Origin: Bodo saltans
Taxonomy: Eukaryota > Euglenozoa > Kinetoplastea > Eubodonida > Bodonidae
NCBI GenBank assembly: GCA_001460835.1
Contig: CYKH01001117.1
Span: 7,589-63,108 of the forward strand
Direction: 5' to 3'
DNA: 55,520 bases
This document shows positions 1 through 55,520 of this stretch, one piece after another. The first letter of the stretch is position 1, and each line of letters begins with the position of its first letter. Position numbers and translations under genes: made by a program. Below the pieces are notes generated by a model. That model made no database searches. It had not been told where the DNA came from and saw only the letters and a program-made list of their open reading frames with translations.

Positions 1-56
1 CACAGGCACAATATCCTCAAAGCACACAACACGACCACGCTCAGCAACTCTCCACA

Positions 57-1844
57 ATGGACAGTGATCACCATCACCAAGACATTGTGATGCCCCCAAA
101 CGCAGGCGGCGGCGGCCTGCGTTTGTGGTGGTCGAAGTTTAACAACGCTGAGGACCCCCCACCAGAAGCGACGGCATCTCCAATCGTAAATTTATTGTCA
201 CTGAATAACACACATCACTCTGGTACACAAGAAGAAACTGATCTAATGATTCATGCTGCTGGCTTACATGACACAGATGATACATTTACTACTGTCATCC
301 TGCACGAAGACATTATTGACGCTACTATCACAGTGATGTCCGTCTGGTACCTTGGTCATGGTAGTCACTCGAACGCTATTCATAACTTTTTATCTCGGAC
401 TCCACATCGGCTATTCATAAAGGAAGAAGCATCGTGGAGTGGAGATCAATGGTTAAGCGATTCAACGATTACCTTGTTACAGTCGAATTTTATGCATCAT
501 TTAAGTCCTAGCGGTGACAATCCTACCGAACTACTTGCATTTAGTCCACTGCCACCGGAGTCTTACGCACTTTTTGAGCCTCAACTGCATCATAACTCTT
601 ACGACATTTCATCAGAAACGAACAATTTTTATTTGCATAGCACCGAAGTTACTCTACAAGTTGTTGATGTTACCGATGTCGCTGATGTTATTGATGCTGC
701 TGATGTTACTTATGGTGCTGATGTTACTGTTACGGCAATCCCTGCGCCGCAGGGACCTTGCCACTTGCAAGCTATTCTAAATGTCCAGCAGAAGTTTCGA
801 AAGACATTTTCAGGCTTGGAGTATTTTATCTACCAAGACTTAACGCGCCGTGTCTTGCGCGAGCCAACACAGTTCAAAATGCTTGTGTCAGTTACGAACC
901 TTGGTCAAAGTCTATCCCCAGAACTCATCGAACGCCACGTTACCCAACTTATTGCGAACGCGTATCGCTGTCAAAGCGAGGCGGACACCCCTGAGGCTCA
1001 GTACGTCTGCACACTTGGCCACGACACCATTGTACTGTCCGTCGCGTTTCCATTTATTGAAGGCCTATCACACGAGGAGGCAATACGACAATTCGTGCTC
1101 AACACGTCGTTTCGTTTCTTGATGGACGCTGATGGATACTGGAGTGATCCGTCGAGGTACTTTTTGAGGGAAGTGAGCGTCCATTACTCGTTGATGTCGC
1201 GCCGCCCCCGCACCGGGAGTCCCAGGCTACTTGTAGAATTTTCTCCGCTTCTGTGCGACTCGATGCTAGATCTTGTGTTGCGCATGCCCACTGCTGCCAA
1301 TAAGAGTTTACTCTTGAATAACCTTCTCAACTCAACAGTGTTGGACCACTCAGTGCCGCTTGCACGTGATGGTGTGCCGCCTCAAGTGATGCCACATCAA
1401 GGACCAACGTGCATCTTTTCGATTCAGAATTTTCCCTTTGACATGCTCTACGGCCATATCACTCCGTCGACTGATCTGACGAATGTTACTGCACCCTCCC
1501 AGTGGATTGATCGGCTCATCTCGATTTCGTACCCACTGTGGGAACAAAAACCTCGATGCACTATTTACAAGTGGGGCCCTGAGACAAATACCTTGGAGGT
1601 TCAAGTGGTATTTCCATCACTCCTCGTTCCATTGACGGACACAGTAGATGAATTTATGAACCGGGTGTCAGTACGGTTTGTTATGGGAAGTCCTCACGAC
1701 GGAATCCAGTGGCCGCTGTTCTCGATTTACGCGCCTCGACGTACTCGTCGTGATACTCGTCGTGTCCAGCCGTTAACATTTACACTACGCGCGTACACCG
1801 TGCCAATCAATCCCAACAGCAAAGAATTTGATGAGCAAGAGTAA
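57..1844 (+). CDS. Tandem-family protein 1 (LMD..G.W.D family), three-module member
   Basis: I do not recognise this 595-residue protein, but it is the largest member of a family repeated through the first 10 kb. It holds three related modules. A degenerate one is at about residues 85-165, a canonical one at about 235-400 with the core FRFLMDADGYWSD at 352-364, and a degraded one at about 443-585 (core RFVMGSPHDGIQW). Each module runs from a hydrophobic strand-like stretch with N-L/N-F, through a helix, to [L/V]-S-V-x-F, the core, and a closing L-x-F-x-P. An Asp-Val-rich repeat at about residues 202-225 links the first two modules. There is no signal peptide or membrane segment. The ATG at 57 is the first in frame; only 56 bases lie upstream, so a start outside the window cannot be excluded. 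The canonical module is very close to the one in the gene at 2426. Function unknown; gene call confident. Confidence 0.8.
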   Translation: MDSDHHHQDIVMPPNAGGGGLRLWWSKFNNAEDPPPEATASPIVNLLSLNNTHHSGTQEETDLMIHAAGLHDTDDTFTTVILHEDIIDATITVMSVWYLGHGSHSNAIHNFLSRTPHRLFIKEEASWSGDQWLSDSTITLLQSNFMHHLSPSGDNPTELLAFSPLPPESYALFEPQLHHNSYDISSETNNFYLHSTEVTLQVVDVTDVADVIDAADVTYGADVTVTAIPAPQGPCHLQAILNVQQKFRKTFSGLEYFIYQDLTRRVLREPTQFKMLVSVTNLGQSLSPELIERHVTQLIANAYRCQSEADTPEAQYVCTLGHDTIVLSVAFPFIEGLSHEEAIRQFVLNTSFRFLMDADGYWSDPSRYFLREVSVHYSLMSRRPRTGSPRLLVEFSPLLCDSMLDLVLRMPTAANKSLLLNNLLNSTVLDHSVPLARDGVPPQVMPHQGPTCIFSIQNFPFDMLYGHITPSTDLTNVTAPSQWIDRLISISYPLWEQKPRCTIYKWGPETNTLEVQVVFPSLLVPLTDTVDEFMNRVSVRFVMGSPHDGIQWPLFSIYAPRRTRRDTRRVQPLTFTLRAYTVPINPNSKEFDEQE

Positions 1845-2425
1845 CTCTGGATAGCTGACGTCATACGGAGGGGCACGTTGACAGCCACGGCTGAAAAGAT
1901 TGCAGGAAAGAAGAAACTCGCACAAAGTCCGTGTATCGTGTCGGATGAGGTTAGGTGATGAACGAAGCCAAGGAAACCGATGTGGGGCTTCCTATCGTCA
2001 TACTTCACACGAACACACAAAAAATAAATTGCCGCCGAATTGTGAAGATCTGAGGTGCTGGAAGGTTTTGTCGTTCTTGGTCTTTGCTGAGAAAAGCGTG
2101 ATTAACGGTTGAGCAATCTAAAAGCTTTGTTCAGACCAGTGAATTCAATTTGGAGATCTTCTTAGTTACTCTTGTTTTTGATTTTGTTGTTTTGTTGCCC
2201 CCTTTTTTTTTTGTCCTCGATTAGGACGCTTCGGACATTACTATTAACGCTCAAACCCCCACAACACAACCAAACAACAACCCATCGCATCACGAGACAC
2301 GTGATTACAGCCCAAACGAAAAAAAAAACTGTCGCACGCATCAAGAGCTAGAAACACACACACACACGCGCACGCAGGTAGAACATCCACCCAACCCAAA
2401 GAAAATACAACTTTCACCATCGGCA
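1845..2425. other. Intergenic region between family genes 1 and 2
   Basis: No supported gene. It holds the presumed 3' UTR of the first gene, a T-rich tract ending in AG at 2223-2224, and a CA/CG dinucleotide-rich stretch around 2353-2377 in the presumed 5' UTR of the next gene. Confidence 0.6.
2190..2224 (+). promoter_or_regulatory. Predicted trans-splice acceptor for gene at 2426
   Basis: A pyrimidine-dominated run with a long T stretch ends at the first AG (2223-2224), about 200 bases before the ATG at 2426. This matches the layout of kinetoplastid spliced-leader addition sites. It was predicted by eye. Confidence 0.5.
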
Positions 2426-3640
2426 ATGCCAGCAGCTGCGCAAGAACACCACCACTTGCAAGCCATTCATCGTGCCCAACACCTATCGAGTGGAGACTCT
2501 TCAAAGTTGGAGTACTTTGGCTACCACGACACAACGCGCCGTGATTCCGCATCGATGTTGCAGCGCACGCCAACACAGATCCACGTGCTCATGTCAGTCA
2601 AAAACCTTGGTCAAAGTCTATCCCCCGAACTAATCAACCGCCGCGTTGAACAACTTCTGATCAACGCGTATCGCTGTCAAAGCGAAGCGGACACCCCTGT
2701 GGCTCAGTACGTCGGCACACTTGGGCATGAGATCATCCTGTCCGTTACATTTCCAGGAGTGGAAGGCCTATCACGTTCGATGACCATTCGACAATTCATG
2801 CTCAACACCGCGTTTCGTTTCTTGATGGACGCTGATGGATACTGGAGTGACTCTTTGCGGTACTTCTTGAAGGAAGTGAGCGTGAACTACTCGTCGATGG
2901 GGCACCGCGCCCGCACCAGGCTCAGTGGAGGGAGTCCCACACTGCTCGTAGAGTTTTGCTTGTTACCGTCGTGCGACTCGCTGCTAGATCTGATGCAGCA
3001 TTATTACCACATGCCCACTGCCAATAAGAGTTTTCTTTTGAACAGCCTTTTCAACTCACCATATCTGGACCGCCCAGTGCCTGTTCCCAGCGATGGTATG
3101 CCGCCGCAAGTGATGCTCCAACAAGGACCAACATGCGTTATTGCGGTGGAGAACTTCCCCTACGACATTCTCTACGGCCATCTCACTCTGACGACTGATG
3201 TGACGAATGTTATCACCCCTCTCCAGTGGTTTGATCGACTCATCTCGATATCGTACTCACTGTGGGAGCAATGCCCTCGATGCAGGTCTTGTGCGTGGCG
3301 TCCTGAGACAAATACCTTAGAGGTTCAAGTGGTATTTCCACTCCCCCACCAACCCGCTTCGTTGGACGACAACCTGCAAGAGTTTATAAACTGCATGTCG
3401 AATCATTTCCTGTTCGAACTGGATTGTATTCGACACCTCCCAACCCGGCAGCATTTATTCCGCATCACGTCTCCGCGACAACGTCACGTTGCTCATCCAA
3501 CTGCGCGCCGAGACCCACTGATCTTTACGCTTCTTGGCATGATGGTGCAACAGGAGGTGGCAGTTGAAGTTCACGCCAACGACGAACCTGCTCTTGTCAT
3601 TGACGAGGGTGGTTTCCAAAATTCTTCGCACAGTGGGTAA
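2426..3640 (+). CDS. Tandem-family protein 2 (LMD..G.W.D family), two-module member
   Basis: This 404-residue protein of unknown function is closely related to the gene at 57. It lacks that gene's first degenerate module and Asp-Val linker and starts just ahead of the canonical module. Shared stretches include NLGQSLSPELI, NAYRCQSEADTP and the core FRFLMDADGYWSD. The second module begins near the QGPTC motif and ends near the PLIFTL segment, and its core motif is degenerate as in gene 1. An extra tail rich in Val and Glu follows. The ATG at 2426 is the first in frame after a good splice-acceptor tract. The similarity over both modules points to a duplication with loss or gain of the N-terminal module. 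No membrane segment or known catalytic motif is visible. Confidence 0.8.
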   Translation: MPAAAQEHHHLQAIHRAQHLSSGDSSKLEYFGYHDTTRRDSASMLQRTPTQIHVLMSVKNLGQSLSPELINRRVEQLLINAYRCQSEADTPVAQYVGTLGHEIILSVTFPGVEGLSRSMTIRQFMLNTAFRFLMDADGYWSDSLRYFLKEVSVNYSSMGHRARTRLSGGSPTLLVEFCLLPSCDSLLDLMQHYYHMPTANKSFLLNSLFNSPYLDRPVPVPSDGMPPQVMLQQGPTCVIAVENFPYDILYGHLTLTTDVTNVITPLQWFDRLISISYSLWEQCPRCRSCAWRPETNTLEVQVVFPLPHQPASLDDNLQEFINCMSNHFLFELDCIRHLPTRQHLFRITSPRQRHVAHPTARRDPLIFTLLGMMVQQEVAVEVHANDEPALVIDEGGFQNSSHSG

Positions 3641-4111
3641 TCGACGTTGTCAAGTACTACACTCCAGTGCGTTTGATTCTCGCGTGATGAGAAACGACCA
3701 CGGTAAAGATATGGAGTTTCCCTTGTTTCTTGAATTCCAATTGCTTGGGGAGATGAAGCTTTTGGAGCAAGATTAAGAAGGGAAAAGATCTTTTCCATTT
3801 TCGCTTCTCCTCACAGTTTTTAATGGCAAGCGGGTGCTTTTCCATTATTTGTTCGTGTAGCATACGGCTCCGGCGAAACGTCCGTAAAACCTACTATTCC
3901 TCTGTTCCTTTTTGTGTTGTGGTCGATTGTTACAGCCAATTGAAAGACTTTAGGATTTTTCGTCACTGGCCCGTGACTTCCTGTGAGGTGCCATAGTATT
4001 GCACCTTCTCTTTTTTTTTTTTTTTCGTTCTTACAGCGTTCATCGCGCAGAGACAAAAAGTCGATTGTAAACAATTTCGCTTCAGTGCACGCCAAAAGAA
4101 AAAAAGAAGAA
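3641..4111. other. Intergenic region between family genes 2 and 3
   Basis: No supported gene. It is A/T-rich UTR-like sequence with a strong T tract near 4010-4026 that ends in AG at 4035-4036, the predicted acceptor for the next gene. Confidence 0.6.
4005..4036 (+). promoter_or_regulatory. Predicted trans-splice acceptor for gene at 4112
   Basis: A CT-rich run with about 15 consecutive T is followed by the first AG at 4035-4036. The in-frame ATG at 3983 lies upstream of this tract, so this site decides in favour of the downstream start at 4112. Confidence 0.55.
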
Positions 4112-4696
4112 ATGAGCCAACATCTGTTGCGGAATGCCAAGGGCCAATGGTGTGTATACATTCCGTGCGTGTTGCCTCGTGACGGGTCACTTCGTCATTC
4201 ACATGCAGTGCAGTTAGCAGCATCAGAGCACCCCGCGCTCCCCTACCCCGAGCTTATCACAACGGAGAATGCACCTGTGAGTGAGCCTCGGGAACAGTTT
4301 CAGCCAACTTTGAGGGTGATGTTTTCCCTCCAGAACTTTGACCCCTTTACCTGTGGCCCCCTTGATATTGTGAATCGGTGTATCGATGATGCATTTTCTG
4401 CAGTCCCGCGGAACCTACGCCCCACAGCTGTGGATTGGAGTGCTGGCGAATCGATGACGCTGGTGTCTGTGTGGTTCGCTGATCCTTCGGGGCTCGCGGT
4501 AGCGGAATTCACCAATCTGATGTCAGGACGTTATCTTCAAGATCGACTGGGACTGTGGAATGATCCAAGCCGCCGACTGCTTCGCATCGTGGCGCGAAGG
4601 TATTCTTTGATGAGTGCCGCGGAAACGAACGACGCATTAGGCAGTCTTCCCACCGCTCCCCTGGAGTTCTCACCAGTGCTCCAAATTCGACGGTGA
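4112..4696 (+). CDS. Tandem-family protein 3 (LMD..G.W.D family), single module
   Basis: A 194-residue protein with one complete family module. The module starts near the FSLQNFDPF motif, continues through MTLVSVWFAD, has the core RYLQDRLGLWNDPSRR, and closes with LPTAPLEFSP. In the core L-M-D is changed to L-Q-D, while G-x-W-x-D-P-S-R is kept. The reading frame is open upstream to an ATG at 3983, but a T tract plus AG at 4035-4036 separates that ATG from 4112, so I place the start at 4112. Function unknown. It is the simplest intact copy of the module and the best template for defining its borders. Confidence 0.75.
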   Translation: MSQHLLRNAKGQWCVYIPCVLPRDGSLRHSHAVQLAASEHPALPYPELITTENAPVSEPREQFQPTLRVMFSLQNFDPFTCGPLDIVNRCIDDAFSAVPRNLRPTAVDWSAGESMTLVSVWFADPSGLAVAEFTNLMSGRYLQDRLGLWNDPSRRLLRIVARRYSLMSAAETNDALGSLPTAPLEFSPVLQIRR

Positions 4697-5125
4697 CAAG
4701 AAAAAAACACACAAACATTTTCCTCTTTGATCGAAACGAAATTTGTCTTTCGTACCACCAGAAATCGATTGTGCTGATATTGATGTGTGGTTTCTAATGT
4801 TCTGTCTTGTGTACTGTGCACACGTACGCGGATCAAAGAGCATTTCAACTGCAGCGACATCGTATCAATTGGTCACAAAAGTTTCTTGACATTCGCACAT
4901 TGGTACATTGCATTTTTTTGTTTGAGGACGTTTCGCTTCTCCGGCGATGCAATGCTGTATGGGATAGACTTGCTGACGAGTAATGGTGTTGCAGCAGTTT
5001 CGTTTCATACTACGCATAAAGCTCATCGCTGTGACAAACGCTTTGCTGAATAATTTCACCTTTTCGTCACTTAGGAAAACTTCCGGACAACTTTTCCGCT
5101 TCCAATTGTCTCGTTTGTCTCACTT
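4697..5125. other. Intergenic region, first copy of a duplicated spacer
   Basis: No supported gene. From about 4750 it resembles the spacer at about 5695-6040. Shared blocks include a TACCACCAGAAAT block, a CACATTGGTACATTG block and a GCAATGCTGTATG block in the same order, showing that gene and spacer were duplicated together. Confidence 0.65.
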
Positions 5126-5528
5126 TTGCACCAAGATTCTCATAAACGAGCATCACCAAGTAGCTCTACGTTTTGTTGCATGCACATCATGGTCCACTGC
5201 CAGGCTGTCAGCCATGTTGCAGCACAAAATCCTTCGATGATGCATCCAGAGTTTCTGGAGTTCGCATTCAATGCTCCTGACGCCACCCCACTTTTCACCA
5301 ACTCAGGATTTCTTATTGAAATCGAAGTGGCACACCTCGGCCCACCATCATCAAGCGGTGCATGGCACTGCGACGCTTGTCGTGGAGTTGCGGTGGGCAG
5401 TGAATTCCCTTGGCCGCGCGGTTGATGACTTCTGCCAGCGCCTGTCGCACCGTTTCCTTATGGACCGACCCGGATCGACGGTTCTTGCAGATTATTTCCG
5501 AATCTTACCGCTTCCTATCTCACGATAA
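5126..5528 (+). pseudogene. Broken copy of the family gene at 6152
   Basis: This stretch matches the gene at 6152 along its length but cannot make the same protein. The N-terminal part (QAVSHVAAQNPSMMHPEF against QAVCRVAAQNPSLMHPAF) is in one frame. Compared with 6152, 107 bases are missing after the CACCTCGG at 5333-5340, which shifts the frame. The downstream part (GRAVDDFCQRLSHRFLMD) therefore continues in another frame. A second loss of 17 bases removes the G-x-W-x-D half of the core motif right after ATGGACC near 5460-5466. Homology is clear from about 5180 onward and the 5' border is uncertain. Both losses look like simple deletions in a redundant copy. Confidence 0.75.
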
Positions 5529-6151
5529 GGAGCTTAGAGGGCGATAGCGCCTCTAATGTTTACGTCAAGTCCTACCTTACGGCGGGCGTAGCTGTTCCGA
5601 ATTCACAAGGTTAGTCCACAAGAGTATGCACGCAAACCCAGAACAAAAATTTCTCACCACTTCCCCTAATTTGGTGATGACAACCATATTCTTTTCATGT
5701 ACCACCAGAAATGAGATTTTCTTCCAGATCCCACCAGAAGATCTGCTGAGTTGATGTGATAATGTTCTGCGTAATGCACACATACGCACTGCACACATAC
5801 GCGATTTCAACGCCACATCATACAGCGTTTCTTGACATTTGCACATTGGTACATTGACATTCTTTTTTTGTTTGTTTTGAGAGTGTTGACGTCTCCGCTC
5901 TCCCTGTGCAGACAATGCAATGCTGTATGAGATAGACTTTGCTGATCAGTAATTTGTGCTTGCAGCGGTCCCTACTTCATACACACATGATGCTTATCGT
6001 TGTGACACACACTTTTTCTGGATGATTTCACCATTCCCTTAAACTGCTAGTTCACCTTTCCGTTGCCATATGGGTCCAGTTTATCCTCTTCTTTCTGTTT
6101 TGCTTTAGACAAGCGGAGAAAACACAGAAGCCAAGCGAAATTACCGCCGCC
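5529..6151. other. Intergenic region, second copy of the duplicated spacer
   Basis: No supported gene. About 5695-6040 is the diverged second copy of the spacer at about 4750-5060. A short inverted repeat (TTAGAGG ... CCTCTAA) lies at 5534-5556 just after the pseudogene. The 3' end carries the splice-acceptor tract for the gene at 6152. Confidence 0.6.
6080..6108 (+). promoter_or_regulatory. Predicted trans-splice acceptor for gene at 6152
   Basis: A CT-rich tract is followed by the first AG at 6107-6108. This leaves a 43-base 5' UTR before an ATG preceded by GCCGCC. Predicted by eye. Confidence 0.5.
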
Positions 6152-6715
6152 ATGCCATCGGACGATTTGATGCCCACCACCAAGACTCACTCTCAAGCTG
6201 TCTGCCGTGTTGCAGCACAAAATCCTTCGCTGATGCATCCAGCGTTTCTGGACTTCGAACCGCAACTCATCGTCCCTACTCCACCCTTCGCCAACGTTGG
6301 ATTCCTCGTTCCGATTGAAGTGGTGCACCTCGGCGGCTCACCGTCGTCTCTGTACCCCCTTGCTTCGATCATGAATCAATGCATCCGTCATGCTTACGCC
6401 AGCGTGCCATGCGATCCCCCGCGAGTGGCATACTGCCGCAAACCGCGTGATAGGATGATGCACGGCACTGCGACGCTTGTCGTGGAGTTCCGGTGTGCAG
6501 TGAATTCCCTTGGCCGTGCGGTTGATGACTTCTGCCAGCGCCTGTCGCACCGTTTCCTCATGGACCAGCAAGGCATGTGGAGCGACCCGGATCGACGGTT
6601 CTTGCAGCTTCTCACTCACGACGGGGAACTCAGCGGTTGTGCGATAAAGCCGCTCGTGTTGTCGTCACGCTCCACGATGCCGGTTGGCATGGATGTTCCG
6701 AAGTCGCAGGGGTAG
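6152..6715 (+). CDS. Tandem-family protein 4 (LMD..G.W.D family), single module
   Basis: A 187-residue protein of unknown function and the intact relative of the pseudogene at 5126. The module starts near FANVGFLVPIEV, passes TATLVVEFRCAV and has a textbook core, SHRFLMDQQGMWSDPDRRFL, at about residues 131-150. After the core it departs from its relatives. The usual Y-x2-M-S followed by LPT and L-x-F is missing, and the end is a short unrelated tail. The C-terminus may therefore be truncated or frameshifted relative to the family. The ATG at 6152 sits 44 bases behind the predicted splice acceptor and has a strong initiation context. Confidence 0.7.
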   Translation: MPSDDLMPTTKTHSQAVCRVAAQNPSLMHPAFLDFEPQLIVPTPPFANVGFLVPIEVVHLGGSPSSLYPLASIMNQCIRHAYASVPCDPPRVAYCRKPRDRMMHGTATLVVEFRCAVNSLGRAVDDFCQRLSHRFLMDQQGMWSDPDRRFLQLLTHDGELSGCAIKPLVLSSRSTMPVGMDVPKSQG

Positions 6716-7030
6716 CCCCCACGAGAGCAAGCACACATGTGTTGGACAGGATATCTCATCGAATGCTCTATTTTGTTTTCTGCAAAGATCGTCATGATAA
6801 TGGTGATCTTTGAGGTAAAACGGATGGAAATTTCAAGCGAGAATTCTGAGAACCGATCTTGTGTGTTAAATCTCCCCATTCTTATGTTTCGCATTATCAC
6901 GAAGTTGTTCGGCGTTCCAAAAAAAACACACACACAAAACCACATTATTCTCGTTTCCGAAGTTAAATCTCCTTTCCTCCCCCCTTTTTTGAATTTATTC
7001 TTTCCTTCTTTTTTCTTGGTTCATCAGAAA
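6716..7030. other. Intergenic region before family gene 5
   Basis: No supported gene. An open frame continues upstream from the next gene to an ATG at 6737, but it runs through a CA repeat (about 6926-6939) and a long pyrimidine tract. I read it as untranslated. Confidence 0.55.
6968..7027 (+). promoter_or_regulatory. Predicted trans-splice acceptor just before gene at 7031
   Basis: A long CT-rich tract is followed by AG at 7026-7027, only three bases before the ATG at 7031. If used, the leader-free 5' UTR is three bases. The AG at 6960-6961 is an alternative that gives about 70 bases. Confidence 0.4.
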
Positions 7031-8053
7031 ATGACCCGTCAGACGATCCTTCGTCCCCAATTCACGAAGCGGAAGCGTGCGTGCCCACGACCGAGAGGTC
7101 CACTCGCCTCGCGTTCTTGTTTCCAAGTGAAGCCACTCACCACGGCTAGTCAACTGGACCTTTGTAATGATATCGATGAATTTCAACGCAAGCATTCCTC
7201 AAGGAAGAAATCTGCTCCGCCAGGGCTACACTTTCTGTCCCCTGTGTCGAGCAAGTCTGATTTGACTGGGCTGACTGAATCCGACGATGATTGTTCTCAC
7301 ATCAGCTCTCACGTCAGCTCTCCGACATTTGTAGCTTTCATCGAACACCTCACGCCAGTCGAGCGTGATGCTCCTCCTACCCCCGCCAACATCTGTGAGG
7401 TTGACCTTGCAGAATATCGGCTCGATCCTGAAGGCACATTCGATCAATGTCCTCACAAAGGAGAAGTTAAGGTGATGCCTGTAACTTCAAACAACCAGGC
7501 GACCACGACAGTTGTTACCGCACACTCTTCCAGTGTCGTTCACCAGCCAGTGACACAGGAGTTGCGTGATCAACAAGTAATAAGCCTGTTAAGAGGTCCT
7601 CGTAGAAAGGTCGTCGATGATCCATATCCTACAGCGCCGTCGGTACTGCAGAATATTGCTCCTATTCATTTTGCGGCACTCGTGCACCTCTGGAATATGA
7701 TGTGTCCCCCAACACCATTCCCAACATTTCTCCCGTTCGGTGACACCAATTTCTCTTCCCCAAGGTCTCAAAACGGCTATCACAACGGTTGGATATCCGT
7801 GGACTTTACCGTCAAGCAGTACGCAGTCAATCTTGAGGATGCGCACTTGCTCGCGCGTGCCGCCTCAAACTGCTACCTTATGGACCGCTATGGTGTGTGG
7901 GTGGACCCAACAGCGAGCATGTTCCAGCACCTTAGCGACACGTACCGCCGCATGACGCCTGCTCAAAGTGATCGCCACAACCAGACGTGTGGGCTGCCCA
8001 CTGGATCGCTCATTTTCACTGTGTCCCCCTTCCCCATCTTCACTTGGCGTTGA
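7031..8053 (+). CDS. Tandem-family protein 5 (LMD..G.W.D family) with disordered N-terminus
   Basis: A 340-residue protein of unknown function. The first 200 or so residues are basic, then Ser/Asp-rich, and look disordered. They include SDLTGLTESDDD, which resembles SDFGGLSDMSDD in the gene at 8470. A shortened family module follows, with DFTVKQYAVN then directly the core NCYLMDRYGVWVDP, Y-R-R-M-T, and the closing LPTGSLIFTV. Relative to 8470, about 70 residues between VKQYA and the core are absent. I choose the ATG at 7031 because the in-frame ATG at 6737 lies upstream of the pyrimidine tract. No membrane segment is visible. Confidence 0.75.
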   Translation: MTRQTILRPQFTKRKRACPRPRGPLASRSCFQVKPLTTASQLDLCNDIDEFQRKHSSRKKSAPPGLHFLSPVSSKSDLTGLTESDDDCSHISSHVSSPTFVAFIEHLTPVERDAPPTPANICEVDLAEYRLDPEGTFDQCPHKGEVKVMPVTSNNQATTTVVTAHSSSVVHQPVTQELRDQQVISLLRGPRRKVVDDPYPTAPSVLQNIAPIHFAALVHLWNMMCPPTPFPTFLPFGDTNFSSPRSQNGYHNGWISVDFTVKQYAVNLEDAHLLARAASNCYLMDRYGVWVDPTASMFQHLSDTYRRMTPAQSDRHNQTCGLPTGSLIFTVSPFPIFTWR

Positions 8054-8469
8054 GCAACTTATGGAGATCTCCGACGAGGGGAGAGCCTGCAGCTATGTGA
8101 ACGAGAGAAACATTCAAAGAAAACGTAAGAAACAAAACAAAACAAAAAAACCATGAAAATGATCCAGAGTTGAGGACATAGCTTGGAAGGACTGGGCTTT
8201 TCACTGCCGTGTTATGATGCACCTACGAGAGGCCCTCCCTCCTTCTCCTCGAAAATTCTTTGGCCAATTGATTCAGTGAGAGCGGGGCTGCACATTGTGC
8301 GTTGCTTCGCCACTATTGCTAAATCAAAACCCGTCTCCCGCCTTTTTGCTTTTAAATTGCCACACAAAGCTTGCTCGTTTTATGTTGCGTTGCTCCATTT
8401 GTTGTTGTCTTACCAAACAAAGACTGTTTCTCTTCTTCAGAGAGGAACCACCCACCCACCAGTTTCACA
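8054..8469. other. Intergenic region before family gene 6
   Basis: No supported gene. It begins with A-rich, CAAAA-repeated 3' UTR-like sequence and ends with a pyrimidine tract whose CAG at 8438-8440 is the likely splice acceptor for the gene at 8470. Confidence 0.6.
8424..8440 (+). promoter_or_regulatory. Predicted trans-splice acceptor for gene at 8470
   Basis: The CTGTTTCTCTTCTTCAG-type tract gives a 29-base 5' UTR before ATG 8470 and argues against the in-frame ATG at 8371. Confidence 0.5.
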
Positions 8470-9897
8470 ATGTCCCGCAATCAACAACCCCAACAACCGC
8501 TGCCAACCTTCGGTGGCTCTGGCCGCCGCGCTACACATCTTCCCCAACATGCCCCGAAAAAAATGCGCAAAATGCCACTGTTGCCTCTCATCCGCATAAA
8601 AACGCCCAACCAGCAGGAGTTTCATCACCGATCTGGAGTATCGTGGATGCCTCTAGCGTCACCATGCTCCGGTGCGATGCTGGACTCCTGTCTGAACGAT
8701 TGGCTGCGCAGCACGTCGACGGCCGTCAATGAGCCAAAGCCAAACCTGAAGGTGTCATCCTGGCGATGCCCGCTGTCCCCTGTCGCCAGTGGCTGTGACT
8801 TAGCCGGAATGTGGGGAAGCAACTCAGATTTTGGTGGCTTGAGTGATATGTCCGACGATGGGGGCAGCTCCTCCACATGGGGCTCCCCAGCACGCCAGCT
8901 AAGCAGTATGTTTCCGTCAAGCAATGAGGTCGATGCACCGCTCGCAGAAGAGAAAGAGAAGGTCGTCGTTGACGATCATCGTTGTGCCACACCAACCGAG
9001 GAACTCCCCTTCGCACAAGTTTCTTGCGTTGCTGGCACTTCTGTGAGCGTGCGCGACGACGACGACGACGTCACGATCACTGGTCTTTCACTCGTGACGA
9101 ATGTTTCATGCATGCCACATGGCGCACTTCATGACGTTTCAGACGACGAGTACATTCAGCCGTCTGGACGACCACCCTCGCCACAACCGCCGCAACCCAC
9201 CGCCCCATCGCTGCACAGCTCCACCCAGCACGAGCCATCCGCCCCAGTCACTGCTCGCAAGAATAATCCGTACACTCCTGCTCTTCCCTCGTACCATCTG
9301 AAGCTCGCACCGGCGTGGATGAGTCCTCATGGTCTTCACGCAGCTTCGATCGCCTCTGCTTGCATGCTCAGTGGATGCCCCAGTCGTCCTTTGTTCCTGC
9401 CCTTTTCCAGCGACGTGTTTGCGACGCACGACAACGGCTGCACTAATGGATTCGTCGTTCCGATGGTTGTCAAGCAGTATGCCAGCAACGAATGGCTGCG
9501 CCACGGTGGCGATGCCTTCAACCCACTTATGTGCCTCAACGGTTGCATTGCCGTTTTGTTTGAGGGCACCCCACAATGGAAGCGGCCTGTTGTGGTCGGC
9601 TTTTCTCCTCGGTGGCATCAGAACGCCCACGGCACTTGGTTCCCCTCCGGTCTCCTCTTTATCGATGTTTGGTTTCCAACCGACCTAGGATGTGACTGGA
9701 GTCGTACCGTCGCTGCATTTGCGTCCCGCATGTCGCACTGCTTCCTGATGGACCGCTGCGGTGTGTGGTATGACGCCTCGCGTCTCGCTCTCAGTGCGGT
9801 GCAGCGGCACTACAAGTCGTCCATGAGCCAAGACCAGCGCCACAAACTGACGGATGGGCTTCCGACTGGTGCCCTGACCTTTGAGATGGCCTACTGA
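8470..9897 (+). CDS. Tandem-family protein 6 (LMD..G.W.D family) with long acidic N-terminus
   Basis: A 475-residue protein of unknown function and the last member of the array. The first roughly 270 residues are low-complexity, with Gln/Pro, Ser/Gly and an acidic DDDDD run. A Pro-rich hinge (PSPQPPQPTAPS) leads into a complete C-terminal module: FVVPMVVKQYASNEW, then LLFIDVWFP, the core SHCFLMDRCGVWYDASR, a Y-x3-M-S helix end, and the closing LPTGALTFEM. It is closest to the gene at 7031 but keeps about 70 residues that copy lacks. The ATG at 8470 lies 30 bases after the predicted acceptor. The open frame extends back to 8371, and I consider that part untranslated. Confidence 0.75.
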   Translation: MSRNQQPQQPLPTFGGSGRRATHLPQHAPKKMRKMPLLPLIRIKTPNQQEFHHRSGVSWMPLASPCSGAMLDSCLNDWLRSTSTAVNEPKPNLKVSSWRCPLSPVASGCDLAGMWGSNSDFGGLSDMSDDGGSSSTWGSPARQLSSMFPSSNEVDAPLAEEKEKVVVDDHRCATPTEELPFAQVSCVAGTSVSVRDDDDDVTITGLSLVTNVSCMPHGALHDVSDDEYIQPSGRPPSPQPPQPTAPSLHSSTQHEPSAPVTARKNNPYTPALPSYHLKLAPAWMSPHGLHAASIASACMLSGCPSRPLFLPFSSDVFATHDNGCTNGFVVPMVVKQYASNEWLRHGGDAFNPLMCLNGCIAVLFEGTPQWKRPVVVGFSPRWHQNAHGTWFPSGLLFIDVWFPTDLGCDWSRTVAAFASRMSHCFLMDRCGVWYDASRLALSAVQRHYKSSMSQDQRHKLTDGLPTGALTFEMAY

Positions 9898-10307
9898 TGT
9901 CGTTTTTAAGAAGTATCTTTGACCCCCTTCTACCTTCGCCCTCCCACTTTCGCACATCACTGTCATTGGTCCTCCGATCGAGGACACAATCGACCAACAA
10001 TGTTAAGAAGAGCCGCACAGATTGCGATGGCCGACACAGGATTTTTGTAGTTTTGTTTTGTTTTCCTTTTGCTCTCTCGCTCTCACACTTTTTTTTTGCA
10101 GATGATCGCCCGCCAGCGGAAGCTTGACTCCATCGCATTGTTCGGTTGCCGAGTACTTTGCTGGCTTTGCTCATGGTGATCATGTTATTTGTGTTCGTGT
10201 TTTCATAACAAGATAACATACCTGTGTCGGTGACTCAAATACTTTAATGATTTTTCCTTTCTCATTTTGTTCCTTTATTTTTTTTTGCTGATGTCATTGA
10301 AGGTCGT
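9898..10307. other. Intergenic region between the tandem array and the kinase-like gene
   Basis: No supported gene. It contains two candidate acceptor tracts, one ending in AG at 10100-10101 and one ending at 10301-10302, six bases before the next ATG. It marks the end of the tandem family. Confidence 0.6.
10051..10101 (+). promoter_or_regulatory. Predicted trans-splice acceptor for gene at 10308
   Basis: A long T/C tract followed by GCAG gives a 5' UTR of about 206 bases. A second tract ending in AG at 10301-10302 would leave only five bases, so I favour this one. Confidence 0.4.
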
Positions 10308-11654
10308 ATGGACGCATCGAGCGTGTATCTTCAGCACCACAAAGTGCCGGAGTTGATCGACAAGCTGGTCCTTCTCTTGGTCAGCGAACAGCCAGCGAAC
10401 GCCAAGCAGTACTTGAAGGAAAAGCTTGAAGAGTTGATCGAGGCACGGTTCGAAGGTGATGCTGCAACACTACTAGACCGCACCCTCCCGCCCCTTAACC
10501 CACGCGCCACTATCCGACCTGTGCTGGTTGCAAAGTTTGCAGGAACTGCTGATGTGTACCGCAAACTGGGAAAGCTTCGCACCAGCTTGGGAGTGTCTCT
10601 AGACGATTGTCTGCGAGGGGGCATTGAGTACCACACCCACGGGGATGCAGCCCTCACACCTGCCAACCCTCCCTACGGGCTGCTGATGGGGGATGGTGAA
10701 TCCTACCAAGCATTCAGTGAAGTCCTTGATGCAACACTGGGTGCACGCATTGGAGGAGCTGGTCTCCAAGGACCTGGCGGAAAAACATTCATGGCGCCAA
10801 AGAGCGAGTTGGGATCAGGGCCCATTACATCTGGGTTTCAATTCCCGGAGAAGTACGTCGTTGGTGCAGGCGTCAAGTTAGCACGTAACATTGCCACATT
10901 TCGCATGTCGTGCTGCACGACGAGAGCTGAGCGTCGTGAGCTCGCTAGAATTGTTCAGGCTGCGTCCCTAAGCGCCTTCCAAGGATCAAGCTCCACCAGC
11001 GGCTCGATCAAAGCCGCAACGCTTGCCGCCACGGATCCGCTCTTGATGGATCTCCGTATTGCACCTGCGATTGCGCCAGAGGACACGGAGCCGTGGCTGC
11101 GCCCTGCCAACATTGAGTGGCCTGATGCCCGGCACTCCTTTGTGTCCCACGATAACGTATTTTTTGTCAACGTCCTTTGTGGAACAGAGCATGTGGAGAT
11201 TGCATCCAAGGCAGTGCGCTCACACGACGTGCGCGACGCATTTGAACGCGTTGCACACGGTGCACGCACACTGGAAGAGGCTCTCCGCAACGAAGACGGT
11301 AAATTAGAGTGGCAGAACAGCCCCAAGTACGGCAACCTCATGTCCAATTTAGACCACCTTTACGGAGGCGGCATGATGGTGCACTTCATCCTCCGACTTC
11401 CTCTTCTCGCAGCACACCCCAACCTTACCGTGGTGCTCAACAAGCTGAAGTTACAGCAAGTACCTGCGCACAACTACACGAAGAGCTGCCAGCACCCTCC
11501 GACGGAGGTCGTTGCGGTGCGCAACAAAACGGATGAGAAGCCGTACTCCGTTATGGAGGCGGACTTGGTGCAATTGTGCTGTGCATCCGTTAGCACATTA
11601 ATTGAACTTGAAGAGGTGCTGCAAACAGGCGGCCATATCGAAGGTAGATACTGA
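10308..11654 (+). CDS. Phosphagen-kinase-fold protein with docking/dimerisation-like N-terminus, probably inactive
   Basis: This 448-residue protein has the arginine/creatine kinase fold. The N-terminal helical domain is recognisable at about 83-150 (LRTSLGVSLDDCLRGGIE, then GDGESYQAFSEVLD). The catalytic domain runs from about 183, with WPDAR at 271-275 and SNL at 346-348. Residues 7-45 (YLQHHKVPELIDKL, SEQPANAKQYL) resemble the RIIa/DPY-30-type dimerisation-docking segment found on many flagellar proteins. Key catalytic positions are missing. S-x-R-x-R of the ATP site reads GAGVK (186-190). The N-E-E-D-H guanidino-binding motif reads C-G-T-E-H (291-295). C-P-S-N-L-G-T with its reactive Cys reads L-M-S-N-L-D-H (344-350). 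It therefore looks like a pseudokinase, perhaps structural in the flagellum (inference). Confidence 0.8.
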   Translation: MDASSVYLQHHKVPELIDKLVLLLVSEQPANAKQYLKEKLEELIEARFEGDAATLLDRTLPPLNPRATIRPVLVAKFAGTADVYRKLGKLRTSLGVSLDDCLRGGIEYHTHGDAALTPANPPYGLLMGDGESYQAFSEVLDATLGARIGGAGLQGPGGKTFMAPKSELGSGPITSGFQFPEKYVVGAGVKLARNIATFRMSCCTTRAERRELARIVQAASLSAFQGSSSTSGSIKAATLAATDPLLMDLRIAPAIAPEDTEPWLRPANIEWPDARHSFVSHDNVFFVNVLCGTEHVEIASKAVRSHDVRDAFERVAHGARTLEEALRNEDGKLEWQNSPKYGNLMSNLDHLYGGGMMVHFILRLPLLAAHPNLTVVLNKLKLQQVPAHNYTKSCQHPPTEVVAVRNKTDEKPYSVMEADLVQLCCASVSTLIELEEVLQTGGHIEGRY

Positions 11655-11928
11655 TGATCAAATTCAGAGAGGGACTCTCTTAGAGCCTCTCAATGTTGTT
11701 TTTTTCTTGTGTGATACAAGCCGAGAAATTGTACAATCGCTTTTCATTTTTGTCAGATCCACCCTCCACATTTGTGTGACGTTTACGGACGCTTCGCTCC
11801 ACACTTCGGTAACACATTTCGTTGTCCTCCTATTGAATTTTGTCGCAAAAAGGAATTGTGCGTTGTTAATTCGCTTATTCACGAGGTCGCAGATCACCCG
11901 AATCAAATTAAAAAGAAACAAACACCAG
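11655..11928. other. Intergenic region before the tepsin-like gene
   Basis: No supported gene. The downstream frame is open back to 11602, inside the previous gene, but no codon use or homology supports translation before the ATG at 11929. T-rich tracts around 11698-11755 and 11820-11880 can serve for trans-splicing. Confidence 0.55.
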
Positions 11929-14148
11929 ATGGATAAGAGCCTTCTAAAGCGAGCATTGGAAGATACTGAGGACCCCACTCCCGGGTACATGTTCCGAGAC
12001 ATCGCACAATGGACCTTTATCGACCACAACACACAAACAAAGCTGATTGCATTTCTGATGGATAAGCTTCGCCCAACGGCATCTGTTCATGTTCTCGCCA
12101 AGACGTTGAGGGTGTTGAAGGTTCTGTGCGAGACGGGGCACACCGATTTCCAAAAAGAAATGCAGCGTCGCAGCGATGACCTCAAACAGTTCGCTAGCTA
12201 CCGTGGAAAGCCCGACGCCAAGTTTGGTGACAAGTTGAATGAGAAGGTTCGTGCAACTGCGCGCGAAGCGATCGACGCAGCCTTTTCTCACCGCAAGGAG
12301 ACAAAGGTGCAAGTGTTGAAGGGCCATGGCAGTGATAGCACCTACGAAGAGACCAACACAACATTCACGACCGGCTCGAAGGTGACGTCAGAGTCCAATG
12401 GTTGGTTTGGCGGGAGCAGCGCCGCCCCAGCAGGTGGAAATGCCAACATGGCACCAATGCCGACAACAAATAAATGGGCGGAGCATATGGCCCAGGTGGC
12501 ATCGGGGAAGGGGCCTAGCGTTGCAGGTGCGGGCCCAGGCGTTGTGACGAGCTTCGTCGATGCGGCCAAGACTGGATTCGGCCTTTGGCAAGAAAACGTC
12601 AAGACAACTGAGCAGCTCGTGATGGAAAGCATGAACAACGGGACCGAGTTCCGTCCTGTAGATCTGGGGTTTGGCGGGCAGGGCTTCGGTGGTGGTGCCG
12701 GTGGTGGTGGTCACTCTTCTAGCGCAGGCAGTGGTGCGGGTGGCTGGAAGTTCACCGAGGAGGGTGGCGCAGGTGGTGCTGGAGTCAAGCAGGAGGCGTT
12801 GAAGATCCTGACGCCTTTCCAAGCGGAGGTCGAACGTATCTGCAACTTCAAGAGCACGCCCCAGCGAGTCGAGCTCACGCAGTTCCTCACAGCCATCGAA
12901 GAAATTTCCGATCGCCGCAACTCTAGCGACCTTGAGGAGCTTGGCGAGGTCCTCGATGAGCATCTCCAACAGAAGTATAATTGGCAGCACCGCTTGAATG
13001 CGATGTCAGCAATTGAAGCCCTCCTCCGTCACCAATCGCTCGACGGACGTGAAAGCTTTGAACAGTACTTCAAGGAGAACCCTGAGGACGTCCAACGAAA
13101 TATTCATGTGGTCCAGGGAAGCCTTAAAGAAAAGGCACAAAAGGTGCTAAAGCTCCTTGGTGTCCCAGAAAGAACCAAAGGACAGAATGAGACGTCCGCT
13201 GTTCATCAACCTGCCCAACAAATTTCAGTAGCGACAAACGCGGGAGGATTCTCTTGGGCATCGCCGACGCCCGTTGTGGAGGCTAGCCGTGAGGCATCTG
13301 CTGAGGCGTCCAACGACATTTCTCTAGGTGGCATGACCGTGAAAAGCCGCAGCGCGAAGCCACAGGAGGACAAGACAAAGCTTCGCAAGCGCGCCGCGAT
13401 GAAAGTCGCCGACGAGGATGAGAGTCCTCCAGTAGCGCCACAGCAAGTAGCGAAGCCCGCGCAACAGCAACAGCAGGCTTCATCATCTGCTGGGTGGGGC
13501 AACGATAGTAATGCTACAACAGCAAATTCGTGGGGCAGCTGGGGTGGGGAGCAGACGAGTGCTCAATCCTCGCAAGGGTGGGGCTTTGACGCCCCGGTGG
13601 CTCAGCAACAGCAACAGCAACAACAGCCACAACCTGTAGTACCAGTGCAGCAGCAGCAGCAGCAGCAACAGCAAAAGCCTAAGGACGCACTTGATGACCT
13701 CTTCGGTGGCCCGGCGAATTCTTGGGGAAGCTCTGTTACCCCTCAAGCGACTTCACCGCAGTTGCAACCAGCACCTCAATCAGCGCCCGCCCCTGTCGCG
13801 CCTGCCCCCGCTGCACCAGCACCACCGGCCCCCGGCATCAACATGCAGATGGTTATGCAAATGCAGCAGCAACTTCAAATGATGCTGACGCAGATTAACA
13901 TGAGCGATCCCAACGCAGTTGCTCAGATGCAGGCGTTAATGGCGCAGCAGCAACAGTTGATGGCGATGGTGACTGCCGCGCAGCAACCCGCGGCCGCAGC
14001 AGCTCCACAAGCCAGCCAGCAGCCGGAGGAGGCTGTGGTCCCGCACAGCCACTTTGCAGTGCAAAAGCCACAACCAGCCGCTCCTCCGCTGAACGATAGC
14101 TTTGCCGCCGTTCAACAGGAGATGATGTCAAGGATGAGACCACAGTAA
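11929..14148 (+). CDS. Tepsin-like ENTH-domain protein (AP-4 accessory)
   Basis: A 739-residue protein. The N-terminal 120 residues form an ENTH-type helical domain whose P-G-Y-M-F-R-D-I-A stretch and following pattern match tepsin better than epsin or epsinR. A second helical domain at about 285-415 (around LTPFQAEVERICNF and NAMSAIEALLRHQSL) matches tepsin's VHS/ENTH-like second domain. Between them is a Gly-rich linker. The C-terminal third is disordered, with W-G and polyGln stretches and a Met/Gln-rich helix (QMVMQMQQQLQMML). Tepsin is the accessory protein of the AP-4 adaptor that acts in vesicle budding from the trans-Golgi, so that role is expected here. The start at 11929 gives the ENTH N-terminus directly; upstream in-frame codons look like UTR. 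A generic ENTH/CALM adaptor is the alternative. Confidence 0.75.
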   Translation: MDKSLLKRALEDTEDPTPGYMFRDIAQWTFIDHNTQTKLIAFLMDKLRPTASVHVLAKTLRVLKVLCETGHTDFQKEMQRRSDDLKQFASYRGKPDAKFGDKLNEKVRATAREAIDAAFSHRKETKVQVLKGHGSDSTYEETNTTFTTGSKVTSESNGWFGGSSAAPAGGNANMAPMPTTNKWAEHMAQVASGKGPSVAGAGPGVVTSFVDAAKTGFGLWQENVKTTEQLVMESMNNGTEFRPVDLGFGGQGFGGGAGGGGHSSSAGSGAGGWKFTEEGGAGGAGVKQEALKILTPFQAEVERICNFKSTPQRVELTQFLTAIEEISDRRNSSDLEELGEVLDEHLQQKYNWQHRLNAMSAIEALLRHQSLDGRESFEQYFKENPEDVQRNIHVVQGSLKEKAQKVLKLLGVPERTKGQNETSAVHQPAQQISVATNAGGFSWASPTPVVEASREASAEASNDISLGGMTVKSRSAKPQEDKTKLRKRAAMKVADEDESPPVAPQQVAKPAQQQQQASSSAGWGNDSNATTANSWGSWGGEQTSAQSSQGWGFDAPVAQQQQQQQQPQPVVPVQQQQQQQQQKPKDALDDLFGGPANSWGSSVTPQATSPQLQPAPQSAPAPVAPAPAAPAPPAPGINMQMVMQMQQQLQMMLTQINMSDPNAVAQMQALMAQQQQLMAMVTAAQQPAAAAAPQASQQPEEAVVPHSHFAVQKPQPAAPPLNDSFAAVQQEMMSRMRPQ

Positions 14149-14503
14149 AGCACGTCCGAATACCTTCAGTGTGGTGGCTGAGCGATGACAGTGACGCACA
14201 CACAAAAAAGTGACACAATAAAACATCAGCAACAAGAAAACTACAAAATAAATACACAAAAGAGGAGCGATCCTCTTATTATCGCGTGCCACAGATGGCT
14301 TGTGCTGCTGATTCTGGATGTTCAGAGCCCGTTGCTAGAGAGAATGAGGAAAAAAGAAAAATGAACAATGTTGATCGATTTGCATGCCAAAAGACACAGT
14401 TAGTTCCGATCAGTGATGAGATTGCGATTGTTCCGGTTTACTATTTTCCTTTGGTTGCTATTGAAAAAAGTAGAAGGTTCACCACCAACCAACTTAGTAG
14501 AAG
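14149..14503. other. Intergenic region before the channel gene
   Basis: No supported gene. It includes a perfect short hairpin at 14260-14277 (AAGAGGA GCGA TCCTCTT) shortly after the tepsin-like gene, and a pyrimidine-rich tract at about 14431-14461 followed by AG at 14469-14470. Confidence 0.55.
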
Positions 14504-15331
14504 ATGAATCCACTCACTACTTCTGGCGCACCGCAGCCACCACAAAGCGAAACGCTCATGAACTTTGCAATCCCGTCAAGTGATTCCGAAGACGAATTCA
14601 TTTTCGGGCGAAACGATGAGAAACAGGCCGAAGCCGAAATGCTCTCAGAATACACAGATGAAGACTCACTCCACTCAAGTGGTGATGAAATGCTCCCAGT
14701 GGACCACAGACAAGCTCAACGCGACGCACAGCGATCCACTCGAGTCGTCAGTGTGCACGCCACAATGGAGCGAATGGAATCCGACAAGATGAAACGCATC
14801 TTGCAAGACACAGTAGAGGAAGGCCCAACATCCACCGCGGCGGTCGTGGGCATCGATAGCAACACAGCGCACTACTCTGGTGGGAGGGGGCAAAGCGGTG
14901 ATGGGTGGGTCCATGAGATCCCCATCTCTGCCGTTGCACTTCAGTCCTCCTCGTTCTTTGTCATCCCGCCTCGTCAAACCCTTCGCGTTGTCTTGTACAA
15001 CTTAATCCACCACTGGCTTTTTGAGGTGTATCTAATTCTCCTCATTGTAGGGTATGCCATCTTTCAGGCGTGCTGGGTGCGGTCAGGCAAAGAGTTCCAG
15101 CGGCCACCGTTTGCACTGTGGGTGGACGTGTTTTACTTCATTCTCGGTGGGTTGAACTTGAACGACCAAGAGGGGTTCGGCAACTACACGTCGATTCGTC
15201 TGCTCCGAGTGATCAGGTCATGCGCACTTATCAAGCGCCCCGTTTCCATGAAGCTGTTTGCACGAACCTTTCTTCGTTCGTCGCGTGCGGTGCTTCATGT
15301 TCTCGCCATCTTAGCAATCGTTTTTTTTTTA
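14504..15331 (+). CDS. Four-domain voltage-gated cation channel, N-terminal part (up to frameshift)
   Basis: This is the first part of the channel that continues in another frame from about 15315. The ATG at 14504 opens a cytosolic acidic N-terminus, followed by S1 of domain I (about 15018-15075, VYLILLIVGYAIF). A stretch resembling S3 (WVDVFYFILGG) comes only about 15 residues later, then an S4 with R-x2-R-x2-R (SIRLLRVIRS) and the S4-S5 linker. A recognisable S2 is absent. The frame stays open to a stop ending at 15604, but from a run of ten T at 15321-15330 the translation no longer resembles a channel. Removing one T from that run would join this frame to the next part. It is a sequencing error, an assembly join, or a real frameshift. 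Confidence 0.7.
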
Positions 15332-15525
15332 TCTCGGCGTTATCATTCTCGGCGGGTTGAACTTGAACGACCAAGAGGGGTTTGGCAACTACACGTCGAT
15401 TCGCCTGCTCCGAGTGATCAGGTCGTGCGCACTTATCAAGCGCCCCGTTTCCATGAAGCTCTTTGCGCGAACCTTTCTTCGTTCATCGCGTGCGGTGCTT
15501 CATGTTCTCGCCATCTTAGCAATCG
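15139..15525 (+). repeat. 182-bp near-tandem duplication in channel domain I
   Basis: Copy A is 15139-15320 and copy B is 15344-15525, separated by 23 bases that start with ten T. The copies differ at seven positions. All seven fall in third codon positions and are silent in the channel frame. Each copy encodes the end of S3, S4 and the S4-S5 linker. Confidence 0.95.
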
Positions 15526-18500
15526 GACTGTTGTTTTTCGCACTTCTTGGCACTCAAATCTTTGCGGGTGCGCTGCGGTTCCATTGCGTCCAAGTGTTTC
15601 CTAATGGAACCACCCTCGTAGACTACCCTGAACAACTGTGCAGTCCTGAGGCCACCTTCTGGGAGAATACCACAACGCCAACAGGAACATTATGGGGCCA
15701 TGCATGCCCCGCAACTCACGAATGCGTTGCCTCGTCGCGGTCACCCAATTTAGATTACTTTCACTTTGACAACATCGGCTTCGCGCTTCTGGCGACGTTT
15801 CAAATTAGTACCAATCAAGGCTGGTCATTTATGCTGCGGGGAACGAACGACACCGTCAACGTTGTCTCGTTTTTGTGGTACATGACGCTCATCATTTGCC
15901 TCTCGTGGTTCTTGCCGGGACTTATTCTTGGCATTTTCATGGAGAGGGCGGACAAAACACGCGGTGAGTATGTTGCGGCTCAAATCAAGAAGTACGATGA
16001 GATGTGCCGAGAACGCCGTTTCGACGCCATCCGCGCCGCACCCATCAGCAGCCGCGTAGCCCCAACAGAGGATGCGGAAGAAGGTTCGGACGAGCAGCAG
16101 AACGCGATTGAGCGAGGAGAAGGAGGCCAACCAACCGACGACGCGAAGACGCAGATTAGTGCATCAGGCTCCTCCAACAATCGTGCCAACTCCGACGGCA
16201 TCTCTCGTACCTCACGGAAACTCACGTCTGCCGCGTCACACCGTAAGTCCGGGGAGTCAAACAGTGAGAGTGGTTTCAATGAGGCTAAGGACTGGTCATC
16301 GGAGATGCGCCTGCAATTGCACCTGTCGTTGACTCGCAACCGCGGGATCGCAGAAACGGCGGAGGCGAGCAAATCCGCGAACAAGCGCGCCAGTTCAGCT
16401 TCGTCATCGAATCGTCAGGCAGGTGGATCAAGAATTCACCAATCTTCCGTTAGCAACAGCAGCAGTCGCCCCGGAACTGCTCAGTCACGAGCGGAGTCTC
16501 ATTCTCAACTTCGCACCGGCAGTGCCCCAGCTCGTGGCGTGCATGATTCCTCCTACCATCGTCGCAGCAGTGGAAGTGAGTTCGCGTTCCTTGATCCTGA
16601 TGTAAGACGAAGGGAACTAGAAGCTCGTCAGAGCCATGTATCTGCAAGCCGCGGTGCAACACCAGAGGCTGCCCGCCCATCCACAGGGCACTCACTCTTT
16701 GCCGTGGAGCGACTTGGCGGCAACTCATTAGTCACTTCCCCGGTTGCTCGTGAACAAAGCCGCCCGGCATCTGGCTCCACTGCGCCCCCATCGCTGCGCA
16801 ATCCAGAGCACGCAAGCGTGGAACGGAAAGATGAGTTTGATGCTCTGGGTGCTCTTGGCACAGAGCCAAACACCTCTGGAATCGTTCGCCCCGGTACTGC
16901 AGGGAGCGTCAAGTCGAGAAATGGTGGAGGCCGCTATGGACAGCAGGACACGTTCTCCGTGTCTGAGGCGGACCCTGTGAAGCCTCAACGCGCCTCAGTG
17001 GGAGCCGGTGAGCTTCCTAGTGCTGACCAGATCGAGGATGAAGATCTCCCAGCCCCACCAGCGGCACCAGTGGCGCCCCCGATTGAGGCCCCAGAGGGTT
17101 TCGAGGTCATTGTCGTTCCTGACCCTGAGGGGGGAGATCTCACAGACGCCACAACATGCAAACGTGCCTGGGAGTCCATGCGTTGCATTGTGCACATGTT
17201 CACCGAGGGCTACCCTCGTATTGTTGGTCAATACCTCCACGATTGCCGCATCGCCAAGAATCATGGCCGCACGCTCGACTTTGGTTTCCAGAGTATTCAT
17301 GAAGTAGAACTTGAGGATGCCATGAGGGCCCACAAGAAAAAGCAAAACCGATCCCGCCAACAACAATCGATCAACAACGAGGACGCGATGTTCGATGACT
17401 TCGAGGATGAACAGCAATTGAAATTAACGCCGCACCGCATGGCCCAAAGCATCGCAGACAACGTTGAGCCCACTTGGTACAACTACGTCCTCGTGGCCGT
17501 CTTGCTGATGAATAGTGTCGTGCTGGCAACGTACCACTATCCACAATCCAGCAAGTGGGACACGGCGCAGTGGGTGATTCACTTTGCTGCCAACTTATTC
17601 TATCTTTCTGAAGTACTCTTGAGGCTATTTGCGCTTGGGTTTGAAATCTATTGCTCCAGTGTCATGAATCTTACGGATGCCGCGGTGGTGATTGTCGGTT
17701 TCGTGGAATTGGCCCTTAACCGCACGAATGTCATCACGTGCTTACGGTTGTACCGAATGATGAGCTTTTTCAAGAAAGTTCGATTCCTCCGCAGCCTTCG
17801 CAAAGTAAGCCGAGTTTTGTGGCTCTGCGTCACAGATCTGTTCAACCTGATGATGTTCCTGTTTGTGTACGTGCTGTTGGTGGTGCTGTACGGCATGAGT
17901 TTGTTTGGTGGTGCGTGGACGGTTGGCAGTGCATTGAACAACACGCAACTTGAGTTGGATATTGGTTCAACACAGTTCCAAGTTCCCACTGCAATGATCT
18001 CAACACAAATTACACCATTCAACACGCGAGGTAACTTCAACACCTTCTCCGACGCAGTCTTCGTGGCGATGCAGGCGTTCTCGCGTGTGCGTGATGATTG
18101 GCTTCTGGTGACGTGGAGTGCCATGAGCCAGAAGGGAGACTATGCTCTTCTGTATTTCCTTGTCTCTGTCATGGCGGCATCGTACATCTTTCAAACTCTG
18201 TTCATTGCAATCCTTGCGGAGGGCTTCGAAAAGGACGATGCCCATGACAGCGAGGACGACGATGATGAGGCGTCTCTTCGCGCCGGGTCACGAAACCGCT
18301 TCTTCGACTTTTCACTGTTGTCATTGCTGCAGCGCAAGACGGGCGGATTCGCTCGAAGAAAAGTTACTCCCAATCGTGTCTTTGAGCTTCGTACAGATAT
18401 GAAACACCGCCTCCGCACCGCGCACCACGATTGGGATCGCTATGTCCTTGACACCACTGCGGTCGCCGCAACGCCCCTTGGCACCGAACATCATGGGCGT

Positions 18501-21500
18501 GCGCCAATCTTGGGCATGCGGGATAGCGCCTTCTACGGATCGAGCTCATCCATCGTGGTGGACACTCAGCAGACGCCTGTCATGACCAACCCCTCGACAA
18601 CTTCCTTCTCTAGTCAGCAGATCCCCTTCATGCTTGGTGGTGGGGGCGGCGCTCGATTGTCTTCCATGTACGATCGCCACGAGCACGTTCCAGTGGACGG
18701 CTTCTTCGGCCAACCTATGGTGATGACGTCTCAAGGAGGTGCTCTTGTCACCACGACAACCACCACCACCACCAGCGCAGGGCAACACGACGACAACGCC
18801 GATGTGCAAGCAATGATCATTCGGTTGACGCAGCATCGTGACCGCCTCGTCATGGGCCCGTCGTATCGTGTTGCTCGTCGCTGGGAGGGGGGTGAGTGGG
18901 TTCCTGACCGCTGCGATCGCTGCGGTGACGCCAAGCAAGCTCCCCTGAAAGCACCTGCCAACACACAGCAGAAAACCGTTGAGGATATTCATCAAGCCCA
19001 ATGCGATGCCTGCTCCGTGCGCATGGCGAAGCTTGAAGTTTTGACAACCATTCTTGACTACGTACGTCTCCAACAGCAGCTCAATATCCTGCCGACACTG
19101 CACTGCATGGAGACGCTGCTAGGCCAGGCGTGGTCCTGTGGTCTTCTGCTTTCCGAGTCTGTCGAGGAATTATGCGCAGTGGACCCCATCACCGAATGCC
19201 GTTCGTGGCAGAAGCTCCTTCGCTGTATTGACACACAGTTGTGGCTCCTTGACTTGCGCACAGGACAGGAACAGATTGGTAAGTTTACCAACGCGTACCT
19301 CCTAGCGTACCGTCGAGAAGAAGCTGAGTTGCTGGACGACTCGTCTCCAAAGAGTTTCTTCCTCTTCCATCGTGGTCAGTGGTTCCGTTCCACCATCCTC
19401 GACGTCGTCTCCACTCGATGGTTTCAGTACATTAGCATGGGTGTGATTGTCCTCGCCGCGGCGATGTTAGCGTGCGTGGATGTTCTTCAGCCGGCGTCGT
19501 CGGATAGGAATCACCCCTTCACGGTCCTGGACGACATCTTTACCGTGTGGATGACAATTGAGATGCTTCTGAAGTGGATTGCCATGGGCGTGGTGCACCC
19601 ATACCCAACCGCATACTTCTACAGTGTGTGGAACCTGTACGATGCATTTGCAGTGAGCGTCTCGATTGCGTCCTGGGCAAGCGAGTCGGTCGGATTGAGG
19701 TACCTTAAGGTATTCCGCCTGCTCCGCCTGTTTGAGTTCTTGCCATCTGCGATGCCGTTTTTGTTTCGGTCTGTGCGCGTGCTTTGTGCCGCTGTGCAGG
19801 ACGCATCACGGTCTTTCATCAGTGTTGGCGTGTTTGCTGCCTTGAACTATTTCGTTTGGGCAAGTTTTGCTCTTCACATCATGGGTGGAACGACGCATAC
19901 GTGCACCGACAAGAATCGCACCACGGATTCCGGCTGCGTCGGGTACTACAACCTGACATTGAGCAACGGCACAAAGATTCCAGTTGTCCGCACGTGGTAC
20001 GCCCCACGCAACTTCACGTACTCGTTTGATTCCTTCGATGAAGCGCTGCTTGTGATGGTGGAAGTGAGCACTGGGTCGTCGTGGATGGACGTCTTGTACG
20101 CGGCGGCAGATTCTGTGAGTGAAGGCGTTGCGCCAATCGCTGGTCACCGCCCGTTCTTAGGACTCTTCTTTGTCGCGTTTTACTTCATCAGTGGCTTTGT
20201 CGTGCTCGGGCTCATCGCAGCCCTCACCGTGTACTCCTACGTGAAGACAAAGACTCTGTTCGATGGCGCTGTGTATGCGAACCCACAACAACAGCTGTGG
20301 AGTCGTATTCAAGCATACCTGCTGGAGAACTTCAGGCCAAACGTTCCTCTTCGCCCACTGAACAACCCGCTAAGTGAACTTTTACACGCACTGGTTATGT
20401 CACGAGGTGCGGAGCTGTTTATGTCCCTTATTGTGGTGGGGCACATCATCACGATGAGCGTGGTCACCTACGGGGCATCGGATCGCAATGACCATCTGCA
20501 AAAGGTCGAGTACTTTTGGGTGGCACTTTTTATTGCAGAGACGACGTTCCGCTTGATTGCGCATGGCCCTCGGACTCTACGCCGACATGCTCACGCACTG
20601 GACGCCCTTACAGTGGTCTTGTCCATCTTGCAGCTGGGCCTCAACTCTACGTCACATCACAGGATTCCCTTCAACGTCAACACGTTTCGAATGCTGCGTA
20701 TTTTCCGCGTTGCTCATGCGGTACGTTTCATCCCTCAAGCCCGCCGCCTCAACTTGTACGGCCAAACGCTCATGAACATCCTCCCGGCATTCGGCGTGGT
20801 GACGCTAGTCCTTGCTCTTTGCGTCTTCATCTTTGCTGTGGTAGGGATGCACGTCCTTGCTCTTTGCGTCTTCATCTTTGCTGTGGTAGGGATGCACGCC
20901 TTTGGCGGTATCCCAACGAGGGAGACCTCTGTGTTTGCGCAGTTTCTTGATGCAGACTACAATAACTACAACACGTTTGTGAATTCGTTGCTTCTAACGT
21001 TCCGTGTTGTCACGTTTGAGTCCTGGAACAAAGTGCTGCGAGACACACTTCCACGCCCTGACTGCGTGACGGGAGGTGGTGTGGCCACCTGTGGTACCAA
21101 CTGGGCTGCCCTGTACTTCATTGTGCTGGTGTTGTTTGTTGGAATCGTAATCGTGGCGCTGTACATGGGCGTTGTTGTGGAGGGGTACGTCACGACGCTG
21201 CAAATGGAGAACAGCCTTCATCGTATCCGAGATCTCCATCGCTTTTCTGAGCTATGGGAGGAGAAGGACCCGGACGGCACCATGACGATCCCTACCAACG
21301 ATCTTCACGGAATTTTCCGCAAGCTTGGCGCGCCTCTTGGTATCGTAAACGAATGGGACCGCGTTGAGATGATTCACTTATGCAAGGAGTACAACATTGC
21401 TGACCACCATGGCCGAGTTCACTTCCATGAAGTCCTCTTGCCAATGGCCCGCCGACTTCTTGCGTGGCATCTGGAAGTGGACCCCAGCAGCATTGGGATG

Positions 21501-22577
21501 GGTGGCGCCAACGGTGGTGCAGGCCCACTGCTTGTGACGAAGCTCGATGTGGTTCGTTTCCGCAACTCTCCCACAACTGCGGAGCACTATTTTGCTGCCA
21601 CTTACGCCCTCGCTGCATACCGCCGCAAGCAAGCAATGCGAGCTGCTCATAAAATTCGCAAGGCTCGATGGGACGAGGGTCGTAGGTACTGTGACGCTCA
21701 CGAGCTGTCGTATCAAGGTTATGGTTTCCAAGGCTACCCATTGGATGTGCCTTTCCCAGAGTATCCAAGGATCCCACTGATTCTGCAGCATCAGCAACGC
21801 GACACGCTGAAGGGCCTTCAGCTTCCCGAGGAACCACAACGCAACGCGGCTGTCGTGGTAGATCAGGAAGATTCGATGCGATCCGTCCGTAGCCCGACAT
21901 CATCATTGACGCAAGGAGCAGCAGCAGTAGCAGGAGGCGTTGGGAGCAGCAATAAACGTCCCCCACGTCCGACGTCAGCATTACCGGTTCCCCCGGTCAA
22001 AAGTGTTGCGCCAGCTGCCGCTGCGAGCCTTCGACCAACCCGCCCAATGACCTCCCCAGCCACTGGTCGCAAGACGGTTGCAATGGTGACCACCCCTGTG
22101 GCCACACCCCACGAGCGTCACTTGCCGTCCCCCCGCGTTTCCGACCCACACCGCCTCTCCCTCTCCGCAGGCAGCCACCACCCTCAAGCACAACACCCTA
22201 GTCAAAAGATTGACATCGTCGTCACAAATGGCCATGATCAGTTTGATACACTCCCTTCATACTCCTCAGCAATCGACGACGGCACCAGCCGCTTTGGTCC
22301 ATCAGTTCCTGAAGCGATTCATCGCAATGAACGACGCGGTAGCAGGTTATTGAGGAAGCAGCAGCAACGTCTTTCGTCTGCTGCCGCTACCTCATCTGCT
22401 GCTGCGGCTGCAAGCGCCTCTGTTGGTGCGGCGTCACTTTCACCGCCGAATGAAGAATCTGTTGAGCGCTACCAGCTCCCACTAGGATCAGAGCCCAACT
22501 CGTGGCGCACTCACGAGTCTGAGCGCCGCGACCGCAGGAGGTCGACCTCCGCGGGCCGCGGGTACACCGGGCTGTAG
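15357..22577 (+). CDS. Four-domain voltage-gated cation channel (CaV/NaV/NALCN superfamily), main part
   Basis: This frame (open from 15315; 15357 is a TTG, the first ATG is 15453) encodes the rest of the channel, about 2,400 residues. Domain I continues with S4, S5, a P-loop and S6 ending near 15945. A long Ser-rich I-II linker follows. Domain II starts near 17476, domain III near 19420 and domain IV near 20410. Post-S6 there is an EF-hand-like segment (SELWEEKDPDGTMTI, about 21246-21300) and an IQ-like basic helix near 21600. Filter residues aligned with CaV EEEE are Gln (15816), Asp (18093), Ser (20076) and Glu (21018). Domain III and IV S4 keep periodic Arg/Lys. The II-III linker has two CxxC pairs, and domain IV S5 has a 15-residue duplication. 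Family membership is certain; ion selectivity is not. A flagellar or plasma membrane location is expected from trypanosome relatives. Confidence 0.85.
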   Translation: MNLNDQEGFGNYTSIRLLRVIRSCALIKRPVSMKLFARTFLRSSRAVLHVLAILAIGLLFFALLGTQIFAGALRFHCVQVFPNGTTLVDYPEQLCSPEATFWENTTTPTGTLWGHACPATHECVASSRSPNLDYFHFDNIGFALLATFQISTNQGWSFMLRGTNDTVNVVSFLWYMTLIICLSWFLPGLILGIFMERADKTRGEYVAAQIKKYDEMCRERRFDAIRAAPISSRVAPTEDAEEGSDEQQNAIERGEGGQPTDDAKTQISASGSSNNRANSDGISRTSRKLTSAASHRKSGESNSESGFNEAKDWSSEMRLQLHLSLTRNRGIAETAEASKSANKRASSASSSNRQAGGSRIHQSSVSNSSSRPGTAQSRAESHSQLRTGSAPARGVHDSSYHRRSSGSEFAFLDPDVRRRELEARQSHVSASRGATPEAARPSTGHSLFAVERLGGNSLVTSPVAREQSRPASGSTAPPSLRNPEHASVERKDEFDALGALGTEPNTSGIVRPGTAGSVKSRNGGGRYGQQDTFSVSEADPVKPQRASVGAGELPSADQIEDEDLPAPPAAPVAPPIEAPEGFEVIVVPDPEGGDLTDATTCKRAWESMRCIVHMFTEGYPRIVGQYLHDCRIAKNHGRTLDFGFQSIHEVELEDAMRAHKKKQNRSRQQQSINNEDAMFDDFEDEQQLKLTPHRMAQSIADNVEPTWYNYVLVAVLLMNSVVLATYHYPQSSKWDTAQWVIHFAANLFYLSEVLLRLFALGFEIYCSSVMNLTDAAVVIVGFVELALNRTNVITCLRLYRMMSFFKKVRFLRSLRKVSRVLWLCVTDLFNLMMFLFVYVLLVVLYGMSLFGGAWTVGSALNNTQLELDIGSTQFQVPTAMISTQITPFNTRGNFNTFSDAVFVAMQAFSRVRDDWLLVTWSAMSQKGDYALLYFLVSVMAASYIFQTLFIAILAEGFEKDDAHDSEDDDDEASLRAGSRNRFFDFSLLSLLQRKTGGFARRKVTPNRVFELRTDMKHRLRTAHHDWDRYVLDTTAVAATPLGTEHHGRAPILGMRDSAFYGSSSSIVVDTQQTPVMTNPSTTSFSSQQIPFMLGGGGGARLSSMYDRHEHVPVDGFFGQPMVMTSQGGALVTTTTTTTTSAGQHDDNADVQAMIIRLTQHRDRLVMGPSYRVARRWEGGEWVPDRCDRCGDAKQAPLKAPANTQQKTVEDIHQAQCDACSVRMAKLEVLTTILDYVRLQQQLNILPTLHCMETLLGQAWSCGLLLSESVEELCAVDPITECRSWQKLLRCIDTQLWLLDLRTGQEQIGKFTNAYLLAYRREEAELLDDSSPKSFFLFHRGQWFRSTILDVVSTRWFQYISMGVIVLAAAMLACVDVLQPASSDRNHPFTVLDDIFTVWMTIEMLLKWIAMGVVHPYPTAYFYSVWNLYDAFAVSVSIASWASESVGLRYLKVFRLLRLFEFLPSAMPFLFRSVRVLCAAVQDASRSFISVGVFAALNYFVWASFALHIMGGTTHTCTDKNRTTDSGCVGYYNLTLSNGTKIPVVRTWYAPRNFTYSFDSFDEALLVMVEVSTGSSWMDVLYAAADSVSEGVAPIAGHRPFLGLFFVAFYFISGFVVLGLIAALTVYSYVKTKTLFDGAVYANPQQQLWSRIQAYLLENFRPNVPLRPLNNPLSELLHALVMSRGAELFMSLIVVGHIITMSVVTYGASDRNDHLQKVEYFWVALFIAETTFRLIAHGPRTLRRHAHALDALTVVLSILQLGLNSTSHHRIPFNVNTFRMLRIFRVAHAVRFIPQARRLNLYGQTLMNILPAFGVVTLVLALCVFIFAVVGMHVLALCVFIFAVVGMHAFGGIPTRETSVFAQFLDADYNNYNTFVNSLLLTFRVVTFESWNKVLRDTLPRPDCVTGGGVATCGTNWAALYFIVLVLFVGIVIVALYMGVVVEGYVTTLQMENSLHRIRDLHRFSELWEEKDPDGTMTIPTNDLHGIFRKLGAPLGIVNEWDRVEMIHLCKEYNIADHHGRVHFHEVLLPMARRLLAWHLEVDPSSIGMGGANGGAGPLLVTKLDVVRFRNSPTTAEHYFAATYALAAYRRKQAMRAAHKIRKARWDEGRRYCDAHELSYQGYGFQGYPLDVPFPEYPRIPLILQHQQRDTLKGLQLPEEPQRNAAVVVDQEDSMRSVRSPTSSLTQGAAAVAGGVGSSNKRPPRPTSALPVPPVKSVAPAAAASLRPTRPMTSPATGRKTVAMVTTPVATPHERHLPSPRVSDPHRLSLSAGSHHPQAQHPSQKIDIVVTNGHDQFDTLPSYSSAIDDGTSRFGPSVPEAIHRNERRGSRLLRKQQQRLSSAAATSSAAAAASASVGAASLSPPNEESVERYQLPLGSEPNSWRTHESERRDRRRSTSAGRGYTGL
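20808..20897 (+). repeat. Exact 45-bp tandem duplication in channel domain IV S5
   Basis: Two identical 45-base units (20808-20852 and 20853-20897) encode VLALCVFIFAVVGMH twice, in frame. The segment is S5 of domain IV. A single copy gives the normal S5 length. Confidence 0.95.
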
Positions 22578-22949
22578 ACTACATAAATGGCGATCCATTT
22601 TGCAACAATGGAAAATGTACAACTCAATGAAGATCTTGTGAAAATGACGAACAAAGTAAATGAAGCAATCGTCGTAATTGCAACAGAAACACAAAGCAAA
22701 GTAAGCCAAAACAAAACAACAAAACACAAGTCAAAGCCAAGACAAAGCAAATATCAAAGGACCCTTTCCCCTCCGCCATTACAATACAGGTTTCCTCCCT
22801 TCTACTACTTTCCTGCTCCCACGTCTCAACTACAATCTACTCTTGCAACCAACACAAATTAATGGGTTTCACTGGACAGTGTTGATGTGTCATTCATGTT
22901 GCTCTTTTAAAACGTTTGCATAAAAGGGATTGATTTTTGTGAATTCACC
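22578..22949. other. Intergenic region between channel and enolase genes
   Basis: No supported gene. It is A-rich 3' UTR-like sequence, then a C/T-rich tract (about 22764-22850) with ACAG ending at 22879, the likely splice acceptor for enolase. Confidence 0.6.
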
Positions 22950-24242
22950 ATGGCCACCATTCTGAAGGTCCACGCCCGTGAGGTTCTTGATTCCCGTGGT
23001 AACCCCACCGTTGAGGTTGAGATCACCACCGCGAACGGCCTCTTCCGCTCCGCCGTTCCCTCTGGCGCCTCAACTGGTATCTACGAGGCCTACGAGCTCC
23101 ACGATAAGGACAAGAAGCGTTACACCGGCAAGGGCTGCCTGAACGCCGTACGTAATGTGATTGATGTGATTGGCCCCGCTCTCACCGGAAAGGATGTGAC
23201 GGATCAGGCTGCTCTCGATAAGCTTCTTCGCGACCTTGACGGCACCAAGAATAAGAGCAAGCTCGGCGCCAACGCTATTCTTGGCTGCTCCATGGCCATC
23301 AGCAAGGCTGCCGCGTCCTACAACAACATTCCTTTGTACCAGTACATTGCGAATCTTGCCGGCAACACTGACCTCCGCCTCCCCGTCCCGTGCTTCAACG
23401 TCATCAACGGTGGTAAGCACGCAGGAAATGCACTCCCCTTCCAGGAGTTCATGATTGCCCCCGTCAAGGCTGAGACCTTCGCGGACGCTCTCCGCATGGG
23501 TGCTGAGGTGTACCACGCGCTCAAGACCATCATCAAGAAGAAGTACGGCCAGGATGCCGTGAACGTCGGTGACGAGGGTGGCTTCGCTCCCCCGGTTCAG
23601 GATATCAACGAGCCCCTTCCCATCCTAATGGAGGCCATTGAGGCCGCTGGCCACAAGGGCAAGTTCGCCATCTGCATGGACTGCGCTGCCTCTGAGGCCT
23701 TTGATGAGCCTTCCAAGCAGTACAACTTGACGTTTAAGAACCCCGAGCCAACCCTGGTTTCCGCCAAGCAGCTCGAGCAGACGTACGTCAAGTGGGCCAC
23801 CGACTACCCCATCGTCTCTATCGAGGATCCCTTCGATCAAGATGACTTCGACGCGTGGGCGAGCGTTACTGCTGCACTGAAGGGCACCGCCCAGGTTGTG
23901 GGCGATGACCTCACCGTCACCAACACCGAGCGCATCAAGATGGCCATCGAGAAGAGTGCTTGCAATGCCCTCCTGCTCAAGATCAACCAGATTGGCACCA
24001 TCTCCGAGGCAATTGAGTCCGCGAAGCTGTGCCTCTCGAACGGTTGGGCAGTCATGGTCTCTCACCGCTCTGGTGAAACCGAGGACACGTACATCGCTGA
24101 CCTCGTTGTTGGTCTTGGCTGCGGTCAGATCAAGACTGGCGCTCCTTGCCGCGGTGAGCGCACTGCCAAGCTCAACCAGCTTCTTCGCATTGAGGAGGAG
24201 CTCGGTAGCAGCGCTAAGTTTGGCTTCCCTGCGTGGAAGTAA
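22950..24242 (+). CDS. ENO: Enolase (2-phospho-D-glycerate hydro-lyase)
   Basis: A 430-residue glycolytic enolase converting 2-phosphoglycerate to phosphoenolpyruvate, complete and of normal length. The N-terminal domain begins [18 protein letters not shown] and contains the mobile SGAST loop. Catalytic residues are visible: Glu209 in DEGGFAPP, Lys344 in [10 protein letters not shown], Lys395 in [11 protein letters not shown]. The Mg ligands sit in [18 protein letters not shown] and [10 protein letters not shown]. The CMDCAASE segment, with its Cys residues near the active site, is typical of trypanosomatid enolases and supports the kinetoplastid assignment. There is no C-terminal peroxisomal SKL-type signal, fitting a cytosolic enzyme outside the glycosome. 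Base composition is more C-rich at third positions than in its neighbours, as expected for a highly expressed gene. Confidence 0.98.
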
Positions 24243-24655
24243 ATCATGAGGACTGTATCATGATGCACCTGATTCATTCTCTGTGTGGAGAACATCAACA
24301 ACAAAAAAACACAAAAAAACGAACTGGAAATGAATGTGTGAGTTGCAAGCGTTGCATGCGCCACGACTGTCACCCACTTTCTACTCGATGGTGAAGTGGA
24401 TGATAATAGTGAACAAACAAAAGAATGTCATCTCTTTTTTTTTATTTTCCCACAACATGCCTTTTGAGCGACGACAGTCGGCGACAACAACAAACCTCTG
24501 CCGAATTTGTTTTCCCCCACAATCGATCTCTACTCACAAACGTTAAGCGTCTCACTTTGAAACCTTCGTTAAGTCTTTTTCCCTATTTGCTATTCGATTC
24601 GCAGTGAGGTGACCCAAACACACACAAAACAACGAAGAAAACCTAATTGTGAGTA
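24243..24655. other. Intergenic region between enolase and importin-beta
   Basis: No supported gene. It is A-rich then T-rich UTR-like sequence. A pyrimidine-rich stretch at about 24568-24600 ends in GCAG (AG at 24603-24604), the predicted acceptor for the importin gene. Confidence 0.6.
24568..24604 (+). promoter_or_regulatory. Predicted trans-splice acceptor for importin-beta gene
   Basis: A T/C-rich tract followed by GCAG with AG at 24603-24604, 52 bases before the ATG at 24656. Confidence 0.5.
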
Positions 24656-27247
24656 ATGTCCGTGACTGACATCATGATGGCTTTGGCAAGCCCGGATCCC
24701 TCGATCCGTGTGCCCGCGGAGGCCACTGTTACCCAGGCTAAAGAGTCCGACCTTGCCGGATTTCTGATTGCTCTTATCAATGAGCTTCGCGATGATTCGA
24801 AGCCCAGTCAGGCACGCCAGATGGCAGGTATGGTCTTGAAGAACTCCGTTGCTCTGCACCTTCGCGACGTGGAGGCTCGCAAAGCATTAGAAGCCAAGTG
24901 GACTTCTCTCGCACCAGCTGTCCGCAATCAAGTGAAGTCGGAGGTCCTTTCGACGCTTGGTAGCAGCACTCGCGAAGTGCGCCAGATCGCCGCGAATATC
25001 ATCGGTAACTTATCCCGCATTGAGCTTCCTGCTGGTGAATGGCCAACCCTCGTGGAGACCCTTGTTGGCGCTGTCAATGGCGATGAGCAGCACATGGAGG
25101 CTGCCCTTACTGCTCTCGGATACGTGTGCGAGGAGGCTGGAGAGTACTCAGAGGTGGAGGAATACCTTGCGCAGTTTAGCACACCCATCCTCACCGCTGT
25201 AGGCAACGGAATGAGCACCGCGAACGAGGATGTCAAGTACTACGCAACCAATGCGCTGTGCAACTCCATGGAGTTCATCCATGCAAATATGCAACAGGAC
25301 AACCAACGTGACTACTTGGTGAAGATCGTTTGTGAGGCGGCCACTGGCCAAACGGAGCGGACTCGCGAGAAGGCGATGGAGTGCCTTGTCAAGATTGCGG
25401 AGCTGTACTACTCTACCCTTCCTGCATACATCGCGCGTCTGCACCAGCTCACCACGTCTGCTGTCTTCAGCGACAGCGAGAGCGTTGCCCTCCAGGCTAT
25501 GCTCTTCTGGACCTCGATTTGTGATACCGAGCGTGAGATGTACGAAGAGGGCAACACGAAAGAGTGCCTAAACTACGCTCAGCAAGGCGCCACGGAGCTC
25601 GTCGACTTATGCCTCAAGTGCCTCGTGCGCCAAGAGGAGGGTCAAACTGAAGATGATTGGAATATCTCTATTGCCGGAGGAAAGCTGCTGCAGAGCCTTG
25701 CCTCCTGCCTTCAAAACGCAGTGGCTGGACACGTGATGCCTTTTGTGTTTGCCAATGTGAATGAGGAAGATTGGCGCAAGTGCGAGGCTGCCCTCATGGC
25801 CTTCGGTTGCGTCATTGGAGGACCAGACCCAAAGGATATCCAAGACACCGTTGCACAAGCCGTCCCCGGTCTGCTGAACTACTTCCGCCACAAGAACCCA
25901 ATGGTAGCCGATACTGCCGGTTGGGTGCTGGCAAAGGTATGCGAGCTGTTCCCTGACGTGTTCCTTGAGGTCCCCTCGAACCTTCAGCAGCTTCTTAACA
26001 TTATTGGCCCCTCGATCTCTGCTGCCGACGCGATGGCCATCCGTGCGTGCAACTCGATTCACAACTTGGCTCTCGCATATGAAGATGAAGAGGACCAGCA
26101 GCAGAACGAGCTGTCCTCCTTCTACAAGGACATCGTGATGGCGCTATTTGCTGCCATTGACGCAAAGGACGCGACGGATGAGCGCCTTCGCGAAACTGCT
26201 CAAGAGACTTTGAACGCAGTCGTCGATGCTGCTGCAGCCGATTGCTTTGGGTTCCTTGAGACACTAGTCCCTGAGCTTGAGCGCCGCTTGACGTTCCTTG
26301 TGAGTCAGCGCCAGCAGATGACCGGATCGTCTAACGCGTCTGCCGACCTCGACCACTTGATTGGCTTGATGTGTGGTGCCCTCGGCGGCGTCGCAAAGAA
26401 GCTCGGCCTTAGAATTCGCAACCACGTTGCGACGACGATGCAGATCATGGATAACATTTTCAAGATGCAGAACGACTCTGCTCAGGCAGAGGCACTTCTC
26501 CTTGTTGGTGCTCTTGCCCACGCTGTCCATGGTGACCTCTTGCCGTACATCCCCAACGTCATGCCATACATTGTGTATGCTCTGCAGCAGGTGGACCAGG
26601 AAGACTTATGCCACACTGCGGCTGGTACCCTCGGTGACTGTGCTACGTCGTTGCAGGAGAGCTTTGCGCCCTTCGCCCAGCAGCCCCTCACCGTGATTCG
26701 TGACTGCCTCAACAGCCCCCAGGTTGACCGCGATGTAAAATGCTCCTTGTTGGGGTGCATCGGTGACGTTGCCCTCGCGTTGGGTGGAGAGCATTTCTTC
26801 CCCTACCTTGAAACATTCTGCGGCATTGTAGCTGGTATGTACGATCAAAGCAAGAAGATTGATATTAAGGGTGACTACGACGCTGAGGACTACGTGTACA
26901 GCCTCTGGGAGAGCATTGCATCGTTCTACACGGGAGTGTGCCAATGCTTCAACGGCTTCGTCCAGCACTTGGGCCCATACTTGCAGCCGATCCTCATCTT
27001 CTCCTTAGAAGTCTGCAACGCTTCATTAGACCAGTGGGATACCCTGTCCGCGGCTTTGGGCGTGATTGGTGATTTGGCGAACATTTTGAAGACCGCTGAT
27101 CTCGCACTTCGTCAGTCTGGCAAGAACTCTGTGCTCACGAACGATATGCGCGTGTTGATGAGTCGCGTGAACAAGATTCGTGATGAGACAGTAAGAGACC
27201 AGGTGGAGTGGGTTGGAAAGCAATTAGCCGCCCTTGAGAAGGCATAA
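24656..27247 (+). CDS. Importin subunit beta-1 (karyopherin beta)
   Basis: An 863-residue HEAT-repeat protein, close to the usual 860-876 residues of importin-beta 1. The N-terminal IBN region shows the typical QARQMAGMVLKNSV segment at about residue 50. The HEAT series continues throughout, with family-typical stretches such as SWALAKVC-like GWVLAKVCELFPDVF, CGALGGVAKKLG and DYDAEDYVYSLWESI. The acidic loop EDEEDQQQNE near residue 480 matches the acidic loop in HEAT 8 of importin-beta. The protein carries importin-alpha-bound cargo through the nuclear pore and releases it on Ran-GTP binding. Start and stop are unambiguous, and no domain is missing. Confidence 0.93.
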   Translation: MSVTDIMMALASPDPSIRVPAEATVTQAKESDLAGFLIALINELRDDSKPSQARQMAGMVLKNSVALHLRDVEARKALEAKWTSLAPAVRNQVKSEVLSTLGSSTREVRQIAANIIGNLSRIELPAGEWPTLVETLVGAVNGDEQHMEAALTALGYVCEEAGEYSEVEEYLAQFSTPILTAVGNGMSTANEDVKYYATNALCNSMEFIHANMQQDNQRDYLVKIVCEAATGQTERTREKAMECLVKIAELYYSTLPAYIARLHQLTTSAVFSDSESVALQAMLFWTSICDTEREMYEEGNTKECLNYAQQGATELVDLCLKCLVRQEEGQTEDDWNISIAGGKLLQSLASCLQNAVAGHVMPFVFANVNEEDWRKCEAALMAFGCVIGGPDPKDIQDTVAQAVPGLLNYFRHKNPMVADTAGWVLAKVCELFPDVFLEVPSNLQQLLNIIGPSISAADAMAIRACNSIHNLALAYEDEEDQQQNELSSFYKDIVMALFAAIDAKDATDERLRETAQETLNAVVDAAAADCFGFLETLVPELERRLTFLVSQRQQMTGSSNASADLDHLIGLMCGALGGVAKKLGLRIRNHVATTMQIMDNIFKMQNDSAQAEALLLVGALAHAVHGDLLPYIPNVMPYIVYALQQVDQEDLCHTAAGTLGDCATSLQESFAPFAQQPLTVIRDCLNSPQVDRDVKCSLLGCIGDVALALGGEHFFPYLETFCGIVAGMYDQSKKIDIKGDYDAEDYVYSLWESIASFYTGVCQCFNGFVQHLGPYLQPILIFSLEVCNASLDQWDTLSAALGVIGDLANILKTADLALRQSGKNSVLTNDMRVLMSRVNKIRDETVRDQVEWVGKQLAALEKA

Positions 27248-27775
27248 TCACAATCAAGACATCATCGAATAAAGCAAAGAAGTGCTATTGGAAGCGCATT
27301 TCTAAGAAGCACTTTTTGTGTAACATCTGAGAGAATTAGGTGAAGAGTTGAGTGAACGCGAGAAAAAAAAAGAAACACGCTCGAATAGCGTCGTTTGTTT
27401 TTTTGTTGCTCGTGGATGCGAGATTACAGAGGAGGGAGTGCCACAAGTAACAAAAGACGGCTTTTGGTGATTCGACACGCGCAGACATTTTTTCCCTACT
27501 GTCTTTTCGCCCGGTGCGGGAGCAGCAAACAAACAAAGAGAGGGCGCACACAACTGCAGCGTACTGGCAACTCTTTTCTTTCTTTCTTTGGTCCTCTTTT
27601 GCACCTCGAGAAGCGGAGGGAACGAGAAATGTGCAAAATTAACCCCCACCTTCTTCATCTCAGTTACATTGATCAGAAGCATGCGGTTTGATCATTATCC
27701 TATTTCACTTTGTCAAATCGCAACACATATCGAACCAGAGAGGAACGAAGGGAAAGAGCGTGACACACATTCGTA
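27248..27775. other. Intergenic region after importin-beta
   Basis: No supported gene. It contains several T/C tracts (around 27390-27410, 27485-27510 and 27570-27600) suitable for trans-splicing of the downstream gene. Small open frames here have no supporting features. Confidence 0.55.
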
Positions 27776-29041
27776 ATGTTCGCTGCACCACCCCCACCTC
27801 CGCACTACGGAGGAGGATTTTTTAATGATGGCGCCAGCTCGTCGTTTTACCACCAGCCGCCACCTCCCCAGTATGAGGAGCCCTCCCCGGATACGAAGTT
27901 GTATCGCCAAGAGTGGCTAGAATACTTCCGTTGGGTAGGGTGGGAGGTGGCCATGACGGAGCATGCAGAGCAGTACTACGCGCTGTTCCCTACAGGTCGC
28001 CACAGCTTTACCCCTGCCACTACACAACACTTCAACCAACAGAGCAGCCGTCAGGATGGAAACGGTGCGGTGTACAACAAGCCCGCTGGATCAGCGAGTT
28101 TGTTCGAGGTAGATGAGCCGTCGGAGTCCATCAAGCCCACAGAGCGTTTTGTCGTGTCCAGCAGCGATGATGAAAGTGACTCCGACTCTGACAGCTTCTT
28201 TGACAGCAGCAGCAGCAGCGATTCGTCCTCGAGTAGCGACGACGAAGATGCTAAGCGAGTGAAGACAACTGGTGATCAAGGCCGAACGGAACGCAGCGCT
28301 GCGCCATCGTCAGCCAATAATCGAGATGAACGACGAGAAGATGTGCGCGCCCCTCGCCGGTCTGATGCTCCCCGCGACGAGAGGTCACGAGAGGATCGCC
28401 GTCGCGAGGAGCGGCCTAGAGAGGAGCGGGCTAGAGAGGAGCGACCTAGAGAGGAACGCCCAAGGGAGGAGCGGCCTAAGGAAGAACGGCGCGATGAGCG
28501 TCGCGACGAAAGACGAGATGATCCAAAAAGAGACGATCGACGCGAGCCTCGTCGCGAAGAGAGGCGCGATGAACGCCGTGATGAGCGCCGTGACGACCGT
28601 CGAGATGATCGCCGCGAGGAACGTCGCGATGTTCGTCGTGATGATCGCCGACGGGAAGACGTTCCACGAGATGATCGTCGAGAGGGGCGCGATGGCGAAC
28701 GCCGCGATGGTGAACAACGCAGTCGCCGAGAGGAGCCTGAACGGCGCGACGTTGAACGCCGCAGAGACCCGAAAGATGACTCACAGCGGAGCCGAGCTGT
28801 CGATGACGACAGAAAACGCGGCCGAGAAGGCCCCTCTGGCAGCGATCGGCGTCGTGAGGATCCTCGTGCTGAGCGCCGCGGTGAACCGTCGCGACCAACT
28901 GACACTTCTCGTGATGCAGACCGACGTCGTTCGGATCGCCAGGACCCACGCGATAGCACAAGAGGCCGGCGTGAAGGAGGAGGTGATGACGACAGGGAAC
29001 GCCGTGAACGTGAGCGGCGGCGCCGTCTTGGCGGTCGATAG
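27776..29041 (+). CDS. Unrecognised protein with W-x2-YF-x-W motif and Arg-Glu/Arg-Asp-rich tail
   Basis: A 421-residue protein in three parts. The first 45 residues are Pro/Gly/Tyr-rich. Residues about 43-75 form a compact, ordered-looking element (YRQEWLEYFRWVGWE, then EHAEQYYALFP). An acidic Ser stretch follows at about 120-160 (SDDESDSDSDSFFDSSSSS). From about residue 180 to the end it is a highly repetitive charged region of RE, RD and RR dipeptides with units such as RPREERP and RRDERRD. RE/RD-rich tails are common on pre-mRNA processing factors, so an RNA-processing role is possible but only inferred. The reverse strand of the tail also stays open, which is a by-product of the repeat. 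Confidence 0.75.
   Translation: MFAAPPPPPHYGGGFFNDGASSSFYHQPPPPQYEEPSPDTKLYRQEWLEYFRWVGWEVAMTEHAEQYYALFPTGRHSFTPATTQHFNQQSSRQDGNGAVYNKPAGSASLFEVDEPSESIKPTERFVVSSSDDESDSDSDSFFDSSSSSDSSSSSDDEDAKRVKTTGDQGRTERSAAPSSANNRDERREDVRAPRRSDAPRDERSREDRRREERPREERAREERPREERPREERPKEERRDERRDERRDDPKRDDRREPRREERRDERRDERRDDRRDDRREERRDVRRDDRRREDVPRDDRREGRDGERRDGEQRSRREEPERRDVERRRDPKDDSQRSRAVDDDRKRGREGPSGSDRRREDPRAERRGEPSRPTDTSRDADRRRSDRQDPRDSTRGRREGGGDDDRERRERERRRRLGGR
28380..28780 (+). repeat. Degenerate coding repeats for RE/RD dipeptides
   Basis: Imperfect short repeats of GAGGAGCGxCCT-like and GATGAxCGxCGC-like units encode RPREERP and RRDERRD series. They explain the long open frames on other frames and on the minus strand here. 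Confidence 0.8.
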
Positions 29042-29210
29042 GAATGTGAGCGGCACATAACCATTAACGTACGCCAACTCTCAACAAAAAAATGAAATCC
29101 TTTCTGCAGACGACGAGCACATGAAAAAACAGATCGTTATTTTGGCCTTTTCTATTATTCGTCCCAATCAGTTTCATAACACAACATCAAAAAAGGGGGA
29201 CACACATAAC

Positions 29211-32200
29211 ATGCCAGGGACGGCAAGACGATGCTCGAGTAATCAGCAGCATCGACGTCTTTTATCGGCAGGAGTGGAAGCCGTGCAGCAGAGACGACTG
29301 CGCCCCTCAAAACGATCCTTGACACAAACGCAGCAAAACGCCTCCTCCTTGGCTCCTTCTAGACCGACGCAATCTTGGTCTGCCACCCACAAGAGAAGGG
29401 GACTGGGGCACATAGATTCTCGAATTAGCTTCGAAGGCGCTGCAACTGGTGGGTACAGTGGCTTATTTGGCCAGCGCCGCCTTGGTGGCCATGACGACGC
29501 TGACTTCGGTCGGTATCGATCACCAACGTCGAGTGTTGCCGTCTCTTCGTCCGACCCTCGCCGGGTAATAGTGCACCCAAAGCCAACCGCATCGTTCAAC
29601 TCCACCACATCTTCGTTTCGCATTTTCATGCCTTACCGCTTTAAAATTCCAGATGAGGGTTATGCCGACCTTAATAGCAGTGAAGGAGGTGAGGGTTCCA
29701 ATGTCACGTCAGGCGAAGCGCACCACAAACAGAGCCAGCCAATGTTGCGTCCTCGCAGTGCTAACGAAAAAGCAAACCTTTCACCAACGTTGGGAAGAGC
29801 AAAGGTGCATCATGCTGTGCGTTTCCCCCCGCCGCCCTCATCCGAAGAGGAGTCAGAAGATGAGAGTTCTTCCCCGGATCCTGGACGCCCATCAGCCCCT
29901 CGGCACATTGCTGACGCTACTCCTTCAGCAGCAACAACTGCAGTGAGCGACTTTAACAATGCTAATTCACGCGATAACGCTTCTCTAGATACGTTTTATG
30001 GTCATAAGAGAGATCGTAAGGCTACTGTGGTTACCGCTAACTCGCCACAATCGTTGCAGCGACGCAACAGCGCACCATTGATGAGGAATGAAGGTACTTT
30101 CAAAGCGGCAGCGCGTCATTCTTCGTTTGCCGCTTCGCCTGGCGTTGCCGAGCAGACACCTCGGCAACAGCGCGCCTCGACACGAGGCGACGGCGGCGAC
30201 GTATCGACTGCTGGAGGAGGCAGCCTTCATATTTCGCCAATCTTTTCCATGCTGAACACACCATCCCTGGTGAGTGGAGCAGTAGGTGGTGCAACACCAA
30301 CACCTCGCTTCACGATTCCGAAAGAGTATGACGACGAGGAGGAGGCTTCCACGGATGAGGCCCAACCGGCCGCGACAATTCAAGTGGAGGAGGTCCAACA
30401 AGAGAGAATCAATCCCTCTCACTTAGTTCTTCCTTCATCTCTCAGTGAGCGGCCAGGCATCATTCGAACGACAACATCTGAAACATCTGCCACTAGCGTC
30501 ACAAACAACGGGTCCGCTCGTCAACAACAACAACAAGGCAACGATAAACGCCAGCGTGAAAGTGTCGCTGCAGTTGCACACTACGCAGCGGAGAAGATCA
30601 AGCAGGATATGGTGTCGCACGGCGGTCATCTGCCAACATACGAAGTGAGAGGAGGTGCCGCGTCTCCGATGCGTGTCAGGCAAGTTCACCAAGTTGACCA
30701 GGCGATACAATCGGAAACAACTGAATTGTCGTCACGAGTGAAAATAGAGAAGCGATCGACAATCACTACAACGAAGGGCAACAACAGTTACTCCGCTGGT
30801 GGTGGGGGAGGTGCGACGATACGGCCAGTGTTGGTGGGCTACATCTCAGACCTGGAGGATGAGAGGGAGGATCTCTTGCAGCAACTCGAAGCCGCTGAGT
30901 ACGCGAGGAACGAAGCCAGGACGCATCAGCTTGCATTACAAAGGGAAGTTGAGTCCGCGAAGCACGAGCTTTTATCGGCAGCAGCAAGTCTTCGGCGCGA
31001 AAAGATGGAAGCGCCGCTACACAACCGCAATGTCCAGCACCGTCTTCGAGCTGCTTCTCAAGAGCCCGAGGCTACACGAGTGGCACCACCGCCTCCACAG
31101 CCGCCAGTGGCGCAGCTGTCGACCAAGGTGCCTGCTCGAGTCACATTGAACCATAACACTCAAACAGAGACTCGCCGATTCTCACACTCGGCAGTCCAAG
31201 CTGACCTCCCACAAGCGCAGCCAAACCACATTACACTGTCAAACAAGCAGAGCCTCCGTGGGGCACCACCTAATCCGAGGCGCAAGCAGAGTACTGCACC
31301 ACAAGACACACCCTCATCACAGCCAACTCGTAACGACAACGCAGGTGACGCTTCCCAGTCTGCGAGGCGCCATGATCGTCGGCGCTCTGTTGCCACGCAA
31401 TCAACGTTGGCAGTGTGGGTCGGACCCCAAAGGGTGGCTGCACAAACTGATACCGATGACATCCCGCTGGCGTCCGATTCACTGTCTTCCGAGCCGCCAA
31501 GAAGACAGTCCGCTCCAACTGCTGCTGGTCCACGGCCGAGGGTGCTTATCAGCCCGATGCCCTCAGCGTCAGATAAAGTTCTGCAGCATGTCCACCGACT
31601 TCAAGAGGACTTGAGGAAAATTGGGACTAAAGTGGAGATCACTGAGGCGCTTGTTGCGCACTCCGTCGCCGGTTCGTTTGCTGCTGGTTCGGTTGCGAAT
31701 ACCAGTTTCCACAGTGCAACTGGGTTTCCTTACGCCTCTGGCACAGAGCGAAATCCCCCGCAACAGCACCACCACCATCAGGCGTATCGTAGTGCGAGTG
31801 TTCTCTCCACCATTAGTGAGGGGTATTACCCACAACACGTGGGAGGGAACGGGGGTTCCAGGGGAAGTCCTGCAGACCAGTCGCTTGCTTTCGCGACGAA
31901 CACCTTTGCCGCATCTTTGAACGCTCCTCCCTACGAACTGTTGCATTACTCTCAACAACAGGGAATGCTGATGGATGCAGCGGGATCTCCTGTGACGGGA
32001 CGGCAGCAACACCTACATGGTGGGCCACAGTATCACAATGCTCGCTCGCCCTCTGCGCAGCATGCTGCGTGCAGTAGCGAGAGTGGTGCCATTGGGAATC
32101 ACAGCTTCGGTGCCTCGTCACGGCATGCACTGAGCAATTCGCAGCGCGCACAACCGTCACGTCGCTATTTGATGTCACCTCATCGTGAAGCTAGTGACAT

Positions 32201-33287
32201 CTCAGGAGGCACCACTTCCCTCCAGCAAAGTACTTCAGTGCACAACAACGCACGAGACCATCATCACAGCAGCAGTATCAACCACAACCATCATTATGGA
32301 AGCCGTATTGGGCAACGAGGGAACGGGAGCTACATGGCTGATAGTGCGTTGAGTCAATCAGCTATGGATCATCATCATCGCAACATTGAGTATGAGGCAC
32401 CAATGCCAATGGTGTCGTCCTCAACGAACGCATCGGCATCGGCTGGCCTGCTGGGATACCACAATCCTTCGTGGGATGAACGAAACGCCCTACTATCATC
32501 GTCAGAGCCACGAGACCTCGTGCATACCGCTGTGTTCACGACAACATCAGCCCTTCACCAGCAGCAGCAGTACACGACCAACACAGACCGCAGCATCTCA
32601 CCGCCACGGCAGTCGCGATATGTGTCCCCAGAAGGTGAAGTGTTTGATGCGCCGACAGATCTAGAGCGCCTGGCTCTGCTGGAATCACCTCGGCACAATC
32701 CTGTCATGACGGCCGCACCTGTGGTGTCCCCACCGCTTCGACCACTGACGCCTCTAGCAGTGACGTCCACCACACCCACTCACAACCTGGGGCCTTTGCG
32801 ATGTGTGCTGGTCGGAGACGACGTGCCACTTCTTACGAACCCCTCCATCTCCCCACCGTCATCGTCAGAGAGATCATTTGTGCGACACCAGCGCACAGTG
32901 TCTCCACCAACATCTCCGCCCGCCGCCGCTGTCGCCGTGTTAGCGCCGCATCATCATGATAATTCTATCGTGGATGCCAAGCCAAACAATGACTTTCCAG
33001 CGAGAGCACTTTCACAACAGACGTCTGTGTCGCCGCCTACTTTGTCACAATACATGGATGAGGAGTGGTCATCGCCGCAAGCATCAGGCGAGCCTCGACG
33101 CCGCATAGCATTGGAGGACTTACGTTTCAGTCCAGACTCCGACGAGGATGACAGTGAGGAGACTGATGCAGCGCTTGTATTGGAACGCCAGTCACTATCG
33201 CCACAGGTGGCTGTGAGAGACGTCGCCATCGTTGTGCCGTCCACAAGGTTTGGCGTGATACTGCCTGAAGAGATGCGTTTGGAATAG
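29211..33287 (+). CDS. Long low-complexity protein with short coiled coil
   Basis: An unrecognised protein of 1,358 residues. Most of it is disordered, rich in Ser, Pro, Gln and His, with many S-P sites, particularly towards the C-terminus. An apparent coiled coil occupies about residues 545-610 (ISDLEDEREDLLQQLEAAEY and onward). A second short helix near residue 810 has the motif DKVLQHVHRLQEDLRKIG. Repeated NTQTE/SAVQAD/ATQSTL/AQTDTDD motifs occur at about 680-780; such T-Q-T-D/E motifs resemble dynein light chain LC8-binding sites (inference). The frame is open to an ATG at 29121, but a pyrimidine-rich stretch with AG at 29171-29172 lies between, so I prefer 29211. It could be a cytoskeletal scaffold. 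Confidence 0.7.
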   Translation: MPGTARRCSSNQQHRRLLSAGVEAVQQRRLRPSKRSLTQTQQNASSLAPSRPTQSWSATHKRRGLGHIDSRISFEGAATGGYSGLFGQRRLGGHDDADFGRYRSPTSSVAVSSSDPRRVIVHPKPTASFNSTTSSFRIFMPYRFKIPDEGYADLNSSEGGEGSNVTSGEAHHKQSQPMLRPRSANEKANLSPTLGRAKVHHAVRFPPPPSSEEESEDESSSPDPGRPSAPRHIADATPSAATTAVSDFNNANSRDNASLDTFYGHKRDRKATVVTANSPQSLQRRNSAPLMRNEGTFKAAARHSSFAASPGVAEQTPRQQRASTRGDGGDVSTAGGGSLHISPIFSMLNTPSLVSGAVGGATPTPRFTIPKEYDDEEEASTDEAQPAATIQVEEVQQERINPSHLVLPSSLSERPGIIRTTTSETSATSVTNNGSARQQQQQGNDKRQRESVAAVAHYAAEKIKQDMVSHGGHLPTYEVRGGAASPMRVRQVHQVDQAIQSETTELSSRVKIEKRSTITTTKGNNSYSAGGGGGATIRPVLVGYISDLEDEREDLLQQLEAAEYARNEARTHQLALQREVESAKHELLSAAASLRREKMEAPLHNRNVQHRLRAASQEPEATRVAPPPPQPPVAQLSTKVPARVTLNHNTQTETRRFSHSAVQADLPQAQPNHITLSNKQSLRGAPPNPRRKQSTAPQDTPSSQPTRNDNAGDASQSARRHDRRRSVATQSTLAVWVGPQRVAAQTDTDDIPLASDSLSSEPPRRQSAPTAAGPRPRVLISPMPSASDKVLQHVHRLQEDLRKIGTKVEITEALVAHSVAGSFAAGSVANTSFHSATGFPYASGTERNPPQQHHHHQAYRSASVLSTISEGYYPQHVGGNGGSRGSPADQSLAFATNTFAASLNAPPYELLHYSQQQGMLMDAAGSPVTGRQQHLHGGPQYHNARSPSAQHAACSSESGAIGNHSFGASSRHALSNSQRAQPSRRYLMSPHREASDISGGTTSLQQSTSVHNNARDHHHSSSINHNHHYGSRIGQRGNGSYMADSALSQSAMDHHHRNIEYEAPMPMVSSSTNASASAGLLGYHNPSWDERNALLSSSEPRDLVHTAVFTTTSALHQQQQYTTNTDRSISPPRQSRYVSPEGEVFDAPTDLERLALLESPRHNPVMTAAPVVSPPLRPLTPLAVTSTTPTHNLGPLRCVLVGDDVPLLTNPSISPPSSSERSFVRHQRTVSPPTSPPAAAVAVLAPHHHDNSIVDAKPNNDFPARALSQQTSVSPPTLSQYMDEEWSSPQASGEPRRRIALEDLRFSPDSDEDDSEETDAALVLERQSLSPQVAVRDVAIVVPSTRFGVILPEEMRLE

Positions 33288-33428
33288 GCGAGTGGGCGGG
33301 TGGGGTTGTCGGAACTCTATGATTACAGTGTGAGATCTTCGCTTTTGTACTATTTCAAAAAAAAAAGAAAGAAAAAAAACTGTCTGCAAAAACTAGTTGC
33401 CACTACCAGAGCTAAGTTGAAACCTCGT

Positions 33429-33449
33429 TGCTTCTTCTGTTTCCTTTAG
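33429..33449 (+). promoter_or_regulatory. Predicted trans-splice acceptor for gene at 33480
   Basis: A short, nearly pure pyrimidine tract ends in TTTAG (AG at 33448-33449), 30 bases before the ATG. Confidence 0.55.
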
Positions 33450-33479
33450 GCGACCTCACGATTGTGCAGCGAACACAAA

Positions 33480-36400
33480 ATGACCTCCTGTGATAGTTAC
33501 GGGTATTTTAGATGTAACTTGGTTGTTGTGTTGTCGTTATTACTCACGGTCTCTATTTTGCGTGCGACCGTGAGTGAATCGACGTTGAACCAATCACAGT
33601 TGTGCGGCAACAGTTTCATTGTTCTTCAGTCAAACAGCATGTACGCGTTTGTGGGTTGCAATTGGTCGAGTTTGCTGCCCACATTGAGCTATGCAAGCTG
33701 CCTGAGCAACGTCACCATCAACGTTGTGAACTCCGATGGCTTGCCAATTTTTCAAGGGCCAAAATCATGTTTCTGTGAGGATGGAGGCATCCTCCAATAC
33801 GTGATTGAAAATACACACACCGCCCACGCCAGTCCGCAGCCTGCATCTCAGTCTCTGATACAGATTGGGAGCGGCTGTGTCGAGAGTTTTAGCTTCTGCG
33901 CTAGCAACTCTAAACTGTCTTTTAATGTTTCTGCGGCTGATTTATTTATTGTTTATGCGACGTGGTCTCCACTTCTCAAAGCCAATTTTAGCATAGTGGT
34001 CACGAACACGACGCTTGAACTCTTTGCTTATCCAAAACAGGACGTCCGGTCAAGGTGCGGAGTATTTTGTTTCGAGAGTTTCACTCCGTCCGACATACTT
34101 AATTATACGGGCCGTATTAGGATCGTGTTCAACAGCACTGTGTTTTCCATCATTGAGGTTGGGTACTTCCCAACTCTGTATGCTTACGAGGCTGCGACAG
34201 TTTGGATTGACGGCAAGAACACAACAGTCCCATCGATTCATCTCCAAGTTCATGCCGGTGGCTTGAAAGATCCGGGTTTTCGTATTTCATTCGTAGGCAT
34301 CGATTCGAATGACAACAACGAGACACAGTTCAATGGATACGGAGTGCTTCTTCTCCGCGGCACCAGTGAAAATAATGCAGCATCAATTGCTGACTTGCAC
34401 ATAGAAATCATCGGAAGTGCCGACAGCAATTACGTCCTCGCAGACCTTCAAGCATCATCAGTTGCTGCACTCATTTTCATCGATCGAATGCGAGAAATCA
34501 CTAACGCTCGATTTAGATTGGAAGACTTCCATGTTAAATCAAGACTCGGTGCACCGCTCAATTCGTCTGAGCTGCGGTCGGTAAGCGCGCTTCAAATATC
34601 AGCAACGGAAATCATCAGAAACCTCACTGCAACTGCCCGTCACATAGTGATTTACGCTGCAACATTTAGCGGTGTGCGACCAAATAACAGCCTTTCCAAA
34701 TTGCAAGGTGCTGTGACAACCTGTCTGTCTTTGAAAGGCTCTGTTGCTGATGCAACTGTGGACTTGCACGAAATTGATGTACGGGCAGTTTTTGAAAACG
34801 GTACGTTACCACTTCTCAATGGAGTTGCATATCTTCTTGTGGCCGCTTCCGTCGTTGACTTTCACGCATCAACACCACTTGTATTTAGATCCCTCTTCAT
34901 GATCGTGAACTCGTCGATCGCGGCTTCATTCAAAGCAGCCGTTCCTCAGTCAGCTCTTTTTGCATTCGTCGGCATTGTAACCGCGCTAGTTCACGCCCCA
35001 ACAAATTTCACCGATAGTTCCCTGACAGTTATTGAAAGTACTTCCACATCATCAGCTGTCGAGTTCACTAACACGCATGTCTCTGTTGTAACTTCGATTA
35101 TTGTTCTTCAAAACACCCTCAGCGCAATGGTTGTTTACATCCCAAGTATGAGTATTATCGTTACTCTTGCGACTAGCACGCGGTTGTACCTGGGAGCAAC
35201 CCAATCGACAAACACTGATCTATCGCTGAACTTCAACCGCGTTCAAATAGTATCGCACAGCAGCACGGATATGCCTTGTCACGCACTGTTGCCTTCATCT
35301 GGCCTCACGCTCAGAATCGAGGCTTCAAACTTGACGCAAAATCACTTAAGCGTAGATGCATTCTTGTGCGGGACCAAATTGTGTTCGTTTAAAGAGTCAT
35401 ATTTTCGTTTACAAAACTACGATGGCGAAGGTGCATTTATTGCTGTTGCCGCAGGTTTGCAGTTGGTGTCAACAACGATCATTGTGAGCGACTCAAGTTT
35501 TTCGAGTCCCGATGTGACTGGACTGATTGGATACAGCACACAAACAACCGCTGATCAGCACTTCAACATTTCAAGCAGCTCCACATTTATGTTTCAGAGA
35601 GTCAACGCTTCAGGATTTCCAACGTTGTTTGAGGGTGTCGCTTGTCCACCAGGCTCCACGAGCCCACAACTCCTAATCACATTGGAGTGTTTGCGATGGA
35701 ACGATAATGCCATTCCAAACGACAAGCTAGTGCTGAAGGGATCTGAATGCGCTCATGTGACGCGCCGGCGAGTGCAAGGGTGCCCAAATCTACCCTCATC
35801 GAGCCCATCCCTCACACTCGAGCTACCACCTCCACAAACAAGTGCGCCAAGCGCAGCTGCAGCACTGGTAAGCAACGAAGTATCAACCACCGTCGCTGTT
35901 CTGGTGTCACTGAGCACTGTCTTTTCGGTTGCATCTGCGGGTGGTCCACTGTCGCAGTCGTTGATTGCTATTGGGCAGTCACAATGTGCTCCGCACGCAG
36001 TGAAAGAGTCCACCAAGGGTGGTCGTTTCTTAGTGTCACCGTTTTACGCTCTCGGAGATCATGCGATCGTTTACGGCAATGCGGGTCTCATCGCATGCAT
36101 TATCGCCATGCAACTCGCTGCGGTGCGCTACTTTCGAACGCAAGCACTGTCTGTCGACGATTCAATGATGAGACTTGAACGCCCCACTGGACATCCCACT
36201 AGCTCTGCACTATCACCAGAAGTGCGTGCACGCTTTCCAAATGTGGCGATCCTTGCAGGTGGTCTTGGGCTGCAAGGGTTGGCTAGCACGTCACTGCGTA
36301 TGACGTTTAGTGATGCAGATTCACCTGCATCCATTGTAACTGGTGTTTTTGGCCTTAGCGCAACTGTTGCCGGTCTAGTTGGCTGGCGCTTGGCCGAACG

Positions 36401-37268
36401 CAGCAAAACCGCACGAACAATGCGGTTCCGCCCATACCGTGTGCCGGAGGTACGCAAGTCGTTCCTACCCCCGTATTTGTTACCGCTGGGTCGTTGGCTC
36501 CCCGATGAAGCGACGGCGACGCATGGAAAGCTACGCAGCTCGGTTCGTGCAGGATGTGAATGGCTTGGGTCGTACACATCGATCTACGCCCTATTTGTCA
36601 GCACGTTCGCCGCGATTCCCTTGCCAACAGACTACTGCTTGGGTATCTGGGTTCCACTGTCGCTTGTGTCGGCAGCCTGCTGCGTTGTGGCGTTAAAATT
36701 CCGCCCTGCCCGCGTGCCGATTGTTGATGTGTTCAATGGTCTTTGCTTTGGATCATCTGCTGGGCTGCAGCTCACTAGTGGAATTGTGGCAGAGCAGGAA
36801 ATCAATGGTGAGCCATTTGGAGGCTCTGCTGCGCTGCTGGTGGGATTGACGCTGATCTACACGGCAAGCACAGTGCTACGAGGCGTCCACTCAGGGATTG
36901 TGTTTCTTTGGGAACGACAGTTCCGCACCGCAGAAAATAATTTTTCACCACCGCAAAGTAATGCGATAGATGCTCGGAAACTCAGAGATTCGAACTTAAA
37001 GAGAGCAGGTACCCCTCGACACGCTAAAGGTGGCGAGTTAGAATCGCCGACAATTGACAGTTTGTTTCTGTACGAAACTCAGGAGACGTGGACACAAGGC
37101 GTAACCTTATTGCAGTTAGAAGAGCAGAGGGAGCGCAAGCGAAACGTGCGACACCAACATCATTGGTCAGCGGAAGAACTTGTACCACCGCTGTCCCACG
37201 ATGACGTGATGCACAACTTGTCAAATCTTGTCGCGGCTGCGTCAAGAACCCAACATGATCGACGCTAG
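33480..37268 (+). CDS. Large secreted-entry, polytopic surface-type membrane glycoprotein
   Basis: A 1,262-residue protein of unknown function. An N-terminal hydrophobic stretch (LVVVLSLLLTVSIL, about residues 15-30) looks like a signal peptide. About 730 residues of ectodomain follow, with many N-x-S/T sites, scattered Cys, and repeated strand-rich patterns suggestive of a beta-helix. A Pro-rich hinge then leads to a C-terminal region with roughly seven or eight hydrophobic segments between about 35,870 and 36,920, followed by a charged tail. The layout of signal, beta-repeat ectodomain and polytopic C-terminus resembles T. cruzi dispersed gene family 1 proteins, but homology cannot be claimed from the sequence alone. 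The ATG at 33480 directly precedes the signal peptide; the upstream TTG at 33462 is not a credible start. Confidence 0.8.
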   Translation: MTSCDSYGYFRCNLVVVLSLLLTVSILRATVSESTLNQSQLCGNSFIVLQSNSMYAFVGCNWSSLLPTLSYASCLSNVTINVVNSDGLPIFQGPKSCFCEDGGILQYVIENTHTAHASPQPASQSLIQIGSGCVESFSFCASNSKLSFNVSAADLFIVYATWSPLLKANFSIVVTNTTLELFAYPKQDVRSRCGVFCFESFTPSDILNYTGRIRIVFNSTVFSIIEVGYFPTLYAYEAATVWIDGKNTTVPSIHLQVHAGGLKDPGFRISFVGIDSNDNNETQFNGYGVLLLRGTSENNAASIADLHIEIIGSADSNYVLADLQASSVAALIFIDRMREITNARFRLEDFHVKSRLGAPLNSSELRSVSALQISATEIIRNLTATARHIVIYAATFSGVRPNNSLSKLQGAVTTCLSLKGSVADATVDLHEIDVRAVFENGTLPLLNGVAYLLVAASVVDFHASTPLVFRSLFMIVNSSIAASFKAAVPQSALFAFVGIVTALVHAPTNFTDSSLTVIESTSTSSAVEFTNTHVSVVTSIIVLQNTLSAMVVYIPSMSIIVTLATSTRLYLGATQSTNTDLSLNFNRVQIVSHSSTDMPCHALLPSSGLTLRIEASNLTQNHLSVDAFLCGTKLCSFKESYFRLQNYDGEGAFIAVAAGLQLVSTTIIVSDSSFSSPDVTGLIGYSTQTTADQHFNISSSSTFMFQRVNASGFPTLFEGVACPPGSTSPQLLITLECLRWNDNAIPNDKLVLKGSECAHVTRRRVQGCPNLPSSSPSLTLELPPPQTSAPSAAAALVSNEVSTTVAVLVSLSTVFSVASAGGPLSQSLIAIGQSQCAPHAVKESTKGGRFLVSPFYALGDHAIVYGNAGLIACIIAMQLAAVRYFRTQALSVDDSMMRLERPTGHPTSSALSPEVRARFPNVAILAGGLGLQGLASTSLRMTFSDADSPASIVTGVFGLSATVAGLVGWRLAERSKTARTMRFRPYRVPEVRKSFLPPYLLPLGRWLPDEATATHGKLRSSVRAGCEWLGSYTSIYALFVSTFAAIPLPTDYCLGIWVPLSLVSAACCVVALKFRPARVPIVDVFNGLCFGSSAGLQLTSGIVAEQEINGEPFGGSAALLVGLTLIYTASTVLRGVHSGIVFLWERQFRTAENNFSPPQSNAIDARKLRDSNLKRAGTPRHAKGGELESPTIDSLFLYETQETWTQGVTLLQLEEQRERKRNVRHQHHWSAEELVPPLSHDDVMHNLSNLVAAASRTQHDRR

Positions 37269-37768
37269 AGAGCCAAGAGAGATGAAAAAAAGTTGAAAGT
37301 GAAAAAATTGAAAGTGAAAAAAAGCGAATAGAAACAGCGAAAAATGTCGAAGCAACGAGGAGTGAAAAAAACCCCGATGTAACTATGCAAAATTGTCATG
37401 CATAATTTCTCTCAAGTGTAAGAATTGAAGAAAAGCCCATACGCCCATGTTTTGTAAGTTAATCGCCATCACCAAACCATCCATAATGTACCACAAATAG
37501 AATACAGAATGCGCACGACCAACCACTTCTTCCCTTTCACTCATTTTATTCCACTTTGTAATATTGTCCCAATCCCAATCTGTGTCACACTCAATTTAGT
37601 GTGTTTTTATTTGTTGTTTGTGCGATTCTTTTTTTAAGTTGCGATCGTTGTGAGCTGAAGCGTCGCTTCATGTAACCACGCCCGTTTTCATCACACACAC
37701 ATATCATATGTATTCTTTCATAATTGTTAGATTGACGGCATTTTCTTCCAAAAAAAAAGAAGAAAAAA
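37269..37768. other. Intergenic region before the methyltransferase gene
   Basis: No supported gene. It starts with short direct repeats of GAAAGTGAAAAAA type just after the stop codon (about 37284-37323), then T-rich sequence. An A-rich stretch directly precedes the next ATG. Confidence 0.6.
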
Positions 37769-39544
37769 ATGGCCTCCAAACACAGCAGCCACTTGCGCCT
37801 TGTTGGCCGAGTTGAGCACGCACTTCGGACTCCAGATGCTGCCGATGTTCTTCTCATCATCCAAGACACCAACGATAGCTCAGGAGGAGAGACAACCAAG
37901 CCACAAAACGGTGTCACATTCGCCAAGAACCTCATCATGTTGCTACTTAAAGGAGACTGGGCACTCAGCTGCAACTTTGTCTGTCCTGGGGATGATATTG
38001 ACATCACTCGCTTCGACATTGAACGCAACGCTTCGCGGACGCCACTTGGGGGGGAGGGGCTTCGTATTGCCCTCCCCGGCTACGCAGCTGCTTCAGGAGG
38101 GCATAGCAATGGTTATTCGACGACATCCAACGCGCCTGATCTCGTTACTTGGGCGTCGTCGCAGTGCAAAACTGCGTTCCCCTCTACCACGCTGTGCATC
38201 ACACCGTCGTCCGCAACGGAGCTGATTGTGCTACGAAAGAAGCGCGTCGTCATCAATTTTGCAAATGTTGGCAATTTAGAGCTGATTGATGTTACGGATA
38301 AGGAACGAAGGGACATGCGTGCAGATCATTTTTTCCACAGCAGCTCTGCGGCAGGAGCAAGTGGTGGCGCTTCACAGCTTGGCCCGCCTGCACACCACTC
38401 TGCGGCCAAGTTCGGTGCGCAGCTTCAGCAGCAACGCACAGCGTCTCCGACAACCACCGGGGGCCGCGGTGCGGGGTCGTCACCTCTCAGAATTGGTGTA
38501 AGAGGTTCACGGCCTGCTTCACCCACTAGGTTGAACAATACTCTGGGGAATGGAGTCGCTGGTAAGAATTGCTACGCATCGATGGATAAGTATTATGATG
38601 TGCTTTTCGGTCAGAGCACTCGCATTAATCCCCGAGTAGCATTTGTTGAGCGATTGATTGGTCTTAAGAACAAAATCTTAGACGTCGGTTCCGGCAGTGG
38701 GTTGTACGCATTCATGCTGCGTGCACTCGGCACCACCAACGTCACTTGCGTCGAGAAGAGTCTTACCATGCTACAGATGCTGGAGGAGAAGAATCGCTTC
38801 TTTGAGCTGGTCGAAGGAGATGTGCCGGACCACCAACGGAAAGGCCGCCTTCGTGTGATCCCGGGGGACGTCGCCTCGTTCCGCCTTCCAGTTGTCGATC
38901 GATCGAGCGGGGAGGAGGGGTTTGAGGATTTTACCACCGTACTTTGCCTCTCGGTCCTATGTCTGCTTCCTTCCCTTCAAGCAGTCAAAGATGCGTTGCA
39001 CAGCATTAGTCTTCACACTCGCGTTGGAGGTCAACTGATTGTGTCGATTCCAAATGCGGACGCAATCGCACGCCGTGGAAACTTCCAATCACACGAGCGG
39101 TTTGTTGTCGACCGCGCCGCGTCAACACTCTGTGCAGGAGCAACGAGTGCTATGCCTAATGGGCATGTGGACACTGTCATGCAGACGATTATCCGACTCC
39201 CTCATCAGGGCGTCAGTGCAGACGGACGTTCTGTGCAGCCGTTTGCACGCTCCGGTGCGGCGCTTGCAGCGCAAGACGGCATCCCACGCAGGGAGATGAG
39301 ATTCCACGGCACTGCATTTCACCCAGGCAGCACCACCGAGGAGGGCATGTTCGTGTCGTTCCAAGAGCATACTGAGGAGCTGCTCCTTCCCACGGCATTA
39401 TTCGAGGATGCAGTGATTGGAGTTGGGTTCGAGATGGAGGGGCTCTTTGGCAATATGTGTGGCGCTACCTTCTCTCCTTTTGAATCGGAGGAACGCGTCT
39501 ATGTATTCCGACGATGCGAAGACCAGTTTGGAATGGCAGACTAG
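37769..39544 (+). CDS. SAM-dependent methyltransferase with N-terminal extension
   Basis: A 591-residue protein. Residues about 275-440 form a class I S-adenosylmethionine methyltransferase core. Motif I is ILDVGSGSGLYAF at 303-315. An acidic residue ending the second strand is in VTCVEKS, followed by GDVASF (motif II-like) and a late strand GGQLIVSIPNADA. The N-terminal 200 residues (GRVEHALRTPDAADVLLI, FVCPGDDIDITRFDIE) are of unknown fold, and a low-complexity linker joins the halves. After the core there is an insertion and a strand pair ending in VYVFRR. Substrate cannot be deduced; small-molecule, RNA and protein methyltransferases share this core. The ATG at 37769 follows an A-rich stretch. 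Confidence 0.8.
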   Translation: MASKHSSHLRLVGRVEHALRTPDAADVLLIIQDTNDSSGGETTKPQNGVTFAKNLIMLLLKGDWALSCNFVCPGDDIDITRFDIERNASRTPLGGEGLRIALPGYAAASGGHSNGYSTTSNAPDLVTWASSQCKTAFPSTTLCITPSSATELIVLRKKRVVINFANVGNLELIDVTDKERRDMRADHFFHSSSAAGASGGASQLGPPAHHSAAKFGAQLQQQRTASPTTTGGRGAGSSPLRIGVRGSRPASPTRLNNTLGNGVAGKNCYASMDKYYDVLFGQSTRINPRVAFVERLIGLKNKILDVGSGSGLYAFMLRALGTTNVTCVEKSLTMLQMLEEKNRFFELVEGDVPDHQRKGRLRVIPGDVASFRLPVVDRSSGEEGFEDFTTVLCLSVLCLLPSLQAVKDALHSISLHTRVGGQLIVSIPNADAIARRGNFQSHERFVVDRAASTLCAGATSAMPNGHVDTVMQTIIRLPHQGVSADGRSVQPFARSGAALAAQDGIPRREMRFHGTAFHPGSTTEEGMFVSFQEHTEELLLPTALFEDAVIGVGFEMEGLFGNMCGATFSPFESEERVYVFRRCEDQFGMAD

Positions 39545-39768
39545 ATATTTATGAGTGACAAAGAGTAACGCGCGTATGTGCAATGCTCGCGTTGTGTTGT
39601 CAACCGGAATGTAGACTTCCCGCATGAGGCCGTTCATGATGTACATTTCAATCCGAAAAAAATAATTCCGTCAGAGCTCGTGGTAGCCCCCTCGACACGT
39701 ACTCATCACATGTGATATTGTTTGCTCCGTTGTATCAAGCACCCATATTTTTTCCCCTCACACCGCGC

Positions 39769-41940
39769 ATGGCCTGGCGAGTACGCGTCGCGGGCCTTGC
39801 GTCGTTAGATCTGCTGCCCACGTCCTCATCATGGACTCAAAACATCGCGGTAGCCGCTAGACTGGCAAGTTGCCACTGTGGCGTCACTAGTAGCTCCTCG
39901 AGCTCAATGATGACTGTGCCGCTCTACCAAGCTAGGCGGTGGTGCTCAACAGCGCCCGTCTATGCTTCGAATTTACTGACTGTGCAGCACAAGCTGGAGG
40001 TGAAGGCTCCCATGGGATGCCCACGCTCTCACGACGACCTCCGTCGACTGACATCGTTTCCCAAAGAAAGAATCCGAAATTTCTCCATCATTGCACACAT
40101 TGACCACGGTAAGACAACGTTGAGCGACGCAATTCTGCGACGCACCGGCGTGCTCACTGCGGACGGTGCGGTGGGCACGTACATGGACAAACTACAAGTA
40201 GAGCGAGAACGTGGCATCACGATCAAAGCACAGACCTGCTCCATGTTTGTGCACTATAAAGGAGAGGACTATTTGATGAACCTAATCGATACCCCAGGCC
40301 ACGTAGACTTCCAATACGAAGTCTCTCGTTCCTTGGGTGCGTCAGAAGGCGCGTTGCTTTTAGTTGATGCATCACAAGGCATTGAAGCACAGACGATGGC
40401 GAATTTTTACCTTGCACTAGAAAACAACCTGACCATTGTCCCCGCCCTCACAAAACTTGATACTGTGATGGGCGATGAGCCTGTCGAGGCAGTCATGCAG
40501 CAATTGGAAGATGCGACTGGTCTCTTACGCAGTGAGGTGCTCCTGACCAGTGCGCGGCAAAAGCTTGGCGTTGAAGCCGCACTTGAAGCAATCATTGATC
40601 GGGTCCCACCTCCCAGTGGAAAGAGTAGCACACATCCGGGAAGTGTTTCCGCTAGTGGCACGTTGACAGTGAGCTCCGGTGATGTGCCGCTGCGAGCGTT
40701 GCTCTTTGACTGCTGGACGCTCAAGGACGCCAAGGGCGTGGAGGGTATTATGTGCCTGGTGCGAGTGGTGGACGGTGAGGCGTCGAGCAAGACGGTCGCC
40801 TCGTTTTTGCATTCCAAGAAACGATATCCTGTGAGGGAGGTCGGCATTATGCACCCCGAGCCGTGCCCAGTGGGATGCCTCACATCTGGAATGGTTGGCT
40901 ACTTGTTCATTGTGGGTATTCAACGGTCAGATGTCATGATCGGTGATACCATCTCGTCCGCTTTGCATAACATTGAGCCAATTCCTGGCTTCCGAACCGT
41001 CAAACCGGTCGTCTTTGCCGGCTTCTTTCCAGATGAAGGAGATCAAGTCTCGCATCTGCGGGAGTCTGTTGACGGACTTCGTGTGACAGATCCGAGTGTC
41101 ACCTGCACATCGCTCGAGTGTCCTGCCCTTGGCCCTGGCATTCAGCTTGGATTCCTCGGTATGCTGCACATGAAGGTATTTCAGGAGCGGCTCTTCGCTG
41201 AGTTTTCACGCAAAGTGCTCGTCACCCCTCCCCAAGTGCAGTACCGTTACCTTGACAAAGAGGGAAAACATCACGAACTGACTGTGTTCAACTGGAAATG
41301 GGGTCATGAGGGTGCTGCATCCTACGAGGAACCTTGGATTCGTGCGGTGTTGATTATGCCGATTGAGCACTTTGGCGTCATCAACGGAGAAGCTCTTCAA
41401 AACTTTAGAGCCGAACAGTTAGACATGAAGCCGGTGGACGGGACCCGCGTCTCTGTCAGGTATCGCATGCCGCTGGCAGAGTTAGCGCGTGGTTTCTTTG
41501 ATCGTGTCAAGTCACTAAGTCATGGCTACGCATCACTGGACTATGATGAGGTTGTGTACGAGCCTGCTGATTTGGTGAAGGTGGAAATTGTCATCAACAA
41601 GGCAACCATTAGTGCATTGAGCTGCATTTGCTCTCGCCAGGATAGCCAAGCTGTCGGGCGTCGAATTGTGAGCTCCCTCAAAGAAAACTTGACGCGAAGC
41701 TCCGTTGACTTGCCAATTCAAGCATATGTGTCTCAAAAGTGTATTGCCCGAGAGACGATTGGGGCGTACAAAAAAGATGTGACTGCCAAAATTCACGGCG
41801 GTGACCTTTCCCGCAAACAGAAGAAATGGGCAGATCAGAAGAAGGGCAAGGAGCGCATGGGGAAGAGAAGCTTTGGCACTGTGGCACTTGACCAGGACGT
41901 TCTGGCTGCAGCGATGGGAGCGTCGATGCACAATTCCTAG
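39769..41940 (+). CDS. GUF1: Mitochondrial elongation factor 4 (GUF1/LepA)
   Basis: A 723-residue translational GTPase. An N-terminal Arg/Ser-rich, acid-poor stretch of roughly 70-100 residues looks like a mitochondrial targeting sequence. The G domain follows, with AHIDHGKTT (G1), ERGITIKAQ (G2), DTPGHVDF (G3), TKLD in place of the usual NKxD (G4, 40450-40461) and TSARQ (G5). Downstream domains include the LepA-type YRTVK-like [14 protein letters not shown] and the LepA-specific C-terminus [20 protein letters not shown], then [12 protein letters not shown]4 binds mitochondrial ribosomes and is thought to reposition or rescue stalled translation. The frame opens with a GTG at 39712; the first ATG, at 39769, gives a suitable presequence. 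Confidence 0.93.
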
Positions 41941-42090
41941 TTACCTTGTTGTTTAAAATGTGAATTCAATCCTATCTTCTTAAACCTTGATTCGGCGGGT
42001 TGGCCAATACGTACTACCTGTCCTGTGTTGTTGTTGTTTTAACGTGTCACACACACAGCAGTTTCCCCTCAGGTCAGGACTCTATTCTTC

Positions 42091-43035
42091 ATGCCCCGCG
42101 AAGACGAAGGCGACGCACTGATGGCGCAGGCGAAGGCCCACCACACAAAGTCTCTCACCAAGTGGAGCTCCGACTGGGACTCAGCGGCGTCTGCCTACGA
42201 AAAGGCTGCCCAAACCTTTACTCACTTAGGCGTTGACGAGAAAGCGAAGAATGCGTGGCTCCAGGCCTCCCACGCCCACGAGAAAGCAAAGAACCCTTTT
42301 TTTGCTGCGAAGGCAATCGAGTCATTGGCGAACTACTTGAAGGACAAGGCGGCGAAGAATGAGGAGATTGCCAAGGAGGTGTCAGAACTGTACGTCCGTG
42401 CCGCACGCATGTACGCCTTAGACGGCAAGCCTGAGCGACAGTCCGACGCGCTGGCGAAGGCAGCGAGGCTTGCCCCTGCTGGTGATGCCGCGTCAGCTGC
42501 CAAATTAGTGCTCCAGGGCCTCGATGCTCTTGAGGACAACGAGAAGCACCACTTGACGTTGGATCTGTACCGCAGCGTTGTACTCCTTCAGGTTCGCGGC
42601 AACCTGATTCTCGATGCAATCACGACACTTAAGCGCGAAGTGAAAACATTTGAGAAGCTTCAACAGCCTCAGGGTGCAGCCAAGGCAGGCTTGGAAATCA
42701 TTGTGTTGTGCCTTGCTATCGGCGACTGGGTGCTTGCTGATCGAGAGTTCAAGTCGATGCAGGGTGACTTCTTTGGATTTGCTCACAGCAAAGAACAAAG
42801 CGCTGCATATGGCCTCATTAGTGCAATCGAGGAGCGTGATGAGGACGCACTGAAGGACGCCATCAAAGATAGCGCATTGCAGTTCATTATCCCCGAGATT
42901 AGCCGTATGGCCAAGAAGTTGACCATCAACTTGTCCAACGCACCGGCAGGAAAAAAGAAGTTGCAGAGCGCAGGGATGACGAGCAACGTTGCTAAGCCGG
43001 CTCAAGACGACGACGATGAGGATGACCTCAAGTAA
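42091..43035 (+). CDS. Gamma-SNAP (soluble NSF attachment protein)
   Basis: A 314-residue all-helical TPR-like protein, the normal length for gamma-SNAP. The N-terminus HHTKSLTKWSSDWDSAASAY followed by EKAAQTF is a strong match to gamma-SNAP rather than alpha-SNAP. The helical hairpins continue through AKNAWLQASHAHEKAKNPFF and the LEDNEKHHLTLDLYRS region. The tail is short and acidic (DDDDEDDLK), as in gamma-SNAPs. SNAPs recruit the ATPase NSF to SNARE complexes to recycle them after membrane fusion. A CT-rich tract with CAG at 42070-42072 lies just upstream, and the ATG at 42091 is the first downstream of it. Confidence 0.88.
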   Translation: MPREDEGDALMAQAKAHHTKSLTKWSSDWDSAASAYEKAAQTFTHLGVDEKAKNAWLQASHAHEKAKNPFFAAKAIESLANYLKDKAAKNEEIAKEVSELYVRAARMYALDGKPERQSDALAKAARLAPAGDAASAAKLVLQGLDALEDNEKHHLTLDLYRSVVLLQVRGNLILDAITTLKREVKTFEKLQQPQGAAKAGLEIIVLCLAIGDWVLADREFKSMQGDFFGFAHSKEQSAAYGLISAIEERDEDALKDAIKDSALQFIIPEISRMAKKLTINLSNAPAGKKKLQSAGMTSNVAKPAQDDDDEDDLK

Positions 43036-43268
43036 GACCGAGGCATGCGCTGTACAATGCAACGTACAAGCAAAAAAAAAGTGCTTTATGTTTTTTTTTT
43101 GAATGGACAGTGCACGTTTCGTGTCGTATCGTAAGTACAACGTCGAGTTCTGTTTCATTGGCGTGGAAACCCCCAAACAGTCATGTTTGCTGCCATTGTT
43201 TTAGCGATTTTCTCCTCAAAAGGCAAGTAAGACAGAAATCAAGCAAGAGAAAACAAACGTTGTATCAC

Positions 43269-45305
43269 ATGAGCAAGCTTGGCGCGGATATTATTCGTGA
43301 TGGGCCTAACTCTACGCTTCTCAAAGGAATCTACGCTCTAGTCCAAGAAGATGGCGAGCTGCACTTGAAGCAGCGTTGGGTTGAGGTTCACGAAACCGCC
43401 ATTGTGGTGTTCGTCAAACGCGAAGAGCAGCCAACGTGTATTTACAGCCTCCATCAGATAGAAATTTTTGACGAAGGACATCGAGACTTCTCCATTGAAG
43501 TTCGTCCTCTATTACTTTTGCCAGACTCTCCACCACCAACGAACTTGATGATATCAACTGGGCCCTTCCCCGCTGCAGCATCGACGACACCTGCTGTTGC
43601 TGCCATCGATGATGATCCCAGTGCTCCTCACTTTGAGGAAGCGCCGTCAAGCTCTCGAAGCACAAGTCCCACGGGCACAGAGACTGGCTCGCTGAACTTT
43701 GAAACCGATGACGATGTTCGCACCAGCGCCGTATCGAGTCGCTTCAAACGCGAAGCACCAACAGTGGACCTGCCACCACATATGATGATGCCTGGTGGCC
43801 AGGGGTACGTTGAACCGAAGCCTCATCATGTCCACGAAGTTGGTGCGCACCACTCAAACCCTAGTGACGAAGTTGCCACGGTACGATTTCGCTGCTGCGA
43901 TCGCATCGAATGTCTTGAAATGCTCCAATTCGTGGAGCAGGCTTTCCATGCGTTGCGCCTTCGTAGCGTGGCCTGCCAAGTAAGTCTCAGTGACTTCAAC
44001 CAAATGATGGTGTCCTCCAATGAGTACCGGTTACTGTGCTCTCAACGCGATAGACTTCGCGCGGCTAATGAAAACTTGATGGAGCGTAACGACCAGCTTC
44101 TCGCTGCGAACGGATCGCTGCAGAAAGAGCTCAGCGATTCTCGTGATGCCAACTCCGCTCTAGAGTCTCGAATCAGTGACCTGCTGCGCGAGATGGAGTG
44201 CCTTCAAAATGAAAACAGTCAACTGCTGCGCGAGGCCGAGGATGGCGCCCTGCTGCTGCGCGAGAAGTTCGCTAGTTCTCTGGCCGAAGCGAAGCGTCGT
44301 CTTGACGAAAAGAGTTCCGAAGTGCAACAACTTCTTGCGGCCTCGCGCCAAGCAGAGCTTGACAGTGCTGCCGCCGCAAAAGAACGGGATTTACTACGGC
44401 AGCAACTCGCAGATGCGATCCAACGCCTCAAGAAGCGACCCGCCCCTTCGCTTAACGGCGCAGGTGCTATTGCCGGCCTGGAGTCGTTCCTCAACGTTCG
44501 CCGCGATCACTTGTCGTGGATTCGTCATCACCTCTGTGCAGTACAGATCGCGCGCTTTGCATTGTCTCTTAAGAGAGCGAGTCAAATATTAGCGCACGTC
44601 CCGGGGTCATCACAATTTGCCAAAGAATTCAGTCATGACTGGCCCATCGCTAGCCGCCTCATTGAACTCCCGGCAATGATTGCAGAAGAGGACCGTATGC
44701 TGGAGACCATCCTCTGCACGTACCGGGGAGGCGCCACCGGAAAGAAAGCTTTGTCGTCTCCTCACTGTGCTGCCCCGTCGTGCGGCGGGACGCCCTCCGA
44801 AGTCCACACATGTGCAGCCTTGACGCTGCATTGTGACGAGGCCGCAACTGGAGAAGACCAACAAGTGGAAGCAATAGTGGCGGCTGCCCCTAACCGCGGC
44901 GACGCGTTATTCCCTATGGTTGACCTTGTGGAGATGAAGGAGCCGGGGCCACTCTTCGTGGAGACCAACCGCATGTTGCCATTGGAATCGATGGAGCACC
45001 ACAACCATACTACCACCGCCTCAACGACACGTTCCACGACTCCCACCACCACCAAAGTGTTGGAGGCACCTGTGAACAATCGGACTCGAAGGTGCATGGA
45101 CCAATGCTCCATCGTGCCATCCCTGCAGCGGTACTGCTGTGGTCGACTTGGACAAGGTCCGTGCCACGCGGATTACGGCCACCAACCGTTGTTGAAGGGA
45201 ACAACTCCTAGGGTGGTGCGAGCAAATGGGATTCGTGTGTTCCTACGGGGGACATCATCGCGCAGTGGAGATTCACCAAATGCAAAGCTCCAATCGACAG
45301 GATAA
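43269..45305 (+). CDS. PH-like domain and coiled-coil protein
   Basis: A 678-residue protein. Residues about 15-85 look like the first strands of a PH domain (LLKGIYAL, LKQRWVEVHETAIVVF, CIYSLHQIEIFD). A roughly 120-residue disordered insertion follows. The last strands and C-terminal helix then appear at about 200-235 (TVRFRCCDRIECLEMLQFVEQAFHAL), giving a split PH-like fold. A coiled coil runs from about 250 to 395. A second helical block near 410-480 (WIRHHLCAVQIARFALSLKR) precedes a His/Thr-rich disordered tail. PH plus coiled coil suggests a membrane- or cytoskeleton-associated adaptor (inference). The frame extends upstream to a GTG at 43110 through splice-site-like sequence; the ATG at 43269 is preferred. 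Confidence 0.75.
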   Translation: MSKLGADIIRDGPNSTLLKGIYALVQEDGELHLKQRWVEVHETAIVVFVKREEQPTCIYSLHQIEIFDEGHRDFSIEVRPLLLLPDSPPPTNLMISTGPFPAAASTTPAVAAIDDDPSAPHFEEAPSSSRSTSPTGTETGSLNFETDDDVRTSAVSSRFKREAPTVDLPPHMMMPGGQGYVEPKPHHVHEVGAHHSNPSDEVATVRFRCCDRIECLEMLQFVEQAFHALRLRSVACQVSLSDFNQMMVSSNEYRLLCSQRDRLRAANENLMERNDQLLAANGSLQKELSDSRDANSALESRISDLLREMECLQNENSQLLREAEDGALLLREKFASSLAEAKRRLDEKSSEVQQLLAASRQAELDSAAAAKERDLLRQQLADAIQRLKKRPAPSLNGAGAIAGLESFLNVRRDHLSWIRHHLCAVQIARFALSLKRASQILAHVPGSSQFAKEFSHDWPIASRLIELPAMIAEEDRMLETILCTYRGGATGKKALSSPHCAAPSCGGTPSEVHTCAALTLHCDEAATGEDQQVEAIVAAAPNRGDALFPMVDLVEMKEPGPLFVETNRMLPLESMEHHNHTTTASTTRSTTPTTTKVLEAPVNNRTRRCMDQCSIVPSLQRYCCGRLGQGPCHADYGHQPLLKGTTPRVVRANGIRVFLRGTSSRSGDSPNAKLQSTG

Positions 45306-45460
45306 ACAGCATTCTGAGTGTATTTTTTTTGGTCAAAAGTTCCTTTTTTGCCCTCCCTATCTGTTTCCTCGCAATGACTGCGTGTTGGGTACTCAATTTC
45401 GCGCGTTGGGAATGATGACTCGGGTCACTATTTTATTTTACTGACCAATGCATTTCTTCT

Positions 45461-45475
45461 TTTTTTGATTTGAAG
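45461..45475 (+). promoter_or_regulatory. Predicted trans-splice acceptor for IF1-like gene
   Basis: A T-rich tract ends with GAAG (AG at 45474-45475), 23 bases before the ATG at 45499. Confidence 0.45.
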
Positions 45476-45498
45476 CCTTCCACAAAAGTCAAAATATA

Positions 45499-45834
45499 AT
45501 GTTCCGCTTCCGCGTTGCCACCACCTCCGCTCTCGCCGCGACAGTGTCCCGCCGCTTCGTCAAGAGCACCGACCCCACCTACGAGGATGACCGCTGGTTG
45601 GAGGCGCAGTTCAACGACGCTGAGAAGACTGTTGAGGAGCGCTATGCTTCCGACAAGCAGAAGGAGGTGCTGAAGAAGATGCTCGCCAAGATTCGCGAGG
45701 AGAACGACAAAAAGGTTGACGCCAAGATTGCCGAGGTCCACAGCCACCACACCGATGCTCGCCAAAAGGAGACCGCCGAGCTGAAGGCCAGCATTGCTGA
45801 GCTGCAGAAGAAGCTTGAGACGCTGGCCAAGTAA
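45499..45834 (+). CDS. Mitochondrial ATPase inhibitor IF1-like protein
   Basis: A small 111-residue protein. The first 20 residues (MFRFRVATTSALAATVSRRF) are basic and free of acid, a typical mitochondrial presequence. The mature part has the IF1-like inhibitory motif (EKTVEERYASDKQKEVLKKM, about 48-67) followed by a continuous charged coiled coil to the C-terminus, with HSHH near residue 86. IF1 binds the F1 part of ATP synthase and blocks ATP hydrolysis when the membrane potential falls. Kinetoplastid IF1 proteins are of similar size. The EERY motif and heptad pattern support the call, but a short coiled coil limits certainty. Codon use is strongly biased towards C/G endings, suggesting high expression. 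Confidence 0.72.
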   Translation: MFRFRVATTSALAATVSRRFVKSTDPTYEDDRWLEAQFNDAEKTVEERYASDKQKEVLKKMLAKIREENDKKVDAKIAEVHSHHTDARQKETAELKASIAELQKKLETLAK

Positions 45835-46134
45835 TCAACTTACTTTGAATGGTGACTTAGCGAGTCTGGAGCGAATTGACGGCTGGTTTTCTTGTTGTTT
45901 GCCTTTTGTGTCGGATTCAACATCCGGTGCCTCATCAAAATGACACCTCACAAATCCAAAAAAAAAAAAATGAAAAAAGAAAAGAAATGGTTGAACTCGA
46001 ATGAAGGGAACAGTGTGATGTCATTTCTGCGCTATGCGGTGCTATCATGTTACGCTCTACAATCACACTGCCTCTTCTCGCTGTCTTTTTCTAATTCTAA
46101 AGGAAGCTGATCCACGCAGACCATTCAAAAACAG
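45835..46134. other. Intergenic region before gene at 46135
   Basis: No supported gene. It has an A-rich run near 45958-45985 and a C/T-rich tract around 46070-46095 followed by AG at 46102-46103. Confidence 0.55.
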
Positions 46135-48468
46135 ATGGCTGACGCGGCAGTGCAACATGATTCGTCGTCGATCAGACTGCTGTCTGCAGGATGCGGGACT
46201 TTGCTGCCGACTGTCGCGACGCACGAGAAACCACTCACCACAGAACAACTTCGCACTCACTTTGCTTCATCAACTGAAGCAGCACTATTCCTGATGGCGG
46301 ACTCCTGGGAGCGTGTCTTGAGCGGTCTTGAGAACCAGCACATTAGCAGTGCTATTGGCACCAGTGCACACGTAGATACCCAGGATCACTATCTGCAGTT
46401 ATGGAACTCTGCTCGCTCTGATCCTTCGTCTGCTGTGTCATCAGCAGCGCTTGACGTCTTGCGGCAGGCTGCATCGGCGGCGGCTTCAGCGTCAGGGGCT
46501 AGCAGCAGCTCCATGCCGAAGGTAACGATGCCTTCGTTGCGGGCAAAATTTGCACTTCATTCCTGTGGTGACATAGAATTCTCCCAAACATTGATCGAAT
46601 TTCGACTCGCAGTGCAAAAAGTCGGACTGCTATCCCAGCAATCTATCCGGCTTGCTTCTGGAAATCTCAGCAGCGACGCGTCGTCCACCAAAGTTGAGGA
46701 CGTGGCACTTTTCACCATTCTACTGCTGTCCCAATATCGATCCACAAAGCAGATCGCGGCGAGAAAGTGGATTGCGTACATGGACTCGGTGTTGACGGCA
46801 CCATCTGAGGGGCTTTCGGTCGGATTGGTGCTGAGCGCCTCCTTCCTTGCGTCCATGTCACTCTGCATCCCAACGACCGACGTGACTTCACAGAGGCTTT
46901 TGATTGCTATTCTGGGCGAGGCACTAGGAGATGCCATCCCACCGCTGCATCCTCAATTCATTGGATTATTCTGGACGGCGGTCATTGAACAACTCTCCTT
47001 GAGAGAGGCCACCACAAGTGGGCACTCACACGTCGTGTCGGTTAAGGCGCTCATGCCTGTCTTTGTAGATTACTTCTACGTCAACATCGCACAACATCTG
47101 CAGGATGCCATGTCCTCCGATGAGAATAGGAATCTTACAGACACATCAAGTTGTACTCGTAGCTCACCTCTGTTTCATGCGATAGCTTCTCCTCCTGCAT
47201 CTCAGGAGAGGGGACTGCCCCCAGCTGTGTTCGATGCTTATTTTGGCATCTTCATGCCATCACTTTGGCAGCAAATAGGATTTGAGTGGCCATGGTCCTC
47301 TTTTGTACGCTTGACACGTGCAATCGTCAACGAAGCACGAAGATCTGCGCAAGGAAGCGAATCAATCGCAAGCGCTTTGAGCAGTCGTGCCGAGCAGCTT
47401 TGGAACGACATTGCGTTCTCGTTAGCTCCTCGGTCGTACAAACAACGGCTAGAAGAAATTCTTGCTGCGTCGCTGCAGCGCCATGTCGATGGGGCGTATG
47501 CTCTTGACGCCACCCGTCAGTTTCCACTGCCGGTTGACGATACAGTGCTCGCTGATTTGGGGCGTGTTGCGACTGTTGCCGCAACCAAAATATCTCAACT
47601 CACTCCGGGTGACAATGCCGCTATTTCTGATGCCGTTGGCGTCGCGACATTATCCCTTGACGCATTACCTCATATGGTTCGCCTGCGTGCTGCGCAGAAA
47701 GCAATCACAGCGACTCGTAGTGCCGATGCGGCTCTCGTGGACGCTCGGATGGCAGGTGTCTTGTGGATCTTCTTGACGCTCTCGAAGAGGCTTGCTGTGC
47801 GATCGCACAACCGCGACTTATTCTTGACCACGTTTGCACCGGTCCTCGAAAAGCTTCGCAACTCGTCCGAGGGGGCTGCACTTGGAATACAGCACACGGA
47901 GGAGGATGACACTGTCAGTGCATCGCAGCTCCCAACGCAAAGTCCGTTCGTCACTGTTGCATCTTTGTGGTTGGCGTCAATCGTTGACAATCGACGAGAT
48001 GATGCGGAGCGCAAAGCTCTTCTTCGGCGTCGGATTGGATTCGAGTTGCTGCGTTTCATGTCTGTCTGTTACTTACCTCTGACACAAGACAATGGCCGAT
48101 CGTCAGTTGGTCTCGTCATCACTGCTGCCGACATCATCGCTGTGTTTGTGTTCGCAGCTGGTGCATCGGCCGTCGATGGTAGTGAAGTGGATGCTCGCTT
48201 ACTGTGGGCAACTGCTGACAGTGATTTGCGAATGGCAGTGCGCGATGTGATGCGTCGGCTCTCTTCGTTGACGTCTCGCATTCAATTGTCTGCTGATCTT
48301 CTTACATTTGATACCATCACTAGGCACATTGTACGCCTTGAGAGCGAACAACTGACGAAGTGGCTGCGGGCATTGGCTATGCAAGAAGATGCATTATGTC
48401 GTGGCACCAGCTGTGTGTGCTGGATCCCATCGACTGCAGTTCTGCAAGCAACGTTATCCCACAACTAA
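46135..48468 (+). CDS. Unrecognised 777-residue helical protein
   Basis: I do not recognise this protein. It is predominantly helical with many Ala, Leu and Ser, and has no signal peptide, clear membrane segment, nucleotide-binding motif or Cys/His cluster. One low-complexity Ala/Ser patch lies at about 110-130. Several regions, for example VEDVALFTILLLSQYRSTKQ and LPHMVRLRAAQKAITATRSA, have the amphipathic look of helical-repeat proteins. The composition is uniform along the frame and codon use matches the neighbours, so it is very probably a real gene. It lies 300 bases after the IF1-like gene, and the ATG at 46135 directly follows an AG. Confidence 0.75.
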   Translation: MADAAVQHDSSSIRLLSAGCGTLLPTVATHEKPLTTEQLRTHFASSTEAALFLMADSWERVLSGLENQHISSAIGTSAHVDTQDHYLQLWNSARSDPSSAVSSAALDVLRQAASAAASASGASSSSMPKVTMPSLRAKFALHSCGDIEFSQTLIEFRLAVQKVGLLSQQSIRLASGNLSSDASSTKVEDVALFTILLLSQYRSTKQIAARKWIAYMDSVLTAPSEGLSVGLVLSASFLASMSLCIPTTDVTSQRLLIAILGEALGDAIPPLHPQFIGLFWTAVIEQLSLREATTSGHSHVVSVKALMPVFVDYFYVNIAQHLQDAMSSDENRNLTDTSSCTRSSPLFHAIASPPASQERGLPPAVFDAYFGIFMPSLWQQIGFEWPWSSFVRLTRAIVNEARRSAQGSESIASALSSRAEQLWNDIAFSLAPRSYKQRLEEILAASLQRHVDGAYALDATRQFPLPVDDTVLADLGRVATVAATKISQLTPGDNAAISDAVGVATLSLDALPHMVRLRAAQKAITATRSADAALVDARMAGVLWIFLTLSKRLAVRSHNRDLFLTTFAPVLEKLRNSSEGAALGIQHTEEDDTVSASQLPTQSPFVTVASLWLASIVDNRRDDAERKALLRRRIGFELLRFMSVCYLPLTQDNGRSSVGLVITAADIIAVFVFAAGASAVDGSEVDARLLWATADSDLRMAVRDVMRRLSSLTSRIQLSADLLTFDTITRHIVRLESEQLTKWLRALAMQEDALCRGTSCVCWIPSTAVLQATLSHN

Positions 48469-48626
48469 CAAAGGAAAAAAAATAAAATAAAATGGATAAC
48501 TCAGAGACGCTGTAATGTTTGTAGTGTGTTCATGATTCCTTGCCAGGCTTTTCTTTACTTCTGAGGAAACATAGTAGAGCCTAGAAAAAGCATCAGTCAT
48601 ATTCCTTGAGCGACGTTGAATATCAG

Positions 48627-50981
48627 ATGAGTTCCACAAAGGAAAAAGCATCCAACAGTGGGACATACCTCCTTCAAGCGTTCCTAAACTTTAGCCAGTA
48701 CTCTGCAGCGAAGACGGCGTCATTGACTCGTCGCGCATCCATGTCCAGTTTCTCCTCCGTAGCGAATCTGGCCAACTCGATGTCGGGCCTTTGCGCGCCT
48801 CCTGTGATCAAAGGCGGCGCCACAGCGCCTGCCGCAGCTATTGCGATCTCATCGCAGCAGCATCAACCCCCAGTTGTCTCGGCCCTTAACACCCCAGACC
48901 ACCCGCTGATTCTGCGACTCGCCGACGCCTGCAATGCGGAAGCGGCCACTGTCCAGGCCCTCCAGCAACACTACTTGACACGGTGGGTGGAGCGTGTTCA
49001 AAGCATCGTAGAACAGATGGGAGAGCAACATGGGATTCGTCCATCGGAGCCTCTCTCCGCGGAGATTGCTGCAATTGGCCGCATGAGTGCCGGTGGCGCA
49101 AAACCTGCACGAGGGCACAGTGCGGACCGCAACAACGTTGGAAATAAGCCCCGCCGCCTTTCATCAGTGGAGCAGAAAAAAGAGAAAACACATGACGAGA
49201 TCATTCGCACAGTTCTCCAGCACGAAGAGTTGCATTTTTATGAAAGTGTTCTGCCGTCACGCTTTATCGAAGATTACCAACCTTTTATCTCCCTCAGTGA
49301 CGGGACGCTCCCACAGCCCAGCGCGACTGGGGCGGTCACCACGTCGAAGCCCCACTCCCAGCAACTAGTTGACATGAACGAGAACCCTAAAGAGTGGGCA
49401 ATCCCGTCAGGATCCATTGTGAAGCAGCACCCCAAAGCGACATTCCCGTACGCAATCACCATTTTCTACAAGCCTACTAAGACAAGCCGTACCATGAACG
49501 ACATCATGTGTCGCAGCTCGAGCTTTGTGCTGGGCTCATCTGCAGTGATGGGAAGAGAGAGTTCAGCACCCTACGCCGGCACGTCTGATGCCAACGTCAC
49601 TCAGTTAGTCTCCGATCGCTCCACGATATTGAATCAAAGTGCCGATCCATTGAAGTCCGCCGCACAATACTTAGTTGCACAAAGCGCACCAAAGAGCATG
49701 TTGGGGGACGACGCAGCACGAAAGCGGGGATTTACCATCTTGCCGTTTCTTCCTTACTTGCGAAGTGGCACACACGAAACCCACGTGGACCCACAAATTG
49801 CTCAATATTTGCGCCGCCTTTCTGAAAATCATCTCCCCAACAGTGCCCAAAGTGGATCAAAAGACAGCGCCAATCGTAGCGGAGCGACGAGCCCTCTTGA
49901 GGTAGACGATTCAGAGCGTGACAAAGAAATTGATTTCACGGTAGAAGAATTGATGGCCCAAGCTGGCCTCACCCTGTATGACGTTGCTCGTCATGGAAAC
50001 GGACCGCTGGCTCATCTTGGCCGTGATCACGTGGTGGAGCAAGTCCCCCTCATGGCGAAGAGTGACATTGAACGAAAGCGGCAAGAGAATGTAATTCGCG
50101 CGGAACGCGCTGCAATCGCTCGTGAAGAGACTGCGATGAGACTGTCGGAAGTACGAGAACTGTCTATGCGTGAAGAGCACACAGCAAAGGAGGCCATTGC
50201 ACGTGTCGAGCGTGAAAAGACGGAGCTCGACTTGGTCCGAGAGGAGGCAGCCAGGGAGCGCAGCAAGGAAGAGCGACGCTTGAGTTTGGAGCAACGTATC
50301 CTGTCATACAAAGCAGCTGCTCAAAAGGAACTTGAGGAATCGCAAGAGCGACAACGGAAATTTCTGCAGCAGCTTGAATCGACACTCCTCCAGAAAGCTA
50401 CACGCCGACGCCTGGACACGACCCTTGAAGGCGAACGCACGAAGGCAGAGGAGTTAAGCCGTCGCGCTGGACCTATTTCGCTTCGCCTGAATGAATTCCG
50501 CCCTAAAGTGAAGCAACTGGATCAGCAGCAACGTCAGGACAACATGTACACATCGTTGGTCCAATCACTGGATGCTGCCATGACGACTGCAACGTCTCAA
50601 TACCACGCCAACACGACCGGCGCACTTGCGGACCGCCACCAATACGAGACCAAAGTTCGCGAGGAGCTTGTGGTCCGCACCGCTGACGCCGAGACGCTGG
50701 CGAAGAAAGGTGTGGTACGCAACTTTAGGATTGAAGACCTCAAGCGCCAGGAAGATTTAGTGTCGCGTCCTGAGGGTGAGGTGTCCATCTTGCGCATTGC
50801 CGCCAAACCATCCACAGTTTACTACAGCGCCACGGCCGAAGAGGAAGCGCTCCGTGAGGAGGAGCGCAATCGCAATTTCTTAGAGTGGAAAGAACGCCGT
50901 CGAATTGAAGTGGAGGCAAAAATGATTCGTAGCGAGTTGGGGATTCGTGAACCTCGCTCTGTTCTGACTCCGTCGGAGTAG
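48627..50981 (+). CDS. Unrecognised protein with C-terminal charged coiled coil
   Basis: An unrecognised 784-residue protein. The N-terminal third is Ser/Ala-rich with a helical patch (HPLILRLADACNAEA, about 90-105). The middle holds a possibly ordered element (EELHFYESVLPSRFIEDY near 200-217, then ATFPYAITIFYKPTK near 270-285). From about residue 470 to 600 it is a long, highly charged coiled coil rich in R-E-E/R-x-E patterns. The last 180 residues mix helices and a Tyr-containing strand, ending EPRSVLTPSE. Such a layout is common among flagellar and basal-body proteins of kinetoplastids, but that is only an analogy. The frame opens with a TTG at 48606; I use the ATG at 48627. Confidence 0.75.
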   Translation: MSSTKEKASNSGTYLLQAFLNFSQYSAAKTASLTRRASMSSFSSVANLANSMSGLCAPPVIKGGATAPAAAIAISSQQHQPPVVSALNTPDHPLILRLADACNAEAATVQALQQHYLTRWVERVQSIVEQMGEQHGIRPSEPLSAEIAAIGRMSAGGAKPARGHSADRNNVGNKPRRLSSVEQKKEKTHDEIIRTVLQHEELHFYESVLPSRFIEDYQPFISLSDGTLPQPSATGAVTTSKPHSQQLVDMNENPKEWAIPSGSIVKQHPKATFPYAITIFYKPTKTSRTMNDIMCRSSSFVLGSSAVMGRESSAPYAGTSDANVTQLVSDRSTILNQSADPLKSAAQYLVAQSAPKSMLGDDAARKRGFTILPFLPYLRSGTHETHVDPQIAQYLRRLSENHLPNSAQSGSKDSANRSGATSPLEVDDSERDKEIDFTVEELMAQAGLTLYDVARHGNGPLAHLGRDHVVEQVPLMAKSDIERKRQENVIRAERAAIAREETAMRLSEVRELSMREEHTAKEAIARVEREKTELDLVREEAARERSKEERRLSLEQRILSYKAAAQKELEESQERQRKFLQQLESTLLQKATRRRLDTTLEGERTKAEELSRRAGPISLRLNEFRPKVKQLDQQQRQDNMYTSLVQSLDAAMTTATSQYHANTTGALADRHQYETKVREELVVRTADAETLAKKGVVRNFRIEDLKRQEDLVSRPEGEVSILRIAAKPSTVYYSATAEEEALREEERNRNFLEWKERRRIEVEAKMIRSELGIREPRSVLTPSE

Positions 50982-51233
50982 GAGCTTTAGCGACCCCTTT
51001 GTAGATTATGTGTTTGTCCAAAGAGAGACACACCGTGTTGTTGTTTGATTATGATGTGTGAGATGAGCCCTTGTGCCAACAAATGTGATGGACTTTGTGC
51101 CAACGAACAAGGAGACAATTGTTCCATTTGGGATTGGATCTGGATTCGATCTGGAAGGTAGTACCATAATAACAACGGCAGATTCTGTACATAAATCAAA
51201 AGTTACCCCCAAAAAAACACAACGAAACATCGT
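50982..51233. other. Intergenic region before the last gene
   Basis: No supported gene. It is T/G-rich sequence with an A-rich stretch (around 51190-51230) directly before the ATG at 51234. No strong pyrimidine tract is apparent here. Confidence 0.5.
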
Positions 51234-54200
51234 ATGACAGAAGCTCCACCAACACAAAATCTTCAGCGCCTTGCCTCATCGACGCTTATATCTGCGATGA
51301 TTAGTGAGCGTGATGCAAATCCGGCCGAAAGGATGGAAATGCGGCGTAAGAAGGAAACAGAACGTCGACAACAACGCATCGCTGAAGATCGTGCGCGGGC
51401 AGAGCAGCAAAAATCAGATAACCGGCTACGTGACGGTGAGCACATGTTTCAGCAGCGATGGCATGAGACAGAGGCACAGTTTCAGAAAGACGAACACACA
51501 CGTCAGATGGTTCTTCGATCGTTTGATAAATTATCTCGCACAATTCCACGACGTGACAACCCTCGAGTGCTCATCGTCTCGGATCATCCTTGGAGGCAAG
51601 GTTTTTATGTAGAGCTCCTACGCATGGTGGGCTGTCAGTGCGACACGACCAGATCGCTATCCGTCGGCGTGACCATGGCTGCACCGCTGATTCAGCGCAC
51701 TCATGAGACATCGTATGATTTGATTATTGTCGACCGCCCCAGAAAAGCGGCAACGGACGCCGAGGCTGCACAAATGCTCCTTGACTTCACCTACAGCGTG
51801 CGAGTACGCGACAGTGTGTACCGGAAAGAGTATCTCACCACGGCAACCAACCAATTCTTGTTTGTGTTAGGCGCCACGGATTTCTTGCCGCAGTTCCTCG
51901 TTCAAGGCGCGTCGTCGGCTGGCATTGGCGTGTCAACAACTGAAGATCGAGCAGATGTCGCTTGTATTCGAAGGCCATTGTACTTTCATTTGAAGAAAAT
52001 TCGGCAGCTTGTCTTGCCACCTTTTGTGAACACTCGCCTTCGGTTCAAGCTTTACCGCCGAGACCCGAATTTTGTGAAAATCGATCGCATGTTTCGCCAA
52101 GTCACACCACCGCGTCTCAAGGATAAGTCCAACAGTTCTGTGGCTGGCGATCCCAGCGCGTCTACCAGGAGTCAGTCTCCAAGACATGGAGGCGGTGATC
52201 CACATGATGAAGAAGGCGCAAAGAAGAAGCACTTCGTCACTTTTGAAAGCCTTCTGCTAGAGAACGAAGACTTGCATAATGTCGTCATCACCCACATCCG
52301 CAACAAGTCGCGCCTTGAGGATCAAGTGAAGGAACTCGAGGCGATGCTCAAGGATGTTCAAGAGCGTTTTCGATACACCATTCAAGGGTTAGAGGGCCAA
52401 CTACGTGACAAGGATATCTTCATCGCAGAGGTAGGAGACGTCGCGCGGGAGCTGAAGCAGAAACTTCACGATGCACAAATACGAGAAATGCAGCTGTCGT
52501 CTCAACTCACTCAAGTGCAGCGGCGGTCCAAAAAGAAAGAGGTACCTGTGAGTGAAACACCTCGTGCTCAAGAAGACTTGGAGGCCAGTGCGGTACGAAG
52601 CGCTGCGCCCGCACCGCTCGTCGTACGAGTTCCTGTGATGATGCCGTCAGATGCAATGCCACCTGCTCATGGCGCATCGCCAACTGGGTCCATGAACGCA
52701 TTGAACGCAGCCCTCGGGCAGCGTCTTGAAACGTTAATGCAGCAACAAGCGGAGGAGGCTCGTCGCCGTAAAGTCATGCTCGATAGTGTCGCAGACGGGT
52801 TTCACGATGCTCGTGTCACGAAGGAAGCGAAACTGCATGCGGTGGAAATCAATAGCAAACCCGCACAGTGCGATATTTGGTATCAGAGCCCTCAGGAGCA
52901 AGCCGACTTGCTAAAGTTCATGGCAAGCCAATATGGAAGTCCGTCTGGCGCGAAGTCTAGCAAGAAACAACACGCGTCGTCGTCCCATCGCGGCAAAGGT
53001 GGATCCACCAAAGCTTCGGGGGCTAACGGGGCTGGTGGCTCCTCCTCATTGGACCCAAGCGCCTCGGATGCCCACAATGATAGCAGCCGTGTACAAAGCC
53101 GCTCACAAAGCCGTCAACAGAACTCACGAGGAGGCGCGACATCTCGAGCAAGTTCCGTGACATCGGCTGAGGACGAATTTCCAATGTCGCCCGGTCTCAT
53201 GGACTTGCATTCCCCGTTCGATATGTTTCACAGTGCGACAGTCGTCGGCGACGGTGACGATGCTGCTGCTCGAAACTTACGAGTTGAAAACAACGCTCTG
53301 CGAAAGCAACTGCAATTCTTTAAGGCTCAGCAGCAACAGCAACGACGACATAGCGTGGACGCCGTCGGTGCCTCGTTAAACGCCCTTGGCGCTAGCAGCG
53401 TTCACGCTCTCACGGCCTTTTCTCCCATAAAACTGTCGATGGAGATGCCAAGCGCTGAAGTCCTCGTTGCGGATGGACAAAGCGACGTGAAATTCCTTCA
53501 TCGGAAGATCGCTACGCTCAGCCAACAAGTGTCCGTGCTGGAATCGTCCATCATTCAATCGCGAATGGTAGGCTCTCCGGCGCACCCACAGCACAACGCA
53601 TCACTTATTGACGCCTTCCCAGGTGGAGGTGGCTCACCTCATGCAACACCGCCCCCGCCCCCACTTGCCGTCATAGGAACTCCCCCAACACTTTTGTCAC
53701 CTGGACTTCTTGCGGTGGGATCTCTGAGCGGCCTGATGGAGGCCGATACTGTTCTCCCCCCTCCCACTGGACTAGTCTCAGGAATATCTGCAGCGGAAGT
53801 GACCGCACTAAGAGAGACCATCTCACGCTTAGAGTACAAAGTACACAGTCTTGACCTTTCTCGCATCACTAGCACGATGCAAAAGCTCGTGTACAAGTCT
53901 GCCATGATGCGTCTTTTGAACGGAGATGGCAACGCGGCCAGCAATCAGCCGCGTCGGAAGGCGTTTACAAAAGACTCCGCTGTGAATACAACGCTAGAGG
54001 GGGTCGGTGCGGCGGCTGCCATGTGGGATGGTGGCACGCTGTTCTCTCCCAAGGAAATGGAGCAACGAATCAATGAATTGGGCGTGAAGTTGAAGGAGAG
54101 CCACATGATGTTCAAAGAATCCCAAGAGCAGCATCTCCAGTCAGAGAGGAAATCGTTGGAGATGAAATTGGAGTTGGAGAAGATGCACAACCACACGCTA

Positions 54201-55520
54201 GAACTGGTAGATTCCTTGAAGGTGTGCAATAAAAAGCTCGCCACCACCGAAGCATTGCACAAGGAAGCAGCAGAGAAGTGCACTGTGTTTGAAGCACAAC
54301 ACGCAAAACTAAAGGAGGACATTGAAGAGCACGAGCGGATCATTGCTGAGCTGCGTGTCAAGCCTCTCACAGTGCCTGTCGGATGCCAAACAAAACTTAG
54401 CGGTGATATTGTCAAGAAATCCAGCAGTACAAGTGGCGGCGTTGCTGCAGTAGCGTCCAAGATGCTCGATGTGATGAAGGTCCATGGGCATGAGGGTGAT
54501 CCTACCCTCACTCCCCGTCGATCAGTGAATTCTGGCGAGAGTGATGCAACTCACGGCGGACTTCTTGGCATTGGATCGTCATCGCCATCGACGAAGAAAG
54601 CAACACCACGTGTCGATGATTCACGTGACTCCCATGATCATCACAACAGGCCCAAGATGCTCGATGTGATGAAGGTCCATGGGCATGAGGGTGATCCTAC
54701 CCTCACTCCCCGTCGATCAGTGAATTCTGGCGAGAGTGATGCAACTCACGGCGGACTTCTTGGCATTGGATCGTCATCGCCATCGACGAAGAAAGCAACA
54801 CCACGTGTCGATGATTCACGTGACTCCCATGACCATCACAACAGGCATGCAATGAACTCCGCTGGGAGTGAATTCTCTTCAACTATGGACTTCTCCATGT
54901 CCATGCAGATGGTCATGGATGGTGCCCCAACAAACGAAGAGATTGACTTTCTTGTGACGACCCGCATGGCGGCGCTTGCATTGTACTCCACTGCTGCAGT
55001 CGATGGTTCCGATGTTCCCCGGAGGGAGCACAATGAGATTGTGGATAAACTTCAGAAAGATATTACAGATGCATTGCACACCATCCGGAAGTTGAACGAG
55101 GTGCGATTACGAGTCGCGTGGCTTCAGTTGCTCGTCGCTGTGATGATGAAAGACATGAAGGAACAAAAACATTCCGTTCCAGAGTTGCGTGAGAAGATTG
55201 AAACACTTTCGCAAGATCTCGATGAGCAAATCAGAAACGCTGCGAAACGCGAACGACTTTTACGCAAAGAGTTCGATTTACTCCGATTGAAGTACGCGCA
55301 CGACGATGACAACGTTGCTATGGCCGCGTTTGATATCGACGCGTTTGCCCAACATACACTGAAAACACCTCTTGACATGACCAATGACCGAAGCACCAAA
55401 TATGTGTGCAAGGGTGTGGAGCACTGTCTCGGTGTTGCTCGGCGTTTGCTTTCTACCGCTCAAAGCCGAGTGAACACTGTCCTTCACAACGTTCAGAGCC
55501 AAACACCACCATCCTTCATG
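51234..55520 (+). CDS. Giant coiled-coil protein with receiver-like N-terminal domain (partial, runs off right edge)
   Basis: The frame is open from ATG 51234 to the last base, giving 1,429 codons without a stop. Residues 1-100 are charged helix. From residue 111 a segment resembles a response-regulator receiver fold: a hydrophobic strand (RVLIVSDHPWRQ), a helix, then YDLIIVDRP with Asp167 at the phospho-acceptor position, and a later hydrophobic strand (QFLFVLGATDF). Other receiver residues are not obvious, so function is doubtful. After a basic linker come coiled coils at about 340-430, 680-710, 760-790 and 855-1050, separated by Ser/Pro-rich stretches. A 65-residue unit repeated in tandem follows, then another helical block with ELREKIETL-like heptads. 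It is probably a cytoskeletal or flagellar scaffold. The true C-terminus lies outside the window. Confidence 0.75.
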   Translation, partial: MTEAPPTQNLQRLASSTLISAMISERDANPAERMEMRRKKETERRQQRIAEDRARAEQQKSDNRLRDGEHMFQQRWHETEAQFQKDEHTRQMVLRSFDKLSRTIPRRDNPRVLIVSDHPWRQGFYVELLRMVGCQCDTTRSLSVGVTMAAPLIQRTHETSYDLIIVDRPRKAATDAEAAQMLLDFTYSVRVRDSVYRKEYLTTATNQFLFVLGATDFLPQFLVQGASSAGIGVSTTEDRADVACIRRPLYFHLKKIRQLVLPPFVNTRLRFKLYRRDPNFVKIDRMFRQVTPPRLKDKSNSSVAGDPSASTRSQSPRHGGGDPHDEEGAKKKHFVTFESLLLENEDLHNVVITHIRNKSRLEDQVKELEAMLKDVQERFRYTIQGLEGQLRDKDIFIAEVGDVARELKQKLHDAQIREMQLSSQLTQVQRRSKKKEVPVSETPRAQEDLEASAVRSAAPAPLVVRVPVMMPSDAMPPAHGASPTGSMNALNAALGQRLETLMQQQAEEARRRKVMLDSVADGFHDARVTKEAKLHAVEINSKPAQCDIWYQSPQEQADLLKFMASQYGSPSGAKSSKKQHASSSHRGKGGSTKASGANGAGGSSSLDPSASDAHNDSSRVQSRSQSRQQNSRGGATSRASSVTSAEDEFPMSPGLMDLHSPFDMFHSATVVGDGDDAAARNLRVENNALRKQLQFFKAQQQQQRRHSVDAVGASLNALGASSVHALTAFSPIKLSMEMPSAEVLVADGQSDVKFLHRKIATLSQQVSVLESSIIQSRMVGSPAHPQHNASLIDAFPGGGGSPHATPPPPPLAVIGTPPTLLSPGLLAVGSLSGLMEADTVLPPPTGLVSGISAAEVTALRETISRLEYKVHSLDLSRITSTMQKLVYKSAMMRLLNGDGNAASNQPRRKAFTKDSAVNTTLEGVGAAAAMWDGGTLFSPKEMEQRINELGVKLKESHMMFKESQEQHLQSERKSLEMKLELEKMHNHTLELVDSLKVCNKKLATTEALHKEAAEKCTVFEAQHAKLKEDIEEHERIIAELRVKPLTVPVGCQTKLSGDIVKKSSSTSGGVAAVASKMLDVMKVHGHEGDPTLTPRRSVNSGESDATHGGLLGIGSSSPSTKKATPRVDDSRDSHDHHNRPKMLDVMKVHGHEGDPTLTPRRSVNSGESDATHGGLLGIGSSSPSTKKATPRVDDSRDSHDHHNRHAMNSAGSEFSSTMDFSMSMQMVMDGAPTNEEIDFLVTTRMAALALYSTAAVDGSDVPRREHNEIVDKLQKDITDALHTIRKLNEVRLRVAWLQLLVAVMMKDMKEQKHSVPELREKIETLSQDLDEQIRNAAKRERLLRKEFDLLRLKYAHDDDNVAMAAFDIDAFAQHTLKTPLDMTNDRSTKYVCKGVEHCLGVARRLLSTAQSRVNTVLHNVQSQTPPSFM
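54457..54846 (+). repeat. 195-bp in-frame tandem duplication
   Basis: Two units of 195 bases (54457-54651 and 54652-54846) encode the same 65 residues, beginning SKMLDVMKVHGHEGDPTLT in the first copy. They are nearly identical; one clear difference is GATCAT against GACCAT near the end. The duplication keeps the frame. Confidence 0.93.

Follow-up and report, generated by a model that had tools for sequence, protein, structure and literature searches.

A tandem gene array in Bodo saltans encoding a predicted RRM-like domain, and its dispersed low-complexity relatives

The window (the whole stretch of DNA analysed here, 55,520 nucleotides of Bodo saltans contig CYKH01001117.1) carries at positions 57-9897 six forward-strand open reading frames and one broken copy, and a domain of about 125 residues is common to all of them. 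Its occurrences, here called modules, and the genes that encode them are as follows.

57..1844, forward strand: p1, 595 residues counted from the first ATG within the window, with modules A, B and C
177..557, forward strand: module p1A, degenerate and without the LMDxxGxW core; the weakest member when profile scores are compared with shuffles
870..1253, forward strand: module p1B, with the core FLMDADGYWSDPSR
1404..1799, forward strand: module p1C, core lost
2426..3640, forward strand: p2, 404 residues, carrying modules B and C; 373 positions align with p1, at 58% identity
2576..2968, forward strand: module p2B
3128..3544, forward strand: module p2C, whose strands and helices follow a similar order in a model of low confidence
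4112..4696, forward strand: p3, 194 residues, single module at 4307-4681 with YLQDRLGLWND
about 5195..5532, forward strand: pseudogene, a broken tandem copy of p5, identified by tblastn and its stop codons
6152..6715, forward strand: p5, 187 residues, single module at 6296-6676 with a diverged C-terminal part
7031..8053, forward strand: p6, 340 residues from the likely start at 7031, with the frame open from 6737 and the module at 7784-8032
8470..9897, forward strand: p7, 475 residues, one C-terminal module at 9445-9894

The reading frame of p1 is open as far as the window edge, and the 7588 contig bases upstream of the window are N, so p1 may start, and earlier members of the array may lie, farther to the left. 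The pseudogene consists of tblastn pieces that are 87%, 61% and 50% identical to p5, with stops in all three frames. A non-coding stretch upstream of it (4881-4924) matches one upstream of p5 (5827-5870; 44 bases, 86% identity), pointing to a duplicated unit of roughly 1 kb. For p6, the start at 7031 appears more likely than 6737, as it comes after a run of 23 pyrimidines and an AG. The p6 module keeps strand 1 and everything from helix 2 onward, and about 80 residues (helix 1 to strand 3) are missing in frame; p6 may be a decaying gene. Both p6 and p7 have a [DN][DN]PY element before the module (DDPYPTAP and NNPYTPALP), which resembles what we take to be the HNPY-type MKT1-binding motif minus its first histidine. 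Downstream of the array, Pfam identifies an ATP:guanido phosphotransferase (arginine-kinase-like) gene and then an ENTH-domain gene.

The original prediction of one module family shared by the six genes and the pseudogene is confirmed. When scored with profiles built from the other copies, each of the nine module copies outscores all 1000 of its own shuffles. The six motif-bearing modules reach 34.7-66.2 bits against best shuffles of 4.6-9.7, p1C reaches 12.7 bits (best shuffle 4.7), p2C 13.1 (10.9) and p1A 11.0 (10.3), the last by a very small margin. All-versus-all BLASTP interlinks p1, p2, p3, p5 and p7 with E values of about 1e-4 or lower, and connects p6 to p3 (6.8e-6) and p7 (5.3e-9). 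The predicted module counts of 3, 2, 1, 1, 1 and 1 were right, with the qualification that the A and C modules lack the LMDxxGxW core. Of the six motif-bearing modules, five have the strict form of the core motif, which had been described as retained across members, and p3 reads YLQDRLGLW; residues L, D, G, W and D are invariant in all six. As a DNA pattern, the strict core occurs five times in the 29.3 Mb genome (934 contigs), always inside the array, and the reversed control gave no occurrence.

Sequence libraries offered no name for the domain. Pfam searches with the six array proteins and the three dispersed genes described below returned nothing significant and no RRM hit, and PHROGs searches with six modules were likewise without significant match; two PHROG families, each represented by one member and at E 0.09 and 0.41, were regarded as chance. 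Sequence searches of PDB gave no significant match either; their best E values, 0.2, 0.66 and 0.99, were put down to chance. No relative was present among the 14 and 38 stretches matching the pattern in IMG/VR or the 38 in GTDB contigs. Searches of the literature with motif strings and with Bodo plus RRM found no prior description of the family, and it is absent from the examined passages of the Bodo genome paper (PMC4728078). By these libraries the domain family is unnamed; its predicted fold, discussed next, is of a known kind, so that the earlier view of an unrecognised family holds for sequence and is incomplete as to the predicted fold.

AlphaFold2 was applied to the window's own modules, with the p3 stretch 4301-4693 as input, and gave a model with pLDDT 88 and pTM 0.82. 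The predicted order is strand-helix-strand-strand-helix-hairpin-two helices-strand, with LMDxxGxW at the hairpin. A model of the whole of p2 was of low confidence (pLDDT 52.7) and was used solely for the order of elements. At the level of prediction, the model contains the b1-a1-b2-b3-a2-b4 order of the RRM plus the hairpin and two inserted helices, and the module is thus best described as a putative RRM-like fold of ferredoxin-like order with a helical insert. In the fold comparison (VIA rows), RRM-type chains are present at Z 5.2-5.9. Foldseek gave 660 matches at E<=10 against PDB and 669 against BFVD, none of them at E<=0.001 in either database. The comparison with known folds that had been proposed for this module yielded a ferredoxin/RRM-like order and no confident Foldseek match in PDB or BFVD.

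Among known systems, the RRM/RNP domain (PF00076 and relatives, ferredoxin-like) resembles the module in this predicted order and in the alignment of the dispersed relatives to 30 RRMs of the same genome, but the module differs: two helices separate the hairpin from the last strand, LMDxxGxW falls at the hairpin, the array has no RNP2 aromatic, and Pfam gives no match. Chains that we take to be of the Pop5 type, from RNase P/MRP, also count among the closest systems. UHM and xRRM domains, non-canonical RRMs that bind protein or carry extra helices, are similar in having an RRM fold that lacks the usual RNP residues or has additional helices, and Pof8 (6tzn) is in the fold-comparison list; unlike in these domains, the module's extra helices lie after the hairpin and before the last strand.

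The original prediction covered the array; the family is real, and the picture was incomplete, because three dispersed genes of the same genome (on C335, C928 and C350) also carry the module. In these proteins it stands behind long N-terminal parts of 326-436 residues, of which 55-61% are Q, N, S, H, P or G, compared with 36-43% in p1, p6 and p7. Whole-genome queries covered p1, p2, p3, p5 and p7. The p7 query matched C335:11167-11334 at E 0.0094, and the C335 domain found C928 (1.7e-45), C350 (2.2e-5) and, reciprocally, p7 (0.0025). C928 found p7 at 0.055 only, C928 and C350 match each other (2.1e-8 and 4.4e-8), and C350 as query did not find the array. The dispersed genes were not recovered by p1, p3 or p5 at E<=1 or by p2 at E<=0.01. 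Profile-profile comparison of the array with the dispersed genes aligned 64 columns (P 7.9e-6, probability 84%), with none of 300 shuffles as high. A profile of C335 and C928 run over the six frames of the window detected p7 (3.1e-6) and p6 (4.1e-4); the remaining array frames scored no better than 0.19, and the reversed control no better than 0.78. The link rests mainly on p6 and p7, of which p7 matches the dispersed relatives best, since p1 and p2 alone gave only P 0.0058 over 19 columns against the three dispersed genes. A proposed correspondence between EYFxYxD before p1B and p2B and KYFAYRD of the C335 gene gave P 0.23 and was dropped. The C350 member is followed, about 1.7 kb downstream, by a gene with an RRM at L072:7117-7578 (match C350:12760-12957).

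The profile of the dispersed genes aligned with that of 30 RRMs from the same genome; the alignment has 63 columns, begins at strand 1, ends at the motif's MDR and is a marginal match (P 0.0068, probability 6%, 1 of 300 shuffles as high). The array profile alone did not match the RRM profile (65 of 300 shuffles as high), and for this reason we file the array as RRM-like and not as RRM. In the RNP2 register on strand 1 the dispersed genes read LFVQMYP, IFVQMFP and FFVSSFP, and in the RNP1 register SFIVFV, SFIALV and SFYAKV, where the aromatic at position 5 is kept and that at position 3 is not. Taking RNP2 position 2 and RNP1 positions 3 and 5 as the canonical aromatic positions, which is our assumption, all three dispersed genes retain by alignment two of the three aromatics. 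The RNP2 position of the array is occupied by V (p7), T (p6), S (p3, p1B and p2B) or E (p5), so none of the six motif-bearing modules is aromatic there, and strand alternation suggests that the RNP1 position is not aromatic either. The predicted fold order and the marginal profile match are consistent with an RRM ancestry of the module, which they do not prove.

The original prediction also supposed selection on a rapidly evolving family. Between p1 and p2 (351 aligned codons) we obtained dS 0.58, dN 0.29 and omega 0.50 (bootstrap 0.38-0.67; none of 2000 replicates at or above 1). Selection is thus borne out for this pair and is purifying, and for the same reason the idea of rapid evolution is only half right. 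Module B has omega 0.38 (0 of 2000 replicates at or above 1) and module C 0.51 (3 of 2000), and the linker is indistinguishable from neutrality (214 of 2000). For nine further pairs among p1B, p2B, p3, p5 and p7, dS is at least 1.7 or too large to be computed.

Pure pyrimidine runs of 13-23 bases occur in the 400 bases preceding the five array genes tested (p2, p3, p5, p6 and p7). The corresponding runs measure 7-19 bases in 15 other window genes, and random stretches have a median of 8 and a 95th percentile of 14; the 13-base run of p5 is within the random range. The next AG lies at most 75 bases from the ATG in three of the five genes and about 200 bases upstream in p2 and p7. These positions would fit trans-splicing and are no proof of expression.

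An 18-base pattern that we take to be the 3' end of the spliced leader gave 34 matches in the genome with at most one mismatch (15 exact; reversed control 0), which presumably points to a kinetoplastid. At three loci with this end (L073:1501-1518, L074:1501-1518 and L075:1-18) the next bases are AAAG, AAAA and GCTG, where a spliced-leader intron would have GT. Of the 34 matches, 11 start at contig base 1 or 2. Trans-spliced cDNA may be the source of some contigs or scaffold pieces. Among the RRM matches listed, 64 of 65 are on the forward strand, as are all 34 spliced-leader matches; the contigs therefore seem to be oriented by transcription.

Our preferred explanation, which we hold tentatively, is that these are divergent RRM-like proteins, locally expanded, whose array copies serve as adaptors or modulators of mRNP complexes and not as canonical RNA binders. 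The module could instead be a ferredoxin-like domain of non-RRM origin, a convergent alpha/beta sandwich that binds ligand or protein and has nothing to do with RNA. We regard this as a serious possibility, although a doubtful one given that the dispersed relatives, in their alignment to RRMs, fall into the register that the model predicts, and carry the RNP2-like LFV, IFV and FFV on strand 1. Direct RNA binding retained by the array proteins, as RRMs of a canonical or nearly canonical kind, would agree with the predicted fold order, the RRM-type chains among the VIA rows and the aromatics kept in the dispersed genes; the non-aromatic RNP2 position in all six motif-bearing array modules, and probably the RNP1 position as well, make it unlikely.

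Foldseek ranks 1-6 are IS608 and ISDra2 transposases (E 0.05-0.09), and a Tyr of helix 3 is common to five of six aligned modules, as might be expected of a domesticated HUH (Y1, IS200/IS605-type) transposase domain. Yet these structures superpose at TM 0.34-0.37 with an rmsd of about 7 A, no relative came from IMG/VR or GTDB contigs, and HxH is found in none of the nine modules. We reject the TnpA identity as close to refuted and consider such an origin highly improbable. A cluster in decay, without present function, would account for the broken copy, the internal deletion in p6 and the degenerate A and C modules, and it is improbable in view of the constraint on p1 and p2, above all in module B, the six long open reading frames and the upstream pyrimidine runs.

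If the array does encode divergent RRM-like proteins, the two extra helices would have been placed ahead of the last strand, following the hairpin that comes after helix 2. The dispersed genes, with their Q/N/S/H/P/G-rich parts and RNP-like aromatics on strands 1 and 3, would be mRNA-associated regulators, and a gene related to them may have been duplicated in tandem at the array, where the copies lack the RNP2-position aromatic, p1 and p2 would have gained further core-less modules, and decay may have begun with one pseudogene and one internally deleted module. In an unrooted FastTree of the C-terminal half (76 columns), p6, p7 and the three dispersed genes group together with local support 0.956 (inner nodes 0.515, 0.955 and 0.691), and p1B pairs with p2B (0.996). 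From this tree of short sequences we infer that a p7-like founder may have been copied leftwards. Most likely the array proteins would be adaptors that bind other proteins, or would modulate mRNPs, in either case through the RRM-like surface or the helical insert. It is conceivable, although we would not presume it, that a new kinetoplastid domain family arose from the RRM by insertion of two helices after the LMDxxGxW hairpin, leaving in one genome a series from RNA binder to protein adaptor. The dispersed low-complexity members would then have kept RNA-contact residues that the tandem array, perhaps now a set of paralogous protein-binding mRNP modulators, has shed; this too we find doubtful.

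Gene control in kinetoplastids is mostly post-transcriptional. Trypanosoma brucei Tb927.7.2780 (which we take to be XAC1), ERBP1 and ERBP2 may be compared with the three dispersed genes in architecture only, and we claim no orthology. T. brucei has proteins that bind or regulate mRNA without a recognised domain: in Tb927.7.2780 there are short tracts of poly-Q and poly-H but no RNA-binding domain is known, and its tethering increased a reporter about 7-fold, and ERBP1 and ERBP2 are mRNA-binding proteins without canonical domains, the former described as mainly alpha-helical, unlike the module (PMC4055773, PMC7025706). A cryptic RRM-like domain missed by the profile libraries searched would offer these proteins a surface open to testing. 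Of most use is the link to the three low-complexity single genes, which are the members to seek in trypanosomatids; the array as such, a local expansion, is of more limited interest.
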